Of a stretch of 64,000 bases of DNA, positions 1 to 64,000 are shown piece by piece. Every line of letters starts with the position of its first letter. Within the stretch, counting starts at the first letter, position 1. Origin of the DNA: Roseivirga sp. UBA6061 (GTDB lineage Bacteria; Bacteroidota; Bacteroidia; Cytophagales; Cyclobacteriaceae); NCBI GenBank assembly GCA_002427745.1, contig DIYF01000072.1, positions 1 through 64,000 on the forward strand, given 5' to 3'. The notes below the pieces were generated by a model. It saw only the letters and a program-made list of their open reading frames with translations, was not told the origin of the DNA and did not search any database. The position numbers and the translations under genes were made by a program.

Positions 1-837
1 CACATTTTCAAAGTTGATAAGGAAGCTAAAATCAATAATGCGTGCCTCGGGAAAAGCCTCAGCTACACCCGTCACTTTAAAATACTTCTTAGCTCCATTA
101 TTAAACCTAATCAGAATGTCCCGGCCCAGCGGATTCTCTTGTCCGAAGTATTTAATGGAGGCCGCCTCACTGATGACCACGCTGTTTACATCTTTCAGAG
201 AAGCAGCATCTCCCCATTTGAGTGGAAAGCTGAACATCTCCAAATACTCGGGATCAACCAGTTTTAGTAATTCATAGAAAACCTGATCATCATGTTTTAC
301 CACCACGTTGCTATTCTTAATGCGGCTCACCCTTGTGATATGGGGCTGATCCTGCTCAAGCATTTTGGCCAGTGGGGCCGGGGTAAAACCGTATTGCTCG
401 GGGTAGCCGTTTCTGTCGGCATAGAAGGTGGCCAGAAAAACACTGTCTTTATGCTCATGAAAACGATCAACATCCGAGTCTCTTTTCATAAAGGCATAGA
501 CCACTATGCAGATGCCAATGGCCATAGACAAGCCAAAGACATTGATGAAGGAGCTTAGAGGACTTCTTAAAGCACTTCTGAGGGCTGTTTTAAAGTAGTT
601 TCTGAACATGATGATATGAGCGTTAGTAAAGAGTTTTGGTTTTTTCCAGGCGTATGGTTGACAACAGCGAATGACATCCCGGAGGTAAAGGAGCCTGGCT
701 TTAGCCGGGCCCGATGCCTCAATTCTTTCGAAAAAGAATTCTTCCAGATCTCCGTGTAATTCTTCGTACCGGTCGTTCTTACAGTACCATCTAAAAATGG
801 CATGGGCCAGAGCGGGTACTTTCCGGGTGTTCTTCAT
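1..837 (-). CDS. ABC transporter permease, FtsX/MacB type with permease prefix domain (partial, 3' end outside window)
   Basis: The minus-strand frame opening with ATG at 835-837 stays open for 279 codons to the window edge, so the C-terminal part is missing. The start reads MKNTRKVPALAHAIFRWYC, followed by the permease prefix domain (residues about 1-70, with CKNDRYEELHGDLEEFF and CCQPYAW). A FRNYFKTALRS segment and a first membrane helix around residues 95-115 follow, and then the start of the MacB-like periplasmic domain. It is clearly homologous to the two complete permeases upstream and sits 7 bases after the stop of the nearer one, so it is the fourth gene of the PadR-led operon. Proteins of this type normally export or extract lipid-linked or peptide substrates together with an ATPase; no ATPase gene is visible in the window. 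Confidence 0.9.
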   Translation of the reverse strand, partial: MKNTRKVPALAHAIFRWYCKNDRYEELHGDLEEFFFERIEASGPAKARLLYLRDVIRCCQPYAWKKPKLFTNAHIIMFRNYFKTALRSALRSPLSSFINVFGLSMAIGICIVVYAFMKRDSDVDRFHEHKDSVFLATFYADRNGYPEQYGFTPAPLAKMLEQDQPHITRVSRIKNSNVVVKHDDQVFYELLKLVDPEYLEMFSFPLKWGDAASLKDVNSVVISEAASIKYFGQENPLGRDILIRFNNGAKKYFKVTGVAEAFPEARIIDFSFLINFENV

Positions 838-844
838 AGATTGT

Positions 845-3433
845 TTATTCAGCCCTGAGGCCACTTGCGGGGTTAGACTTTGACACTCTTCTGATCTGGG
901 TGGCAATGACCATCATCATCACGGATACCAACAGTACAAAAGCCAGTGCCACACTCCACTGACCATGAGGCAATGGATAAGCAAACATCATTTTCACCAG
1001 GCCTATATTCATGATATAAGCCAAAGGGGCTCCCAGCAGAAAGGCCACTACAGTCAAGACCAGGTATTGGCGGCTAATCGTCCGGCCAATGTTCATAAGG
1101 CCTGCCCCCAGGATTTTACGAATGCTGAACTCTTTAATGCGCCCGGAAACATTGAGTGTAACCAGACCATAGAGCCCCAGGGCTGCCAGCATGATCGCTA
1201 TAAAGGCGACCGTACGGGTAAAACGTTTCATCTGCCCCAGGTCCTGGTAAAATTTTGCCCATAGATCCACCTGCTCGCCTCCCTGAAAGGGTGTTTCCGG
1301 AAAAAGAGTGGCCCAGTGTTCTTTCAGGTCCTCATATACTTTGAGTTCTGAACCCGGGTTTACGCGCATCGACATAAAGCGATAGTCGGCCTTGCTCGCT
1401 GCCTGAAAGACCATAGGCTTGACCTCGTAATAGAAATTAAAGGCGTGAAAATCCTTGACCACCCCAACGATCTGATACTGTACACTATCGATTTTAAACA
1501 GCTGGCCTATGGGCTCATCCATGAGGGTGCTTTTCACAAACAATTCATTGACCAGCACCTTGTTGGAACCTGAAGGCAGACTGTTGAAAACAGCTCCGGA
1601 AGCCACAGGAATACCCAGAGTTTCGAAATAACCAGGGTCAACCAACATTCTCTGTACATCATAAGAACGATCGGCCAGGCCGACTACAGCACTTGAAATA
1701 CTCTTACCAAGGTGGTCTCCGGAACCGGAAATTGACAATACATTGGGGTTTTGAGACATGGCAGCAGAGAGCTGATCATAGCCAGCCGGATTGGGAACAG
1801 CTGTGTAAATGACCCCGTTTTGATTATAACCCCAGGGTCTTTTTGCCTGAAAATCAGAGTTCTGCTTAAACATCACAGCCATGGTGATAAAGACAAAAGC
1901 CAGGACCATCTGTACCCCCAAAAATGTCTTCATGATGGGGTTTTTCTTACCAAACGTGACCGTGCCTTTAAAGATTTTAACTACCTGAAAACGCGAAATA
2001 TACAGGGCAGGATAGAAGCCCGAGACAAGTCCGGTCAATAGAAGGATGCCAACCAGGAACACCCAAAGGTTAGTATCCAATAAGCTCAAAGTCAGTGGGG
2101 CATCGGCTATTTCACTAAACCAGGGCATAAAGACGGTGGCGGTAAGCACCAGCCCCAGCAGGAGGGCAAAAAATGTCAGAAGAATGTTCTCCGCTAAAAA
2201 CTGAAAGATCACCTTACCCCGGCTGGCACCAATTACCTTTCTAACACCAATCTCTTTCAATCTTTTGGTGGAAGAGCTGATGGCCATGTTCATATAGTTA
2301 AAGCAGGCCAAAGCCAGCATGAAGATGCCCATAACCGGCAGGCCGATCAGAATTTCATCTGCCTGATCGATGGAAATATCGCGACTGATACCTGAGGAAT
2401 TTCGGTGAAGACTCTCTATAGATTCAAAACCAAAGCCGGATATCTTCCATTCGCTGTCTACTGCATTTTGAAGTTCCCTATAGCGGTCCATGCCGGATTG
2501 AATCATGGAAATGGCAGCGGCATCGTCCAGCTGAATGAGGGTAGCCCCGACAAAGTCTGCCCAGTTGGTGGCATCAAAACCACTTTGGGCCTGATGGTGG
2601 TTTTCAAAGTTTATGAGAAAGTCAAAGCTGATGGCATGGGCAGCGGGAAAGGCCTCTGCCACACCGGTAACTTTAAAGAGCTTTTTCTCATTCTCACCAA
2701 ACTTCACCAGTATCTCGCGGCCCAATGGCTCTTCCTTACCAAAGTACTTAGTGGCCATGGGCTCACTCAGGACGATACTGTTCGGGTCAGCCAAAGATGC
2801 TTTATCGCCCCACTTCAACGGAAAAGTGAGCATATCCAAAAAGTCAGGATCGGTAAGTCTTATGCTTTCATGGAATACATTTTCGTCCTGTTTCACAACC
2901 ACGGGCACATCTTTAACACGTGCCATTTTCTTTACCTGGGCAAAGTCCTGCCGCAGGGCCTTGCCCAGAGGAGCGGGGGTAAAGCCATATCGTGAGGTTC
3001 TGCCATCCCGATCAGCATCAAAAGTGGTCAGAAAGACCTCATTCTTATGCTCATGAAACTGGTCTGTGCTGTGAGAAAAGCGCACCATAGAATACACCAC
3101 AATGCAAACGCCAATGGCGACAGCCAGACCGAATACATTGATAAAGGAGCTAAGGGGGTTGCGTACCATGCTCCTGATAGAGGTTTTGAGATAATTTTTA
3201 AACATGACAATATTTGAGTTTGAGTAAAAACCTGGTTTTTTCCAGGCATAGGGCTGGCAGCAACGGATAACATCGCGCCAATAGAGGAGCCGGGCTTTGA
3301 CCGGGCCTGATTCAGCTACTCTTTCATAAAAAAATTCTTCCAGGTCGCCATGGAGCTCCTCATATCGATCGCTCTTGCAATACCACCGGAAAAAGGCATG
3401 CGGGATCTTCGGTATGTGAATCTTATGGCTCAT
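845..3433 (-). CDS. ABC transporter permease, FtsX/MacB family with permease prefix domain
   Basis: An 862-residue inner-membrane protein. Residues 1-75 are the cytoplasmic permease prefix domain (HAFFRWYCKSDRYEELHGD, CCQPYAWKK). A helix near 98-120 is followed by a MacB-like periplasmic domain. FtsX domain 1 starts near residue 355 and holds the family motif RLKEIGVRKVIGASRGKV. A second periplasmic region comes next, and a second FtsX domain ends the protein (EFSIRKILGAG, then two helices and KSNPASGLRAE). It is 25 bases from the upstream paralog and 7 from the downstream one, so the three are probably co-transcribed behind padR. The substrate cannot be read from sequence. The first 110 residues are much closer to the upstream paralog than the rest is. 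Confidence 0.93.
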   Translation of the reverse strand: MSHKIHIPKIPHAFFRWYCKSDRYEELHGDLEEFFYERVAESGPVKARLLYWRDVIRCCQPYAWKKPGFYSNSNIVMFKNYLKTSIRSMVRNPLSSFINVFGLAVAIGVCIVVYSMVRFSHSTDQFHEHKNEVFLTTFDADRDGRTSRYGFTPAPLGKALRQDFAQVKKMARVKDVPVVVKQDENVFHESIRLTDPDFLDMLTFPLKWGDKASLADPNSIVLSEPMATKYFGKEEPLGREILVKFGENEKKLFKVTGVAEAFPAAHAISFDFLINFENHHQAQSGFDATNWADFVGATLIQLDDAAAISMIQSGMDRYRELQNAVDSEWKISGFGFESIESLHRNSSGISRDISIDQADEILIGLPVMGIFMLALACFNYMNMAISSSTKRLKEIGVRKVIGASRGKVIFQFLAENILLTFFALLLGLVLTATVFMPWFSEIADAPLTLSLLDTNLWVFLVGILLLTGLVSGFYPALYISRFQVVKIFKGTVTFGKKNPIMKTFLGVQMVLAFVFITMAVMFKQNSDFQAKRPWGYNQNGVIYTAVPNPAGYDQLSAAMSQNPNVLSISGSGDHLGKSISSAVVGLADRSYDVQRMLVDPGYFETLGIPVASGAVFNSLPSGSNKVLVNELFVKSTLMDEPIGQLFKIDSVQYQIVGVVKDFHAFNFYYEVKPMVFQAASKADYRFMSMRVNPGSELKVYEDLKEHWATLFPETPFQGGEQVDLWAKFYQDLGQMKRFTRTVAFIAIMLAALGLYGLVTLNVSGRIKEFSIRKILGAGLMNIGRTISRQYLVLTVVAFLLGAPLAYIMNIGLVKMMFAYPLPHGQWSVALAFVLLVSVMMMVIATQIRRVSKSNPASGLRAE

Positions 3434-3458
3434 ATCGGCTAGTGCTTGACACTCAATA

Positions 3459-6050
3459 TTATTCCGTTCTCAAACCGGCTACCGGGTTAGATTTGGATAC
3501 TTTTCTGATCTGGGTTGAGATTACCGCCAGTAATATGCAAACCAGTAACACCATAGCCAGGCCCACCACAGTGTATGTCAGGGGCATAGGGTCTGGATAA
3601 AGCATATTGATATTGGCGTTGATGGCTGTGTAACTTATGGGAGCAGCAATAGCCAGGGCAATTACTGATAGCATGAGGTACTGACGCAGGATGTTGGAAC
3701 CAATATGCCTGATACCCGCCCCCAGCGCTTTCCTGATACTAAACTCCCTTGTTCTGCCTGCTACATTCAGTGTAACAAGACCATATAAGCCAAGGCCGGA
3801 AAGCAGAATGGCGATAGAAGCGATCACTTTCATAAACCTCTCCTGAATATCAACCTCTTCAAAGAAGCCCAACCAGACATCTCCCTGATAGCCTCCCTGA
3901 AATGGTACCTCTGGAAAGAGTTTTGCCCACTCGGATTTTAAGGCAGCATAAGTTTCTTTTTCACCTCCTTGCCGGGCCCTGACAGAAAGGAAGCGATAGC
4001 TCTGCTCATCGGCCACTTTAAAAAGTGTGGGTTTAACTGTGGAATAGAAGCTGTGGAAGTGAAAGTCCTCTATGACACCAATGACCTGGTAGCGTACACT
4101 GTCTATGGTGATAGTTTCCTCCAATGGGTTGGCCCAGGCCATATTCTCAACCAGTGTCTGATTAACAATAACAGACTGCCTGTCGTTGTCAGGGTTTGGT
4201 TTGAAATTACGACCTGCCTGAAGGTTGAGGCCCATAGTTTCCAGATACTGTGCATCTACTGAAAGCTGATCTACCTCATACTGTCTGTCGGGTAATCGCA
4301 ATACAGCTTGTGACTTCACTACCCCCAGGTGGTCACCTGAGCCCGACAATGATCTCACATGAGGACTCTTGCTCATGGCAGCATAAAGTTGATCAAAGGC
4401 TGATTTATCCGTGACACTGGTATATAAAGCACTCGTCTGATCATAGCCCCAGCTTCGCGAGTTGATGTGCAGGGTGTTTTGTGTAAAGGCAATGGCTCCT
4501 GTAATGGTGATGCAGGCTACTACCAGCTGAAAACCAAGAAATACTTTCGTCAGCAGGCTTTTTTTGCCAAAACGAACAGAGCCTCTGAAAATACGAGTAA
4601 CCCCGAATCTCGAGATGTAAAGGGCAGGGTAGATGCCAGAAGCCAGACCTGTGAGTAGCAAAACGAATATCAGGAAAAGCCATAAGTTCGGGTCGGTGGG
4701 AGACAGCGTCAGCGGCAAAGCTGCCTGACCGGCAAGCCAGGGCAAAAAGAGTGTGTAGGCCAGAATGATGCCCACCAGCATGGCAAAAAAGGTGAGTAGT
4801 ACATTTTCAGCAAGGAACTGAACTATCACTTTGCCTCTGTTGGCTCCGATTACCTTTCTTACCCCGATTTCCTTAAGGCGCCTGGCAGATGACACAATGG
4901 CTACATTGATATAGTTAGAGCAGGCCATGAAAACCATCAGCAAAGCAATGATGGGCAGTATCACCCTGCCGGGCTCTGTATAATCGTATGAAATAGCATC
5001 TTCAATGCCACCTGCGTTCAGGTGCAAATCAGCCAGTAATTCGAAATCAAATGAGTTAATCTTCCAGTCTTTTTCAACATCATTCTGAAGCGCCCTGTAT
5101 TTATCCATACCTGCCCGGATAGCTGCCAGATCACCCGGGTTCGGCACCTGAATGAGGGTTGCATCGAGTAAATCAGCCCAGTTGGCCGTATCAAAAGAGG
5201 GGTCTGCCACCTTGAGATTCTGGAAGTTTACCAGAAAGCCAAACTCAATAATATGAGGATCAGGAAAGGCTTCAGCCACACCTGCCACACGAAATATCTT
5301 TCGGTGCTCATCGTCAAACTTGACCAGAATGTCTTCTCCTATGGGGTTTTTCTGCCCGAAGTACTTTACAGACATGGACTCACTTAAGATAATGCTGTTC
5401 ACATCCTGCAGGGCATCCTCGTTTCCCCATTTCAGAGGAAAAGTCAGCATTTCTAAAAATGCCGGATCTGTGAACCTGAGGCTCTCATAGAATACCTTGT
5501 CTTCGTTCTTTATGACGACACTGCGGTCTTTTACCCGGGCTACTTTGCTGATTTGAGCAAAATCTTCCTCAAGCCTCTGACCAAGTGGTGTCGGGCTCAG
5601 GCCATATCGAACTTCTTCACCATTGCGGTCGGCCCGGATGGTAGTGAGGTATACTTCGTTCTTGTTTTCATGGAATTGATCGAGACTCAGGTCATAAGCG
5701 ACAAAAGAGTAGACCACAAGGGAGATGCCGATTGCTACAGAAAGACCAAACACATTGATAAATGAGCTCAGTGGGTTTCGCATCATGCTCCTTAGCGAAG
5801 TTTTGAAGTAGTTTTTAAACATGACAATATTTGAGTTTGAGTAAGCGCGGGGCCTTTTCCAGGCATAAGGCTGGCAACAACGCATAACATCGCGCCAGTA
5901 GAGCAGCCGGGCTTTGACCAGACCCGATTCAGCTACTCTTTCAAAAAAGAACTCTTCCAGGTCGCCATGAAGCTCCTCGTATCGATCGCTCTTGCAGTAC
6001 CACCTGAAAAAGGCGTGAGGGATTTTCGGTATGGTGACCCGTTTCGACAT
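3459..6050 (-). CDS. ABC transporter permease, FtsX/MacB family with permease prefix domain
   Basis: An 863-residue paralog of the next gene, with the same architecture: prefix domain (about 1-75), first helix (about 100-120), MacB-like periplasmic domain, FtsX domain with RLKEIGVRKVIGANRGKV, second periplasmic part, and C-terminal FtsX domain with EFSIRKALGAG and KSNPVAGLRTE. The ATG lies one base after the padR stop (TAATATG), which indicates translational coupling to the regulator. Family members with a prefix domain are commonly encoded beside PadR regulators in Bacteroidota, as here. Substrate unknown; no partner ATPase is adjacent. Confidence 0.93.
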   Translation of the reverse strand: MSKRVTIPKIPHAFFRWYCKSDRYEELHGDLEEFFFERVAESGLVKARLLYWRDVMRCCQPYAWKRPRAYSNSNIVMFKNYFKTSLRSMMRNPLSSFINVFGLSVAIGISLVVYSFVAYDLSLDQFHENKNEVYLTTIRADRNGEEVRYGLSPTPLGQRLEEDFAQISKVARVKDRSVVIKNEDKVFYESLRFTDPAFLEMLTFPLKWGNEDALQDVNSIILSESMSVKYFGQKNPIGEDILVKFDDEHRKIFRVAGVAEAFPDPHIIEFGFLVNFQNLKVADPSFDTANWADLLDATLIQVPNPGDLAAIRAGMDKYRALQNDVEKDWKINSFDFELLADLHLNAGGIEDAISYDYTEPGRVILPIIALLMVFMACSNYINVAIVSSARRLKEIGVRKVIGANRGKVIVQFLAENVLLTFFAMLVGIILAYTLFLPWLAGQAALPLTLSPTDPNLWLFLIFVLLLTGLASGIYPALYISRFGVTRIFRGSVRFGKKSLLTKVFLGFQLVVACITITGAIAFTQNTLHINSRSWGYDQTSALYTSVTDKSAFDQLYAAMSKSPHVRSLSGSGDHLGVVKSQAVLRLPDRQYEVDQLSVDAQYLETMGLNLQAGRNFKPNPDNDRQSVIVNQTLVENMAWANPLEETITIDSVRYQVIGVIEDFHFHSFYSTVKPTLFKVADEQSYRFLSVRARQGGEKETYAALKSEWAKLFPEVPFQGGYQGDVWLGFFEEVDIQERFMKVIASIAILLSGLGLYGLVTLNVAGRTREFSIRKALGAGIRHIGSNILRQYLMLSVIALAIAAPISYTAINANINMLYPDPMPLTYTVVGLAMVLLVCILLAVISTQIRKVSKSNPVAGLRTE

Positions 6051-6051
6051 A

Positions 6052-6390
6052 TTAGTCGCGCTGCCAGTTAAAAGCCAGGTCAGAAATACGATTTCGGAGA
6101 CTCATCCGCAGGTCCATGGACTCGTCCAGTGCCTTTTTACCGAAAGGTGTGATATTAAACAGGCGCTTTCGTTTGCCACCCCTTTTTGATTCTGATTCGC
6201 CCAGTCTTGAACTGAGCATACCTTTTTCTTCAAGTCGGTACAGAGACTTGTGCACGGCACTTACCGCCACGGATCGCCCTGACTGACTGGCAATCTCCTT
6301 GGTAATGGCCACGGCATAGGCATCATCATAGAGTACACCCACGGTGAGCAAAACAAGTTCTTCGAATTCTCCGAGATGAGATCTTCCCAT
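6052..6390 (-). CDS. PadR family transcriptional regulator
   Basis: A 112-residue winged-helix protein. The start chosen is the ATG at 6388-6390 (MGRSHLGEFEELVLLTVG), because the longer frame opening at 6417 would add nine residues that run through the direct repeat upstream. PadR hallmarks are the N-terminal LGEFEELVLL helix, the recognition region AVHKSLYRLEEKGML, and the basic wing SKRGGKRKRLFNITPFGKKAL. PadR proteins are usually repressors that respond to a ligand or drug. Here the gene is first in an operon with three ABC permeases, so it most likely represses itself and the permeases. A 28-base direct repeat just before the start is a candidate operator. Confidence 0.93.
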   Translation of the reverse strand: MGRSHLGEFEELVLLTVGVLYDDAYAVAITKEIASQSGRSVAVSAVHKSLYRLEEKGMLSSRLGESESKRGGKRKRLFNITPFGKKALDESMDLRMSLRNRISDLAFNWQRD

Positions 6391-6392
6391 TG

Positions 6393-6460
6393 CGATTAAA
6401 TTTACTTTTGTCAGCAATATACGGGAAGATATCGATTAAGTTAACTTTTGTCAGTAAAAT
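6393..6460 (-). promoter_or_regulatory. Pair of 28-base direct repeats upstream of padR, candidate operator
   Basis: The blocks 6393-6420 and 6433-6460 are near-identical copies with an exact 40-base offset. Both contain the core ACTTTTGTCAG (CTGACAAAAGT on the gene strand) and the flank CGATTAA. The first copy ends two bases before the padR ATG. An offset close to four helical turns, and a position over the leader, fit binding by a regulator on one face of the DNA. That PadR itself binds here is inference. Confidence 0.55.
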
Positions 6461-6647
6461 AAATTTAAGCGTCTGCCTCAGGCAGTGGCTAAAATGCAAC
6501 GAACAAAGTCGGACGCGAAGCCACTTTCAAGGCTATAAGTCAGGTTTTTAAGCAGAAGCTATCATTGCCGGGAAAGTGGCAATCTCTTAATAAATGCTCC
6601 AGGTGTTTTAGCGGGTTGGTAATAAAGAAGGAATGATAAACCCGGTT

Positions 6648-6668
6648 CGGCTTTTGCCAGTAAAGCCG
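6648..6668 (-). terminator. Hairpin just after the epimerase-like gene, possible weak terminator
   Basis: A 7-bp perfect stem (CGGCTTT / AAAGCCG, loop 6655-6661) lies 8 bases downstream of the minus-strand stop at 6676. No run of U follows on that strand, so it may be a stability hairpin and not an intrinsic terminator. The rest of 6461-6647 shows no gene; a small ATTGCC/GGCAAT hairpin is also present. Confidence 0.35.
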
Positions 6669-6675
6669 TCACAGT

Positions 6676-7605
6676 CTATTCCAGCCCGGCCCAAACGCGC
6701 TCAATCAGCTTCTTGGTAGCCATTATGCCTTCCGGTTCGCTCAGGTTGTCACCTTCATACTCCACCCCGATGTAGCCATCATAACCCGTGTCTTTCACAA
6801 TCCGGAGGAGTGCCGGATAATCGAGGCGAGGCTGGTTGCCATCGGCATCAAAGTCATAGGTTTTCGCACTAACCCCTTTGGCAAAGGGCATAAATTCTTT
6901 CACACCCTTCTCAATGTCATATACTTTTTTGCACGAATCATCCCGCGTACCTCCCCATTTCTCTGAGGTACACCAGTTACCGAAATCGGGTAGGGTACCC
7001 ATAAAGGGGTTGTCCACCTCCCTGATCATTTCCACTACGAAATCTGCCTCTGAGCTATAGAGTCCATGATTTTCTATCAGAATGTTGATACCGGCTTTTG
7101 CTCCGTACTCTGCAAGTCTGCCCATGCCATCAACTAAGGCGGCCTTTACTTTCTTTCGGGAGCCGCTTCCGAAAGCATTGACCCTAATAGAATGACAGTT
7201 GATTTTTTTGGCGGCATCCACCCAGCCATAGTGGTTTTCTACAGCTTTCAGTCGCCCGCTCTCCTTTGTGGACCCCAAATCTCCTTCGGCATCCACCATA
7301 ATCAGCAGGTTTTCCACACCTTCATCTTCAGATCGTCTGAGCATTTCAGCCCAATAGCTCATGTCAGACTTCTTATCAAGATAGAAGCCGTTTACGAGCT
7401 CTATCGCATTGATCCCATATTGATTTTTAGAAATTGAAGCAAAATCTTCTGCTTTCACAGATCCGTCACGGATGGCACGGTTCATAGACCATTGGGCCAG
7501 TGAAATCTTCGGAAGGGCATGATCCTTCGAAAAAAGAGAAAGAGGAAGCGTCATGGCCATGCCAGAAAGCACGGATTGTTTGAGAAAAAGTCTGCGTGAG
7601 CTCAT
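6676..7605 (-). CDS. Tat-exported sugar phosphate isomerase/epimerase-like TIM-barrel protein
   Basis: 309 residues. The N-terminus carries a twin-arginine motif (SSRRLFLKQ) followed by a hydrophobic stretch, so it is probably folded and exported by the Tat system. The body has the xylose-isomerase-like AP2 barrel layout, with NILIENHG (residues about 175-182) and GYIGVEYEG near the C-terminus supplying the acidic residues that usually bind a divalent metal. Family members epimerise or isomerise sugars or cyclic polyols. The gene follows the SDR by 42 bases on the same strand and probably shares its promoter, which suggests joint action in a sugar or polyol catabolic step. The substrate is not identifiable. 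Confidence 0.85.
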   Translation of the reverse strand: MSSRRLFLKQSVLSGMAMTLPLSLFSKDHALPKISLAQWSMNRAIRDGSVKAEDFASISKNQYGINAIELVNGFYLDKKSDMSYWAEMLRRSEDEGVENLLIMVDAEGDLGSTKESGRLKAVENHYGWVDAAKKINCHSIRVNAFGSGSRKKVKAALVDGMGRLAEYGAKAGINILIENHGLYSSEADFVVEMIREVDNPFMGTLPDFGNWCTSEKWGGTRDDSCKKVYDIEKGVKEFMPFAKGVSAKTYDFDADGNQPRLDYPALLRIVKDTGYDGYIGVEYEGDNLSEPEGIMATKKLIERVWAGLE

Positions 7606-7647
7606 AAGGAATAGCGTTGGACTTTCAATTTAAGCTTTTCAAATGTC

Positions 7648-8409
7648 CTAATGCACATAACTTCCTGCATTGATATCAATAGTACAACCCGTAGCATGAT
7701 CGGCCAGACCACTGGCCAGAAAAGCCACTGTGGGTGCTAAATCTTCAGGCTCAGTCAGCTGGTTCAGAGCGATATCATTCAGTGCATAATCTTCGCCATA
7801 CTGGTCCATAAAGTCCTGCGCCATGTCTGTACGCACAAATCCCGGGGCGATATTAAAAGCTTTGATATTCTGCTTGCCATAAGCCCTGGCAATCGATCGG
7901 GTCAGGGCAACCACTCCTCCTTTTGAGGCCGCATAAGCCAGGTAGTCAGCCGTGTCTCCTCTGAAAGCCGCCCGGGAAGAGATATTCACAATACGGCCTC
8001 CGCCATGTGCCTGAAAATGTTCAACTGCCATTTTACACAGTATGCCACAGGCTCTCAGGTTTACATTCATAGTAAAATCCCAGTCGCTGATCCATTGCTC
8101 CTCCGCTTTGTCGTCAGCAGAAGATACAGCCACACCTGCGTTACTCACCAGGCAGTTCAGGCTACCAAAACGTTCAACTACTTGCTTAAACAAGTTAATA
8201 GTAGACAGAGCATCAGACAAGTCTGCCTGAAACAAATGTGACTCAGCCTTATAACCCTGGCATATTTTACGTGCCTTAGCTTCATTGCTGTTATAGTGCA
8301 CAGCCACCTGTGCACCAGCTTCCAATAGTTGGCGTGTAATGCCTGCCCCAATGCCTCGCGAGCCTCCCGTTACCAAAATAACCTGCCCTTTTAAAGAAAT
8401 TTCCATCAT
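7648..8409 (-). CDS. SDR family NAD(P)-dependent oxidoreductase
   Basis: 253 residues, the usual length of a classical short-chain dehydrogenase. It has the glycine-rich cofactor loop TGGSRGIG (about residues 15-22), the NAGV motif, the catalytic Ser in NISSRAAF, the YAASK catalytic Tyr-Lys pair, and the C-terminal GCTIDINAGSY typical of FabG-like members. Two ATG codons open the frame (8409 and 8406). The specific reaction is unknown. FabG itself is less likely, since no fatty-acid genes are near. It heads a two-gene unit with the exported epimerase-like protein and has a good Bacteroidota promoter upstream. Confidence 0.9.
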   Translation of the reverse strand: MMEISLKGQVILVTGGSRGIGAGITRQLLEAGAQVAVHYNSNEAKARKICQGYKAESHLFQADLSDALSTINLFKQVVERFGSLNCLVSNAGVAVSSADDKAEEQWISDWDFTMNVNLRACGILCKMAVEHFQAHGGGRIVNISSRAAFRGDTADYLAYAASKGGVVALTRSIARAYGKQNIKAFNIAPGFVRTDMAQDFMDQYGEDYALNDIALNQLTEPEDLAPTVAFLASGLADHATGCTIDINAGSYVH

Positions 8410-8445
8410 TGCTGTAGTTGAGTAGAATATATTACGTCATTATAC

Positions 8446-8476
8446 CAAAACTAACGGGAGCGATCGGACTGACAAA
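8446..8476 (-). promoter_or_regulatory. Bacteroidota-type promoter for the SDR gene
   Basis: On the minus strand TTTG (8473-8476) is followed after 19 bases by TAGTTTTG (8446-8453), an exact match to the TAnnTTTG -7 element of Bacteroidota. Transcription would start near 8440, leaving a leader of about 30 bases before the SDR start. Confidence 0.6.
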
Positions 8477-8649
8477 TTCAATTTGTTTTCAACGGAAAAA
8501 ACTCATCGTTTTTGTCTGCCTTCTATCCTGCTGAAGTTGGTATTAGTCGGTAGGGCTAAACTTTGTATGCCTGAATACGATTATATAAAACCGATGTGCT
8601 TACCGCCAAGAGCCGCTGAATAGAAAGACTTTTAACTAAAACACTGATC

Positions 8650-9738
8650 ATGAACAAAAAGCCTGGTTTCCTGCTTTTACTTCTTCTCACTTTTACCACA
8701 GCACTCTCTGCACAAACTGTAACATTTGAAGAGTATGACCCCCCCTCTACACTGAAAGTACCGGAGAACCCCGTGACGCGTGCCAGGTTTCCCTTCATCG
8801 ACATTCACAGTCACCAATGGCGCATGGGAGAGCGGGACCTGAACAAGCTGGCCTCTGAAATGGACGGGATCAACATGGGCCTGATGGTAAACCTTAGTGG
8901 CGGAAGTGGCAAAAACATAGTAGACGCCATTAGAAATATCAAAACCAATCAGCCACAACGGTTCATAGTCTTTGCCAATGTAAACTTTAGCAATGTAGGC
9001 GCAGAAGACTGGGGGGAGCGTGCTGCCGCTCAGCTTCAAAGAGATTACGACCAGGGAGCCAGGGGACTGAAGATCTTTAAAAGCCTGGGTTTTTCTGTGA
9101 AAGACAAGGATGGCAACCGGGTAGCTGTAGACGATCCACGCCTCGACCCCGTCTGGGCCAAATGTGGTGAGCTGGGCATTCCTGTACTGATCCATACAGC
9201 TGACCCCAAACCTTTCTGGGATGACCATGATGCCGATAATGAAAGGTGGCTTGAGCTGAAGCTGAGACCTCGCAGAAAGAGAGGCCCCGATAACCCTGTA
9301 CCCTGGGAAACCCTGATTCAGGAGCAGCACAATATGTTCAAAAAGCATAAGAACACTATTTTCATTGCGGCTCACATGGGCTGGTTTGCCAATGACCTGA
9401 CGAAGCTGGGTAGCCTGTTGGACCAAATGCCCAATATGATGGTTGAGATTGGAGCTGTGATTGCCGAGCTGGGCCGTCAACCCAGGTTCGCCAAAAGGTT
9501 TCTGGAGAAATATCAGGATCGCGTGCTCTTCGGAAAGGATGCGTATAACCCCGATGAATACGCTACCTACTTCAGGGTACTGGAAACAGAAGATGAGTAT
9601 TTTCCTTATTACAAGCGCTACCATGCTTTCTGGAAAATGTATGGCCTGGGACTGTCTGATGAGGTGCTGAAAAAGATATACTATAAGAATGCCCTGCGCA
9701 TCGTTCCGGATATTGACAGCTCTATATTTCCTGAGTAG
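8650..9738 (+). CDS. Secreted amidohydrolase-family metal-dependent hydrolase
   Basis: 362 residues with a Sec signal peptide (residues 1-21, ending TTALSAQ). The mature part has the amidohydrolase-2 TIM-barrel signature: FIDIHSH (His53, His55) on strand 1, a central IHTADP histidine, FIAAHMGW, and a late VLFGKDAY with the catalytic aspartate. Family members hydrolyse or decarboxylate ring and acyl substrates with one metal ion. Divergent from the SDR/epimerase pair with 240 bases between them. An imperfect promoter (TTG at 8537, AAACTTTG at 8558-8565) may serve it. The substrate is unknown. Confidence 0.88.
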   Translation: MNKKPGFLLLLLLTFTTALSAQTVTFEEYDPPSTLKVPENPVTRARFPFIDIHSHQWRMGERDLNKLASEMDGINMGLMVNLSGGSGKNIVDAIRNIKTNQPQRFIVFANVNFSNVGAEDWGERAAAQLQRDYDQGARGLKIFKSLGFSVKDKDGNRVAVDDPRLDPVWAKCGELGIPVLIHTADPKPFWDDHDADNERWLELKLRPRRKRGPDNPVPWETLIQEQHNMFKKHKNTIFIAAHMGWFANDLTKLGSLLDQMPNMMVEIGAVIAELGRQPRFAKRFLEKYQDRVLFGKDAYNPDEYATYFRVLETEDEYFPYYKRYHAFWKMYGLGLSDEVLKKIYYKNALRIVPDIDSSIFPE

Positions 9739-9842
9739 ATGCTTATAAAACCCATGACTTTGCTTAGTATCTCAAACGCCCGATTCATCCGCCAATTATG
9801 CTGATCCAGTACGAAAGCCTTCAGCAGGCTCAACTGAACAAC

Positions 9843-9850
9843 TATGTTTG
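9843..9850 (+). promoter_or_regulatory. Candidate -7 element (TATGTTTG) before the first repeat protein
   Basis: TATGTTTG is an exact TAnnTTTG match 34 bases before the ATG at 9885. No clear -33 TTTG is seen. It lies inside the longer possible reading frame (from 9798), which argues that translation starts downstream of it. Confidence 0.4.
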
Positions 9851-9884
9851 TAGTATGTATAAGCATAAACAAACACGCATAGCA

Positions 9885-11135
9885 ATGATGAGGAAGGTGC
9901 TTTTAGCAGTAGGGATTGCCGTGGGAATGCTGGTCATTGTCACACAGGCAAATGCACAGGAGAAAAATGTGTTTATGTATGGAACGGTAACCACCATATC
10001 TGGTGATGCCTATACCGGCCCCATTCGCTGGGGTAGCGATGAGGTCTATTGGATGGAGACATTCAACGCTCAAAAGACTTCAAACGATTTTCTGAGGTTT
10101 CTCTCAAAACAAGAGGCAGAAAACATATCTAATCAAAGTGAAGGCAAGTCCTGGATGGGTATCAACTGGAGGTCTCTCAATATCTGGGAAGACAAGTTCA
10201 GCCGAAGTAACCATCAGTTTGATACACAATTCGGAGATATTAAATCAGTGGAGCCCACAGCAAAGGACAAGGCCCGTCTGACGCTCAAAAATGGAGTGAT
10301 TCTGGAAGTGAATGGCAGTGGCTATGAAGATGTGGGAACCAGCGTAAGGATATATGATGAAGAGCTGGGTGAAGTAAAGCTCAACTGGAGCCGCATTGAG
10401 AAGGTAGATTTTATGGAGCCTGCTAAAACACCCTCTTACAGTTTTGGCAAACCTATTTACGCCCGGGTAAATGCAGGCCGTAAAGGTACTTTTGAAGGCT
10501 TGATTCAATGGGACAAAGACGAGCGTTTTATGGAAGAAGTGCTTGACGGCAAAGACCGCAATGGTGATAAGGAAATTCCTTTCCGCAGCATCAGCAAAAT
10601 TGTGAAAGGCCGTAGCGGTGCTGAAGTGACCCTGCACTCAGGAAGACAGCTGGTGCTCACGGGTACGCGGGATGTGAACAGCAACAATGCGGGTATTGTG
10701 GTTAACGCCCCGGGTTTAGGCCAGGTGACTATTCCATGGAGAGATTTTGAGGAAATGGAAATCTTAGATAAGGGCTCGGGTCTTGCCTATAGTGATTTTC
10801 CGGTATCACAGGGACTTTCTGCCACAATCGTGACCATTGACGGAGACGAGCATAATGGCCTGATCGCCTTCGATCTGGATGAGGCGTGGGAGTTTGAAAT
10901 ACTGGACGCCAAAGATGATAATGTCGAATTCAAAATTCCGATGCGGAATATTAAAAATATCATCCCGAAGAACAGCAGCTACTCCACTGTAGTAATGCGA
11001 AATGGCACAGACTGGCTTTTGGGCGATCACAGAGATGTATCTGAAAGTAATAGTGGAGTACTTATATTTACTTCTAAGAACAGTGACCCTGTATATGTTC
11101 GCTGGTCACGGATCGATGAGATCATTTTTGACTAA
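9885..11135 (+). CDS. Secreted three-repeat beta-rich protein, unknown function (paralog A)
   Basis: 416 residues from the ATG at 9885. A second ATG follows at 9888; the frame opens earlier, at 9798, but that would put 29 residues in front of a clear signal peptide (MMRKVLLAVGIAVGMLVIV, cleavage after NAQ). The mature protein consists of three repeats of about 105-150 residues (about 30-178, 190-293, 309-416). Each starts with a pattern like G-V-x-T-x-x-G-D-x-x-x-G-x-I-x-W-x-x-D-E, has a middle I-x-x-I segment and VxLxNG, then D-V-x-x-x-N-x-G-I-x-V, and ends W-x-x-I/F-x-x-x-x-F. It is strongly related to the gene at 13271. No known enzymatic motif is seen. It is followed after 13 bases by a LytS-type kinase and its regulator, so it may be a partner or sensor accessory of that pair. 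Confidence 0.85.
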   Translation: MMRKVLLAVGIAVGMLVIVTQANAQEKNVFMYGTVTTISGDAYTGPIRWGSDEVYWMETFNAQKTSNDFLRFLSKQEAENISNQSEGKSWMGINWRSLNIWEDKFSRSNHQFDTQFGDIKSVEPTAKDKARLTLKNGVILEVNGSGYEDVGTSVRIYDEELGEVKLNWSRIEKVDFMEPAKTPSYSFGKPIYARVNAGRKGTFEGLIQWDKDERFMEEVLDGKDRNGDKEIPFRSISKIVKGRSGAEVTLHSGRQLVLTGTRDVNSNNAGIVVNAPGLGQVTIPWRDFEEMEILDKGSGLAYSDFPVSQGLSATIVTIDGDEHNGLIAFDLDEAWEFEILDAKDDNVEFKIPMRNIKNIIPKNSSYSTVVMRNGTDWLLGDHRDVSESNSGVLIFTSKNSDPVYVRWSRIDEIIFD

Positions 11136-11148
11136 TTCCTGAATACTC

Positions 11149-12171
11149 TTGAATTCACTTACCCGCTCTCAGATAATCCAGGGGGTTATCATTCTGGTGA
11201 TTATTGCAGCGATCTTTCTGGTGCTGTACAACACCGATGCCGCCCCCGAGCTTTATCTTACCACCGGCTGGGTAATAGCCGTACTCGGGCTCATCTTTCT
11301 GGGCAACAGACTGCTCACCAAACTCCTGGACCGAAGGTTACCCTGGCTTCAGCATGGCAATAAAAGGTTTTACTGGCAGCTCTCTCTCGGGATCCTTCTG
11401 TCATTACTGATCATCAACATTAGTTATCTCATCTTTAAGCTGTTGCTGACGCAGGACCCACCCGACATGGCACAGATTACTACAATGAATGCATTGGGCA
11501 CTCTGATTCTCTTACCGACTATTTCTATCAATTTCGGTATTCAGTTCCTGAAAAACTGGAAGAATGCCCAACTGGCATCCGAGGAGTTTCAGAAAGAATC
11601 AATCAAGGCAGAACTTGAAGCTCTCAAGAATCACCTCGATCCGCACTTTCTCTTTAACAATCTCAATATACTTTCCTCTCTGATCTCTAAAGACCAAAAG
11701 CTGTCGCAGTCTTACCTGGAAAAGTTTGCGGAGGTCTATCGGATTATACTACAAAGTAGCTCTGAAGAGCTGGTGGCATTACATGAAGAGCTTGATTTTA
11801 TAAGTGCCTATATGTATCTGCTCCAAATCAGATTTGAAGATACCATACAGCTGGACATCAATATTGAGCCGGAGAATAAGCAATACTATCTGCCTCCGCT
11901 TACCCTGCAAATGCTGATAGAAAACGCTATCAAGCACAATGTTATCACAGAAATTTGTCCCTTAAAAATGAGTATTGAATGCCGGGACCGATATCTTGTG
12001 ATTAAGAATAACCTTCAGGAAAAGAAGGTAGCCGCAAGAAACAGTAGTAAAACCGGCATTAAAAATATCGAAAGGCGATATTCCTACTTCACCAATAAAC
12101 AGGTGGAAGTCTTTAGGAATGAGCAGTCTTTCATAGTCAAAGTACCTCTAATTGATATTACCACCATCTAA
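11149..12171 (+). CDS. LytS/YehU-type sensor histidine kinase (PF06580 family)
   Basis: 340 residues from a TTG codon; no ATG occurs in frame before residue 107, so TTG initiation is likely. Four membrane helices (about 9-27, 36-54, 74-98, 112-133) with short loops form the sensor part. The cytoplasmic half has the His_kinase motif NHLDPHFLFNNLN with the phospho-acceptor His166, an N-box MLIENAIKHN, and a degenerate G-box TGIKNIERR. The enzyme phosphorylates itself and then the LytTR regulator encoded 10 bases downstream. It starts 13 bases after the stop of repeat protein A, so the three genes look like one operon. Confidence 0.92.
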   Translation: MNSLTRSQIIQGVIILVIIAAIFLVLYNTDAAPELYLTTGWVIAVLGLIFLGNRLLTKLLDRRLPWLQHGNKRFYWQLSLGILLSLLIINISYLIFKLLLTQDPPDMAQITTMNALGTLILLPTISINFGIQFLKNWKNAQLASEEFQKESIKAELEALKNHLDPHFLFNNLNILSSLISKDQKLSQSYLEKFAEVYRIILQSSSEELVALHEELDFISAYMYLLQIRFEDTIQLDINIEPENKQYYLPPLTLQMLIENAIKHNVITEICPLKMSIECRDRYLVIKNNLQEKKVAARNSSKTGIKNIERRYSYFTNKQVEVFRNEQSFIVKVPLIDITTI

Positions 12172-12181
12172 ACAGCACACC

Positions 12182-12943
12182 ATGAACGTACTGATTTTTG
12201 AAGACGAAAAACTTGCCTCTGAAAGACTGATTGAACTGCTGAAAGAGTTAAGGCCTTCAATGCAGGTGGCCGGTAGTGTCAAATCCGTAGAGGCAGCCGT
12301 GCTTTGGCTGGAAAACAATGATCAGCCTGACCTGATAATCAGTGATATTCAATTGCTGGATGGTACCAGCTTCGAGATCTTTTCCCAGGTAGAGGTGACC
12401 TGCCCGGTAATCTTTACCACCGCCTACGATCAGTATGCCATCAAAGCCTTTGAGGTAAACAGCGTAGATTATCTACTCAAACCTATCGGGCAGGACAAAC
12501 TGGAAGCCGCATTGGTTAAGTTCGAAGCCAAGGCCACCAGCGATACCAATAATGGTTTTGACATCGAGCAGATCAGAAGCCTGCTGGGCTCTACCTCCCC
12601 GGAGTATAAGTCCAGGTTTCTGGTAAAGGTGGGTCAGCGCATCCGTGCCATTCCTATTGAAAAGGTCGCCTACTTCTTTTCGCGCGATAAGCTGACCTAC
12701 ATAGTTACCTTCGATAGTCAGAAATATCCCATAGACCAAACCCTGGAAGAGCTGGAAGGCCTTATTAACCCCAAAGACTTCTTCCGTGTCAATAGGAAAT
12801 TCGTGGTTCATTTCAACTCTGTCACAGATATTCACCCATACTTCAAAGGCAGAGTAAAACTCGGGCTCAGTCCACATATTGAAGAAGAGATTGTGGTGAG
12901 CTCTGAAAAGACCCCTGTATTCAAACGCTGGCTGGATCAGTAA
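12182..12943 (+). CDS. LytTR-type response regulator
   Basis: 253 residues starting at ATG 12182 (MNVLIFEDEKLASERL); the frame open from 12152 overlaps the kinase gene and is less likely. Receiver domain 1-120 with acidic pocket FEDE, phospho-acceptor Asp55 (IISDIQLLDG), the TTAYDQYA threonine and KPI lysine. The C-terminal LytTR domain (about 150-253) has FLVKVGQRIRAIPIEKV and FFRVNRKFVVH. LytTR proteins bind paired direct repeats about 21 bases apart. A matching repeat pair is present in front of the downstream paralog gene at 13271, so that gene is a plausible target. Confidence 0.94.
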   Translation: MNVLIFEDEKLASERLIELLKELRPSMQVAGSVKSVEAAVLWLENNDQPDLIISDIQLLDGTSFEIFSQVEVTCPVIFTTAYDQYAIKAFEVNSVDYLLKPIGQDKLEAALVKFEAKATSDTNNGFDIEQIRSLLGSTSPEYKSRFLVKVGQRIRAIPIEKVAYFFSRDKLTYIVTFDSQKYPIDQTLEELEGLINPKDFFRVNRKFVVHFNSVTDIHPYFKGRVKLGLSPHIEEEIVVSSEKTPVFKRWLDQ

Positions 12944-13270
12944 CCTCATATAGCAGGTCATTTTGGATGTTTACTCACCACACTGTGGCTGAGGCTACAT
13001 AAGTGGTTGTGACAATATCTCTTTCATGACATTCCTGCTCTTCTCAAATCCCAAAACTCCCGCCTGCGGTTATTAAGCTAAACTGTCTGACTACTTATGT
13101 CCGATATCTAAAATCTTCTCACTACTGAATCAGGCAGTCGGGTTCAGTTCGGGTACGTCCCGATTCGGTTGGAAAAAAAACCGATATAGCCCAACTACAT
13201 TTCTGGCGCGGAATATTCCTCACATATTTGATTGTCGATAAAGAATAAGAACAACTCAAAATAAACAACA
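12944..13270. other. Intergenic leader region of the second repeat-protein gene
   Basis: 327 bases without a gene. It contains a short CCACACTGTGG palindrome at about 12979-12989 without a T run, a candidate LytTR operator (13143-13172), a palindrome CGGGTACGTCCCG at 13150-13162, and an imperfect -7 element CATATTTG at 13223-13230 that would give a leader of about 35 bases. No tRNA or small ORF of note was seen. Confidence 0.5.
13143..13172 (+). promoter_or_regulatory. Direct repeat with 21-base period, candidate LytTR operator
   Basis: TTCAGTTCG (13143-13151) and TTCGGTTGG (13164-13172) share 7 of 9 bases at an exact 21-base period, the spacing known for LytTR-domain binding sites. The pair lies about 50-80 bases upstream of the likely -7 element of the repeat-protein gene, a usual place for an activator. 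It starts 200 bases downstream of the LytTR gene. Binding is inferred. Confidence 0.45.
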
Positions 13271-14497
13271 ATGAAATTACTGTCTAAATCGGTTATACTG
13301 GCAATCTTCGCCTTAACTACCTTTACATTACATGGTCAGGATGATGGATTCATCTATGGCACACTTACCACCATTGATGGTGATACTTACACGGGTCAGA
13401 TTCGCTGGGGCAAAGAGGAAGCCTACTGGACTGACATCTTCAACGGAACTAAGGAAGACAACGACAATTACCGCCACCTTTCCAGAGATGAGCGCGATGA
13501 CCTGAGGAGAGATCGCGGTCGTAGAAATGGCTGGAGATGGAGTGGCATCAGGGTCAACTGGAATAGTGATTATGAAACTACTCATGAATTCCAGGCCCGC
13601 TTCGGTGACATTTCTAAAATAGAAATGAGAAGAAGGTCCGAAGTAGAACTTACGCTCAGAAATGGTGAGCAGTTCTACATCGAAGATGGTTCTAACGATT
13701 TCGGTGCCGACATCACCATCATGGATGATGAAATGGGTAAAATGAAGTTTCGCTGGAGCCGTGTAGAGATGGTGGAGTTCAAAGATGCTCCTAAAAACCT
13801 GAGCTCTAAGCTGGGTGAACCACTGTACGGAACCGTAGAGTACTATGGTGGAGAACTCACAGGTGTTATCCAGTGGGATCATGACGAAAGATTGTCTACA
13901 GATAAGCTGGATGGTGACACCCGAGATGGTGACATGGCTATCGAATTTGGTAAACTGAGATCAATTGAAAGAGATCGTTCAGGAAGTAATGTAGTAACCA
14001 AATCAGGTCGTGAGCTTTACCTGAGAGGATCAAATGATGTGAACAGCGAAAACAGAGGTATCATTGTCACTACTGATTTCGGACGTGTGGACATTCCATG
14101 GAGAGAGTTCAAAAAAGTAACTTTCGCTGACAAGCCTTCTTCAATCAGAAACTACAGCTCATTCAGCGGCCTGAAAAAACTGTCGGGCACTGTAAAAACA
14201 TCAGATGGTGAAACGTTGAGCGGAGACATCATTTTCGATCTGGATGAGGAATACAACTTTGAAATGCTCCAGGGTAAGGATGACGATGTGGAATACATCA
14301 TCCCTATGGAAAGCATCAAAACAATCATTCCTAAGAATTACGACAACTCCAGAGTTATTCTGAAAAACGGAACGGAGTTAATGTTGGGAGAAGCAAGAGA
14401 TGTAAGCGAAGACAACGATGGTGTTTTAGTCTTCACATCAAATGGAGATCCGACTTACGTAAGATGGGAAGACGTAAAAGAAATTACATTCAATTAA
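13271..14497 (+). CDS. Secreted three-repeat beta-rich protein, unknown function (paralog B)
   Basis: 408 residues with a signal peptide (about 1-22, ending LHGQ). Three repeats (about 28-172, 184-287, 303-408) match those of the gene at 9885 in order and sequence: FIYGTLTTIDGDTYTGQIRWG opens the first, VDIPWREFKKVTF closes the second and YVRWEDVKEITF closes the third. The first repeat has an Arg/Asp-rich insert (about 70-95, RDERDDLRRDRGRRNGWRW). No catalytic motif is visible; the short-strand, G-x-I-x-W-D pattern suggests small beta-barrels, which is inference. It has its own leader and a strong terminator, so it is probably a single-gene transcript under the LytTR pair. Confidence 0.87.
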   Translation: MKLLSKSVILAIFALTTFTLHGQDDGFIYGTLTTIDGDTYTGQIRWGKEEAYWTDIFNGTKEDNDNYRHLSRDERDDLRRDRGRRNGWRWSGIRVNWNSDYETTHEFQARFGDISKIEMRRRSEVELTLRNGEQFYIEDGSNDFGADITIMDDEMGKMKFRWSRVEMVEFKDAPKNLSSKLGEPLYGTVEYYGGELTGVIQWDHDERLSTDKLDGDTRDGDMAIEFGKLRSIERDRSGSNVVTKSGRELYLRGSNDVNSENRGIIVTTDFGRVDIPWREFKKVTFADKPSSIRNYSSFSGLKKLSGTVKTSDGETLSGDIIFDLDEEYNFEMLQGKDDDVEYIIPMESIKTIIPKNYDNSRVILKNGTELMLGEARDVSEDNDGVLVFTSNGDPTYVRWEDVKEITFN

Positions 14498-14813
14498 TCG
14501 GTCATATAAAACAGAGCCCACCCCGTGAATGGGGATAAGGTCAAGAGCTTACTCTTCATAGGTCAATTACTCGGGGTCACACTGGTCAGTGTGGCCTCGT
14601 TTTTTTAATAATGAACAAGTTCACTCGTCCGACCACTTATAGCAGTCGGACGATTCAAGGCTCTTTTTTTGAGTGTCACCCTCAATTTGATCGAGAGTCT
14701 CAGCCATGCAGGGTATACGGGATTAAGGAAGATTGTTTGAGGGCCTGAAGCTCAGATGTGACGGTTCCTGGTCAGGAAGGAATGGTAACCGCAATTGTAT
14801 TAAGGACTTAAAC
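14498..14813. other. Intergenic region after the repeat-protein gene
   Basis: 316 bases between two genes that point toward each other. It holds a small CCCC/GGGG hairpin (about 14521-14534) and the strong terminator at 14572-14606. From 14607 to 14813 I see nothing recognisable. Confidence 0.5.
14572..14606 (+). terminator. Intrinsic terminator of the second repeat-protein gene
   Basis: A 12-bp stem (14572-14583 with 14588-14599, two G-U pairs) with a GGTC loop is followed directly by seven T (14600-14606). Confidence 0.85.
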
Positions 14814-15788
14814 TCAATTGCCAATAAACTCCTCTATTCGGGTCAGCAGGCCTTCTGAATTCCCGATTTGTTCATCGGGCATGAGTCGACCGGGAAAGGT
14901 CTCTTTATCGCTGTCGGCAATGTAGTTGGTGGCTAATACCAGGATATCGCTGTTAGACAAAGTGAAAGACTCCGTCACTGAAGCCAGCCCACAGGTAGGC
15001 CTGCCAATTACCAAAGTATTGGGCCTGTTCTTGAAGGCAATCATGGCTGCCTCACCCGCTCCGGCAGTTGGCAGATCTATTACCACCACAACCTTCGCAT
15101 CAGGGTCCATAATGATATAAGGGTCTGTCACCACGGTCTGCTTATCATTAGGTGATCTTACAAAAGCTGCATCATCTGAATAACCCCATGGAATTTCCGT
15201 TCCCTCCGCATCAATAAAGTAACCGAGCGTCCCTTGCTGATAAAAAGGCCCCAGGGCAGCAATGACGGGGTAGATGTTTCCTCCGTTCACAGTGCTCAAA
15301 TCTATCACCCAACCGCGAGTATCCGGCCCGTCCTGCGTCCGTGCCCTGTTATGGCGATCACCGGCAAAAAGCGTGGCTTGCTGGTTTGACCCTATAAAAG
15401 ATCGCATCTGAATATATCCGATATCGCTGGGCAGGCCACCAAAGTCATAGCCACCGCCATTACAGTTAGCTTCTGTTTCAAATATATTATTGCCATTAAG
15501 CCGGGAATAAAAGCTCTGATTATCCCCCATGGCGCGTAGAAATATTCTGATCGCTTCATCAAAACCATCACTGGCTCTGGTTTCCAGCATTTGAGTTCTG
15601 AGGGCATCCCAATCGATAGTGAGCCGATTAAGGGCCCTTTGTTGCGCTACCTGCAGTACCTCCTCAATGGCCAGAATATCTTCATCAACGGAACTGTCTT
15701 CGGGTTCACCACATTGCAGAAATAAAAGGGCTGCTGTTGCTGAAAAGAGTAGTATAAATCTCAGTTTGGGTAATCTCAACCTGTCCAT
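14814..15788 (-). CDS. S41-peptidase-fold lipoprotein, probably without the serine nucleophile
   Basis: 324 residues with a lipoprotein signal (LLFLQCGE, Cys26), so it should be anchored in a membrane outside the cytoplasm. The peptidase S41 core is visible from about residue 120: DIGYIQMRSF, RGWVIDLSTVNGGN (about 158-171), VVVVIDLPTAGAGEAAMIAF (about 223-242) and TLVIGRPTCG. In active S41 enzymes the nucleophile is the Ser in the TA-S-x-x-E element; here the reading is T-A-G-A-G-E with Gly233, checked on the DNA. The basic residue usually found in the TFGK segment is also absent (RPTCGLAS). It may be a binding protein rather than a protease. No neighbour explains its role. Confidence 0.8.
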   Translation of the reverse strand: MDRLRLPKLRFILLFSATAALLFLQCGEPEDSSVDEDILAIEEVLQVAQQRALNRLTIDWDALRTQMLETRASDGFDEAIRIFLRAMGDNQSFYSRLNGNNIFETEANCNGGGYDFGGLPSDIGYIQMRSFIGSNQQATLFAGDRHNRARTQDGPDTRGWVIDLSTVNGGNIYPVIAALGPFYQQGTLGYFIDAEGTEIPWGYSDDAAFVRSPNDKQTVVTDPYIIMDPDAKVVVVIDLPTAGAGEAAMIAFKNRPNTLVIGRPTCGLASVTESFTLSNSDILVLATNYIADSDKETFPGRLMPDEQIGNSEGLLTRIEEFIGN

Positions 15789-15882
15789 AATGACGACATT
15801 GTGCTTCTTACTAATTTCTGTAAAAAAGTCGTAAGCCTGATGACTTAACTTAAATAAGCCTGAAAAGTTAAATGAGCCTGAA

Positions 15883-16509
15883 TCAGAAGGTGTACAGAAA
15901 GTACAGAAACAGCACTATCCACAATACATCCACAAAGTGCCAGAAATCCGTCAGCATCTTCAGCTTCACCTTCTGGTAAGGGTTGGTTGTGTACATCAGC
16001 TGATTTACCACATCTTTTGATACTTTATGACAGTGCATCAAAGAGGCCAGCAGAAAGATCATAATGCCTGCCATATGCAAAACGTGCAAGCCCGAAATCA
16101 CGTAGAGATAAACCCTACTGCGGTCTCCGGAAAACGAGATTCCGTTTTGTTCCAGCTCTTTCCAGCCTGTCAACTGACTCATAGAGAATATAAGCCCCAA
16201 CAGAAAGGTAAGCCCCATCCATTTTTTCAGGTCTTCCAGGTCATCTTTTTCAAAGGCCGGGATTACTTTCGAGACACAAAAGCTGGAGAGTAAAATTACC
16301 ATAGTACTCACCACAAATGACTTGGGAAACTTTGCATTAATCAGCTCTGCTGCTTCAGGCCTGCTTGCAGCAAAGGCCACGATCATAAAGAGGAATATGA
16401 TGGCACTGCCAATCATACTTACATAAAGCATGACCTGATGAGGATGCAGTTGCTCCATCTTTCTGTAGGCCTCTTGCCTCAGGTCAAACCTTACTTTTTC
16501 TTTCCTCAT
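15883..16509 (-). CDS. Cytochrome c oxidase subunit III-like membrane protein
   Basis: 208 residues from the ATG at 16507-16509 (MRKEKVRFDLRQEAYRKM). The frame opens 18 codons earlier at 16563, but those extra residues would put a hydrophobic stretch before a charged cytoplasmic start. Five membrane helices are seen; the last two carry the family features YVISGLHVLHMAGIMIFL and FWHFVDVLWIVLFLYFLY. Subunit III of haem-copper oxidases is a structural subunit of the respiratory terminal oxidase. It stands alone here, away from subunits I and II, and is divergent from mfd. Confidence 0.8.
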   Translation of the reverse strand: MRKEKVRFDLRQEAYRKMEQLHPHQVMLYVSMIGSAIIFLFMIVAFAASRPEAAELINAKFPKSFVVSTMVILLSSFCVSKVIPAFEKDDLEDLKKWMGLTFLLGLIFSMSQLTGWKELEQNGISFSGDRSRVYLYVISGLHVLHMAGIMIFLLASLMHCHKVSKDVVNQLMYTTNPYQKVKLKMLTDFWHFVDVLWIVLFLYFLYTF

Positions 16510-16589
16510 AGTGATTGATGCAGGTAACTTTTGTGACAGCCAGAAGGTTATCACAAAGGCCAACTAATTTACAAACGACTTTTCTTTAG

Positions 16590-16623
16590 TTTGGTCACAT
16601 AAATTAATTATTAATTACATTTG
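16590..16623 (+). promoter_or_regulatory. Bacteroidota-type promoter of mfd
   Basis: TTTG (16590-16593), 22 bases, then TACATTTG (16616-16623), an exact TAnnTTTG element. The predicted transcript starts near 16630, about 17 bases before the TTG start codon of mfd, which supports that start. Confidence 0.65.
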
Positions 16624-16646
16624 CGTCCCCTGCAAGCCGTCATCCC

Positions 16647-19600
16647 TTGAAAATATCCGATTTCATAAGAGTTTATAAGGAAGACCCTATTGTTCAGACG
16701 ATAGCGGAACGCATCAAACCGAACGAAGAACTCAATGTCCATCTCAAAGGTTTAGTGGGGAGCCTGGATGCCGTAGTGGCCGCCAGTATCTATCAACTGA
16801 ACAAGCAGACCACTATTTTTGTGCTGCATGACAAGGAGGAGGCCGCCTATTTTCACAACGATTTACAAAATCTGATACCCAACAAGGAGGTGCTGCTTTT
16901 TCCTACCTCTTACAAGCGACCTTACCAGTTTGACGAGACAGAAAACGCCAACATATTGATGAGGGCGGAAATTCTCAATCGCATTAACCATAAAGCTCCT
17001 TCAGGAGAGTTGATCGTCACCTACCCGGAGGCACTTACCGAAAAGGTGATTAATAAAAAGTCGCTGGCGAGCAATACGCTTTCTGTCAAGATGGGAGAGA
17101 AGCTGGATGTGAGCTTTCTCACTGAATTACTACAGACTTACGATTTTGAAAAGGCAGACTTCGTCTATGAAGCCGGCCAGTTTGCCGTACGCGGGGGGAT
17201 CATTGACGTTTTCTCCTATGCGCATGATCTGCCTTACAGGATCGAGCTGTTTGGCGATGAGGTTGACAGCATCAGAACTTTTGATCCGGTATCGCAGCTG
17301 AGTGAAGAATCCGTAAAGCAGATCAACATTATCCCCAACATTCAGACACGGCTGCTGGAGGAAGTACGACAGTCTTTTCTGAGCTTTTTACCAAGAAATA
17401 CCAAGTTCTGGTTTAAGGACTATCAGCAAACCATCGACACCATCGATGCCTATTTCGACAAAGCTGAAAACAATTTTGACCAGGTTCTTTCAGTAACAGA
17501 TACACAGGTAATGCTGGGGCCGGAAGAACTGTTTGAAACGGGAGAAAGCTTCTCTTCTGAATTAGGCTCTTTTGCCCAGGTAGAGTTCGGCAACCGCTTT
17601 TACAGAAAAGCAGACTACCTGACACAGTTCGATGCCGAACCGCAGACTTCTTTCAATAAGAATTTCGATCTCATTACTGAGAACCTCAGCAACTGGCAAA
17701 TGCAGGGGTCTACCCTGCTGATCGCGGCAGAGTCTCCCAATCAGATCAATCGGCTGGAAACCATCTTCATTGAGCTGGATCCTACGATCAAAATCCAGCC
17801 TCTGAATACAGGTCTCAGGCAAGGCTTTATTGACAAAACTCTGGAGCTCGTCTGTTATACCGATCACCAGCTTTTTGACCGTTTCCATAAATACAAGACC
17901 AAAACACGGCATAGTAAGTCCAAGGCACTTACGCTGAAAGAGTTGAGAGAGCTCTCCCCGGGAGACTATGTCACTCATATCGACCATGGTGTAGGCCGAT
18001 TTGTGGGGATGGAAAAAATTGAGGTCAACGGTAACGATCAGGAAACCATTCGCCTGGTGTATCGCGATGATGACCTGGTGTACGTCAGTATTCACTCTCT
18101 GCACAAGATTTCAAAATACACAGGAAAGGAGGGCGCCCCCCCAAGCCTGAGTAAACTCGGCTCCCCAGACTGGGAAAACAAGAAAAAACGAGCCAAGAAA
18201 CAGGTGAAGGACATCGCCAAAGACCTGATCAGTCTATACGCAAAACGGAAGAATGCACCGGGTTTTGCTTTCTCGCAAGATGGCTTTATGCAGGCAGAAC
18301 TGGAGTCTTCTTTTCTCTACGAAGATACACCGGACCAGGCCAAGGCAACAGAAGACGTAAAGGGTGATATGGAATTAGCTCACCCCATGGACCGCCTGGT
18401 CTGTGGAGATGTAGGCTTTGGTAAGACAGAGGTGGCCATTCGAGCCGCTTTCAAAGCTGTGGTCAATGGCAAACAGGCGGCAGTACTTGTGCCGACAACT
18501 ATCCTGGCCATGCAGCACCACCGCACCTTTGCCGAACGACTGGCCAACTTCCCTGTGAAGGTTGAGTATATCAACCGGTTCAGAACTACCAAGCAGATTA
18601 AAGAGACGCTGCAACGTGTAAAAGAAGGCAAAACAGAAATACTGGTAGGGACACACCGCATTGTCAATAAAGATGTGGAGTTCAAGGACCTGGGCTTGCT
18701 GATTATTGATGAAGAGCAGAAGTTTGGTGTAAAGGTCAAAGACAAGCTCAAGGAAATGAAGGTGAATGTGGATGTACTCACCCTTACCGCCACACCTATT
18801 CCCCGAACATTACACTTCTCTCTGATGGGGGCTCGTGACCTGAGTGTTATTGCCACACCTCCACCTAACCGTCAGCCGGTAACCACGGAGATTCATCATT
18901 TTAATGAGACGCTCATTCGGGATGCCGTCTCTTTCGAGCTAAGAAGAGGAGGTCAGGTATTCTTTGTGCACAATCGTATTGGGGATATTGATCAGGTTGG
19001 TAACATCATTTTGAAACTGGTGCCGGATGCCCGAATTGGCATTGCCCATGGACAAATGGAAGGCAGCCAGCTTGAAAAACGCATGGTCAAATTCATTGAA
19101 GGAGAATATGATGTGCTGGTTTCTACCAATATCATAGAATCCGGGCTTGACATTCCGAATGCCAATACCATCATCATCAATCATGCCCATATGTTCGGGC
19201 TCTCTGACCTGCATCAGATGCGAGGCAGGGTAGGTAGATCAAACAGAAAGGCCTTTTGCTATTTACTTACACCTCCGACCATTGGCCTCAGCTCAGACTC
19301 ACGGAAGAGACTTAGCGCCCTTGAAGAATTCTCAGACCTGGGTGATGGGTTTAAAGTAGCCATGCGTGATCTCGACATTCGTGGTGCAGGTAATTTGCTG
19401 GGAGCCGAACAAAGCGGCTTTATATCAGACCTGGGCTTTGATATGTATCACAAAATTCTGGACGAAGCAGTTCAAGAGCTGAAAGAAACCGAATTCAGAG
19501 ACCTGTTTACCAAAGACCTGGTCAAGGAAGCCGCCAAAATTGTGGCCCAGGACTGTACTATCGAAACCGACCTGGAAATACTGATTCCTGAAACCTACGT

Positions 19601-19997
19601 TTCGAATATTGCAGAAAGGCTTAGTCTGTATTCCAGATTGGATAGCATTAAGAATGAAGAGTCGCTGACTAAATTCGTTACCAGTATGCAGGATCGTTTC
19701 GGGCCTATTCCGACACCTGTGGAAGATCTGATCGAGACAGTGCGGTTAAGGTGGCTGGCTGAACATCTTGGTTTCGAGAAAGTGACCTTAAAAGGAGGCG
19801 CCATGAAGTGCTACTTCATGCCTTCTGACAATGAGGTTTACTTTCAGTCTGATACCTTTGGCAAGGTGCTCGCCTTTGTGCAACAACAGCCGAGACTCTA
19901 CAAAATGAAAGAATATAAGAAGCGTCTTATTCTCAGGGTAGATGAAATTGATTCCGTAGAAGCTGCTATTCAGTTGCTGACCCAGATGAAGGGTTAG
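16647..19997 (+). CDS. mfd: Transcription-repair coupling factor Mfd
   Basis: 1116 residues, the usual length. Mfd removes RNA polymerase stalled at DNA lesions and recruits UvrA. Order: UvrB-like N-terminal region, RNA-polymerase-interacting Tudor-like domain (LSPGDYVTHIDHGVGRFVGME region, about 435-500), RecG-like helicase domains with Walker A GDVGFGKTE, DEEQ box (IIDEEQKFGV), TATPIPRTL and the QMRGRVGRSNRKA motif VI, then the C-terminal TRCF domain. Translation starts at TTG (no ATG in frame upstream), 17 bases after the predicted transcription start. Its last 32 bases overlap the convergent gene on the other strand. Confidence 0.98.
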   Translation: MKISDFIRVYKEDPIVQTIAERIKPNEELNVHLKGLVGSLDAVVAASIYQLNKQTTIFVLHDKEEAAYFHNDLQNLIPNKEVLLFPTSYKRPYQFDETENANILMRAEILNRINHKAPSGELIVTYPEALTEKVINKKSLASNTLSVKMGEKLDVSFLTELLQTYDFEKADFVYEAGQFAVRGGIIDVFSYAHDLPYRIELFGDEVDSIRTFDPVSQLSEESVKQINIIPNIQTRLLEEVRQSFLSFLPRNTKFWFKDYQQTIDTIDAYFDKAENNFDQVLSVTDTQVMLGPEELFETGESFSSELGSFAQVEFGNRFYRKADYLTQFDAEPQTSFNKNFDLITENLSNWQMQGSTLLIAAESPNQINRLETIFIELDPTIKIQPLNTGLRQGFIDKTLELVCYTDHQLFDRFHKYKTKTRHSKSKALTLKELRELSPGDYVTHIDHGVGRFVGMEKIEVNGNDQETIRLVYRDDDLVYVSIHSLHKISKYTGKEGAPPSLSKLGSPDWENKKKRAKKQVKDIAKDLISLYAKRKNAPGFAFSQDGFMQAELESSFLYEDTPDQAKATEDVKGDMELAHPMDRLVCGDVGFGKTEVAIRAAFKAVVNGKQAAVLVPTTILAMQHHRTFAERLANFPVKVEYINRFRTTKQIKETLQRVKEGKTEILVGTHRIVNKDVEFKDLGLLIIDEEQKFGVKVKDKLKEMKVNVDVLTLTATPIPRTLHFSLMGARDLSVIATPPPNRQPVTTEIHHFNETLIRDAVSFELRRGGQVFFVHNRIGDIDQVGNIILKLVPDARIGIAHGQMEGSQLEKRMVKFIEGEYDVLVSTNIIESGLDIPNANTIIINHAHMFGLSDLHQMRGRVGRSNRKAFCYLLTPPTIGLSSDSRKRLSALEEFSDLGDGFKVAMRDLDIRGAGNLLGAEQSGFISDLGFDMYHKILDEAVQELKETEFRDLFTKDLVKEAAKIVAQDCTIETDLEILIPETYVSNIAERLSLYSRLDSIKNEESLTKFVTSMQDRFGPIPTPVEDLIETVRLRWLAEHLGFEKVTLKGGAMKCYFMPSDNEVYFQSDTFGKVLAFVQQQPRLYKMKEYKKRLILRVDEIDSVEAAIQLLTQMKG

Positions 19998-20550
19998 GGT
20001 CTTTTAGCAATCGCCTGGCTATTTCCAGATATCCTCGCAAAGCATTGTACGTTAGCGTAAGCGAAGCCCTGACAGCCTTCATTTCACCTTCATATTCAGG
20101 GCTTTCAGTGTTCACTCTTTGTAAATCTCTTAAGGCAGCAAAGGCATCCCGGCCACTCGTGACATATAAATCATGAAACTCATACACGATTGAAGCTCTC
20201 AAGACTCTCTGATTCTCAATGAAAGTCAATGACTGATTCATTTTAGCTACTTCCCAGGCTGATTTACTGAGTAACTTTAGTTCATAGGACATTTCCTCAA
20301 TAGTATCCCGGTAATCCTCAGATGTTCTCAGCCAGTCATCGACACTGCGAATAGAACTCACCATGTTGGTCGAATCGGGCAGAAGACTATTATAGTTGTT
20401 CTGAATCTCCTCAATGATGTTTTTGTAGGACTCTTCAGCCTGCCTGTGATTAAGAATGTCCTGCCGCCATTCGGTCAGCCCCATGGCCAGCACCACCGCG
20501 ATTACAATCGATAAGAACTCAAATACTACCTTTTTAGCACCACCCTTCAT
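19966..20550 (-). CDS. Membrane-anchored protein with FLSIVIAVVLAMGLTEWRQ helix (paralog 1), unknown function
   Basis: 194 residues. A single N-terminal helix (about 10-29) ends in the motif TEWRQ. The remaining 165 residues are mostly helical and charged and lie outside the cytoplasm if the basic N-terminus stays inside. Overall it resembles the small single-helix proteins of Bacteroidota that have an xxWRQ or xxWNE motif after the helix (DUF6090-like), but I cannot assign it firmly. It overlaps the upstream paralog by four bases (ATGA) and is the last gene of an operon with a LytS/LytTR pair. Its 3' end overlaps mfd by 32 bases. Confidence 0.8.
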   Translation of the reverse strand: MKGGAKKVVFEFLSIVIAVVLAMGLTEWRQDILNHRQAEESYKNIIEEIQNNYNSLLPDSTNMVSSIRSVDDWLRTSEDYRDTIEEMSYELKLLSKSAWEVAKMNQSLTFIENQRVLRASIVYEFHDLYVTSGRDAFAALRDLQRVNTESPEYEGEMKAVRASLTLTYNALRGYLEIARRLLKDPNPSSGSATE

Positions 20551-21152
20551 GACCCTTCATTTTTGTTTTGGTCATTTACACCGGAACCATATTTGTCCAG
20601 AAAGCCCTGGCTTTCTGCTATATAGGCTCTAACGGTATTAAAGACGAGCCTCATATGGAACCTGAACTTCTGCACAACCGCCAAAAACTCCGGAGATTCC
20701 GACTGATTAATCTCCCCTTGCAGGTCGCCCATAATATCAAAGATTTTTGCTGCATTTTCAGTATAGAACTCCTGGGTAGCATAAATCTCAGCAATAGCCA
20801 ATACTTTATCTGTAGGTAGAAAAGTGAGTGATTGATTGATTCTGGCAACCTCCAGTGCGGAACTGCTTAAAAATGAATAGCTGAAATTGACACTAAGAGG
20901 CACCTTCTTTTCTTTCAAAGAAAGCTGCCTTACCCATTCGGTCATGGTTTCGAGGTCCTTGGCTATCTTAAGGGAGTCGTTTTTAAGCTCCTCCAGGTTA
21001 TCTTTTACCTCCAAAACAATTTTATCAAAGGATGCGTCAGCCAGCTTATGATTCAGATATGACTGTCTCCACTCCGTAAGACCCATGGCCAGCACTACCG
21101 CAATGACGATAGATAAGAACTCAAAAAGTGCCTTACGGGTATTTACCTTCAT
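20547..21152 (-). CDS. Membrane-anchored protein with FLSIVIAVVLAMGLTEWRQ helix (paralog 2), unknown function
   Basis: 201 residues from the ATG at 21150-21152; the preceding in-frame TTG is less likely. The anchor helix is identical to that of the downstream paralog over 19 residues (FLSIVIAVVLAMGLTEWRQ). The domains after it are also alike: both carry a conserved A-W/L-EVA-x-MNQSLTF-like segment (here SALEVARINQSLTF). It starts 12 bases after the LytTR gene stop. A tandem duplication placed in a two-component operon suggests that these are accessory membrane components of the signalling pathway; this is inference. Confidence 0.82.
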   Translation of the reverse strand: MKVNTRKALFEFLSIVIAVVLAMGLTEWRQSYLNHKLADASFDKIVLEVKDNLEELKNDSLKIAKDLETMTEWVRQLSLKEKKVPLSVNFSYSFLSSSALEVARINQSLTFLPTDKVLAIAEIYATQEFYTENAAKIFDIMGDLQGEINQSESPEFLAVVQKFRFHMRLVFNTVRAYIAESQGFLDKYGSGVNDQNKNEGS

Positions 21153-21164
21153 CAATGTTGACTT

Positions 21165-21890
21165 TTAGAAACTCATTAACTCCTTAAATTTCAACGTTTG
21201 TCTTCTGGAAACATCTATTTCTTCGCCACCCTTCATATAAATTCGCAAGCTTCCACTAAACCAGGGTTCTATACGCTCAATCCATTTGAGGTTAATAATC
21301 TGCTGTCGGTTTGCTCTGAAAAAGGTTTTGTCGTCCAGTCGCGTTTCCAGGTAATTCAGCGTACGGGTAATCATAGGTTTGGATGTGTCAAAATACACGG
21401 TGGTATAATTTCCGCTTACTTCAAAGAGACGAATATCTGATAGCTGTACAAACCAGCACTTTTCACCATCTTTTACAAAAACCTGATCGTCAGAGGTAAG
21501 CTTATCTTCGGCTCCGGCCTCTTCCTCACGGGCTTTCTTCTTCATTTTCTCAAAAACCTTGGCCACAGAACCGGCAAGTCTCTGCTTCTGAACAGGTTTT
21601 ACCAGGTAGTCCAGTGCATTGTATTCAAAAGCCTTGAGCGCGTGCTCGTCATAAGCGGTTGAAAAGATAACCTCCGGTACAGTCTCCAGTTCTTCGAGTA
21701 AATCAAAACCGCTTTTTCCCGGCATCTGTATATCCAGAAAAATGAGGTCTGGCTTCAGTTCTGCAATTTTCTCCTTAGCCTCATCTACGCTGGCAGCTTC
21801 TCCCACCACCTGAACATTATCAAATTCCTTTAACAATCGCTTGAGCTCATTACGGGCCAGCCTTGAATCATCAACTACCAGTGTTTTCAT
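21165..21890 (-). CDS. LytTR-type response regulator
   Basis: 241 residues. Receiver domain with VVDDSR, phospho-acceptor Asp53 (FLDIQMPGKSGFDLL), STAYDEHALKAFEYN and the KPV lysine. A Lys/Glu-rich linker (about 115-130) leads to a LytTR DNA-binding domain (about 138-241) with FFRANRQQIINLKWIERIEPW and RRQTLKFKELMSF at the end. It is encoded 52 bases after the LytS-type kinase and directly before the two TEWRQ membrane proteins, and should receive phosphate from that kinase. Confidence 0.94.
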   Translation of the reverse strand: MKTLVVDDSRLARNELKRLLKEFDNVQVVGEAASVDEAKEKIAELKPDLIFLDIQMPGKSGFDLLEELETVPEVIFSTAYDEHALKAFEYNALDYLVKPVQKQRLAGSVAKVFEKMKKKAREEEAGAEDKLTSDDQVFVKDGEKCWFVQLSDIRLFEVSGNYTTVYFDTSKPMITRTLNYLETRLDDKTFFRANRQQIINLKWIERIEPWFSGSLRIYMKGGEEIDVSRRQTLKFKELMSF

Positions 21891-21942
21891 GTATTTGTAA
21901 TTATAGTAGAAGAGGTCTTAGCACCTCTCTTGGGTTCTAATT

Positions 21943-23382
21943 TCAATTAAGGGGTATTCTGATTGTCGCGCAAACCATTTCCTCATTCATATTTTCTACA
22001 GAGAGGGAGGCCTTCTCACCATACAACAGTCGCAGTCTTTCACGAGAGTTTTTGATGCCAATGCCCTTACGCTTTCCGGGCTGACTGTTTTTCAACTGAC
22101 CTGAATTCTTCACAAAGATTTTAAGATAGTCATCAGAAAGCTCTGACTCAACGATCACCTTGCCCCCATTGGGTAGCTCATTGATACTATGTTTGATCGC
22201 ATTTTCCACAAGGGTCTGTATAATCATAGGAGGCAAATTCAAGTCCCATGAGTCTTTTGCGATATCAAAACTATAATCCAGTCTTTCCTCTAACTGGATT
22301 GATTCAAGCTCCAGGTAATCTTTAACCACCTCCATTTCTTTTTCGAGACTCACTTTTTCATACTGATCAAACTGAATAGAAAACCGCAGAAGATCAGACA
22401 AATGGGTAATCGAGTCTCGTGCCTTTTCGCCATCCTCAGCCACTAATGAGCGGATATTGTTCAGACTATTGAAGATAAAGTGAGGATTGATTTGTGATTT
22501 GAGCGCACTCAATTCGGCATCTTTAAAAGAAGCCTGCAGTTTCCATTTCTCTATCTCTACCTGCCTGTTTTTCTGCAGAAACTGATAAGCGAAATACAGT
22601 GCTGACCAGGATATATAGAAAATCGAGTATTGAGAAACAAAGCTCGCAGCAATACCAAAAATCAATCCGGGTGAAAATTGCGCCATACTTGCCTCCTCTA
22701 TGGCTTTCAGCGTATCCGCATCAACCAGCATACCGCTGGAAACACCCATTCTGAGCAGCATGGTCTTATTGTCAACTGCCCGAATCGACTCTATGTCAAC
22801 TACGCCTCCATTGGTCAGCCCCATCATTTCCGTAAGTCGAACCGGTTCAATGGGTACCAGGGCACTTCGGTCAAGCGTTATTTCAGAAGGCAAATTCATC
22901 AACTCCAGCAACCGGTCTGGCTCAATGGCCTTCAGACTGTCTATATCAACTACCGATCCGTTTGAAAGCCCCATCAGATCTAGCAACACCTGTGGTTCAA
23001 TGGCAGTCAGCTTCTCAAGGTTGATAATCGATTCAACCGGCAAGCCCATCATTTGTAAAAGGGCTTCAGGATCTGACTGAATATGAACCACAATGGCAAA
23101 GGCCAGCGCAAACAGACTCAGCAGGGCCGTGATCGTACCCTGCATCAGACTCGCCAGAAAAACCCGTGGTATCAGCTTTACTATTTTAAAATCAAGCCAT
23201 TTGCGCTTTTTGACGTACAGGCGATAGAGGTGACTACTAAAAACTGCCAGACACAGCGTAAAAAGGTTAATCAGTGTCAGCGGTATTATGGGAAACAGCA
23301 TGGCGGATGCCAGAAAGTTGGTGACCATGAGCCCTCCCCAGCCCCCAAACTGGAGCATCCAATACAATTGGTTCTTTTTCAT
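21943..23382 (-). CDS. LytS-type sensor histidine kinase with a five-fold 25-residue repeat in its outside loop
   Basis: 479 residues. Three N-terminal helices (about 14-34, 36-54, 75-101) are followed by residues 103-236, predicted outside the cytoplasm, and a further helix (about 239-268). Residues 103-228 consist of five consecutive degenerate repeats of 25-26 residues of the form EP-x-x-LL-x-x-MGL-x-x-G-x-VVDID-x-L-x-AI. The cytoplasmic kinase part has SQINPHFIFNSLNN with His301, the N-box TLVENAIKHS and the G-box KGIGIKNSRERL. The repeat insert is not part of the usual four-helix sensors of this family, so it may be the ligand-sensing element. First gene of a four-gene operon. Confidence 0.93.
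   Translation of the reverse strand: MKKNQLYWMLQFGGWGGLMVTNFLASAMLFPIIPLTLINLFTLCLAVFSSHLYRLYVKKRKWLDFKIVKLIPRVFLASLMQGTITALLSLFALAFAIVVHIQSDPEALLQMMGLPVESIINLEKLTAIEPQVLLDLMGLSNGSVVDIDSLKAIEPDRLLELMNLPSEITLDRSALVPIEPVRLTEMMGLTNGGVVDIESIRAVDNKTMLLRMGVSSGMLVDADTLKAIEEASMAQFSPGLIFGIAASFVSQYSIFYISWSALYFAYQFLQKNRQVEIEKWKLQASFKDAELSALKSQINPHFIFNSLNNIRSLVAEDGEKARDSITHLSDLLRFSIQFDQYEKVSLEKEMEVVKDYLELESIQLEERLDYSFDIAKDSWDLNLPPMIIQTLVENAIKHSINELPNGGKVIVESELSDDYLKIFVKNSGQLKNSQPGKRKGIGIKNSRERLRLLYGEKASLSVENMNEEMVCATIRIPLN
22699..23076 (-). repeat. Five in-frame 75-base repeats inside the sensor kinase gene
   Basis: Codons 103-228 of the kinase encode five units: 103-128 (26 residues), then 129-153, 154-178, 179-203 and 204-228 (25 each). 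Conserved positions are Pro at the start (units 1-4), Leu-Leu and Met in the LLxxM core, Gly/Asn before Leu or Val, Asp near position 17-18 and a Leu-x-x-Ile/Val end. The DNA copies have diverged, so this is an old protein-level repeat and not a recent slippage array. Confidence 0.85.
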
Positions 23383-23779
23383 ATCGCCTGCCGGCTTTAA
23401 ATAATCATTGTCTTTATATTATCGGGAGATGAGCCCCCTGAACACAATGAGATTCTTTTCACAACATAAAACAACTTCAATAAAAGCACAATCACCGATA
23501 GAATTGACTGAGTGGTTTATACTGCGGGTGAACCTCAACATTTCTATGCCAGACCTGTAGTACACTTTCCTCAGGCATGAGAGAAGACTGAAAATCCACC
23601 CATGAAAGGCTCAACACTTTGAGCAATCTTTTTAAATTAAGCCCGCAGGACAAAATATGAGGCAATCATTCACGTTTTTGCTAAGTAAATGTCTATGTGA
23701 GGCTTTTGGTATAGTATATAGATAAACGTATATTAGCCGGTCCAATTTCACCTGGACGAATCCATTAAAGAAACTAAGT
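23383..23779. other. Intergenic region between the divergent kinase and gldJ genes
   Basis: 397 bases without a supported gene. Nearest to gldJ are a likely promoter (23705-23736) and a small hairpin GTCCA/TGGAC (about 23740-23756) at the start of its leader. For the kinase side I find no clear TAnnTTTG element. The middle part shows nothing recognisable. Confidence 0.5.
23705..23736 (+). promoter_or_regulatory. Probable promoter of gldJ
   Basis: TTTG (23705-23708), a 20-base spacer, then TATATTAG (23729-23736), one base off TAnnTTTG. The transcript would start near 23743, giving a leader of about 37 bases that begins with a short hairpin. Confidence 0.45.
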
Positions 23780-25246
23780 ATGAAGAATATAGCGAGGTTT
23801 TTAAAAGTTACAGTCATCGTTTTGCTGGCAACCTCAATATTACAATCATGTTCCCTGCTGGGAAAAAAAGGTGGTGGTATAAGTAGTACCACAGGTGCTG
23901 CTTATGGTTATGGCAAAGATACCCTGAGCTACCAGCCCTATGATATCCAAAACCTTCCTAACCCTCCCGGTATGGTATTCGTGCAGGGTGGCAGAACTAT
24001 TTTAGGTTCTTTTGAGCAGGATTTGTTCGGTGCCCGCGACAACATTGAGCGTACCGTAACAGTGAATTCATTCTACATGGATGAGACTGAAATCACTAAT
24101 AAGGATTGGAAAGAGTATGTTTATTACCAGTTCCACCCCATGGTGGAGCAAATGGGTAAGGACACTGAAATCAAAGATGACCCGAACAACCCGTTTATTC
24201 CTGCCACTACCTCACACAATGGTCAGGAGTTGAAAGACCTTGTTCCGAATGACAGTGTTTGGTCAAGTGATTTCTCTTTCAACGATGTTTACAGCCAGAA
24301 CTACTACAGCAACCCTGGTTTTAATGATTATCCGGTTGTAGGTGTTACCTGGAGGCAGGTAGTTGACTACTGTGCCTGGAGAACAGACTTTGTAAACTAC
24401 ACGCAGATTATTGCCACTGTAGATTTTGACGAACTTCCAGATGAATTCAAACTGGAATTTTATAACCCTGACGGAAGTCTTCAGATGCTGGGTGCTTCTG
24501 CGAGTAATTCCGGAACACAGGAAATCTTCCTGGATGAACTCGATCAGCTTCAGCAGGACATTATCGCCTACATCAACCAGAATAAAAAGATGTTCATCGA
24601 GAAGGGGCTTTACCTTCCGGAATTCAGACTACCCAATGAGGCTGAGTGGGAATACGCTGCCAAAGCCACAGTGGGTACTCAGTACCTTGATGAAAACGAA
24701 GAATACGGAAGAATTTACCCCTGGGATGGAAGAGGTGTAAGAAACCCTTACGGTAAAAGAAGAGGTGATTTCCTAGCTAACTTTAAGAGAGGTCGTGGTG
24801 ACTACGCTGGTATTGCAGGAACTATCAACAATGACAGTGACGTGATTCCTTCAAGAGTAGGAACTTACGAGCCTAACGACTTTGGTCTTTTCAATATGGG
24901 TGGCAATGTGAGTGAGTGGGTGAACGATACCTACAGACCTCTTTCTTTCGATGATTTTGAAGATTTGAACCCGGTAAGAAAAGATGGTACCAATGACCCT
25001 GAAAGCAACTATGGCTGGGCAGCCGGTAGAAACGAGTTCAGATCATTGATCAACGATCGCTCAAAAGTATACAAAGGTGGATCCTGGAAAGATGTTGCTT
25101 ACTGGATGTCACCAGGTACCAGAAGATACCTTGATCAGGACGCAGCCACAAACACACTGGGCTTCAGATGTGCTATGATCTCCGTAGGTTTTGAAAGACT
25201 TGATACAGGAGGAGGGCTTTTCGGTCGTATCCTCGGTGATAAATAA
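23780..25246 (+). CDS. gldJ: Gliding motility lipoprotein GldJ (FGE-sulfatase fold)
   Basis: 488 residues with a lipoprotein signal (SILQSCSLL, Cys24). The mature part has the formylglycine-generating-enzyme/SUMF1 fold: GMVFVQGGRTILGSFEQD, the TVNSFYMDETEITN motif, VVGVTWRQVVDYCAWR, FRLPNEAEWEYAAKA, NMGGNVSEWVND and a C-terminal YKGGSWKD...LGFRCAM. In Flavobacterium GldJ and GldK are the two lipoproteins of this fold; GldK sits with gldLMN, which are absent here, so GldJ fits better. GldJ is needed for gliding and stabilises the type IX secretion motor complex. Single gene with its own promoter and terminator. The choice between GldJ and a GldK-like paralog is the main uncertainty. Confidence 0.88.
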   Translation: MKNIARFLKVTVIVLLATSILQSCSLLGKKGGGISSTTGAAYGYGKDTLSYQPYDIQNLPNPPGMVFVQGGRTILGSFEQDLFGARDNIERTVTVNSFYMDETEITNKDWKEYVYYQFHPMVEQMGKDTEIKDDPNNPFIPATTSHNGQELKDLVPNDSVWSSDFSFNDVYSQNYYSNPGFNDYPVVGVTWRQVVDYCAWRTDFVNYTQIIATVDFDELPDEFKLEFYNPDGSLQMLGASASNSGTQEIFLDELDQLQQDIIAYINQNKKMFIEKGLYLPEFRLPNEAEWEYAAKATVGTQYLDENEEYGRIYPWDGRGVRNPYGKRRGDFLANFKRGRGDYAGIAGTINNDSDVIPSRVGTYEPNDFGLFNMGGNVSEWVNDTYRPLSFDDFEDLNPVRKDGTNDPESNYGWAAGRNEFRSLINDRSKVYKGGSWKDVAYWMSPGTRRYLDQDAATNTLGFRCAMISVGFERLDTGGGLFGRILGDK

Positions 25247-25266
25247 TAAGACTCTTATTTAGAGAC

Positions 25267-25293
25267 AAGCCTTCCGGTTGGAAGGCTTTTTTT
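25267..25293 (+). terminator. Intrinsic terminator of gldJ
   Basis: A perfect 9-bp stem AAGCCTTCC / GGAAGGCTT with a GGTT loop, then a T run to 25293. It lies between convergent genes; on the minus strand the tail is poor in T, so it mainly serves gldJ. Confidence 0.88.
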
Positions 25294-25310
25294 ATGCCCT
25301 GGCGTACAAA

Positions 25311-26012
25311 TTATTTAGCAGCCGCAATCAGCCCAAAGCTCAGGGAAGCTGGTTTGGCAAGCAACACCGCCTCGCCACATGACAATAAAGTAGAACCCGT
25401 AGTCAATACATCATCTACCAGCAGCACTCGCTTGTTAGTAAGTAAAGTCAGGTCTGTTGGTTTAAAGAGCCCCTCTACATTCTCCCATCTTTCAAGGCGG
25501 TTTTTGCGGGTCTGTGTTTGATTAGCCCTGCTTCTCATCAAAGCGTCAGGTAAACACTCCGCAGACAATGCTTCAGCCAGTCCCCTGGCAAAACCTTCGC
25601 TTTGATTATACCCGCGCTTCCTTAGCTTACTTTTATGAAGTGGTACCGGTACTACACAGTCAAACTCACCTCTGTAACCAGCATCAGCTAGTTCCCCTCC
25701 ATACCAACGGCCCAGTAACTCTCCAATCTCAGGTTTATGATTGTATTTGAGCTCATGCATTAACTTTTGAACAATGCCCTGTTTATGAAAGTGCATGTAG
25801 ACCAGCACATGTTTGAATTCTATCAGGTTTCGGAGTTTTTGCTCAAACTCTGGTACTTCTACTTTGTGATTTCCTGTTTTTGGCAGCTCAAGCTGACAGG
25901 CAGGACAAACAAAGCGAGTGCCCCGGGGTAGTGCCTCATCGCAACCAACACAAGTATTCGGAAAAAATAACGATATAAAATCGTTGAGCAGTGAATCTTG
26001 TTGAGAGGCCAT
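25311..26012 (-). CDS. ComF family phosphoribosyltransferase-like protein
   Basis: 233 residues. N-terminal zinc-ribbon CxxC pairs (CVGCDE and CPACQ), then VVPVPLHKSKLRKRGYNQSE and the PRPP-binding loop VLLVDDVLTTGST characteristic of ComF/GntX proteins. ComF is needed for DNA uptake in naturally competent bacteria; in other species its role is unclear. Convergent with gldJ and divergent from the AhpD-like gene. Confidence 0.93.
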   Translation of the reverse strand: MASQQDSLLNDFISLFFPNTCVGCDEALPRGTRFVCPACQLELPKTGNHKVEVPEFEQKLRNLIEFKHVLVYMHFHKQGIVQKLMHELKYNHKPEIGELLGRWYGGELADAGYRGEFDCVVPVPLHKSKLRKRGYNQSEGFARGLAEALSAECLPDALMRSRANQTQTRKNRLERWENVEGLFKPTDLTLLTNKRVLLVDDVLTTGSTLLSCGEAVLLAKPASLSFGLIAAAK

Positions 26013-26034
26013 TTGTTAATTGCCTGTATATTTG
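26001..26034 (+). promoter_or_regulatory. Probable promoter of the AhpD-like gene
   Basis: TTG (26001-26003), 23 bases, then TATATTTG (26027-26034), an exact TAnnTTTG. The transcript would begin about 10 bases before the ATG at 26051, so the leader is very short. Confidence 0.45.
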
Positions 26035-26050
26035 ATCAAAGATTAAAATA

Positions 26051-26401
26051 ATGAGTATCGTAGAAGAATTCAATGATTACAGAGCCAAAATGAATGAGAA
26101 GATACTCTCTGAAAAGAACACGGTTCTGAAGCGAATCTTCAATCTGGACACCAATGCTTTTGCTCCCGGTGCCGTTGATGTAAAAACCAAAGAGCTTGTC
26201 GGGCTCTCCAGTTCTATGGTCCTGAGGTGTGACGATTGTGTTCGCTATCATTTAGGCAAGTGTCACGAGATTGGTGTTAGCACTGCAGAGGTGTTTGAAA
26301 TATTTTCGATTGCCAACCTGATCGGAGGTACCATTGTCATCCCTCACCTGAGAAGGGCTGTAGAGTATTGGGAGGCTTTACAAGCCGGAGAAGATGTATA
26401 A
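26051..26401 (+). CDS. Carboxymuconolactone decarboxylase/AhpD-like family protein
   Basis: 116 residues, all helical. The AhpD-type redox motif CxxCxxxH is present (RCDDCVRYHL, about residues 60-69), preceded by KTKELVGLSSSMVL. Family members with this motif reduce peroxides or act as alkylhydroperoxidase partners; true decarboxylases lack it. Its last eight bases overlap the next gene, so the two are co-translated. Confidence 0.9.
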   Translation: MSIVEEFNDYRAKMNEKILSEKNTVLKRIFNLDTNAFAPGAVDVKTKELVGLSSSMVLRCDDCVRYHLGKCHEIGVSTAEVFEIFSIANLIGGTIVIPHLRRAVEYWEALQAGEDV

Positions 26402-26759
26402 AAAAGACCTCCAGCTTCAGCAATCATGGGCCAGGCTTATGAGCCAGGTTGAAAAAATGATAGGAAAACGTCCGAAAGACATGAACAGCATGCTCTTTCT
26501 CATAGGCGTACAGGAGTTGGGGCAGGGACAACGAAACTTCTCCAAAGAAGAGAAGCAGGACCTGATGCATATTGCCATCTGCAAAATACTGAGCTACTCC
26601 GATTTCTATGAATTAGAAGGAACGGATGAAGACGGTTGGCCACATTGGAAACCCAAGCGCCAGTTACCACATTTTGACCTCTTAGAACAAGAAAAGCTAT
26701 TGAAAATGCATGTTCTTGAATATTTTGAAAAGGAGTATGGAATAGACACCTCAAGCTGA
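26394..26759 (+). CDS. Conserved protein of unknown function linked to the AhpD-like gene
   Basis: 121 residues, soluble, no signal peptide. It has an acidic helical sequence with RPKDMNSMLFLIGVQELGQG near residues 25-44 and a tyrosine/tryptophan-rich C-terminal half (DGWPHWKPKR). I recognise no catalytic motif. It overlaps the AhpD-like gene by eight bases and precedes xth by seven, so the three probably form one transcript. Confidence 0.82.
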   Translation: MYKKDLQLQQSWARLMSQVEKMIGKRPKDMNSMLFLIGVQELGQGQRNFSKEEKQDLMHIAICKILSYSDFYELEGTDEDGWPHWKPKRQLPHFDLLEQEKLLKMHVLEYFEKEYGIDTSS

Positions 26760-26766
26760 AACAGAT

Positions 26767-27534
26767 ATGCCCAGGAAAATCATCTCTTACAATGTAAATG
26801 GTATCAGAGCAGCCCTGAAAAAGGATTTTGCTCAGTGGCTCGAAACTGAAAACCCGGATATTCTTTGTCTTCAGGAACTCAAGGCCTTACCGGAGCAAAT
26901 CGAACCGGCCGTCTTTGAAGAACTTGGTTATAAGCTCTATTGGGAAACAGCCGAAAAGAAGGGTTACAGCGGAGTGGCCATATTTACCAAAGACACACCG
27001 CTCCACGTGGAACATGGCTGTGGCAATCCACTTTATGATTCCGAAGGTCGTGTTATTCGGGCTGATTATGAAGATTTCTCCGTTATGAGTGTCTATATGC
27101 CCAGTGGTACCAGCGGTGATGTAAGACAAGATTTCAAATACGATTGGCTTGATTTCTTTTACGACTATGCCAATGATTTGAGAAAAACACACCCCAATCT
27201 GATCATAAGCGGAGATTACAATATAGCCCACAAAGCTATCGACATTCATAATCCGGTTTCCAACAAGAAATCGTCTGGCTTTCTGCCTGAAGAGCGTGCT
27301 TGGCTGACCAAATATGTTGAGTCAGGTTTTATAGATACTTTCAGGCATTTCAACCCCGACCCACATCATTATTCCTGGTGGAGTTACCGCGCCAACTCAA
27401 GAGCCAATAACAAAGGCTGGCGCATCGATTACCATATGGCCACTGCTCCTATGCAGGACAGACTTACCAATGCCGCGATATTGCCGGAGGCCGTTCACTC
27501 TGACCACTGTCCGATACTACTGGAAATTGATTGA
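26767..27534 (+). CDS. xth: Exodeoxyribonuclease III (AP endonuclease, Xth family)
   Basis: 255 residues, standard length for this family. It cleaves the backbone at abasic sites in base-excision repair. Motifs in order: ISYNVNGIRAA, LQELKA with the metal-binding Glu, SVYMPSG, SGDYNIAHKAID, a DTFRHF segment, RIDYHMAT, and the terminal SDHCPI with the catalytic Asp-His. Located seven bases after the preceding unknown gene. A parS-like sequence lies inside the gene at 26999-27014. Confidence 0.96.
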   Translation: MPRKIISYNVNGIRAALKKDFAQWLETENPDILCLQELKALPEQIEPAVFEELGYKLYWETAEKKGYSGVAIFTKDTPLHVEHGCGNPLYDSEGRVIRADYEDFSVMSVYMPSGTSGDVRQDFKYDWLDFFYDYANDLRKTHPNLIISGDYNIAHKAIDIHNPVSNKKSSGFLPEERAWLTKYVESGFIDTFRHFNPDPHHYSWWSYRANSRANNKGWRIDYHMATAPMQDRLTNAAILPEAVHSDHCPILLEID

Positions 27535-27623
27535 TTATATCGTATATTCCTCCGTTAATCAATTGTTTTACAATCAAATAAACGATTTGCTCGTATTAAT
27601 ACTGAGGCTAAGCAACAAGTAAG

Positions 27624-30600
27624 ATGGGATCTAATGAAGCACTGAAATCTCAGTTAAAAGCATACAAGCAAAAGTTCTATAAAAACAAGGCAATCAAGGG
27701 GGCAATTCTCCTGCTTGCTTTTGTTCTTTCATTCTTTATTCTCACAAATACACTGGAGTTTTCGGCCCGGTTTGACTCCACTGGCAGAGCATTGCTTTTC
27801 TATGGATTTCTTACCGGATCACTGATCGCTTTTTACCTATGGGTAGGTAAGTATTTATGGCTGTTAAGAGATACATCACGTCAGATAACCAATGAAGAAG
27901 CAGCACTTCAAATAGGTGCACACTTTCCAGAAGTATCTGATAAGCTATTGAATATCATACAGTTAGAACAACTAACTAATCAGCAAAACGAACTATTGGT
28001 AGCCGGCATTCGCCAAAAAAGTCAGGAGATATCCAAAATCCCCTTTGTTTCAGCTATCGACTACTCCAAAAACAGGAAGTACTTCAGATACGCTATTGTT
28101 CCCGCTTCTATTATCGCCTTACTTCTCATATTCGTTCCCAGGTTTATTACAGACAGTTCAGCCAGAATCATTAATTACAACACTGACTTTGTTCCTGAAG
28201 CACCATTCAGTTTTACTCTGGCAAATGAACAGCTCCTGGCCTTTAAAGGAGAAAGCTATACACTTAAAATCAACACAGAAGGTCGCGCAGAGCCAGAGAA
28301 TGTGTATGTCTGGTCTAATAATAGAAAGGTTAAAGCCCAAAAAGTCGGTACGGGATCATTTGAGTACGTTTTTAACAGATTGCAATCAGATACCGAATTC
28401 CGACTGGAAGCAGAGAGTATTTCCTCCGGTGATTATGAAATACAAGTTGTGTCCAGGCCCAGTCTCTCGCTCTTTAATCTGGAACTGGATTTCCCTCCTT
28501 ACTTAAAAAGGGATCCTCAAACGATCGAAAACTCAGGTAATGTGACTATTCCTGAGGGCACAACGATCAAATGGAGTTTTACCACTGAAAGTGCTGAAAG
28601 TGTAAGACTCAATTTTACCAAACTGGAAGAAAAGGTGAGTGCCAACAAGACAGGTAGTTCGCTTTTCAGCTTCCAGAAGTCATTCCGACAGTCTACACCT
28701 TATTCTATCCAATTGGAGAATGAGTATAGCACCAACCGTGATTCATTACAATTCGGTATTGAAACCGTTAAAGATCGCTATCCTGAAATTACACTCGAGC
28801 AATACCAGGATACGGTACTCTTCCAAAATCTGGTCTTAGCCGGTAACATCTCCGATGACTACGGCTTTGCCAAGCTGGCTTTTCACTATAAATACGAGTC
28901 TGAAGATGAGTATACAATAGTGCCTTTCGAGATCAACCGCAACCTGAATAGTCAAAGTTATTATCAGGTTTTCAACCTCGATTCCGCCCGAGTTAAAGCA
29001 GGATCAGAGCTCTCCTATTATTTACAAGTATCTGACAATGACGGAGTTAATGGTTCTAAATCCAGTAAAACCGGTACATATTCCTTTAAAATTCCCTCTC
29101 AAAAGGAAATAGAAGAAGATCTGGAAAAAAGCTCACAGCAGGTACAGGATGAAATAGACAAAACACTACAGGAAGCCAAAGAACTCAATGAAAAGATTGC
29201 CGAAGCTGACGAACGCCTGAAGACTAAAAAACAGATGGACTGGCAGGATGAAAAACTCATGCAGGATATCATCAAACAAAAAGAGAAACTGGCTGAAAAA
29301 ATAGAAGATCTCAAAAAGGAGAATCAGCTCAATAACATGAAGCGTGAACAGTTCACTCCGCAGGATGAAAGTGTCAAAAAGAAGATGGAGCAGCTTCAGG
29401 AACTTATGGACAATATTCTTGATGAGGAAACAAAAAAGCTCTATGAAGAATTAAAGCAACTCCTTGAAGAACAGGCAGATATGTCAGAGTTCCGCGATAA
29501 GATGGAAGAACTTAAAGGCAAAGAAGGTGATCTGGAACAGGAACTTGAGCGTACTTTGGAGCTCTTTAAGAAGATGCAGTTCGACATGAAGCTCGAAGAA
29601 AACATCAAGGACCTTCAGGAGCAGATTGAAGATCAGGAAAAACTCAATGAAGAAACCAGCGACAGAAAGAACGACACTGAGGAACTGAGTGAACAGCAGT
29701 CAGAGGAGAAAAAGGATACTGAAGAATTGCAGGAGCAGCTGGAAGAGTTGAACGAGCTGAATCAAAAAAGAGAAAACCCTGATGCGTTGCCTGAAGATAT
29801 GCAGGAACAGCTTGAGCAGATCAAACAAGAGCAGCAGAACGCCAGTGAACAGCTGGAGAATAACAAGCGTAAGAAAGCCGGGAAATCTCAGCAGAACGCC
29901 ACTCAGCAAATGAAGAAGCTACAGAAGAGCCTGCAAGCCATGCAAAACAGCATGGGCATGGAACAACAGCAGGAAGATCTGAGTTTTCTGAGAGACCTCG
30001 TAGATAATCTGGTTACCCTCTCTTTCAACCAGGAAGAACTCATGAATGAGTTTAAAGAGATCAGACAGAGCGATCCTCGTTTTGTTGAGTTCTCACAAAG
30101 ACAGCTCAAGCTAAAAGATGATTCCAAAACCACTCAGGACAGTCTGGTTTCGCTTTCAAAACGAGTCTTTCAGATTTCCTCTTTCGTAATGCGTGAGCTT
30201 AGCGAAATGAATCGTCAGATGGATGGTGCACTAGATGCTTTGAAAGAGAAAAGATTGAACCAAGCCACTGGTAAACAGCAGTTTACGATGACATCGATCA
30301 ATAACCTTGCCCTCCTCTTAGATGATGTTCTTCAGCAAATGCAGGAACAAATGGCACAACAAATGGGTATGGGTCAAAAGGGTAAAGGTAAAAATCAACC
30401 GATGCCAGGAGGCCTTAGTGATCTTCAAAAACAATTGAGTCAGCAGATTCAACAACTTAAGAAAAGTGGTAAATCGGGCAGAGCACTCTCTGAAGAACTT
30501 GCCAGGCTTGCCGCACAACAGGAGCGTCTGAGAAATGCACTACAGGAAATGGAGACCGGTCTGGATGGTGGCAAACAATTGGGTGAACAAATTGACAAGC

Positions 30601-30914
30601 TTATTGAGCAGATGGAAAAGAACGAGGAGGATCTTATTAATAAGAATATCACAGATGAGACCATAGAAAGACAGCAGGAAATTCTCACCCGCTTACTTGA
30701 AGCAGAGACAGCTGTTAAAGAAAGAGGACAGGAAGAAGAGCGCAAAGCAGCCACCGCTTACGACTATGAGCTTTCCGTTCCGGAATCAATTAACGAGTAT
30801 CTCAAAGCAAAAGAGAAAGAAATTGAACTTTTGAAAACAATACCTGCTAAATTGAACCCTTATTACAAAAAGGAAACTAATAAGTACTTCAAAAAGATTA
30901 AGCAGCAGAACTGA
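27624..30914 (+). CDS. DUF4175 family membrane protein with long coiled coils
   Basis: 1096 residues. Three membrane helices (about 23-41, 57-78, 154-174) are followed by a beta-rich outside region (about 190-480), and then by more than 500 residues of charged coiled coil very rich in Glu, Gln and Lys (about 490-830 and 930-1070), with a more conserved block FLRDLVDNLVTLSF in between. The layout matches the Bacteroidota-specific DUF4175 family, whose function is unknown; the design suggests a scaffold spanning the periplasm. It is followed after 11 bases by an RsbW-like ATPase gene and then ybeY. Confidence 0.9.
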   Translation: MGSNEALKSQLKAYKQKFYKNKAIKGAILLLAFVLSFFILTNTLEFSARFDSTGRALLFYGFLTGSLIAFYLWVGKYLWLLRDTSRQITNEEAALQIGAHFPEVSDKLLNIIQLEQLTNQQNELLVAGIRQKSQEISKIPFVSAIDYSKNRKYFRYAIVPASIIALLLIFVPRFITDSSARIINYNTDFVPEAPFSFTLANEQLLAFKGESYTLKINTEGRAEPENVYVWSNNRKVKAQKVGTGSFEYVFNRLQSDTEFRLEAESISSGDYEIQVVSRPSLSLFNLELDFPPYLKRDPQTIENSGNVTIPEGTTIKWSFTTESAESVRLNFTKLEEKVSANKTGSSLFSFQKSFRQSTPYSIQLENEYSTNRDSLQFGIETVKDRYPEITLEQYQDTVLFQNLVLAGNISDDYGFAKLAFHYKYESEDEYTIVPFEINRNLNSQSYYQVFNLDSARVKAGSELSYYLQVSDNDGVNGSKSSKTGTYSFKIPSQKEIEEDLEKSSQQVQDEIDKTLQEAKELNEKIAEADERLKTKKQMDWQDEKLMQDIIKQKEKLAEKIEDLKKENQLNNMKREQFTPQDESVKKKMEQLQELMDNILDEETKKLYEELKQLLEEQADMSEFRDKMEELKGKEGDLEQELERTLELFKKMQFDMKLEENIKDLQEQIEDQEKLNEETSDRKNDTEELSEQQSEEKKDTEELQEQLEELNELNQKRENPDALPEDMQEQLEQIKQEQQNASEQLENNKRKKAGKSQQNATQQMKKLQKSLQAMQNSMGMEQQQEDLSFLRDLVDNLVTLSFNQEELMNEFKEIRQSDPRFVEFSQRQLKLKDDSKTTQDSLVSLSKRVFQISSFVMRELSEMNRQMDGALDALKEKRLNQATGKQQFTMTSINNLALLLDDVLQQMQEQMAQQMGMGQKGKGKNQPMPGGLSDLQKQLSQQIQQLKKSGKSGRALSEELARLAAQQERLRNALQEMETGLDGGKQLGEQIDKLIEQMEKNEEDLINKNITDETIERQQEILTRLLEAETAVKERGQEEERKAATAYDYELSVPESINEYLKAKEKEIELLKTIPAKLNPYYKKETNKYFKKIKQQN

Positions 30915-30925
30915 CGCAACCGTAA

Positions 30926-31327
30926 ATGAACACGATTAACATACAGATTCCTTCCTTGCTTGAGAATATTCGCATAGTCGAGAGCTTTATTGATAACGCC
31001 AAAGACAAGTACGACTTAGATGACGACATTTACGGTAATATTATGATTGCTGTGATAGAATCCGTCAATAATGCCATTGTTCATGGCAACAATGCTGATA
31101 AAGAGAAGAATGTTGATCTTTCTCTTCTTTTTGATGAAGAACAAATCAGATTTACCATTGCAGATGAGGGTAACGGATTCAATATCAATAACTTACCTGA
31201 TCCTACAGCTCCTGAAAACCTCGAAAGAACAGGAGGTAGAGGTATCTTTCTGATGAAGCACCTTGCAGACGAAGTCAGCTTCAAAAATGACGGCCAAAAG
31301 GTCGAGCTGACGTTCTATCTCAACTAA
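30926..31327 (+). CDS. RsbW/SpoIIAB-like ATP-binding protein (anti-sigma factor type kinase)
   Basis: 133 residues forming a lone GHKL ATPase domain: N-box AVIESVNNAIVHGN, G1 box IADEGNGF, G2 box TGGRGIFLM. Such proteins are serine kinases that control anti-sigma antagonists in Gram-positives. In Bacteroidota they stand next to ybeY without a known partner. Its stop codon shares one base with the ybeY start (TAATG). Confidence 0.92.
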   Translation: MNTINIQIPSLLENIRIVESFIDNAKDKYDLDDDIYGNIMIAVIESVNNAIVHGNNADKEKNVDLSLLFDEEQIRFTIADEGNGFNINNLPDPTAPENLERTGGRGIFLMKHLADEVSFKNDGQKVELTFYLN

Positions 31328-31761
31328 TGGACTCTATCCATTTTTTTTCCGAAGACACTACCTATGCCTTAGAGCAGGCCCAAGTTACACAGGATTGGGT
31401 GGCCTCTGTTATTTCCAATCACGACCAGCAGGTAGAAGCACTCAACTTCATATTCTGTTCAGATTATTATCTGCTTGATATCAACAGAACATATCTGAAC
31501 CACGATTACTATACTGACATTATCACTTTTGACAATCGTGAATCTGACTCAGACAACCTGGAGTCAGATATTTTTATATCTATAGATCGCATTCAGGACA
31601 ATGCGTCAAGTCTCGGTATACCCTTCGACAGAGAATTACACAGAGTCATCATTCATGGCGTTCTTCACTTACTCGGCTGGAATGACAAGACCCAAGAGCA
31701 AAAAGAGGCCATGAGAGAAAAAGAAGAAGCTTGCTTATCTTTGCACCCAAATTATGATTAA
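31327..31761 (+). CDS. ybeY: Endoribonuclease YbeY (rRNA maturation factor)
   Basis: 144 residues. The metal-binding core VIIHGVLHLLGW has the two His of HGxxH. The third position reads Asp (GWNDKT) where many proteobacterial enzymes have His, a form that is common in Bacteroidota. The N-terminal NHDYYTDIITFDN region is also typical. YbeY processes 16S rRNA ends and takes part in ribosome quality control. Coupled to the RsbW-like gene by a one-base overlap. Confidence 0.95.
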   Translation: MDSIHFFSEDTTYALEQAQVTQDWVASVISNHDQQVEALNFIFCSDYYLLDINRTYLNHDYYTDIITFDNRESDSDNLESDIFISIDRIQDNASSLGIPFDRELHRVIIHGVLHLLGWNDKTQEQKEAMREKEEACLSLHPNYD

Positions 31762-31765
31762 GCAC

Positions 31766-31781
31766 TGTTCCACGTGAAACA
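31766..31781. promoter_or_regulatory. parS site 1 (ParB binding site)
   Basis: TGTTCCACGTGAAACA matches the bacterial parS consensus TGTTYCACGTGRAACA at all positions. It lies five bases after the ybeY stop. parS sites are where ParB loads for chromosome segregation and normally cluster near oriC, as here. Confidence 0.9.
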
Positions 31782-31802
31782 CTTCAGCTGACCTAAGCCG
31801 AC

Positions 31803-31818
31803 TGTTCCACGTGGAACA
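31803..31818. promoter_or_regulatory. parS site 2 (ParB binding site)
   Basis: TGTTCCACGTGGAACA is a perfect 16-base palindrome and a full parS match. It is 37 bases from site 1 centre to centre, with the shared flank ACTGTTCCACGTG and an ACTT end in both. Both sites fill the 70-base gap between ybeY and mnmG. Confidence 0.92.
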
Positions 31819-31831
31819 CTTATCAAGCGCC

Positions 31832-33697
31832 ATGTTTTCACAGTATGATATTATAGTAGTTGGAGCCGGTCATGCCGGTTGCGAGGCAGCATATGCGGCT
31901 GCCAGGATGGGATCAAAAGTCATGCTCATCACGATGAACATGAACACTATTGCTCAAATGTCTTGTAATCCAGCCATGGGTGGAGTAGCTAAAGGGCAAA
32001 TTGTTCGTGAGATAGATGCCCTCGGTGGAATGTCCGGTATCATCTCAGATAAGTCGATGATTCAGTTTCGCATGCTGAATAAGTCGAAAGGTCCGGCCAT
32101 GTGGAGTCCTAGAACACAAAACGACCGCATGAGGTTTGCCGAAGAATGGCGTCTGGCTCTCGAAGCCAATCCAAATGTTGATTTCTGGCAGGAAATGGTC
32201 ACAGGCATTATTGTCGAAAATCAGCGCGTAGTAGGTGTTACTACGGGTATGGGTATTGAGTTTCGTGCCAAAGCAGTAGTTCTTACCAACGGCACCTTTC
32301 TCAACGGTATCATACATATTGGTGAAAAACAATTTGGTGGTGGTAGAACGGGGGAGAGGGCCGCAAAGGGAATTACAGAACAACTCGTACAATTGGGTTT
32401 TGAATCCGGACGTATGAAGACAGGTACCCCCCCACGTGTGGATGGTCGCTCCCTGGACTTTAGTAAAATGGAAGAACAAGCCGGGGATGAAAATCCGGGG
32501 AAGTTTTCATATTCCAGCGAGACCAAGTCTTTATCCCGTCAACGCAGCTGTTTCATTACCTATACCAATCCTGATGTTCATAGCATATTGGAGACCGGCT
32601 TTGATAGATCACCCATGTTCAATGGGCGTATTCAAGGGCTGGGACCAAGATATTGTCCCTCTATTGAAGACAAGATCAACCGCTTTGCCGAACGCAGCAG
32701 ACACCAGATTTTTGTAGAACCTGAGGGTTGGGACACAGTTGAGATTTATGTTAATGGCTTTTCCACATCACTGCCAGAAGATGTACAACATAAGGCCATG
32801 AGACAGATAGCCGGTTTTGAAAACGCCAAAATGTTCAGACCCGGTTATGCCATAGAATACGACTACTTTCCCCCAACACAGCTATCTTCTACACTCGAAA
32901 CCCAGCTCATTGAAAACCTGTATTTCGCAGGTCAGATCAATGGAACAACAGGCTATGAAGAGGCTGCATGTCAGGGACTCATGGCAGGTATCAACGCCCA
33001 TCATAAAATCAGCGAAAAAGAAGAGTTTACACTTTCCCGTTCTGAAGCTTACATCGGAGTGCTAATAGATGATTTGATTAATAAAGGTACTGACGAACCT
33101 TACCGTATGTTTACCTCCAGGGCGGAATACAGAATACTGCTAAGACAGGATAATGCTGATATCAGACTTACTGAAAAAGGTCACCAGATAGGACTGGCAG
33201 ATGATGGCAGACTCAGGGACGTAGAGCAGAAAAATCAGGAAACTGCTAAACTGATCAATGATCTGAAACAGAAAAAAATTGCCCCGGCAGAGGCCAACCC
33301 TTCTCTTAATAAACTGGGAACTTCCGAGCTGCAGCACAGAACGACCTACAGTAAACTCGTAAAAAGACCACAGGTATCCATCATGGATTTGCCTGCCTTT
33401 CAGTCAGACATGGCAGATTACCTGAGCAAATATGAACCAGAAGTTTTAGAGCAGGCTGAGATCATATTGAAGTATGAAGACTATATAGACAAAGAGCATA
33501 AGATGGCCGAGAAAATATCTACACTGGAAAGTGTGAAGATTTCGAATGATTTCGACTTTGATGCTATTAAAGCTCTTTCTTCAGAGGCCCGTGAGAAGTT
33601 CAAAAAAATCAAACCAAGGACAATAGGCCAGGCATCCCGAATCAGCGGAGTATCACCAGCCGACATTTCTGTACTAATGGTTTTCATGGGTCGCTAA
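31832..33697 (+). CDS. mnmG: tRNA uridine-5-carboxymethylaminomethyl modification enzyme MnmG (GidA)
   Basis: 621 residues from the ATG at 31832 (MFSQYDIIVVGAGHAGCEAA); the GTG at 31811 lies inside parS site 2 and is rejected. FAD-binding GAGHAGCE at the start, CNPAMGGVAKGQIVREIDAL, the catalytic Cys in RMKTGTPPRV region neighbourhood, and the C-terminal tRNA-binding helical domain (RPQVSIMDLP, ASRISGVSPADISVLMVF). With MnmE it modifies the wobble uridine of several tRNAs. mnmG is a frequent oriC neighbour in bacteria, which agrees with the parS sites before it and the DnaA boxes 2.5 kb downstream. Confidence 0.98.
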   Translation: MFSQYDIIVVGAGHAGCEAAYAAARMGSKVMLITMNMNTIAQMSCNPAMGGVAKGQIVREIDALGGMSGIISDKSMIQFRMLNKSKGPAMWSPRTQNDRMRFAEEWRLALEANPNVDFWQEMVTGIIVENQRVVGVTTGMGIEFRAKAVVLTNGTFLNGIIHIGEKQFGGGRTGERAAKGITEQLVQLGFESGRMKTGTPPRVDGRSLDFSKMEEQAGDENPGKFSYSSETKSLSRQRSCFITYTNPDVHSILETGFDRSPMFNGRIQGLGPRYCPSIEDKINRFAERSRHQIFVEPEGWDTVEIYVNGFSTSLPEDVQHKAMRQIAGFENAKMFRPGYAIEYDYFPPTQLSSTLETQLIENLYFAGQINGTTGYEEAACQGLMAGINAHHKISEKEEFTLSRSEAYIGVLIDDLINKGTDEPYRMFTSRAEYRILLRQDNADIRLTEKGHQIGLADDGRLRDVEQKNQETAKLINDLKQKKIAPAEANPSLNKLGTSELQHRTTYSKLVKRPQVSIMDLPAFQSDMADYLSKYEPEVLEQAEIILKYEDYIDKEHKMAEKISTLESVKISNDFDFDAIKALSSEAREKFKKIKPRTIGQASRISGVSPADISVLMVFMGR

Positions 33698-33698
33698 A

Positions 33699-34574
33699 AT
33701 GAACGAAACAGTCAATGTTTGCCCTGTATGCAACGGAGAGAAGTTTGTAGATAGCTTCGAATGTCCGGATCACTTTCTGTCCAAAGAGATATTCACTCTA
33801 CAGAAGTGCAGTAATTGTGATACGCTGATCACAAACCCTCGTCCGGATCAAAAATCAATAGTAACCTACTATAAATCAGATAGTTACATATCTCATAGCA
33901 ATCAATCCAACTCTCTGATCAATGTAATTTACAAGCAAGTCCGTTCCATCACGCTTAAGCGGAAAATCAAGATGATTGAGCGCTTTGCTTTTCAAGGTAA
34001 GCTGCTCGACTACGGTTGTGGCACTGGTCACTTTCTATCCTATGCCTCTCAGCATGGATGGAACATCAGAGGCGTTGAACCTGATGATACAGCCCGTAGT
34101 CAGATTACCGAAAACCTGAGTCCCTATGTAGCGTCTTCCTTACCGGAACTGACAGATCATGACTTTGATGTAATTACACTTTTCCATGTGCTGGAGCATG
34201 TTCATTCGCTCGAGGAAACCCTCAGTGATTTAATAGCTCGTTTGAATAGAAATGGTGTTCTCTTTCTGGCACTGCCCAATTATAAGAGTGCAGACGCTGC
34301 CAGGTATGGTACACATTGGGCCGGCTATGATGTACCTCGCCATCTATATCATTTCAATCAGAAATCAATATTCCACTTATCTAAAAAATATGGTCTGAAT
34401 ATTGTTTCTACGATTCCCATGAAATTCGATAGTTATTATGTAAGTATGCTTTCAGAAAAGTATCTGGGAAACACATCTTCATTCCTTAGAGGAATGCTAA
34501 ACGGATATCGCTCTAACAAACAAGCCAGACACACCAGAGAATATAGTAGTCTCATCTACGTACTCACCAAATGA
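33699..34574 (+). CDS. Class I SAM-dependent methyltransferase with N-terminal zinc-ribbon
   Basis: 291 residues. The N-terminus has a CxxC...CxxC zinc-ribbon (CPVCNG, KCSNCD) as seen in sugar C-methyltransferase-like proteins. The SAM-binding motif LLDYGCGTGHFL follows at about residues 103-115, with VEPDD and VITLFHVLEHVHSLEE as motifs II and IV. The substrate is unknown. The ATG lies one base after the mnmG stop and the 3' end overlaps the next gene by four bases. Confidence 0.88.
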   Translation: MNETVNVCPVCNGEKFVDSFECPDHFLSKEIFTLQKCSNCDTLITNPRPDQKSIVTYYKSDSYISHSNQSNSLINVIYKQVRSITLKRKIKMIERFAFQGKLLDYGCGTGHFLSYASQHGWNIRGVEPDDTARSQITENLSPYVASSLPELTDHDFDVITLFHVLEHVHSLEETLSDLIARLNRNGVLFLALPNYKSADAARYGTHWAGYDVPRHLYHFNQKSIFHLSKKYGLNIVSTIPMKFDSYYVSMLSEKYLGNTSSFLRGMLNGYRSNKQARHTREYSSLIYVLTK

Positions 34575-36217
34575 AAAAGTTCCTACTAAGTCTCATCTCT
34601 GTTTTGATACTGTCATTCATCATTGGCAGCTGCGCCCGTATCACTTCGCCAGAAGGAGGACCGGAAGATCTGACACCTCCCACACTCATTTCTTCGGTAC
34701 CGGAAAATGAACAAACCAATTATACAGGTAAAACCATCGTACTGACCTTTGACGAATATGTCAATACTCAGGGTATAGAAAACAACCTTATTATTACCCC
34801 GGCTCTGGAGGGAGATGGCATACTTAAGAGTAAAATCAAGAAGCGTTCTGTGATCCTTACCTTTCCAGATGAGTGGAAAGAAAACACCACTTACAATATC
34901 AACTTTGGCAATACCATTCAGGATGCCACCAACAGAAATATCCCACCTGACCTTAACCTCAGCTTTTCCACAGGTGACTACATAGATTCACTGCAGATTT
35001 CCGGAATCATCACAGATCTCTATTCAAAAGAACCTGTTGAGAAAGCACTCGTCTCACTGTATACGATCACGGACACACTCGATATTACTTCAGGTTCAGC
35101 GTCATATTATGCCCGCACAGACAGCAGTGGTTTTTATCGCTTTAAGAATCTTCCACCCGGGGAATATTATATCTACAGTGCCATGGATAATAACAATAAC
35201 CTGAAAGCAGATTCTGATGAAGAGTCTTACGGATTTTATAAGGACTCACTCAACCTCCAATCCAACATAACCGGTATTGACTTTGATATTCAAAGGCTGG
35301 ATATTACTCCTCTCAAGGTAAGCTCCGCCAGGCATTTCGGTAGGTATTATGACATCGAGTTTAATAAGCCGATTATCTCTTATGACATACTCAACAACGA
35401 CACTGTTTCATTTCGTAAGCTAGAGGATAATAAACTTCGCTTTTATAATACAGGCTTTCTATTCAACGACACCATACCACTCATCATCCAGGCTAACGAT
35501 TCAATCAACAGCCAGTTAAGAGATACCGTTAACTTCTACTTCAATGAATCTAAGATAGAGGCTGATAAATTCGACTACAATATTTTACCCAGCTCTAGCG
35601 CCCTGATACCAAACGACAGTATCAAGCTTGATTTTACAAAACCAGTCAGGTCATACGATAAGGACAGTCTCATCTTTGAAATAGACTCATTAAACTTCTT
35701 CAATCTGGATGACTCTCTTTTCACGTGGAACGATACACGTACACAGGTTTCATGGCCCATGAATCTCAGCGATTATATTAAAGAAGATCAGACACTGAAA
35801 ATGCTGCTTAAACCAAGGGCTTTTTTCAGCATCGAAAATGATACATCCAATGCCCGGGTAAAAAACCTCAAGATGTTTAAACCAGATGATGCAGGTGTCA
35901 TTAATGGATCTATCAATACTGACGCACCCAACTATATTATACAGCTGCTCAATTCAAGAACGCTCGAGGTAATACAGACTAAATACAATGAACCCAGCTA
36001 CTCCTTTCAGTATCTGAATGCAGGTACCTATCTCGTCAAAGTCATCATTGATACTAATGGAAATGGCGCATGGGATATAGGCAATATTCTGAACCGTACT
36101 GAGGCAGAACCCGTCATCTACTATCTCGATGACTTTACCAACACTCGTATTATAGAGCTCCGGAAGAACTGGATTGTTGACGATATCAACCTTTCATATC
36201 GTGTGAATAACCAGTAG
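34571..36217 (+). CDS. Lipoprotein with Big_5-type Ig-like domain
   Basis: 548 residues with a lipoprotein signal (SFIIGSCARI, Cys21 region). Residues about 35-140 form a Big_5 Ig-like domain (PEGGPEDLTPPTLISSVPE, IVLTFDEYV, TTYNINFGNTIQDATN). A carboxypeptidase-regulatory-like beta-sandwich follows (about 145-240, SGFYRFKNLPPGEYYIYSAM), and a second such unit stands near the C-terminus (YLNAGTYLVKVIIDTNGNG). This architecture is common in Bacteroidota surface lipoproteins of unknown function. It is the last gene before oriC, read toward it. A degenerate parS-like site lies within it at 35717-35732. Confidence 0.88.
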   Translation: MKKFLLSLISVLILSFIIGSCARITSPEGGPEDLTPPTLISSVPENEQTNYTGKTIVLTFDEYVNTQGIENNLIITPALEGDGILKSKIKKRSVILTFPDEWKENTTYNINFGNTIQDATNRNIPPDLNLSFSTGDYIDSLQISGIITDLYSKEPVEKALVSLYTITDTLDITSGSASYYARTDSSGFYRFKNLPPGEYYIYSAMDNNNNLKADSDEESYGFYKDSLNLQSNITGIDFDIQRLDITPLKVSSARHFGRYYDIEFNKPIISYDILNNDTVSFRKLEDNKLRFYNTGFLFNDTIPLIIQANDSINSQLRDTVNFYFNESKIEADKFDYNILPSSSALIPNDSIKLDFTKPVRSYDKDSLIFEIDSLNFFNLDDSLFTWNDTRTQVSWPMNLSDYIKEDQTLKMLLKPRAFFSIENDTSNARVKNLKMFKPDDAGVINGSINTDAPNYIIQLLNSRTLEVIQTKYNEPSYSFQYLNAGTYLVKVIIDTNGNGAWDIGNILNRTEAEPVIYYLDDFTNTRIIELRKNWIVDDINLSYRVNNQ

Positions 36218-36592
36218 CCTCTGTGTATAAATCTGTTGTCAGTCTCAGAGATATGCACAGTCTTGCACAACCCTTAACGTTATCCATTCGAAAAAAACGG
36301 AAAACTGAAGTTTTCAGGAATCTATCAATGCGTAATCCACAGTGAATAAAGTCCACAAGTCTTATCCACAAAAAAGTTTATTTATCACAAAATCTACATA
36401 AAACTCTTATAATCAAATATTTACAAGTAGATAACTTGTTGATAACTCAAAATTACCTGACCATTCATACACAATTCCAAATCAGATTTGTGAGTAGTCA
36501 CGTTATACACATATCCACATCCCTAATAGAGAATAGTATAATTTATTAATTAACTATCTTTAATTACTAGCCTGTTGATTATGTTAATAAGT
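36218..36592. other. Probable chromosomal replication origin (oriC) with DnaA boxes and AT-rich unwinding region
   Basis: 375 AT-rich bases without a gene. Exact DnaA boxes (TTATMCACA): 36222-36230 on the minus strand, 36362-36370 (TTATCCACA) and 36503-36511 on the plus strand. One-mismatch boxes: 36333-36341, 36437-36445 (minus strand), 36465-36473 and 36511-36519, the last sharing one base with an exact box. A weaker one is at 36280-36288. From about 36521 to 36590 the sequence is almost all A and T (TATAATTTATTAATTAAC), a likely DNA unwinding element. Two parS sites at 4.5 kb and mnmG nearby support the call. dnaA is not adjacent, which is common in this phylum. Confidence 0.88.
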
Positions 36593-38458
36593 ATGAGGAG
36601 AATCGTTTCGGCAGTCTTGCTGGTTTTAGTAACTACTACACTGATCGCACAGTCCAGTGATCCGGTGGCATTGGCCAATGAGTATTACAGACAAGGTGAG
36701 CTTGAAAAGGCACAGGAGCAGTACAAGAAACTTGCGAGAAATAAACGCAACGTTGTACGGATTCATGATAACTATTTCAAGTTGCTCCTGACCATACAGG
36801 ATTTTGAGGGAGCTGAGAAGTATGTGAAGAACGTTCTCAAACAATTTCCGGAGAATTATCTATATGAAATAGATCTGGGTATTGTTTATCAGGCACAACA
36901 GAAAGACGAAGCTGCAGATAAATACTTTGACAGTATCATCAGGAAGGTGGCCAAGAAAGCCAGAGACAAACGCAAGACTAATGATATACGGGTGTTGGCA
37001 CAAACCTTCTTTGAAAAAAACCTGAGAGAAAAGGCTCTCCTGACTTATCAGAAAGGAAGAGAGGCTCTCAACAGGCCGAGCCTGTTTTCTCTGGAACTGG
37101 CTAATGCATACAGGCTGATGAACAAGAAGCAGCTGATGATTAAGGAGTACCTCACCTTTTCCAAATCGCAGCCGCAAAACCTCAACTATGTAAAAAATTC
37201 GTTCCAGCGGGTACTCAAGGAACCTGCAGATTTGGACACCCTGGAAATGATATTGTATGATTTTATTCAGGAAGCAGAAGGAGAACCCATTTACAATGAG
37301 ATGCTTATCTGGACGCATCTCCAGCAGAAAAATTTTGCCGCTGCGCTCAGACAGGCCTATGCCCTGGACAGCCGGAATAAGGCCCAAAAATCTGAAGAGG
37401 GTCAACCACAGCGTAAGAAAAGAAATGACGGTGAGAACATAATCAATGTCGGTCTCATCGCTTATCGCAATGCAGACTACAAAACTGCGGAAAAGGCTTT
37501 TAATTATATCATCAGAGACTACCCTGACAGCCCAAGCAGCAGACTGGCTCAAAAGTATGTGCTGTTATCGGAAGAAGAGGTGGTCAAGTCGAGCTACCCG
37601 GTAGATACCGCAGCTGTACGGGAACTGATAGCCAAGTACGAGGCATTTAAAGGCCAGTCACGCGATTTGTTTACTGCACTTGATGCCCAGCGTAGGAAAG
37701 CGCTCTTACATGCCTTCTATCTCAATGAAATACCTGAGTCGATAGAGATACTGACTGACCTTGTAAGTCAACCGGTGGGTAAACACAGAATCATTGCTGA
37801 ATCCAAAATGGACCTGGCCGATATTTACCTGCTGGATAAACAACCCTGGGAGTCCATTCTGCTTTATGCCCAGGTGGAAAGAATGTTTAAAGACGAACCA
37901 CTGGGTTATGAAGCCAAATTAAAAAGCGCCAAGCTCTCTTACTTTAAAGGTGAATTTGAACTGGCCCAGGGTCATCTCGACATTCTCAAGCTGGCCACCT
38001 CAAGAGAAATAGCCAATGATGCTTTGAATCTCAGTATCCTCATCAAGAATAACACGGTATTTGATTCAACCGATCTGGTAATGCAGGAATATGCGAATGT
38101 CGAGTTAATGCTCTTTCAAAATCAAAAACAGGAAGCTTTGACTGCGCTCGATGAAATGGTAGAGAAGTATGCACAACATTCAATTGTAGACGAGGTATAC
38201 TTTCTGAAAGCAAAGACCTACCGTGAACTCGGTGAACCGGGGAAGGCCATAGAAGCACTGAATAAAATCAACGAGAGTTTCTACTTCGAGATTCTTGGAG
38301 ATGATGCGCTCTTCCTGACTGCGGTGATTCACGAAGATGATCTCAAGGATGCTGAGAAGTCTATGGAGCTCTACACTGAGCTCCTGAATAAGTATCCGGG
38401 CAGCATATTTGTATCTGAAGCAAGAAAGCGTTTTCGTGAGTTAAGAGGAGACTTCTAG
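36593..38458 (+). CDS. Secreted tetratricopeptide-repeat protein
   Basis: 621 residues from the ATG at 36593, which opens directly into a signal peptide (MRRIVSAVLLVLVTTTLIAQ); earlier TTG/ATG codons at 36575 and 36581 would only lengthen its n-region. The rest is helical with TPR pairs along its length (for example DPVALANEYYRQGELEKAQEQY, NADYKTAEKAFNYIIRDYPDS and DDLKDAEKSMELYTELLNKYPGS). TPR proteins of this kind act as scaffolds in periplasmic complexes; no specific partner is evident. First gene to the right of oriC, read away from it. Confidence 0.88.
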   Translation: MRRIVSAVLLVLVTTTLIAQSSDPVALANEYYRQGELEKAQEQYKKLARNKRNVVRIHDNYFKLLLTIQDFEGAEKYVKNVLKQFPENYLYEIDLGIVYQAQQKDEAADKYFDSIIRKVAKKARDKRKTNDIRVLAQTFFEKNLREKALLTYQKGREALNRPSLFSLELANAYRLMNKKQLMIKEYLTFSKSQPQNLNYVKNSFQRVLKEPADLDTLEMILYDFIQEAEGEPIYNEMLIWTHLQQKNFAAALRQAYALDSRNKAQKSEEGQPQRKKRNDGENIINVGLIAYRNADYKTAEKAFNYIIRDYPDSPSSRLAQKYVLLSEEEVVKSSYPVDTAAVRELIAKYEAFKGQSRDLFTALDAQRRKALLHAFYLNEIPESIEILTDLVSQPVGKHRIIAESKMDLADIYLLDKQPWESILLYAQVERMFKDEPLGYEAKLKSAKLSYFKGEFELAQGHLDILKLATSREIANDALNLSILIKNNTVFDSTDLVMQEYANVELMLFQNQKQEALTALDEMVEKYAQHSIVDEVYFLKAKTYRELGEPGKAIEALNKINESFYFEILGDDALFLTAVIHEDDLKDAEKSMELYTELLNKYPGSIFVSEARKRFRELRGDF

Positions 38459-38478
38459 CGATTTTTTCCTTCTCTATT

Positions 38479-38507
38479 TTTGGCTATCTTATAAGTCTTT
38501 AGCCAAA
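38479..38507. repeat. Inverted repeat before the acyl-CoA synthetase gene
   Basis: A perfect 8-bp inverted repeat TTTGGCTA / TAGCCAAA with a 13-base loop fills the short gap between the TPR gene and the acyl-CoA synthetase start at 38515. No T run follows, so it may be an operator or a leader hairpin, not a terminator. Confidence 0.5.
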
Positions 38508-38514
38508 CTCATTT

Positions 38515-40278
38515 ATGGAATATCCAACCCGATTGTTCGAGTTGCTTCCCTATCAATTAGAGAAGTTCAATCTTGATGTCTGCGTGGCCGATAAAAAAAA
38601 CGGTCAATGGCAGAAGCATTCTACCCAGGAGGTAATTAACATCTGTAACCGACTCTCTTATGGTTTGCTGGCTAAGGGAGTGTCGGCCGGGGATAAAGTA
38701 GCTATTATCAGTGAAAACAGAACTGAATGGAACTTTGCTGACATCGCCATACAGCAGTGTGCAGGTATTGGGGTGCCCATGTATCCTACTATTTCCACAG
38801 ATGATTATGCCTATATTTTTGAGCACTCGGAAACCAGGCTTGTCTTTGTATCAGATGAGGGGATTTATGAAAGAGCCAAAGCAGCTGTTGACAGACTACC
38901 TGATGATATTCCGATTTATTCCTTTAATGAGATCGAAGGAGTGGACCATTGGACTGCCTTACTGAAAGATGGTTCTGATGAGGATCTTGCCGAGATAGAA
39001 AAACGCAAGTCGGGAATAGGAGAAGACGATCTGGCAACGATCATTTATACATCAGGTACTACCGGAAGACCGAAGGGGGTGATGCTCTCTCATCGCAATA
39101 TTCTGTCAAACTCGCGAGCTGTTGCCCAAAGAGCCGGTTATGAACATGGTAAAGACAGGGTGCTGAGTTTTTTACCGCTTTGTCACATTTTCGAAAGAAC
39201 CGCCATCTACTTCTATTTTCAGCTGGGGCTTGGTATATATTATGCTGAAAGTCTGGAGACTATCAGTGCCAATCTACAGGAGATCAAACCCCATGGGTTT
39301 AATACCGTGCCCAGGCTCATAGAAAAAGTCTATGATAAAATTATGGAAAAGGGTTACGCTCTTTCGGGTGTTAAAAAGAGTCTTTTCTTTTGGGCGGTGA
39401 ATATGGGCCTTACCTATGAGCCAGATAAAGAAATGGGCGGTTTCTACAATTGGAAACTGAAAATGGCTCGTAAACTCATCTTCAGTAAATGGCAGGCAGC
39501 ACTGGGAGGAAACATCAAGCATATCATAGTAGGAGCCTCGGCCATCCAAAACAGACTGAAACGCGTATTCTGGGCAGCCGATATTAAAATCATGGAGGGC
39601 TACGGATTGACTGAAACTTCTCCGGGAGTCTGTATCGGTATACCACAGGCTCACTTGGCTAAACTTGACTATGTCGGTCCTTTGCTTGAGGGGGTAGAAG
39701 TAAAAATTGCCGAAGATGGGGAAGTACTTGTAAAAGGCCCGAATGTCATGCAGGGATATTTTAAAGCCCCCGAAAAAACGGCAGAGGTCATGTCCGGAGA
39801 GTGGTTCCACACAGGAGATATTGGTGTATTATCCGATGATAACTACCTCAAGATCACTGATCGGAAAAAGGAAATGTTCAAAACCTCCGGTGGTAAATAT
39901 ATCGCTCCGCAGGTCATAGAAAATAAGCTCAAAGAGTCTATTATGATAGAGCAGGCCATGGTCATAGGAGAGAACCGAAAATTCCCGGCCGGCTTATTAG
40001 TCCTGAATATGGATGCTGTGGATAGTTGGTGCGAGAGACACGATGTGGATAAGAATGCTGCCGATTTACTGACGAATGCAAACCTGATATCGAAGATTGA
40101 GGAAGAAGTGGCCCTGGCAAATAAAAACTTTGGTCAGTGGGAGCAGGTTAAGAAGTTTGAAATAATGGAAGAAGCCTGGGGAATTGACACCGGTGAACTC
40201 ACCCCGACATTGAAGCTTAAGCGCAGAATCATCAAAGAAAAATATGCGGATGTCATAGAGAAGATATATGATGTGTGA
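38515..40278 (+). CDS. Long-chain acyl-CoA synthetase (AMP-forming)
   Basis: 587 residues, typical of the FadD15-like branch. It activates fatty acids with ATP and CoA. Motifs: P-loop IIYTSGTTGRPKGVMLSHRN (about 177-196), EGYGLTETSPG, the ATP/adenylate-binding YFHTGDIG-like WFHTGDIGVL, and KEMFKTSGGKYIAPQ near the C-terminal hinge. An inverted repeat lies just before the start. The next small gene begins 12 bases downstream. Confidence 0.95.
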   Translation: MEYPTRLFELLPYQLEKFNLDVCVADKKNGQWQKHSTQEVINICNRLSYGLLAKGVSAGDKVAIISENRTEWNFADIAIQQCAGIGVPMYPTISTDDYAYIFEHSETRLVFVSDEGIYERAKAAVDRLPDDIPIYSFNEIEGVDHWTALLKDGSDEDLAEIEKRKSGIGEDDLATIIYTSGTTGRPKGVMLSHRNILSNSRAVAQRAGYEHGKDRVLSFLPLCHIFERTAIYFYFQLGLGIYYAESLETISANLQEIKPHGFNTVPRLIEKVYDKIMEKGYALSGVKKSLFFWAVNMGLTYEPDKEMGGFYNWKLKMARKLIFSKWQAALGGNIKHIIVGASAIQNRLKRVFWAADIKIMEGYGLTETSPGVCIGIPQAHLAKLDYVGPLLEGVEVKIAEDGEVLVKGPNVMQGYFKAPEKTAEVMSGEWFHTGDIGVLSDDNYLKITDRKKEMFKTSGGKYIAPQVIENKLKESIMIEQAMVIGENRKFPAGLLVLNMDAVDSWCERHDVDKNAADLLTNANLISKIEEEVALANKNFGQWEQVKKFEIMEEAWGIDTGELTPTLKLKRRIIKEKYADVIEKIYDV

Positions 40279-40290
40279 TATCTTCGTGCG

Positions 40291-40494
40291 ATGTCAAAAT
40301 CGTTCAACAATCTGCGGGTAGGTAAAAGGTTTCGCCTGGTGAATTTTGGAGAGATTTCAGAATTTGAGGTGATCGAGATTATGGGAAACGGAGATTGCCT
40401 GTTGAAAGATATCTATACCCTTGAACCGTATAAGCTCTTTGATCTCATAGCACTGGGAAAAGGAGAGGATTTTGATATTGAAGACCTCGGTTGA
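40291..40494 (+). CDS. Small conserved SH3-like protein of unknown function
   Basis: 67 residues (MSKSFNNLRVGKRFRLVNFG...), beta-rich with alternating hydrophobic strands (EFEVIEIMGNGDCLLKD). No known motif. It is 12 bases from the acyl-CoA synthetase gene, so probably co-transcribed, and its stop lies four bases from the end of the convergent sugar transferase gene. Confidence 0.75.
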   Translation: MSKSFNNLRVGKRFRLVNFGEISEFEVIEIMGNGDCLLKDIYTLEPYKLFDLIALGKGEDFDIEDLG

Positions 40495-40498
40495 GCTA

Positions 40499-41656
40499 CT
40501 ACTTGCTCCTCGCTTTCTTGAAAACGATATTTTTCATAGCCAGAAACAGATAGCGGACATCTGTTTTAAAAGGCGCTTTTTCATGTGATGTAAGATAGCG
40601 CTTTTCAGAATCCTGAATTTCCTCCAGCGTTCTTGGAAGATCCACATAATAGGGAGGGATCAAACCTGGTTTGTGTCTGAGTCTTTGGCGCTTTAGCTCT
40701 TCATCGTACAGGCTGAAATACTGTTTGCTCAGAGGCCTCACCCCTACAAGTTTCAGATCACCCTTCAGGAGGTTGATCAGCATAGGAACCTCGTCCAGAA
40801 AGTACTTTCTGAAAAAACGTCCGATCAATGAAATACGAAAGTCATTCTGGAATTTACCTCCTGACTGTAGCTGATTTTGCCGGTATACATAATCCTGAAT
40901 GTATTCTGCGTAAGGAAACATCGTACGCATTTTATATACCTCTATTTCTTTTCCGCCCTTTCCTTTTCTTGGCAGCCTTAGAAATATGCCGTAATTCTTT
41001 TCTTTTGTTTTGACGGCCTCAGTCTTTTTGCGTGCAGCAAAGTACATGAGCTTTTTGTCGACAACTGAGTTCAGAATTTCAAAACCACAGTAGCTTAATC
41101 TGCCCAGAGCTTCGGTCTCAGAAATAGCTCTGTTTCTACCCGCAGTGATGAAAAAATAGATTTTTTCCAGAACCTTTATCTTCGGAAAAACCCTCTTGAA
41201 GACGTAGTCAAAAAAGTAGTATATATAGTTGAGTACAGGAGGATATTTCTTAAGAATTCGTGCCTTTCTCAGCTGATAGGTTTCAACACAACCAATAAAG
41301 ATACCTTCAGACTTCAGCTTTTCGTTAAATGATGCAAAAAGGGAATTGATAAGACGTGTGTCATTGATCGCCTTGATATTGATCATCAGGTCATATCCAC
41401 TGCCCGGAGATTTCTCACAATCAGGGAAGTGCTTAACGTTAAAAGCATCAGATGTTTTGAGCAGGGCGATGCAAGCTTCTTTTGAGAACTCACCGTGAGC
41501 TTTGATAAAACTCAATACTTCACCGGAAATTTCGCGAGCAAGTTCAACCTCAAGCCTGCGATTAGTCATACCCTGATTTTGATCTAGCAGAGTCTCAAGA
41601 AAGTTCTCTTCTTGAGTGAGTGTTGTTGGGTCAATGTTGGTTGAAGAGTCAAACAC
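40499..41656 (-). CDS. Polyprenyl-phosphate sugar-1-phosphate transferase with unusual N-terminal domain
   Basis: 385 residues from a GTG at 41654-41656. The C-terminal 190 residues are a bacterial sugar transferase domain (YGIFLRLPRKGKGGKEIEVYKMRTM, SLIGRFFRKYFLDEVPMLINLLKGDLKLVGVRPL, RHKPGLIPP), which transfers the first sugar phosphate to undecaprenyl phosphate. The re-entrant membrane helix that normally precedes the catalytic part is missing. Instead, about 195 residues resemble a degenerate methyltransferase-type fold (GYDLMINIKAINDTRLIN, ISETEALGRLSYCGFEILN), a form seen in Bacteroidota. It closes the polysaccharide locus and probably starts its repeat-unit assembly. Confidence 0.88.
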   Translation of the reverse strand: MFDSSTNIDPTTLTQEENFLETLLDQNQGMTNRRLEVELAREISGEVLSFIKAHGEFSKEACIALLKTSDAFNVKHFPDCEKSPGSGYDLMINIKAINDTRLINSLFASFNEKLKSEGIFIGCVETYQLRKARILKKYPPVLNYIYYFFDYVFKRVFPKIKVLEKIYFFITAGRNRAISETEALGRLSYCGFEILNSVVDKKLMYFAARKKTEAVKTKEKNYGIFLRLPRKGKGGKEIEVYKMRTMFPYAEYIQDYVYRQNQLQSGGKFQNDFRISLIGRFFRKYFLDEVPMLINLLKGDLKLVGVRPLSKQYFSLYDEELKRQRLRHKPGLIPPYYVDLPRTLEEIQDSEKRYLTSHEKAPFKTDVRYLFLAMKNIVFKKARSK

Positions 41657-41756
41657 TGCGAATTCCTTAATCGTCTAAAAAAATATTGGAATGACCCCAA
41701 CAAGAAAACAAGAAAATCTGAGGATTCAGAGTTAAATACATGTTAATAATTTCATG

Positions 41757-41771
41757 TAGACAGTTTGTCTA
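41757..41771. promoter_or_regulatory. Palindrome TAGACAGTTTGTCTA, candidate operator
   Basis: A perfect 6-bp inverted repeat with a 3-base centre lies 100 bases upstream of the sugar transferase start, in a 286-base AT-rich gap (41657-41942) without genes. The same gap has an 8-bp inverted repeat AACGAGAA / TTCTCGTT (41880-41909) downstream of wecB. Confidence 0.4.
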
Positions 41772-41942
41772 TTTGGGACCAACCAAGAGCCACTTTTTAA
41801 AATCCTCGAGACTGGATTTTGACCAGGCCTCGGACCAATTTTTTAAAAACTGCTCAAGTACAATTCTTATACACCTGATAACGAGAATAACCTAAAATTT
41901 TTTCTCGTTTTAATGATGGTTTTGAAAGAACTGTTCTTTAGC

Positions 41943-43085
41943 TCAATGGTTATCCAGCATGATGGAGAGTATTTTTCTGGCAGCATCTCCATTTCCATAG
42001 ATGCCATCTGCAGATTGAGTTTTGTATTGTTGAAAGTGTTTCCAGGCATCCTGGATTCTCACAGGGTCACTATCACATAAAATACCAGCACCTTTCTCAA
42101 TAATTTCTACCCATTCTGTTTCGGGCCGAAGTACAATACAGGGCTTACCAAAGAAAAAGGCTTCTTTTTGTATACCACCTGAATCTGTTATGACCATTTT
42201 CGAGTTTTTCTGAAGACTTATCATGTCAAGAAAAGAAACAGGCTTCAGCAGATGGAATCCGGTATGTGATTGGAGTTTTTTCCACAGACTTTTCTCAAAG
42301 CACTTTTCCAGTTGTTTTCGCGTGCGGGGATGTAGAGGCAGGACGATCTGTACCCCTGAGTCTGCGATATCTATAAGTGCCTCCATAATGTTCCTTAAGC
42401 TGGCGTTATTGTCAACATTCTGTGGTCGATGAACAGTGCACAGTACAAATTGCTCGGCTTTGAGTTTAGTCCGTTCGAGAATATCGCTTTTCTTATCAGC
42501 CAGCTCGGAGAAAAAAAGGCTGTTATCATACATCACGTCTCCTGCGTTGAAAACCCCCGGGTTGTCAGCGTGGTAAGGCGCATCGCTATGGTCATTAAAT
42601 CCTTCGTTTACCAGGTTGTGGATACCTGTTTCTGTAGGCGAAAACAGGAGGGTAGAAGTATGATCGCAGAGAACCCTGTTCACCTCTTCCGGCATGGCTT
42701 TATTAAAAGACCGGAGACCGGCCTCAATGTGTACGATAGGAACATGAAGTTTAGAGCCGGCTATAGCTGCCGCGAGTGTAGAGTTCGTATCACCATAAAC
42801 CACAAGGAAGTCGGGTTTTTCATTGACAAGTAGATCCTCAAGCCCTGAGATCATACCAGCTGTCTGTACACCATGAGAGCCAGAACCAATGCCCAGGTTG
42901 TAGTCCGGTTTTGGTATTTGTAATTCTTCAAAAAACACCTTCGACATCTGCTCGTCATAGTGCTGACCAGTATGTACCAGTACTTCATGGATTTGCTCAC
43001 TGAAGTGTGTCCGGATGGCCCTGCTGATAGCAGAAGCTTTGATAATTTGAGGTCGCGCCCCTATTACAGTGAGAATTTTAAGCAT
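41943..43085 (-). CDS. wecB: UDP-N-acetylglucosamine 2-epimerase (non-hydrolysing)
   Basis: 380 residues, the usual length. It interconverts UDP-GlcNAc and UDP-ManNAc in the cytoplasm. Motifs: ILTVIGARPQIIKA, VHTGQHYDEQMS, VYGDTNSTLA, HIEAGLRSFNKAMPEEVNR, the MVITDSGGIQKEAFFFGKPC nucleotide-binding region and a late ETEWVE. No wecC dehydrogenase is seen in the window, so ManNAc is probably used as such or made into another derivative. A TACTTTTG -7 element (43126-43133) upstream suggests its own promoter. Confidence 0.95.
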   Translation of the reverse strand: MLKILTVIGARPQIIKASAISRAIRTHFSEQIHEVLVHTGQHYDEQMSKVFFEELQIPKPDYNLGIGSGSHGVQTAGMISGLEDLLVNEKPDFLVVYGDTNSTLAAAIAGSKLHVPIVHIEAGLRSFNKAMPEEVNRVLCDHTSTLLFSPTETGIHNLVNEGFNDHSDAPYHADNPGVFNAGDVMYDNSLFFSELADKKSDILERTKLKAEQFVLCTVHRPQNVDNNASLRNIMEALIDIADSGVQIVLPLHPRTRKQLEKCFEKSLWKKLQSHTGFHLLKPVSFLDMISLQKNSKMVITDSGGIQKEAFFFGKPCIVLRPETEWVEIIEKGAGILCDSDPVRIQDAWKHFQQYKTQSADGIYGNGDAARKILSIMLDNH

Positions 43086-43125
43086 AGAAACCAGGCTGTG
43101 GATTAAGACAAACTTTCAGGTAGTT

Positions 43126-43133
43126 CAAAAGTA
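43126..43133 (-). promoter_or_regulatory. Candidate -7 element (TACTTTTG) before wecB
   Basis: Exact TAnnTTTG on the minus strand, 41 bases before the wecB start. A TTTG at 43159-43162 is 25 bases upstream, slightly farther than usual. Confidence 0.35.
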
Positions 43134-43162
43134 TAACATTCTGCTTTTTCAGATTGATCAAA

Positions 43163-43927
43163 TCAGGCCTTCCTCACAAAGAAGTATTTCTTGACTACAT
43201 TTTTAATATTCTGAAGTATCAGTTCCTGCGTCCAGCTTGCCATATCATCTGTCCATCTCTGGGGGTGAAAAGTAAACATAATCTGATCCGGAAGCGCCTG
43301 ATCTTCAGCAGCAGCAATAATCTGATCTGTGCTTTTAAAAGAGACTGTAAATGAGCTGTCTACTTTATCTCTGACACTATAATTGCCACCATCCCAGCTG
43401 CGACCTGTGTCAGTCAGGTAAAAAACCTGTTTGAAATCAACATCAAAATAAGGTTCACCGATAATATCGTAATCTTGATAGTTGTGGTCATTCCATAGGT
43501 CTTTGGAATCATATTGAGACATGGGGCTACCGTGCATACAAATGGTAGAGACCGGGGCCAGCTGTCTGAGTGCTGTCAGATTTTTATCGAAGTCTGTCAG
43601 GGCCGATTTCATATTTCCCTGGCAAGTGGTGAGGCACTCATAATGATAGCCGATTTCATGACCAAGTGATGCAATTTCTTTGATCACATCTACATTCCAG
43701 CTTTGGGGAACGGCCCGAAAATAATATACGCCACGTATGCCCATATCTGCCTGAATTTGAGCAAAATTCAAAGAATTAAAGGCTCTCGCATCCACATCAT
43801 GGCGAAGTACGACCGAACGCCTGACAGGCTTTGTCAAAAACTCTTCGAAAGTCTGAAAACTATAGTCGGCCTTCTGCAGTGCGCTTAATAGTGATCGATA
43901 TATTTCACAGGTAAAATCCTTTGCCAT
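43163..43927 (-). CDS. Polysaccharide deacetylase-like protein
   Basis: 254 residues, no signal peptide. NodB-homology features: RRSVVLRHDVDARAF (catalytic Asp and metal-binding Asp, about 36-48), GHEIGYHYE with the His pair, and late QIMFTFHPQRW. Cytoplasmic NodB-like proteins in polysaccharide loci are thought to remove acetyl groups from sugar intermediates. It starts 21 bases after the DUF354 gene stop. Confidence 0.85.
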   Translation of the reverse strand: MAKDFTCEIYRSLLSALQKADYSFQTFEEFLTKPVRRSVVLRHDVDARAFNSLNFAQIQADMGIRGVYYFRAVPQSWNVDVIKEIASLGHEIGYHYECLTTCQGNMKSALTDFDKNLTALRQLAPVSTICMHGSPMSQYDSKDLWNDHNYQDYDIIGEPYFDVDFKQVFYLTDTGRSWDGGNYSVRDKVDSSFTVSFKSTDQIIAAAEDQALPDQIMFTFHPQRWTDDMASWTQELILQNIKNVVKKYFFVRKA

Positions 43928-43948
43928 TTACACTATACCTCAATTGTT

Positions 43949-45070
43949 TTAATGTTGGAGGAGGAATTGTTTTTGAAGATCGGGGTTATTCTTCAGCTCC
44001 TTTACACCTTCAGGGTAATTTTCAAAAAACCAGAGCATAAAGCCCGTTACGTCAATTTTTTCCTTGAGCAACTGCTTCCTCTTTTCCTTTTGCTTTTCCA
44101 CAAGATCAGTCTCCTGAAGCAGCCCATCTAAATAAACGAAGAGCTGTTCACGGTGATCCGTATGAATTCCTTTGGTCAGGCCGTACCGATGTTCCAGGTC
44201 TTCCAACACTGTGATTTTTCCTACAAAGTCACTGTAGCGGATATTAGGTGTGCCCAGCATACTGGCTTCTACTGCCATGCTCTGGCTGTCCCCAATATAT
44301 AAATGCGCATAGTACATGTAATGGTGTATGTCCTGGAGGTTTCCCTGAAAACGGTAGGGCTCCAGGTCTTCAGGCAGAGGCCTCTCTGCACTTATAAGGA
44401 CTTCTCCGTGTTGTCTTAATTTGTCAATAAGATCCCGCGCAATATGGTCATTAATGCCACTGGCATTCAGGTCATGATAGGCAGCAAGGCTTGCGAACCT
44501 CAGCAGAAAGAATTTCTTGTTTTCTGCTATATGCACTTTACTACGATCCGGGGTGAACCGGTTGGGGTGGAGGTAAGCAAGTTTTTGATACCCGTGGTAA
44601 AAGGAGGTCTTACGATTCCAGATACTATTGTTCACTCCTGTGGGTGAAACAATCCGACTAAAAAGCGGATAACAGCTCAAAGCCCCCAGATACATAATGG
44701 GAGAGAGGTTCACATCGTCTTCCCCGAAAAAAATAGCAGGGCTTCCCACCAGATATCTTATTTGACCTATTTCCGGTGAAGTGCCTATCATCATATCAGG
44801 CTTGAACTTTCGTGCTACCTTGAGTAGTTCCTGATTTCTGAGAAACAAAGAAGAGAGGATCGAGCCGATATTCTTTTTTCGGTAACCTTTGCCTTTTGAA
44901 ATCTGGATATAATTACGGCCACTCACCAGTTTCTTTAAAATATCCTTTTCCTTAATGGTAATCAGAATTTCATGTCCCCGGTTTTCCAGCTCATCGATAC
45001 TATTTTTAAACAAGTGGTAGTGAGCAGGGTGGTTTAGCTGAAATAGGAATTTACGTTTTTGATTTGCCAT
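43949..45070 (-). CDS. DUF354 family glycosyltransferase-like protein
   Basis: 373 residues with a GT-B-like layout as in the DUF354 family: FLFQLNHPAHYHLFKNSIDEL at the start, KPDMMIGTSPEIGQIRYLVG in the middle, and YIGDSQSMAVEASMLGTPNI in the C-terminal half, where the nucleotide-sugar site would be. The family occurs in polysaccharide loci; the reaction is not established. Its first 20 bases overlap the end of the DegT-like gene. Confidence 0.85.
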   Translation of the reverse strand: MANQKRKFLFQLNHPAHYHLFKNSIDELENRGHEILITIKEKDILKKLVSGRNYIQISKGKGYRKKNIGSILSSLFLRNQELLKVARKFKPDMMIGTSPEIGQIRYLVGSPAIFFGEDDVNLSPIMYLGALSCYPLFSRIVSPTGVNNSIWNRKTSFYHGYQKLAYLHPNRFTPDRSKVHIAENKKFFLLRFASLAAYHDLNASGINDHIARDLIDKLRQHGEVLISAERPLPEDLEPYRFQGNLQDIHHYMYYAHLYIGDSQSMAVEASMLGTPNIRYSDFVGKITVLEDLEHRYGLTKGIHTDHREQLFVYLDGLLQETDLVEKQKEKRKQLLKEKIDVTGFMLWFFENYPEGVKELKNNPDLQKQFLLQH

Positions 45071-46208
45071 GCTCCTCTATAATTTCTGATATAGCCCTAA
45101 TATCGTCCTGGCTTACACTTATATGAATCGGTACCGTAATTATTTGCTCTCTTAAAATTTCAGTCTTAGGGCACATACCTGTTTGATAGCCAAACTCCTT
45201 AGCCCAGGTTAAAGATTGGTAGAAGTGCTTTCCTGCTTCTATTTGGTTATTCAGCAACAGCTCGAAAAGCTCATCTCGGTTATCTACTCGTAATGCGGCA
45301 ATGTATGCGTTTGGTTTTTCTTCAGGATTTGTGTTTCCAATAACCAGGGTAGGTAGTCTATCCCTAAGTGTTTCACAGTTCTTTCGATTGTGCTCTATCA
45401 ACTTCTGAAAGCGTGAAGAGTTCCGCTGGAAGAGACGTTTGTCTGCAGCGAAGCCTGAAGATTCATGAAACCCAAATTTGTCAATGAAATCGAACCTGGT
45501 GTCAAGTTTTTTACCCAATCTTCGGGTGACCATCCCATATAGGGGTTTTTTCATAGCCAGAGAGAAAACCATGGTCTTTAATGAATGTATCAGGCTGTTT
45601 TTGAGGCCCTCTTTCTGTAGCTTTTTATACTCCTTATCAAAAAAAGGAAAGTTCTCGGGCTGATTGAGCATGGTACAGCCTAATTGTCCTACTGGCGGGA
45701 GTTTTCCGAGTCCGAATGAGAAAATAGAAGCATCACCCTTGCTGCCCGCTATGCAACCTTTGGAGTAATATGAGCCATAGGCATGGGCACAATCTTCGAT
45801 TATGAGCTTGTCCTGTCCTGTAACTTCCCTGATATCATCAAATTTTTCTAGATTACCGAAAGTGTGAGTTATGATGAACACATCAATGTCTCCTGCTTTT
45901 TTTTTCAGATCCTGCAGGTCCATTTGAAAGTGTTCATCAATATCAATGAACATGATATCATGGCCTGCTTTGTGAATAGCTTTAAATACGGAATGACAAG
46001 TATAAGCCTGTACACCTACGGTGAGTCTTTTTTCTCCGATGGAAGCCAGGAGCAAGCGGAGTCCGGTTCTGCCGGAGTTGTGAAAATAGGGCTTACGCTT
46101 ACCGAAATATGGTACCGGTTTGTCCGTGTCATCTGTACTAAAGAAGGCCGATAGGTAACTCCAGAGAGACAGAGTATAATGAAAACGGGGAATCAGCTTA
46201 TAACTCAT
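45051..46208 (-). CDS. DegT/DnrJ/EryC1/StrS aminotransferase-like protein (first of two)
   Basis: 385 residues. PLP fold type I features: YFHNSGRTGLRLLL, a VQAYTCHSVF phosphate-binding region, IIEDCAHAYGSYY with the PLP-binding Asp, and SIFSFGLGKLPPVGQLG with the Schiff-base Lys. It differs from the usual TTGEGG form, so it belongs to a diverged branch and may act on an atypical substrate. It overlaps both neighbours (20 and 11 bases), which indicates tight coupling in the operon. Confidence 0.82.
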   Translation of the reverse strand: MSYKLIPRFHYTLSLWSYLSAFFSTDDTDKPVPYFGKRKPYFHNSGRTGLRLLLASIGEKRLTVGVQAYTCHSVFKAIHKAGHDIMFIDIDEHFQMDLQDLKKKAGDIDVFIITHTFGNLEKFDDIREVTGQDKLIIEDCAHAYGSYYSKGCIAGSKGDASIFSFGLGKLPPVGQLGCTMLNQPENFPFFDKEYKKLQKEGLKNSLIHSLKTMVFSLAMKKPLYGMVTRRLGKKLDTRFDFIDKFGFHESSGFAADKRLFQRNSSRFQKLIEHNRKNCETLRDRLPTLVIGNTNPEEKPNAYIAALRVDNRDELFELLLNNQIEAGKHFYQSLTWAKEFGYQTGMCPKTEILREQIITVPIHISVSQDDIRAISEIIEEHGKSKT

Positions 46209-46638
46209 CCGGATTAATGTCTCTTATCTTTTTGGCAGGTACACCGCCTACTATGGTATAAGGCTCAACAGACGAATTGACAACAGCGCCTGCCGCTACG
46301 ACCGCTCCCTCACCTATGGTCACACCCGGAAGTATTGTGACATTGGAACCAATCCAGGCATCTCTTTCAATAATTACGTTTTCAGAAACCAAAGGGAAAA
46401 CCCTGGCGATTCGTGAGTGATTAGGAGATGAGTCTGTGACAATGGTAACCCTCGGCCCTATGGAGACCCTGTCTCCCAAAGAGACATTGTTTCTTCGCTG
46501 CTTAAGATCTGAAATAAGTAGCGAGCTGGGTACAAAGACATCTTTTCCCACTATATAACCTGCCCATCTCAACAACCTGACCCTTAACCCTGACAACGGG
46601 GTAATAGAGAATAGGAGCTTGAGTGTTTTTTTGATCAT
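46198..46638 (-). CDS. Hexapeptide-repeat (left-handed beta-helix) O-acetyltransferase
   Basis: 146 residues with LbH repeats (NVSLGDRVSIGPRVTIVTD, NVIIERDAWIGSNVTILPGV, TIGEGAVVAAGAVV) and a terminal IVGGVPAKKI. It probably transfers an acetyl group from acetyl-CoA to a sugar. The ATG overlaps the stop of the FemAB-like gene by four bases. Confidence 0.9.
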   Translation of the reverse strand: MIKKTLKLLFSITPLSGLRVRLLRWAGYIVGKDVFVPSSLLISDLKQRRNNVSLGDRVSIGPRVTIVTDSSPNHSRIARVFPLVSENVIIERDAWIGSNVTILPGVTIGEGAVVAAGAVVNSSVEPYTIVGGVPAKKIRDINPDEL

Positions 46639-47642
46639 TTGAAAAGTTGGAGGGCCTTCAGGCCAAGCTTACCAAGGTTGTAAAGATAAGTGTTATGTAC
46701 CTTATCAAACCTACCGTACTCAACAAGTTCTCCACCGAATTTTGATTTATGGTCTCTTACCCCATAGGGCACACCTGGTTTTCCCGCTCCACCAAAGTCG
46801 AATGTTTGAAAGCCCTGTTCCCTGGCCCAAAGCAAAATATGATAGATGAGAAAATCGTTTGGGTACTTATTGTTATAAGCAGGGTTGCTACCGGCATACC
46901 AGTCGTACACAAGCTTATCATAAAGAAGCTCCAAGCGGGTGCCAATCATCTCTCCTTCCCAATAGGCACCAAAGGCAATGAGGTTTTCAGAGCCACCTAG
47001 CTGCCGGAAGCCTGAATCCAGGAGGCTTTTGTCAGGCGCTGGTATTCCTATGCGCTGGTAAGTATCCATGATAAGAGCAACGGCTTTGTTAAACTCCTCT
47101 TCGGACTCAATCTGTTTGAAAACCGTGCCCTTGTTGATTGATTTTCTGACGTTCTTGCGTTTGTTCTTATTGATATTGGCAATAAGACTGTCCTGACTCT
47201 GCTGTAAATCGATGAGAATGTTGAGGTGAGGTATATAGTCATAGCCACATCGTTCATATGTTGGCTTGAGCAAACTCATATCTCGCATATTTCTGAACTG
47301 AGTAAATATCACTCTTTTTCCGAGCCTTTTTTGCGACTCTTCAAGTAGAAACGCTGTAATGGACTTGTCATTATTGGCTACTACAGGGCCACCCCATATC
47401 ACAGCCCTGGTGGTAAACAATGAAACAGGCCACCCAAAATTTTGAATGATTACACCAGAAAGAATTCCGATGATCTGGCCGTCTTGTTCAGCTCCAAAAC
47501 AAAATGCCTCCTGATTGTTTACAGCGTTTTGTACCCGGGCATAGGCCGGATCCTGAAATATGTTGATATCCGCATGCTGTTGGAGAAACCCGAGGTCAGA
47601 CTTTTTACTTTTGATGATTTCGACAAGTCTCATCTCATACAT
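46635..47642 (-). CDS. FemAB/GNAT-fold acyl or aminoacyl transferase
   Basis: 335 residues from the ATG at 47640-47642; the frame opens with a TTG five codons earlier. The duplicated GNAT layout of FemAB-like proteins is visible: FGAEQDGQIIGILSGVIIQ in the first half, NINKNKRKNVRKSINKGTVF in the middle, and GAYWEGEMIGTRLELLY then FDFGGAGKPGVPYGVRDHKSKFGG in the second half. FemAB enzymes add amino acids from aminoacyl-tRNA to peptidoglycan stems; in polysaccharide loci such proteins are thought to attach acyl or amino-acid groups to sugars. Confidence 0.85.
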   Translation of the reverse strand: MYEMRLVEIIKSKKSDLGFLQQHADINIFQDPAYARVQNAVNNQEAFCFGAEQDGQIIGILSGVIIQNFGWPVSLFTTRAVIWGGPVVANNDKSITAFLLEESQKRLGKRVIFTQFRNMRDMSLLKPTYERCGYDYIPHLNILIDLQQSQDSLIANINKNKRKNVRKSINKGTVFKQIESEEEFNKAVALIMDTYQRIGIPAPDKSLLDSGFRQLGGSENLIAFGAYWEGEMIGTRLELLYDKLVYDWYAGSNPAYNNKYPNDFLIYHILLWAREQGFQTFDFGGAGKPGVPYGVRDHKSKFGGELVEYGRFDKVHNTYLYNLGKLGLKALQLFK

Positions 47643-47680
47643 GGTTAGTGAACTCAATATAATTTCGGATCGATCCCTTA

Positions 47681-48547
47681 TTATACCTTCTTCGAATATG
47701 TCTCATATATTTCACCCAAAGTAAAGAACTTGCCGTTCTCGGAAATACATTTTTGAATGATCTTTATGTATGCTTCTTCAAAACCAGGAAACTCTCTGGT
47801 ATTGAATACGTGATTGTGAAAATTGATTACCAGTATGGCATCATGTTTTTTGCACAGCGAAATGACACGGTCGAGCTCCTCCCATTTGTTTTCTACTTGC
47901 AGGAAATTAGCATCCATCAAAACCAACGGTATTTCTAAAAACTCATTATTAAGAGGGTAGAAAGGAAGATGCTTGTTGTCTTTGAACCCAATTCTGTCTC
48001 CGAAGCCCTTTGAACCAGCAAAACCCAAACTTGAATCATACTTGAAACCAGCTTCATACTGCAATGACCAGGTACTATCATCCAGGTTCAAATAGTGCTG
48101 CCTTATACCTATTACCTCATGGCCTACGATGCGTTCCAGTGTGAGTTTTTCTTTCTTCAGTAATTCAAGAGAATTGAATGAATTGTAAGAGCCATGAACC
48201 CCGATCTCCCAACCATTCCGGTCTAACCAGCGAATCAACTCCTGAATCTTTGGTGAGTTGATATTATACCTTCCCAGTGCGAGTTTGTAGGAATCTGGGC
48301 GGAAAATATCCCACTTGATGGATTCATTCAGAAAATAAAAGCTAGACTTAACAGCATACTCATTTTCAATTTCAATTATTCGCTGAAAGGTCCAATAGTT
48401 GTTTTTTCGAAAGAAGGAGTATAGCTGATTTTTTAAAGCTTTCAGGTTGCCGTTTTTTATCGCTTTAAGAGGCTTTGTAAAATACTGGTATGTCTTTCTG
48501 GTCCTGTCTATGTCATGAGACAGAGCAACTTTGAACTCACTATTCAT
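47681..48547 (-). CDS. Polysaccharide deacetylase family protein
   Basis: 288 residues, cytoplasmic. VALSHDIDRTRKT at the start supplies the metal-binding Asp, and WEIGVHGSYNSF (about 115-126) the His residues. LVINFHNHVFNTREFPGFEE is near the C-terminus. It resembles the other NodB-like gene in the locus only in general layout. The first eight bases overlap the end of the acetyltransferase gene upstream. Confidence 0.87.
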   Translation of the reverse strand: MNSEFKVALSHDIDRTRKTYQYFTKPLKAIKNGNLKALKNQLYSFFRKNNYWTFQRIIEIENEYAVKSSFYFLNESIKWDIFRPDSYKLALGRYNINSPKIQELIRWLDRNGWEIGVHGSYNSFNSLELLKKEKLTLERIVGHEVIGIRQHYLNLDDSTWSLQYEAGFKYDSSLGFAGSKGFGDRIGFKDNKHLPFYPLNNEFLEIPLVLMDANFLQVENKWEELDRVISLCKKHDAILVINFHNHVFNTREFPGFEEAYIKIIQKCISENGKFFTLGEIYETYSKKV

Positions 48548-49484
48548 AATCTACTTCCACTCTGATTCCCCACTCGCGCAACAGGCTTAATGTACTTTTT
48601 AAATCCTTGTTTTTTGTATTTCTTACCAGGCGCTTGTCCATGCTTAAATCTATCCAGTCGAATTCTTTGTCGACAAAAAAGTCGCGGTTACGAAGGTTTT
48701 TGATTATCACTATCGATTTCCTCTGGTCGATTGAGGCGAAATCCAGATCAGGGTCTCCCTGCAAAACATACATGAGGGAATTCCTATATTGATATTTCAG
48801 AAACCCTTGTCCTTGCTCGATCAGCTTACAGAAATCGTATTGATCAAAGATATCTCTCATAATCTCCAAAAAGTCACGATCTGATTTTATCGTATCGGTG
48901 CTTTTTAGAAGTTTTGCCGGGTTTCCGGCTATTAATGAATTATCAGGAAAGGTCTTTGTCACCACGGCACCAGCACCAATAATAGTTCCGGCATTGATAA
49001 CAACTCCCGGTAGGATAATGATATTGGTGGATACCCATGCACCATCGTGAATTGCCACGGGTTTATAGGTTACAGGAAAACCCTCATCGGCTGGAGGGAA
49101 ATACCCATGCGTCCAGATGGTAGTATTTTCTCCTATGCCTACATCGTTACCAATTTTCACCTCATCAGAAACGTTAATTCTGACTTTCTTGCCTATATAG
49201 GTTTTATTACCGATTTGAAGACTTGATTTACCGGTGTAATATCCCTGTTCTGAAAGTATACATCCATTACCTAATTCAAATGAGCTCGTCTTAATCTTCA
49301 CATGGCTCAGTATTCTGCAATCATTGCCGATTACCACCCTTCTGGCTGCTATTCTGGACGAAAAACTGATATATGTATTTCGTCCGATTTTTGCTCCGCT
49401 CATTCGCAAGAATGACTTCATTAAGAATGACCCAAAACTGTCTTTTACCTCAACCAGCTTTATTATTTTAGAAACAAGAGTCAT
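48540..49484 (-). CDS. Hexapeptide-repeat acetyltransferase with C-terminal extension
   Basis: 314 residues. Residues about 30-185 are left-handed beta-helix repeats (MSGAKIGRNTYISFSSRI, VKIGNDVGIGENTTIWTHGY, GAWVSTNIIILPGVVINAGT, IIGAGAVVTKTFPDNSLIAG NPAK) as in WbbJ-like enzymes. The remaining 125 residues (about 190-314) form an extension without a familiar motif, ending in an acidic/basic segment. Probably acetylates a sugar of the repeat unit. Confidence 0.87.
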   Translation of the reverse strand: MTLVSKIIKLVEVKDSFGSFLMKSFLRMSGAKIGRNTYISFSSRIAARRVVIGNDCRILSHVKIKTSSFELGNGCILSEQGYYTGKSSLQIGNKTYIGKKVRINVSDEVKIGNDVGIGENTTIWTHGYFPPADEGFPVTYKPVAIHDGAWVSTNIIILPGVVINAGTIIGAGAVVTKTFPDNSLIAGNPAKLLKSTDTIKSDRDFLEIMRDIFDQYDFCKLIEQGQGFLKYQYRNSLMYVLQGDPDLDFASIDQRKSIVIIKNLRNRDFFVDKEFDWIDLSMDKRLVRNTKNKDLKSTLSLLREWGIRVEVDYE

Positions 49485-49485
49485 T

Positions 49486-50421
49486 TTACTCGATAATTTC
49501 AGCGTAAACCTTTATCAATTTTTGCGCGATCACTTTACTATCCAAATGTTGAATAGCGGATCTGCCGTTGGTTTTGGAAACAGCACCGGCCAGTAATATT
49601 TTTTCTGCTATTTGCTCTGCAGAATATGAAGTAACATAACAGCCTTTGGTATTTCCGATAACCGATTTTACATCACCCACATCGGTTGCTACAATCGGGC
49701 AATTGCATGCCATGGCTTCCTTGATGACGTTAGGTGACCCTTCGTACAAAGATGTTAAAATGAGCAGATCTGCCGCATTCAGATAATGTGGAATCATATG
49801 ATGATCAATTCCATCAGTTCCGAAAACTATCGACAGCTCTGCGTCCATCTTTTTGCTGACTAGTTCCATAGCGTTCCTGGCAAGTTGCACATTTTTTTCA
49901 GGTCTTGCAGGGTTGGCAATAAAGACGGCATAAAACTTTGATTGGGAGAAACCGATCTTTTCACGCGCTACCCTTCTGTCCATGGGCCTGAACAATTCGA
50001 AGTCTACTCCATTGGGTAGGATGATGGTATTTTTAAGTTGCTGTTTCTCCAGCATTGCTTCAGCTTTTACAATGGTACGAATCCAGAAAAACCGATTTGC
50101 AAGGCTGATGAAGAACTGGTATAATCCCTTGCTTTTTAGGTCGCTGCCCATCAGAGAAGAGACTATGGGTATTTTCGTCCTGGCCAGTACCGCAATAAAG
50201 CTTGACAGTGAATAATGAGAGTGGATTACATCAAAGTCAGAATCACGGCAAAGCTGGCGTATTTTTTTGATGTTTTTTAAATAATTCAGGAGACCTTTTC
50301 CACGGATGCCAAAGTAAGTAACTTCCACACCTTCATTTTCCAGAGACTTGCCCTGGTTACTGACAATAGGGCTTATTCCGAACCTCTTGATATTCCCACT
50401 AGAAACGAAAAGAACTTTCAT
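49486..50421 (-). CDS. Glycosyltransferase family 4 protein
   Basis: 311 residues, short for the family. The GT-B fold is seen from FDVIHSHYSLSSF and IVSSLMGSDLKSKG in the N-terminal half, and the C-terminal LTSLYEGSPNVIKEAMACN with the E-x7-E motif that binds the donor nucleotide. One base separates it from the downstream acetyltransferase gene. A 101-base gap before it holds no clear promoter. Confidence 0.9.
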   Translation of the reverse strand: MKVLFVSSGNIKRFGISPIVSNQGKSLENEGVEVTYFGIRGKGLLNYLKNIKKIRQLCRDSDFDVIHSHYSLSSFIAVLARTKIPIVSSLMGSDLKSKGLYQFFISLANRFFWIRTIVKAEAMLEKQQLKNTIILPNGVDFELFRPMDRRVAREKIGFSQSKFYAVFIANPARPEKNVQLARNAMELVSKKMDAELSIVFGTDGIDHHMIPHYLNAADLLILTSLYEGSPNVIKEAMACNCPIVATDVGDVKSVIGNTKGCYVTSYSAEQIAEKILLAGAVSKTNGRSAIQHLDSKVIAQKLIKVYAEIIE

Positions 50422-50522
50422 GCGTGCAAATCCCCTGATTGTTTAATATTCAAATGGCCCATCTTATTTCGAATTGACAGAATGCAGCCTTAAAAAGTGA
50501 TTGGTTGGTTTGAAACTATTTC

Positions 50523-51545
50523 TTAATTGTTCAGATATGAGATAATGCTTTCCGCATATAGTCTTTCCAGGGGATGCTGTTTAGGTTGCTCTTTCCACTC
50601 CTTACCGTCTCTTTGAAAATATACATCCGACTTAATAACACCCACGGTTCCAAAAAAGACGGATTGAATTTCAATAAGATAAAAGCTCTGGCCATCAAAG
50701 GCAATGTCCAGAGAGAGCTGTGGTACCTCAAGATGCTGATATACTTTTTCTGCAAAGTCAAATATGCCTTCGGGGAACTCACAAGCTGAGCCGAATGTAT
50801 AGTTCATAAAACCGCTACCACTGGCTCGAAAATCTCCGGGCCTTACAGGTCTGGAAAAGATGAAGTACTTGTGACCATAGATCAGAACCTTCCAGTCATT
50901 TTGCAGACCAGGAATGAACTCCTGACTTACAAATTTGTTTCGGTAAAGCGACTCTGATTGATAACCCTTATGCTTAAAGGTGCGCAGGTGATCTTTGACA
51001 TCCGATTTTAAATGAGGGGTCCGTGAGATTCGTTTGGCGTACTTGGCAAAACTCTTTTTGTCATCAGCTTTTTGTACACCCCGGCTCATCGCTCCCCGGG
51101 GTTCTTTGATCACAGCCGGATACTTTCGCTGTTCTCTCTCAGCCTCTTCAAATACACCATAGACCCTGGCATAAGGTCCGGTTTGCAAACTTCCTCTCAG
51201 ATTTTTGAGCAAGAGCTCCATAAAAACCTTATTGTTATTGGCTCTGAGGTGTGCAAAACGGGGAATTACCAGCGCACCTCCCTCTTGAGCAAAAAGAATA
51301 ACATCCTCAATGAAGTCTTTGTAATGATAGCCTATATCTTCACTGGAAGTATAAATAACCGGAACTTCCCGAAACTCCGAGTTGAGGTTGGCGAATTCTG
51401 AAAACGTATAAACCTCGAGCTGGTAGTCGGCATTTGCAAAATGCTTTTTAAGCACTGAGATGTCCATTCCACTTCGGTATGTGGTAGCACCCCAATGAGA
51501 ACCGAAGTTGCCTTTATAATCTGTAAGCAGTATCAGTCTTTTCAA
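50523..51545 (-). CDS. ATP-grasp fold protein (first of two in the locus)
   Basis: 340 residues from a TTG (51543-51545), with the sequence LILLTDYKGNFGSHWGA after it. ATP-grasp features: PAVIKEPRGAMSRGVQKADD (nucleotide-binding), FVSQEFIPGLQNDWKVLIYG and LSLDIAFDGQSFYLIEIQSVFF with the metal-binding acidic residue and Gln/Asn. Such enzymes join a carboxylate to an amine, often making amide decorations on sugars. It is four bases from the glycosyltransferase gene upstream. Confidence 0.82.
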   Translation of the reverse strand: MKRLILLTDYKGNFGSHWGATTYRSGMDISVLKKHFANADYQLEVYTFSEFANLNSEFREVPVIYTSSEDIGYHYKDFIEDVILFAQEGGALVIPRFAHLRANNNKVFMELLLKNLRGSLQTGPYARVYGVFEEAEREQRKYPAVIKEPRGAMSRGVQKADDKKSFAKYAKRISRTPHLKSDVKDHLRTFKHKGYQSESLYRNKFVSQEFIPGLQNDWKVLIYGHKYFIFSRPVRPGDFRASGSGFMNYTFGSACEFPEGIFDFAEKVYQHLEVPQLSLDIAFDGQSFYLIEIQSVFFGTVGVIKSDVYFQRDGKEWKEQPKQHPLERLYAESIISYLNN

Positions 51546-51549
51546 AGTC

Positions 51550-52668
51550 TTAACCTTTAATTACCTGTTGGAACATCTTAACGTAATCTTCCGCAACTTT
51601 CTGTAAGTCGAATTCACGTGCCTTAAATTCTTTAATTCTATTGAGTATCGCTTGTCTTTCCTCACTTTTTATTTCCAGTGCCTGCTGCATGACTTCGGCC
51701 AGTTTTTCCGGCTTTTTACTCTCGAATATCAATCCGGTATTTTGATGATCGATGTATTCTGTGAACCCATGTTCGTTTGAAGCGATCGGTATTACGTTAA
51801 AATTGTAACCAATGAGTAAAGGCCCACTCTGGGTCACATCTCTGTAGGGCAGCACCAGAAAGTCTGCCTCATTGAAAAGGCCTGAAATATTCTCTTTTGG
51901 AACATAATTAAGATTCAAATCAAAAAGTTGAGGATTTGAGACAAGCGACCTGATAGCTTCCGGGTCTGCGGTATGGCCGGCAATGGTAACCTTAAAATCC
52001 TGACGCTTTTTTGCTAAGATATCAGATGCCTCAATGAGTATATCAACTCCCTTGTAATGGAAGATTCTTCCAAAAAACAGAAAGTTCGTGGCCGTGTTTA
52101 TTTTTTTTGAAGATGGTTTCGCGTAGAACCGACCAACCAGATACAACCTGATAACAAATGTTGTCTTTTTGGGGTGTGCTTTTTCAAACAGAGCCCTTTG
52201 TGAAAATGAAAAGAGATGGAAGTGCTTAAAAAACCGGATGGCAACTTTCTGATATATCCGGGCACTTAGAGGCTGCTTTGAATCACCAATTTCGTGTAGC
52301 TGAAAATCATGCATTGCCATGATGACACGATTAGACGGAAATAACAAGGCACTTAAAAGGCTGACATAAGGACTACCAAAACTTTCGATGTAATAAACAT
52401 CAGGTTTAAACCGTAAGATGGGTTTCAGGATCTTACGATAGTCATGAGAGATTCTTCTGAGATCACGAGACCTGTATTCACCTTTTTTTACCAGCTCTAA
52501 TCTAATCTCGTTTTTTAAAGCAAAGTCCGTAATATCCTTTTCCGTAAGGTTTTTGAATCCGTCAACATAGAAAACCACCAACAGTAAATCTACCTTTTGA
52601 TTGAGTTTGGCAAGTATTTCAAGCTTATGACTTAAAAAGCCGGAATCGGTTAGAAAAGAGACTTTCAT
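51550..52668 (-). CDS. Glycosyltransferase family 4 protein
   Basis: 372 residues from the ATG at 52666-52668; the frame opens with a TTG two codons earlier. The donor-binding half has NFLFFGRIFHYKGVDILIEA and a family-like loop LVLPYRDVTQSGPLLIGYNF, where the E-x7-E motif is replaced by a Thr-Gln-Ser-Gly segment. The stop of the Wzy-like gene lies two bases before. Confidence 0.88.
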   Translation of the reverse strand: MKVSFLTDSGFLSHKLEILAKLNQKVDLLLVVFYVDGFKNLTEKDITDFALKNEIRLELVKKGEYRSRDLRRISHDYRKILKPILRFKPDVYYIESFGSPYVSLLSALLFPSNRVIMAMHDFQLHEIGDSKQPLSARIYQKVAIRFFKHFHLFSFSQRALFEKAHPKKTTFVIRLYLVGRFYAKPSSKKINTATNFLFFGRIFHYKGVDILIEASDILAKKRQDFKVTIAGHTADPEAIRSLVSNPQLFDLNLNYVPKENISGLFNEADFLVLPYRDVTQSGPLLIGYNFNVIPIASNEHGFTEYIDHQNTGLIFESKKPEKLAEVMQQALEIKSEERQAILNRIKEFKAREFDLQKVAEDYVKMFQQVIKG

Positions 52669-52670
52669 CT

Positions 52671-54035
52671 TCAACTGAATTCTGTATGGGTAAGGGCTTG
52701 ATTGTCTTTCAACATCAGGTATATCTTATAAGCCGAACCCAATAATAACCCCATGAGAATATAGTATTTTTCAAAAACTCCGTTTGGGCCGATAAATGAA
52801 AACCAGTTAGGGTAGGTAAACAGATGGCGAATGAAGAAGACTGCTGTGGTAAAGAAAATCAGTAAATAAGGTCCAAAACCCTCTGGCTTTTTCTCCAGGT
52901 ATTTCAGGTTGTTTCTTATCAGTTTGAAATGATTAAAGATCATTCTGCCTATTTTAAAATAGAAAGGTAAGAATAGGATCAACCCCAGAAAGCCGAACAT
53001 GCCTATACTTGCTAAAAACACGAAGTCTGATCCTTCAAGACCATACCTGATTTCTATTTTCTCTTCTGTATTGGAGTACCATTCATTGATGTAACCCGTA
53101 CCCAACAGTGGGTTTTCATTAATTTTCTCAAGAATGGGTTCGTACTCAAAAAGACTGAGTCGCACCGCGGTCGTTCCGTAAGACTTTGATTGATCAAGAG
53201 TGAACGTTTCAAAAGACTCAACAATAGCCGTGGTATACTCACTTAGCACTATAAAGGAACCGATAGTAATAAGTAGGGTAACGACAATTATTTTCATATT
53301 GAAAAACCCTCTTTGGAATACATATTTGGCAATAAAATGGCCGATCAGCCAGGACAACACGATATAAACCATGTATCTGCGAGTGAGCGAACTTATATAG
53401 ATAAAGTAAGTAGATATAGAGGCAGCGATTAACCACAGTCTGCCAGAGTTAAAATATTGTTTGGGTATAATGGTAAGGCCTACAATCAAATAAAGACCCA
53501 TTTCCAGTATGCCAAAGCCCCTGAGAAGAAAACGATCTGTTTCTACATAGCCCCTGCTGCTGGATATGAAATTGACAAGCTCCAGGCCGAATATGACAGA
53601 AATCATCATGGCCACACCCACATAAATCGTAGTGAAAGTGAATACTTTTATAAATACACTTATCCCCCTGTATACAATGAAATAGTAGACCGGGACTATC
53701 ATGGTCCAGGCCAGGAAATTGATTCGGGTTTTGATTAGGCGTCCTACCAGGGAAATCTCAGTATAACCATCACGTATGTAAACGAATATACCAGCATAGT
53801 ATATGACATACCAAAGCACCAACAGTATGCAGATTTGTTTCATAACCCGGTCCTGGCCTATTAACTGAAAGCCTTTCAGGTTAGAGCCAAACAGAAAAAG
53901 TATCCATGTAAAGGGTATAACCAGAGTTTTAAAAATCCTGATACTAACCACTTCCTGGATGTGCCCTCCAGGGTCCAGATAAAGGACTATGATAATCCAG
54001 AAGAGATAGTCGATCAGCTTCTTTTGCTCATTCAT
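52671..54035 (-). CDS. Wzy-type polysaccharide polymerase / O-antigen ligase-like membrane protein
   Basis: 454 residues with about 11 membrane helices and one large outside loop late in the protein (about 285-335, LFEYEPILEKINENPLLGTGY), the arrangement of Wzy polymerases and O-antigen ligases. The protein would join repeat units at the outer face of the inner membrane. Its first eight bases overlap the GT4 gene upstream. Wzy sequences are very diverse, so the call rests on topology and context. Confidence 0.83.
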   Translation of the reverse strand: MNEQKKLIDYLFWIIIVLYLDPGGHIQEVVSIRIFKTLVIPFTWILFLFGSNLKGFQLIGQDRVMKQICILLVLWYVIYYAGIFVYIRDGYTEISLVGRLIKTRINFLAWTMIVPVYYFIVYRGISVFIKVFTFTTIYVGVAMMISVIFGLELVNFISSSRGYVETDRFLLRGFGILEMGLYLIVGLTIIPKQYFNSGRLWLIAASISTYFIYISSLTRRYMVYIVLSWLIGHFIAKYVFQRGFFNMKIIVVTLLITIGSFIVLSEYTTAIVESFETFTLDQSKSYGTTAVRLSLFEYEPILEKINENPLLGTGYINEWYSNTEEKIEIRYGLEGSDFVFLASIGMFGFLGLILFLPFYFKIGRMIFNHFKLIRNNLKYLEKKPEGFGPYLLIFFTTAVFFIRHLFTYPNWFSFIGPNGVFEKYYILMGLLLGSAYKIYLMLKDNQALTHTEFS

Positions 54036-55290
54036 AAAAATCCTCCGCTATGCGATCGTATACAGAAGCGTAGTATCTGGCCACATTGGTCCAGTTAAAG
54101 AAGTTCTTCCAATCAGCTTCAGCCGCTATTTTCACCTGGCTGATATCGCTGATGGCAGCAGCCAATTGTTTTGACCAATTCTGATGGTCGTGCTTGCCAA
54201 GGACAATACCAGCCTCGTTATCAGCCATAAACTCATAGGCAATGCCTGTGTCCGTCAAGGCTATTGGCAGATTAAAGGCAATGGCTTTGTACACGGAATC
54301 CGGACCTGTTTCGGAAACAGATGTGGAGACAAACATATCTGAGGCTTTGTAATGCAGGTTAAGTACTTCACCGGATATATAGCCCACAAACGCTACCTTG
54401 TCTGTCAGACCCAGCTTTTTGGTGAGGGCGAGAAGCTCATCCTGGTACACCTGATTACCTGACCCGGAGATGATCAGCCTGAAGGGTAATTCTCCTATGT
54501 CATGCATGGCCAGAAGTAGTTTGTCTATTTGCTTCTCTGGCACCAGGCGTTGTGATGAAAAAAGTACAAACTCCCCGGGCCTGATCTGCAATTTTTCACG
54601 CGCCTCGGCTTTAGTTGTGCTTATCTCCAGGCTTTTGAAGTCCACACCTATATTCGTGAGGTTTTCATGCTTAAAAAAAGTATAACCTGCAGGAAAGCCC
54701 AGAGCTCTGTTTGAGCCTGTGAAAAGGTATTTCATTCTCTTGAAATACTGCCTTAGCACTATTCTCAGGACACGGTCTTTGACTGTATTTGAGGGCTTCG
54801 AACCAAAAATCAGATGTTTTTCACTATTGGTGGCAAACTGGAATAAGAAGGGGGCTTTCCTGGAGAATTTTTTCAGGAGCTGTCGGGTGTTGTACCGATT
54901 ATTCATGAAAGCATGAAAAAGTATCTTTTCCTCTTTCTGTAGATACTCTTTTGACATGGCTACCATATCAGGACAGTGAAACTCCTTTTTACCGCCTATT
55001 ACGGTCAGTTTAGAATAAACAAATCTGGCAGGAAACAGTCTGTGTGTCAAGCCGCTTGGTAAAGTAGCAGAATAGATTTTATCCGCTTTAAAATCAGGTT
55101 GCCAGACTTCAAAAGTTATTCTGTCATCGACTACCTTGATGATCTGTTCAAGAATCTGATCACCCCAGCCCGTACCATCAAAGCCCACCATTTCACCCTT
55201 TGCTGTCTGCCAGTGATAGTTGGGTGTGTGATTGTTGGCTTCCCATACATCATAGGGGGGGATATGAGAAATCAGAAAAATTACTTTCAT
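54028..55290 (-). CDS. Glycosyltransferase family 4 protein
   Basis: 420 residues, GT-B. N-terminal VIFLISHIPPYDVWEANNH, central FVLFSSQRLVPEKQIDKLLL, and FVSTSVSETGPDSVYKAIAF with the E-x7-E-like donor-binding segment. It overlaps the Wzy-like gene by eight bases and the flippase gene by four. Confidence 0.9.
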   Translation of the reverse strand: MKVIFLISHIPPYDVWEANNHTPNYHWQTAKGEMVGFDGTGWGDQILEQIIKVVDDRITFEVWQPDFKADKIYSATLPSGLTHRLFPARFVYSKLTVIGGKKEFHCPDMVAMSKEYLQKEEKILFHAFMNNRYNTRQLLKKFSRKAPFLFQFATNSEKHLIFGSKPSNTVKDRVLRIVLRQYFKRMKYLFTGSNRALGFPAGYTFFKHENLTNIGVDFKSLEISTTKAEAREKLQIRPGEFVLFSSQRLVPEKQIDKLLLAMHDIGELPFRLIISGSGNQVYQDELLALTKKLGLTDKVAFVGYISGEVLNLHYKASDMFVSTSVSETGPDSVYKAIAFNLPIALTDTGIAYEFMADNEAGIVLGKHDHQNWSKQLAAAISDISQVKIAAEADWKNFFNWTNVARYYASVYDRIAEDFYE

Positions 55291-56795
55291 GAACCGTCTT
55301 TTCCTTCCTTTTTAAACTCGGAACGAATATAGCCCAGCAGCTTCTTTACCTGTCCTATTTCGCTGAGTCGACTCCATTCTTCCTTCCGTATCACTCCAAG
55401 TAAACTTCCTAATCCCCAATAGCCTGCTAAATAAACAAAAAGGAATAATAGCTGCTGGTAGTTGCCTTCAACTTGTAGTATGCTGAGCAGCCACCAATAG
55501 GCAGCTGTGTAGGCAAGACCAAAAATAGGAATTCTTTTATCGCGAAATAAATGAACCTCTGCTGCAATCTTTTTAGCGAAAACAACAACCAGCAATGCAT
55601 GTAATACATAGGTGAGCAAAACAGCTACCGCCATATTCATACTGGGTTGAGGAAAGGCCTCAACGGTCAAGAGTAAACATGAGCTGGTAACGAAAATGAC
55701 ACCTTTCACCACGGCCAGCTGGGCCTGTCGGTCAAACCTCCCGTTGCCTGTGATCACATTTCCGTAAGGTACTACTACAGTAAAGATGAAGAGTGAGAAA
55801 GTGATGATGGAAAGTACATTCGTAGAGTTGATATACTCTTCGCCTAACAGAATAAGCACCAGTGGCTCAGAAAAGAGCACAAGACCCAGCACGAAAGGAA
55901 AAATGAAGGAATATGAAAAGCCTTCAAATTTTCTGATATGACTATTGAGTGAGTCATAGTCGTTGTCTTTGATAAGCCTGGAAAAGGTGGGAAAAAAGAT
56001 GAGGCCGATGGATCCGGCTATCATCAATACTACCCCCGAAAGGCGATAGCCGGCAACATAATATCCTACTTCTTCTGTATTCGAGAAGCTTTCAAGGATC
56101 AGCTTATCTCCAAAACTTACCAGGGAATTTACTGCTACAACTACAATCAATGGCAGGGAAATGGCCATGTACTTCTTTGCCAGCTTTTTATTGAATGAGC
56201 CAAAGGCAAATTTTCTGATAAAGTAGATATAGATGGGTGTAACCAGTAATAAGGCAGTAATACTGGAAATGACGATAGCAATGGCACCATAGCCCAGCAA
56301 TACCACGGTGATTCTGAGGCTTTGGTTGATGACTGTTTTGACAAACTCTGGAACATCCTGACGTGCCTGCTGAATATTGGAATTGAAAAAGACCACCGCT
56401 ATTGAGATCAGCTGGGTTACTACCAACATGGCAAGTGATAGCAGCACTACAGTACGGTGGACGGGGGTCTCAAATTCATAACCGAAAGCATAGTGGTTGA
56501 TGAGGTAGTAGGCCGTGACTACCACCACAAAGCAGAAGATCAGAATTAAACGTATGGTGGCATAGGTGGTATTGGCGGTAGCCTTATCTTCTCCATCAGC
56601 TATGAGTTTCATATGAGCCGTGCCGGTACCTAAATCGGCTATGAATCCAAAAACGGAGACATAAGCCAGGCCAAAGGCTACGGTACCGAGCACATCGGGG
56701 CCGGCATACCTGGCCACGATGATCGTACCCACCAATTGCAAAACCTTATTGACGATTTTGGAACTGAAGGACAATATCAGCTTCTGGGCAAGCAC
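55287..56795 (-). CDS. Wzx-type oligosaccharide flippase
   Basis: 502 residues from a GTG (56793-56795) that shares one base with the stop of the GT2 gene. About 12-14 helices; N-terminal LQLVGTIIVARYAGPDVLGT is the typical polysaccharide-biosynthesis (MVF/MATE-like) start. It moves lipid-linked repeat units across the inner membrane. Directly between glycosyltransferase genes, as in other Wzx/Wzy loci. Confidence 0.93.
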   Translation of the reverse strand: MLAQKLILSFSSKIVNKVLQLVGTIIVARYAGPDVLGTVAFGLAYVSVFGFIADLGTGTAHMKLIADGEDKATANTTYATIRLILIFCFVVVVTAYYLINHYAFGYEFETPVHRTVVLLSLAMLVVTQLISIAVVFFNSNIQQARQDVPEFVKTVINQSLRITVVLLGYGAIAIVISSITALLLVTPIYIYFIRKFAFGSFNKKLAKKYMAISLPLIVVVAVNSLVSFGDKLILESFSNTEEVGYYVAGYRLSGVVLMIAGSIGLIFFPTFSRLIKDNDYDSLNSHIRKFEGFSYSFIFPFVLGLVLFSEPLVLILLGEEYINSTNVLSIITFSLFIFTVVVPYGNVITGNGRFDRQAQLAVVKGVIFVTSSCLLLTVEAFPQPSMNMAVAVLLTYVLHALLVVVFAKKIAAEVHLFRDKRIPIFGLAYTAAYWWLLSILQVEGNYQQLLFLFVYLAGYWGLGSLLGVIRKEEWSRLSEIGQVKKLLGYIRSEFKKEGKDGS

Positions 56796-57724
56796 TATTT
56801 AAATATCTGGAAGAATGAGAGTTTTTTGTGTTTGAGGCCCCAGCGAAGCGCAGATAGAAACCCCATAATGCTGCGATGTACATAATAAAACCTGAACTTC
56901 TTAAGGTTTCTATATACAATCAGGAAAAGATACCGCCTTTTGTTTTTGAAAAAGTGCTTGAAGTCCTCGTACTCCCTGTGCTTCATATGAGCAATGAGGG
57001 GGTTGCGGAAGTCAAAGTATATCTTGAAAGGAGAGTTCTTACCGATGGTCACACTGTCTTTATGCCATAGCCTGGCTTCCGGGGTATACTTGATATGGTA
57101 GCCCAGCTTCTTGGCCCGGATCTGCCATTCAAAGTCCTCAGCCTGGAAGGCAAATTCGGTATCATAGCCACCCGTCTTTTGATAAATTTCTGCAGAGATC
57201 AGCCAGTAAATATCATCACACCATTCTCGTATAGCGGGTTCTTCAAACTGACCTTCGTCTTTTTCATGCCCCCCGATGTGCCCATTAGACCATAGCTCAG
57301 GGTCATGCTTCTTTCCAACAGACTGCAAAAGCTCTGGTTGTTCAAAGAAGTAGGTTTTGCCAATAGTGAAAGCCGTTTTTTCATCAGACTCTGCTGTGCG
57401 GACTAGTGCCGATATAATGCCTGGGTCCACCTTTACATCGTTGTTGGTAACCAGCACATAGTCTGCAGAAAGGTCATTAAAAGCATAAGCAAGCCCTATG
57501 TTGAATCCTCCTGAATAGCCCTGGTTTTCATCCAGTCTCAGCAGTGTGGCTTTTGGATACTGGCTCTCCACAAACCCCTGGGTTCCATCTGTTGAACCAT
57601 TGTCGATCACGACCACCCTGAAGTGCTCATAGTCGTTGGCAAGGTAAGATTCAATAGCATCAGGAAGTAGTTCCTTGCCGTTATAGGAGAGAATCAGAAC
57701 AACTACAAAAGAATGCTCTTTCAC
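56795..57724 (-). CDS. Glycosyltransferase family 2 protein (rhamnosyltransferase-like)
   Basis: 309 residues from a GTG (57722-57724) overlapping the upstream stop (GTGA). GT-A fold: VVLILSYNGKELLPDAIESY, VVVIDNGSTDGTQGFV, the DxD-like LVTNNDVKVDPG, and FQAEDFEWQIRAKKLGY with the catalytic base region. This matches WbbL-like rhamnosyltransferases in general form; the sugar cannot be stated. Confidence 0.92.
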   Translation of the reverse strand: MKEHSFVVVLILSYNGKELLPDAIESYLANDYEHFRVVVIDNGSTDGTQGFVESQYPKATLLRLDENQGYSGGFNIGLAYAFNDLSADYVLVTNNDVKVDPGIISALVRTAESDEKTAFTIGKTYFFEQPELLQSVGKKHDPELWSNGHIGGHEKDEGQFEEPAIREWCDDIYWLISAEIYQKTGGYDTEFAFQAEDFEWQIRAKKLGYHIKYTPEARLWHKDSVTIGKNSPFKIYFDFRNPLIAHMKHREYEDFKHFFKNKRRYLFLIVYRNLKKFRFYYVHRSIMGFLSALRWGLKHKKLSFFQIFK

Positions 57725-58659
57725 GGGTTTATTATTTGACTGAGTTTTTCGAAAAAATCTGATTGAATAGCTTCGACATGGTTGTTGATATTCCCAGAGA
57801 TATGTGGCGTAATGATCAGGTTATCAAGCTTCCAGAGTCTGGACCTTCTCGATAAGGGTTCTTCTGAGACTACATCCAGTATGGTTCCTGCCAGCCCGCC
57901 TGATTTCATATGTTGATACAGTGCTGTTTCATCGATCAGGTCCCCGCGGCCAATATTGATAAGGAAGGCATCGCGCTTCATGGCATTAAGGCTCTTCTGA
58001 TCAATAATTTCTTTTGTACTGGGGTCAGAAGGCAGAGCCAGTATGACTATATCTGCTGAAGAGAGCAACTGATTCAGGTCATCAGGCGCATACCAGGCAT
58101 CCAGGAGGTCGCTTTCTTTCCTGGATCTGGACAGGCCTTCTACCCTGCAGCCATGTAATTTGAACTGTCTTGCTATTTCCATACCGTTACTCCCAAGGCC
58201 CAGCACGGCAATTTTCTTGGTGGAGAGCGGTTGGATGGCGCCTCCAAGCAAGCCTTCCTGGCTCCATTTCCTTTTTTGGTGGCGGGTATATAGCTCTGAA
58301 AACTTTCGGGTGTGCATCATGGCTGCCATCAGGCAATACTCAGCAATGGCCTCAGCTGAAATGCCTTTGGAAGAGGCCACCTGGCAGTTGGGGTTATTGA
58401 CCTGCAGTGCAGGATCAACACCGCTGATGCCCGAATAGAGCAACTTCATGGTTTCGGGTACTTTCGGAAGAATGCTTCCCGGGGCTATCAGAAAGGCCGC
58501 AGTGGAGCCGACAAACCGCGTTGCATCAGGCCTGGATTCTGTCAGATAATCTATCTCCAATAGCTCCGGGCCTACCAGACCCTGGCTATGTAAGGTCCGC
58601 TCCCAAAGAGACTGAGTAAAATGAGGTGTGCACTGAATACTGCAACGGGTTTTGGTCAT
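57721..58659 (-). CDS. D-2-hydroxyacid dehydrogenase (NAD-binding)
   Basis: 312 residues. Rossmann motif IAVLGLGSNGMEIARQ (about 155-170), then the catalytic triad in its usual order: Arg in LINIGRGDLIDE, Glu in VVSEEPL and His in IITPHISG. It reduces or oxidises a 2-hydroxy acid with NAD(P). Placed between an ATP-grasp ligase and GT2 genes, it may supply a hydroxy acid (for example a lactyl-like group) for sugar decoration; this is inference. Confidence 0.9.
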   Translation of the reverse strand: MTKTRCSIQCTPHFTQSLWERTLHSQGLVGPELLEIDYLTESRPDATRFVGSTAAFLIAPGSILPKVPETMKLLYSGISGVDPALQVNNPNCQVASSKGISAEAIAEYCLMAAMMHTRKFSELYTRHQKRKWSQEGLLGGAIQPLSTKKIAVLGLGSNGMEIARQFKLHGCRVEGLSRSRKESDLLDAWYAPDDLNQLLSSADIVILALPSDPSTKEIIDQKSLNAMKRDAFLINIGRGDLIDETALYQHMKSGGLAGTILDVVSEEPLSRRSRLWKLDNLIITPHISGNINNHVEAIQSDFFEKLSQIINP

Positions 58660-59852
58660 TTTCCTTTAGAAGGTTTGAGTATTTTGACTAGCTCTCTTAA
58701 GATAGTCCTTTGTATATGAATTATGAAAGGCCGCTTGTCTTTCGCGTTATAGAGAGAAATGGTTTTGGGCCCCCTGATGTCCTTTCGCCACTGCCTGAAA
58801 GAAAGCTCTCCCTGCTTTTTGTATTGTAAAAAAGACTGATAGCAGAGATGGTAGTTCACCCATTTAATGCCTCTTTTGAATTGATTGTCTTCTTCAACAG
58901 CTTGCCCGGTACTTAGGAGATAGTGTCCGAGGGCGAAGTTCATACCACAACGGGTAGAGAGGTAGTTTTGCTGCCAGAACCGCGTATTGATCTCAACAAG
59001 TTTCAGTTGATTCGATTTGCTGTCCAGTTTAAACTCGGCACTGCCGATGCCCCTGTAATCAATGGCACTAAATAGCTTTCTTCCAAGCTTTATAAGTTCT
59101 TCCGAGTGTACGCTTTCTGCGCTGGAGGCAATGCCGAAGTGGATGGGGTACTGGTGAATTTTTCTTAAGGTAAACTCCTGGATAGTTCGTCCCTCTGAAT
59201 CAATATTTACGCAGTATTTCACGTTTTCATGATCAGCACTTTGAATAATCTCCTGAAGTAAAACAGGCACCCCTTTGGCTACTATATCTGTTACAATTTG
59301 TAAGAGCCGGGCCTCATCATCGGCCACAAAACCCTTGGTAGATCCGCTGACATGTATTCTCCAGAGTGTTACATTTTGCGCCTTCACAAAAACCGGATAG
59401 CTCACCTTTTCTTTAGCTTCTTCCAGGTCGGTTTGTGAAGTCACCAAAAGCGTTTTGGGTACAGCTACCTCGGCCTTCAGTGCCAGGTCATAGAGTCGGG
59501 CTTTGTCATTGATTTCGTTAATGATTCCGGCTGACGAGATGTTGACCTGAAAATGTTCACGGATAAAATCACTCTGCCTGATGTAGAATTGCAGATACTC
59601 ATCAGCAGCTATAAAAAGAACAGGTTTTTGATCAAAACTACCGGAAAGCTTTGTAAGAGAAGTCTTGAACTTCTCCAGCTCATTCATCGGGTGAGGAAGC
59701 TGACGGAAGTCTACATATTTAGAGAAGAGACCTATTTCCCGAAAATGACTGACACCAATCGTAGGAATGCCCAGGGGAGCCAGACTGTGAACAATGCCCA
59801 GAGCTGTTTCTGATAAGCCTAAAATGACAGCTGCTGTCTGGAAGTTTTTCAT
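58656..59852 (-). CDS. ATP-grasp carboxylate-amine ligase-like protein (second of two)
   Basis: 398 residues. Layout of the biotin carboxylase/carbamoyl phosphate synthetase-like ATP-grasp group: AAVILGLSETALGIVHSLAP at the start, VSYPVFVKAQNVTLW and VLLQEIIQSADHENVKY in the middle, and a metal-binding LKLVEINTRFWQQNYLST (about 290-307). It would form an amide or ester bond on a sugar or a lipid-linked precursor. It overlaps the 2-hydroxyacid dehydrogenase by four bases. Confidence 0.87.
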   Translation of the reverse strand: MKNFQTAAVILGLSETALGIVHSLAPLGIPTIGVSHFREIGLFSKYVDFRQLPHPMNELEKFKTSLTKLSGSFDQKPVLFIAADEYLQFYIRQSDFIREHFQVNISSAGIINEINDKARLYDLALKAEVAVPKTLLVTSQTDLEEAKEKVSYPVFVKAQNVTLWRIHVSGSTKGFVADDEARLLQIVTDIVAKGVPVLLQEIIQSADHENVKYCVNIDSEGRTIQEFTLRKIHQYPIHFGIASSAESVHSEELIKLGRKLFSAIDYRGIGSAEFKLDSKSNQLKLVEINTRFWQQNYLSTRCGMNFALGHYLLSTGQAVEEDNQFKRGIKWVNYHLCYQSFLQYKKQGELSFRQWRKDIRGPKTISLYNAKDKRPFIIHIQRTILRELVKILKPSKGK

Positions 59853-59859
59853 GCGAAAA

Positions 59860-60981
59860 TTAAATCTCTTTTCGGTTTCTCCAGACAGGCTGCAGGTCAG
59901 TATTGGATAACTTAATGTTGACTTCGGGTCGCTTTAAATGAGCAGGACTCACGGGTTTGGCAAAACCATATTGTTCGAAAATCACATCTGTCTGGAAGCT
60001 ATCGCCAGATTCACTGCAAATCTTTTCTTGTGGAGGCAGAATAGGCGTCCGGAACTGGTATTGGTGATGATAACCTGTATTCGCTCCCTTTTTATAGAAA
60101 CCGGCATTTTTCTGGTCCTGGCAAGAGGGGCAAACGGGAACGAGGTAGTTATTAAGAGAATCTCTTTGTGCGTTTGGCTCTCCACAGAGAAAACAGTGCA
60201 TGTCGTCTGCCACTTTTACCGAGATGGTAATGGCCTGAGCACCATAATTCCGCAGCCAGGTCTTTTCAAACCTTCGGGAAAACCGACCCGCAAAAGAGTC
60301 TTTGCTTATATTTTTTCCGGTGTGCTTCCCTTTTTCAAAAAAGGTATACAGCAAATCACATCCGGCATATTGGGTTACTGACAGGCCTGAGTTGCTCACA
60401 TGTCTGGCCAGTTGGGCAGGACGATATTCATACTGAAAAAAAGTAACAGGAGCTACCTTTCTTCCCAGCAGCTTCTTGGCGACCCTTTTCAGTTTTTGTT
60501 TGCCATGTTTTATGGGAATGTACCACGATTTTGACGGGGTGGTGATAATGGCCACACCACCAGGTCTCAATACACGACAGGCCTCGTTCAGAGCCTTATG
60601 AGGTCCTTCCTGAAAATGCTCTACAACACCGAAGGACAGATAACCTGAAAGGGAATTATCAGCATATTCGAGCTTTGTAACATCACCGACTACAAAAGAG
60701 GCGTCAAAGTCACGATCCATTTTCCAGTCATTCAGGTAGTCAATCGTAGGCCTGGCGAAATCCAGACCTTCAATTTCTATGCCCAGGCGCGATAGCAAAA
60801 GCACCCAGCGACCCAGCCCGCAGCCCGCTTCCAGCACTTTTCCGTGCCTTGGGGTGAATTTCATAATCCAGGGCCTCAGGCCATAGAAGTCCCATTTTTG
60901 AATTTCTTTTTCAGGGGTCAGATCCTTCCACCAGTTGTCCCAGGTTTGGGTGTCCTGACCTATACTATGATTATCTTCCAT
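59860..60981 (-). CDS. Class I SAM-dependent methyltransferase fused to a C-terminal zinc-ribbon-like tail
   Basis: 373 residues. Residues about 1-250 are a SAM methyltransferase: VLEAGCGLGRWVLLLSRLG (about 49-67), GLDFARPTI, VGDVTKLEYADNS and FGVVEHFQEGP. After it come CFLCGEPNAQ...VPVCPSCQ, a CxxC-x17-CxxC pattern typical of a zinc-ribbon, and about 90 further residues without similarity I recognise. Possibly methylates a sugar; the zinc-ribbon could hold the substrate or a partner. Confidence 0.87.
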   Translation of the reverse strand: MEDNHSIGQDTQTWDNWWKDLTPEKEIQKWDFYGLRPWIMKFTPRHGKVLEAGCGLGRWVLLLSRLGIEIEGLDFARPTIDYLNDWKMDRDFDASFVVGDVTKLEYADNSLSGYLSFGVVEHFQEGPHKALNEACRVLRPGGVAIITTPSKSWYIPIKHGKQKLKRVAKKLLGRKVAPVTFFQYEYRPAQLARHVSNSGLSVTQYAGCDLLYTFFEKGKHTGKNISKDSFAGRFSRRFEKTWLRNYGAQAITISVKVADDMHCFLCGEPNAQRDSLNNYLVPVCPSCQDQKNAGFYKKGANTGYHHQYQFRTPILPPQEKICSESGDSFQTDVIFEQYGFAKPVSPAHLKRPEVNIKLSNTDLQPVWRNRKEI

Positions 60982-60997
60982 TCCGGGCTCAGAGTCG

Positions 60998-62128
60998 TTA
61001 GCTGTAAAAAAGTCTTAGGTGCTCTATAATGTAGTCAACCTCGTCAAATGTCAATTCTGCATGAAGCGGCAGGGTGATAAAGCGGTTATACTCTTCTTCA
61101 ATATAAGCACATGAGCCGGCCCACTCTGAAAAGAGAGGCTGGCAGGTCATGGGGGTATAATGGCAACCGGTGGCAATACCTTTAGACTTGAGGTGGATCA
61201 TTAAATCATCACGGGCATCTACCCTGATTCCGAACATTTGATAAACATATTGTTCCGGCTCAAAAGGGAGTAGCGGTTCGATTTGGGGTATATCGGCAAT
61301 ACCATCCATGTAGTGCCTGATGATCGCAGATCGGTGGGCATTCATGGCCGGAAGCTTCTTCAATTGAGCCAGGCCTATGGAGGCAGCCAGGTCATTCATG
61401 TTGTACTTGTACCCCAGTACATTGATTTCATAAAACCAATGCATGGCATCTTTATTGGCACTGACATAAGACTGAGCGGTTTTCCAGTTGTCTTTATCAA
61501 TGCCTACCCAGCGCTGGGCTTTGGTGTTTTTGAGGATTTCAGGCTCGTTCGTCACAATCATGCCGCCATCACCGGTGGTCATCAGTTTTTTCTCTTCAAA
61601 ACTGTAGCAGCCAATGTGCCCCCAGGTACCAAGGCTTTTTCCTTTGTAGTCGGCTCCGGTTGTATGAGCACAGTCTTCAATAACTTTCAGGTTCTTTTCA
61701 TTAGCCCATTCCATGAGCTCATCCATGGGTACGGGGTGACCCGTGTAATGCACTGGCATTACCGCCACACAATCTTCATCATACTTGGCCCTGAGGTCGT
61801 TCATGTCCATGCCCAGGGTGAGCGGGTCGGAATCTACAAAAACCGGGATTAGTCGGTTATAGAGAACAGCCGTAGCCGTGGCAGCAAAAGTGAGCGAGGG
61901 CAGCAATACTTTTTTTCCCTCCGGAAATGCGAAAGCTGAAACAGCCAGATGAAGCGCTGCGGTGGCAGAGTTGAGCCCTATGGCCAGTTCGGCTCCTACA
62001 AAATCAGCCCATTCTTTCTCAAACTGATTTACCTTGGGGCCAAGGCCAATCCATGAGCGTTCAAAGCTGTCCTGAATATTCTCTAGTTCTTCCTTGCCTA
62101 CTGATGGTCTGAATAATCTGATGTTCAC
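60998..62128 (-). CDS. DegT/DnrJ/EryC1/StrS aminotransferase (PLP-dependent sugar aminotransferase)
   Basis: 376 residues from a GTG (62126-62128). PLP features: LNSATAALHLAVSAF, KVIEDCAHTTGADYKGK with the pyridine-binding Asp, and CYSFEEKKLMTTGDGG with the Schiff-base Lys. The presence of Lys, not His, argues against a RfbH-type dehydrase, so a true sugar aminotransferase acting on a 4-keto-6-deoxy sugar is likely. It follows the CDP-sugar genes rfbG and rfbC-like, and has a TACCTTTG promoter element before it. Confidence 0.9.
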   Translation of the reverse strand: MNIRLFRPSVGKEELENIQDSFERSWIGLGPKVNQFEKEWADFVGAELAIGLNSATAALHLAVSAFAFPEGKKVLLPSLTFAATATAVLYNRLIPVFVDSDPLTLGMDMNDLRAKYDEDCVAVMPVHYTGHPVPMDELMEWANEKNLKVIEDCAHTTGADYKGKSLGTWGHIGCYSFEEKKLMTTGDGGMIVTNEPEILKNTKAQRWVGIDKDNWKTAQSYVSANKDAMHWFYEINVLGYKYNMNDLAASIGLAQLKKLPAMNAHRSAIIRHYMDGIADIPQIEPLLPFEPEQYVYQMFGIRVDARDDLMIHLKSKGIATGCHYTPMTCQPLFSEWAGSCAYIEEEYNRFITLPLHAELTFDEVDYIIEHLRLFYS

Positions 62129-62182
62129 CTTGGTTCTTCTGTTTATGGTTTATGAAGCTAATCCCTGAAATCTAACTGACAA

Positions 62183-62190
62183 CAAAGGTA
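62183..62190 (-). promoter_or_regulatory. Candidate -7 element (TACCTTTG) before the DegT gene
   Basis: Exact TAnnTTTG on the minus strand, 55 bases before the aminotransferase start, within the 148-base gap that separates it from the rfbC-like gene. No -33 TTTG is clear. It suggests an internal promoter in the locus. Confidence 0.4.
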
Positions 62191-62276
62191 TCATCTTTCC
62201 TGTTTTTCGGTTGTTGGCTTTGTCCGACAATAAAACCGATGAGGCTGACAATACCCTACTTGGGGAAGGTCAGGTA

Positions 62277-62843
62277 TCAAAGTGTCTTCAAAGAAATACT
62301 ATTCGTTGTACTAAAATTTTTCCAGGAAAGATTTTCCTGGTCTTTTTCAGAAACAAAGGCTTCTGAAACCGGCCAGTCGATCTTTAAATCAGGGTCGTTC
62401 CACATAAGTCCTCTCTCCGCAGCGGGGGTATAGAAATTATCTACCTTGTATACTACCTCAGATACCTCGCTCAAAGTGCAGAACCCATGGGCAAACCCCC
62501 GGGGAATAAAGAACATTTTTTTGTTTTCAGCTGAAAGCATGATACTGTCCCATTGTCCATAAGTTTCTGAGTCGGTACGCAGGTCTACTACCACATCCAG
62601 TACGGCTCCTTCTATGCATCGGATGAGCTTTGTTTCGGCATGTGGAGGCAATTGAAAATGCAGACCTCTGATAATGTGCAGACGCTCAGAGCGTGAATGA
62701 TTTTCCTGTACCCAGTCTCTGTCTAGCCCTGCGTCTTTAAATAATCCGGCATCGAAGGTTCTCATAAAAAACCCCCGGGAATCCATATGGGGGTGGGGCG
62801 TAACTTCATAGAGCCCTTTTAGCTTTCTTTCTGAAAACTTCAT
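62277..62843 (-). CDS. rfbC: RfbC-like sugar 3,5-epimerase (cupin)
   Basis: 188 residues, the family length. Motifs: GLYEVTPHPHMDSRGFFMRTF, the catalytic His in IIRGLHFQLPP, and MFFIPRGFAHGFCTL. Classic RfbC enzymes act on dTDP-4-keto-6-deoxyglucose. Here the gene sits between rfbG and a sugar aminotransferase with no rfbA or rfbB in sight, so a CDP-linked 4-keto-6-deoxy sugar is the more likely substrate. It overlaps rfbG by four bases. Confidence 0.9.
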   Translation of the reverse strand: MKFSERKLKGLYEVTPHPHMDSRGFFMRTFDAGLFKDAGLDRDWVQENHSRSERLHIIRGLHFQLPPHAETKLIRCIEGAVLDVVVDLRTDSETYGQWDSIMLSAENKKMFFIPRGFAHGFCTLSEVSEVVYKVDNFYTPAAERGLMWNDPDLKIDWPVSEAFVSEKDQENLSWKNFSTTNSISLKTL

Positions 62844-63910
62844 ATGCTGTTATAGGCGTTTATCTGTTGCTCACAGAGCTTTTTTATATCTGTGCTTTGA
62901 TAGGATTTATACCAATCGGCTGTCCAGGCAATAGTGGTTTCAAAATCTAACCGGGGTTGCCAGCCCAGCCTGAAGAGGGCTTTGCTTATATCAAGTGAAA
63001 GGACCTTCGCCTCATGAGGGCCGGCAGCCTGGTTGGCCTGCGTGATATTGCCCTTGCCCATATGCCTGATCAGCTCATGTACCAACTGCCCCACGTTTTT
63101 TATGCTCGAATGGTCCGGGCCAAAGTTCCAGGCTCCGCAGAAAGTGGTGGGCTGTACCATCATGGAAGAGGCTAACCGGAGGTAGCCCCCTAAAGGCTCC
63201 AGTACATGTTGCCAGGGCCGGGTCGATCCCGGGTTTCTTAAATGAACAGCCTCGCCTTTTTCAAAAGCCCTGATACAATCAGGTACTATTCGGTTAGCTG
63301 ACCAGTCACCACCACCAATCACGTTCCCGGCTCTGGCGGTAGCGATGGCTTTTTTGTGCTGATCGTATTCATCTGGATTAAAAAATGAACGCAGATAGCT
63401 TCCGGCCACAATTTCCGCAGCACCTTTGCTGGCACTGTAGGGGTCATAACCACCCAGTGGGTCGTTTTCACGATAGCCCCAGGTCCATTCCTGATTTTCG
63501 TATACTTTGTCGGTGGTTATGATCACTCCCGTGTGTACCGAGTCAGTTTGCCTGATGGCCTCCAGCACATGGGCCGTACCCAGTGTGTTGGTCTCAAAAG
63601 TATAGAGTGGGTCACTATAGCCATCGATTACCAGCGCCTGTGCTGCCAGGTGGAATACTATTTCGGGTTGCTCTTCTTGAAATATCTGAAAGACCTGCTC
63701 CTTATCCCGGATATCGCCTCTGTGATCTTTGATATCGGAGGCGATTCCTGAAAGGTCATAGAGGTTTGGCTTTTCTTTCGGATCAAGGCTCAGGCCGATG
63801 ACATCGGCTCCCAATTGCCTGAGCCAAATGCTGAGCCAGGTACCTTTAAAACCGGTGTGGCCGGTAACGAGTACTCGTTTTCCCTTAAAGCTTTCCAGGT
63901 GATTTGCCAT
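62840..63910 (-). CDS. rfbG: CDP-glucose 4,6-dehydratase
   Basis: 356 residues. Extended SDR with RVLVTGHTGFKGTWLSIWL as NAD-binding start (about 13-31), VFHLAAQALV, the TDKVYEN motif characteristic of CDP-glucose dehydratases, and the YDPYSASKGAAE catalytic Tyr-Lys segment. It makes CDP-4-keto-6-deoxyglucose from CDP-glucose. The preceding gene is the end of rfbF (cytidylyltransferase), nine bases upstream, so the CDP-glucose pathway is present. Confidence 0.96.
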   Translation of the reverse strand: MANHLESFKGKRVLVTGHTGFKGTWLSIWLRQLGADVIGLSLDPKEKPNLYDLSGIASDIKDHRGDIRDKEQVFQIFQEEQPEIVFHLAAQALVIDGYSDPLYTFETNTLGTAHVLEAIRQTDSVHTGVIITTDKVYENQEWTWGYRENDPLGGYDPYSASKGAAEIVAGSYLRSFFNPDEYDQHKKAIATARAGNVIGGGDWSANRIVPDCIRAFEKGEAVHLRNPGSTRPWQHVLEPLGGYLRLASSMMVQPTTFCGAWNFGPDHSSIKNVGQLVHELIRHMGKGNITQANQAAGPHEAKVLSLDISKALFRLGWQPRLDFETTIAWTADWYKSYQSTDIKKLCEQQINAYNSI

Positions 63911-63919
63911 TCTTGAATT

Positions 63920-64000
63920 TTACCAGAGCTTCCACTTGGCCTGACCTTCCCGCCAAAGCTTGTTTAAATGATTTACATCTCTTACTGTATCAGCACATTC
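63920..64000 (-). CDS. rfbF: Glucose-1-phosphate cytidylyltransferase, C-terminal end only (partial)
   Basis: Only the last 26 codons are in the window. They read ECADTVRDVNHLNKLWREGQ and then AKWKLW, which matches the C-terminal pattern of RfbF (DTLRDVxxLxxLW ... PWKxW). It makes CDP-glucose from CTP and glucose-1-phosphate and is the usual partner of rfbG, nine bases downstream. The start lies beyond the right edge. Confidence 0.85.
   Translation of the reverse strand, partial: ECADTVRDVNHLNKLWREGQAKWKLW

Follow-up and report, generated by a model that had tools for sequence, protein, structure and literature searches.

Within the Cytophagales, Xu et al. reportedly described in 2012 replicating oriC plasmids of Cytophaga hutchinsonii, a member of the same order as Roseivirga. 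In the Flavobacteriaceae, an origin near mnmG and distant from dnaA has been predicted for Mariniflexile litorale (PMC11278836) and for Algorimicrobium (PMC12843772), both times by Ori-Finder and, according to the accessible parts of the two papers, in agreement with GC skew. For Mariniflexile, the accessible text adds that the position of dnaA did not match the skew plot, and a figure legend labels mnmG as ter, contradicting the paper's own text (PMC11278836). In gut bacteria studied by Hi-C, clusters of parS mark the origin where dnaA is unreliable, as stated in the available portions of that study (PMC10197239). The anatomy of the origin is known from more distant systems: as far as the accessible passages go, the basal unwinding system of B. 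subtilis and oriC2 of H. pylori are composed of fused or overlapping DnaA boxes, a short GC-rich spacer and an AT-rich segment (PMC6669920, PMC8235120), and the unwinding elements of the Thermotoga maritima and E. coli origins carry TTATT-like and TAG elements and have the boxes beside them, a GC-rich spacer being present in T. maritima (PMC10316083). In the latter two species a single region next to the unwinding element holds the boxes, and the two oppositely directed box clusters of E. coli lie within it, in the account given by the accessible part of the same paper (PMC10316083).

We analysed a 64-kb stretch of DNA (the window) from a Roseivirga-like bacterium of the Cytophagales (the NCBI taxonomy places Roseivirga species in the Roseivirgaceae), and we propose, with a probability of about 0.93, that the intergenic gap at 36218-36592 is its chromosomal oriC (Table 1). 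This reading is carried by the DnaA boxes of the gap, their conservation, the uniqueness and proximity of the parS sites, a switch of the skew in one congener, and the independence of the locus from dnaA and from the neighbouring gene for a TPR protein. The gap resembles the predicted origins of the Flavobacteriaceae in lying near mnmG and away from dnaA, but, set against the accessible parts of those reports, it differs in its position three genes past mnmG, in belonging to another family, in the comparative and parS evidence and in having a defined core. An mnmG-proximal, dnaA-distant oriC is already known by prediction in the Flavobacteriaceae, and Roseivirga adds a possible structural variant. 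As in the gut bacteria, parS lies near the origin and dnaA is a poor mark, although that study deals with other species and its accessible portions do not include the anatomy of an origin sequence (PMC10197239). Compared with the available descriptions of B. subtilis and H. pylori, which it resembles in fused boxes, spacer and AT-rich segment, the Roseivirga gap has one clear DnaA-trio and an additional inward-facing box on the far side of the putative unwinding element and, unlike the origin of B. subtilis, it does not adjoin dnaA. The TAATA repeats of the gap correspond on the opposite strand to TTATT, which the accessible part of the T. maritima and E. coli account mentions as a motif (PMC10316083).

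Table 1. Features of the proposed origin region (coordinates in the 64-kb window; a dot in the strand column means that no strand is assigned)
Feature	Coordinates	Strand	Basis or remark
parS site 1	31766..31781	.	exact match
parS site 2, extending into the listed mnmG start	31803..31818	.	exact match
mnmG (gidA)	31811..33697	+	TIGR00136, 854 bits, cut-off 525
SAM-dependent methyltransferase gene	33699..34574	+	PF13489
Big_5 domain protein gene, left neighbour of oriC	34571..36217	+	PF13205
Exact DnaA box at the 3' end of the Big_5 gene, over its last codons	36202..36210	-	
Highly probable oriC, intergenic gap with DnaA-box cluster	36218..36592	.	boxes, 69.3% A/T, shuffles, conservation in relatives
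Exact DnaA box TTATACACA	36222..36230	-	
Exact DnaA box TTATCCACA	36362..36370	+	
Second AT-rich stretch inside the gap	36368..36437	.	81% A/T
Tandem pair of fused DnaA boxes, TTATACACA and ATATCCACA sharing one base; origin core	36503..36519	+	
Short C-rich spacer and conserved TAATA, start of the putative unwinding element	36520..36528	+	DnaA-trio-like; TTATT-like on the other strand
Putative AT-rich DNA unwinding element	36529..36581	.	
Inward-facing DnaA box TTATTAACA, far side of the putative unwinding element	36582..36590	-	1 mismatch
TPR protein gene, right neighbour of oriC	36593..38458	+	TPR families

The gap contains three exact DnaA boxes (TTATNCACA; 36222-, 36362+ and 36503+) and seven with one mismatch (36251+, 36333+, 36341-, 36437-, 36465+, 36511+ and 36582-), in accordance with the sequence-only reading, which had noticed three exact and at least four near-exact boxes on both strands. 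Between 36218 and 36574, the three exact boxes and the nine at up to one mismatch compare with means of 0.046 and 0.8 in dinucleotide shuffles, 0/1000 of which reached either count. The whole window holds five exact boxes, four of them within 36202-36511, and its 12 top-scoring 300-bp box stretches are all located at the gap. At the aligned place of box 36362-36370, 16 same-genus sequences showed an exact box in nine cases, one mismatch in six, and two mismatches in G001. The A/T content of the gap (69.3%) is the highest among the eight gaps longer than 150 bp, counted between the open reading frames taken as genes in the window; another gap (23383-23779, 397 bp) exceeds it in length. A nearly pure A/T segment of about 70 bases had been described, but the gap has none: the best 70 bp of the gap (36368-36437) have only 81% A/T, the purest 30 bp (36537-36566) have 93%, and the bases adjoining the fused boxes (36520-36581) have 77%. 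The first listed start of the TPR gene is at 36575; the ATG at 36593 precedes a stretch that, judged by eye, resembles a signal peptide.

Some features of the surroundings may be recorded here. The genes left of the gap (26051-36217, 10 kb) are mainly on the plus strand and are therefore read toward the origin, head-on to a leftward fork. The strongest 1-kb step of AT skew in the window (0.41 at 29001-30000) lies inside a 1096-aa DUF4175 gene, and a long run of minus-strand open reading frames (40499-63910), the first of which encodes a bacterial sugar transferase, is perhaps a surface-glycan cluster.

Within the window, cumulative GC skew dips only locally at 36-38 kb; it declines again from 41 kb on and reaches lower values at 64 kb. 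For G001, a near-closed congener, the TPR match starts at 3,378,505 of a 4.58-Mb main contig. Among 20 samples spaced about 240 kb apart, 10/10 of the left arm were negative and 9/10 of the right arm positive (19/20 as expected); denser samples were negative in 10/10 cases with starts at 3.12-3.36 Mb, the last of which holds the gap, and positive in 9/9 with starts at 3.38-3.60 Mb. Over a contiguous 220 kb the cumulative minimum was found at 3,378,610, roughly 100 bases away from where the TPR match begins, so that the check on the skew minimum suggested along with the sequence-only reading, run on this congener, leads to the orthologous gap; together with the boxes in the orthologous gaps of relatives, this supports the reading of the gap as oriC. 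The minimum is shallow over about 35 kb to its left (values of about -850 to -1073 at 3.345-3.380 Mb), and by skew alone the origin can therefore be located no more closely than some tens of kb. The opposite sign change is situated between 0.98 and 1.04 Mb, the antipode being at 1.09 Mb if the contig is circular; the sign has changed by the samples at 1.04 and 1.08 Mb, which is 50 kb short of the antipode. Two further genomes of the order gave less clear pictures. In G028, too noisy to place the switch, the best contrast was at 3.35-3.40 Mb, whereas the gap is at 3.67 Mb (unevenly sampled; Mann-Whitney p 0.063); in G033 it was at 1.85-1.95 Mb, with 1.75 Mb nearly equal (0.0658 vs 0.0679), a profile that is at most compatible with an origin at the gap.

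The single dnaA match of the genome is on contig C176 and the window on contig C137, as expected from the earlier remark that dnaA is not adjacent. In G001, dnaA is at 2.763 Mb, which is 615 kb away from the gap, and the samples on either side of it are negative. An oriC linked to dnaA was rejected for the genus on this one skew test, the dnaA of G001 being without a flanking sign change, and further evidence against it is that no exact box was found within 1.5 kb of the dnaA of the genome under study. One or two exact boxes occur upstream of dnaA in 7/13 dnaA loci, which we read as autoregulation, beside a possible extra role as origin.

At up to one mismatch, the two parS sites of Table 1 are the only ones in the 8.18-Mb draft (188 contigs), and they lie 4.4 kb from the gap; mnmG and two parS sites had been placed within 5 kb, and this was confirmed. 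One ParB match was found in the genome. There is an overlap of 8 bases between the second parS site and the listed GTG start of mnmG, and ParB binding could therefore touch the expression of mnmG, or the true start might be further in. The genome is large (8.2 Mb vs 4-5 Mb in most congeners listed; the sister genome G008, whose TPR protein is 91% identical, has 8.6 Mb), and its unusual size would fit a second replicon (chromid) with the gap as its origin. The orthologous locus of G001, however, is on the 4.58-Mb main contig, and the genome under study has one dnaA match, one ParB match and one parS pair, which makes a chromid origin scarcely credible.

Our reading as chromosomal oriC is in keeping with the distribution of parS among relatives. 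The search covered 29 of 39 genomes (own included), of which 21 had exact parS; in 17 of these 21, all sites are about 4.4-5.7 kb upstream of the TPR gene, and the remaining four comprise G036 (parS at 13.2 kb), G022 and G024 (parS on a different contig) and G019 (no TPR gene). The search of the genome of G001 gave no exact parS. G007, of the same genus, has neither a TPR homologue nor exact parS. Among the loci from named records outside the Hymenobacteraceae with at least 6.5 kb upstream, 34/54 contained exact parS, and all 59 sites in these 34 loci fall between -6188 and -4746 relative to the TPR gene.

Of the 39 genomes searched, which include the one under study, 36 have the TPR homologue; in a first set of 30 loci (own included), 26 show one exact box or more in the stretch of 1.5 kb or less before the gene. 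In three loci (L033, L036 and L038), the 700 bases preceding the TPR gene were free of boxes, even with one mismatch allowed, and L035 had no exact box. In a larger set of 62 loci from named records outside the Hymenobacteraceae, each of them up to 22 kb long and reaching 700 bases or more upstream of the TPR gene, the gap before this gene was the densest box stretch in 60, the exceptions being L170 and L183; some records outside the Hymenobacteraceae have general or doubtful titles (e.g., L160, L175 and L189). The boxes that the sequence-only reading expected to be conserved in relatives are indeed present in most of them. Clusters of DnaA boxes also exist outside oriC, at datA- and DARS-like loci, and the gap might be such a site of DnaA titration or reactivation with the true oriC within the same few tens of kb, the distance to which the skew of G001 alone can place the origin. 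We consider this very improbable, since the 12 best 300-bp stretches of the window are all at the gap, the gap outscores every other stretch in 60/62 of the loci just described, and the conserved layout of fused boxes, spacer and AT-rich segment (see below) is that of an unwinding site.

The Hymenobacteraceae, a group of 17 loci defined by record title, were set apart after the absence of boxes before their TPR genes had been noticed; its three genera were confirmed as one family. The densest stretch was before the TPR gene in 1/16 of these loci. In four genomes of the group (Pontibacter and Adhaeribacter), the TPR gene is 55-91 kb from parS, and the same four (L220, L222, L223 and L224) have a gap after a Big_5-sized gene, 4.5-5.8 kb from parS, with 5-8 boxes; one of these boxes in all, in G041, is exact, and the others have drifted to mismatched forms. 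Each gap contains a degenerate fused pair, then a short spacer, then a TAA-containing stretch, and letter shuffles equalled the degenerate core in 10, 1, 0 and 0 of 300; beside all four runs the row parS-mnmG-methyltransferase-Big_5-sized gene. In G042, a stretch near parS scored equal to the gap in a cruder count. A second type of evidence comes from G019, of the same family as the window, in which a TPR homologue was not found: its gap, between Big_5-sized and ligase-sized genes, has 10 boxes at up to one mismatch (one exact; the last overlaps the next start), and an exact inward-facing far box is present without the TPR gene in this one genome. This box-rich gap (L226, 60406-60863 in contig coordinates) is retained in what amounts to a natural deletion of the TPR gene. 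Gene names in the stretches of G019 and the Hymenobacteraceae were assigned by size and order.

The loss of the TPR gene in G019 and its relocation in the Hymenobacteraceae indicate that the boxes follow the parS-mnmG side and not the TPR gene, and this bears on the possibility that the boxes serve DnaA in regulating the TPR gene and form no origin at all. DnaA is also a transcription factor, which lends this possibility some appeal, as does the position of the cluster, which abuts the TPR start, the last box ending two bases before the ATG. However, G019 keeps its boxes without a TPR gene, the four Pontibacter and Adhaeribacter genomes keep a box gap with a fused pair beside parS-mnmG while the TPR gene is far off, in 15/16 loci of the Hymenobacteraceae the densest stretch is elsewhere than before the TPR gene, and regulation of this gene would explain neither skew nor parS. 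We therefore rejected TPR regulation on the cases of loss and relocation and regard it as highly unlikely, and the uniqueness of parS, together with these natural cases, adds independent support to the gap being oriC.

The fused pair is the sole one in the window at the thresholds used. The spacer after it is followed by one clear DnaA-trio (CTA on the plus strand, 3'-GAT-5' on the other strand) and then by a period-3 TAATAATA pattern with changes of phase (register read by eye). We surveyed this core in 85 unique loci outside the Hymenobacteraceae, after removal of 8 duplicates. An overlapping box pair facing the TPR gene was present in 56 of them, compared with 16 on the other strand, none in reversed text, and 0/17 before the TPR gene in the Hymenobacteraceae. 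A TAAT or TAGT anchor (TA[AG]T), sought in the 9 nt that follow the fused pair, was found in 50 of the 56 loci, and the six without anchor were excluded from the count of far boxes. In these 50 loci, the spacer measures 3-4 nt in 49 and is 69% G+C, the 55 nt from the anchor have a mean of 86% A/T, and a back-facing box with no more than one mismatch was found in 36 loci, in 31 of which it lies 57-60 nt from the anchor; a far box in the opposite orientation was seen in 1/50. Reversed text gave 17/53 at up to one mismatch (in a set including duplicate genomes), which weakens the far-box count taken alone, so that more is learned from the orientation (1/50) and the narrow position as controls; the loci share ancestry, and the rows of the survey are therefore not independent. 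A pattern of fused pair plus TAATA, searched at up to three mismatches in four same-genus genomes (own included) and in G028, matched once each in G000, G001, G008 and G018, at the locus of the gap, and gave no match in the genome of G028.

A class-wide set of 20 mnmG regions (L240-L259), one per family and on long contigs, was drawn from the 117/119 genomes with a match. Exact parS was present within 3.1 kb of the mnmG start in 12 of the 20 regions, mostly just before the start or just after the stop of mnmG, a broad linkage of parS and mnmG. Fused pairs occurred in three of the 20 (G043, G104 and G109), shortly after mnmG in G109 only, and strong canonical box clusters were few; these 20 regions do not establish the core beyond the order, and its extension to the class was rejected.

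From these elements we infer how the origin might fire. DnaA would bind the scattered boxes, above all the fused pair, and would pass over the C-rich spacer of 3-4 bases onto one strand of the AT-rich segment 36524-36581, an extension proposed by analogy with B. subtilis and H. pylori; the segment would then be opened and replicative helicases loaded there. Segregation of the new origin copy would be the task of ParB bound to the parS pair 4.4 kb away. On its far side, the opened segment could be bounded by the inward-facing box, which may hold DnaA in place for a second helicase and whose presence suggests a two-sided arrangement. As a tentative and still doubtful generalisation, the core of the Cytophagales may be two-sided, with the fused boxes and an inward-facing box (57-60 nt from the TAATA anchor) bracketing an unwinding element of 60 bases. 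If so, it would represent a symmetric variant of the one-sided systems of B. subtilis, H. pylori and T. maritima, as these are portrayed in the accessible literature, in which DnaA engages both edges and could place one helicase per strand. Of this core, the four Hymenobacteraceae retain the fused half, with degenerate boxes and an unchanged distance to parS. The accessible literature on opposed boxes around an unwinding element and on the DnaA-trio yielded no description of a two-sided core, nor was an account of the Cytophagales core described here found in it, most subscription papers and the DoriC entries being outside its reach.

For the Cytophagales, where the orientation of genomes by dnaA fails, the locus provides a rule for finding oriC: parS, mnmG, methyltransferase and Big_5 genes, followed by fused boxes and TAATA. 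Such a rule affects the choice of genome start points, the analysis of replichores and the estimation of growth rates from read coverage. Should the two-sided core prove functional, the loading of two helicases in opposing directions could be tested in a simple origin.
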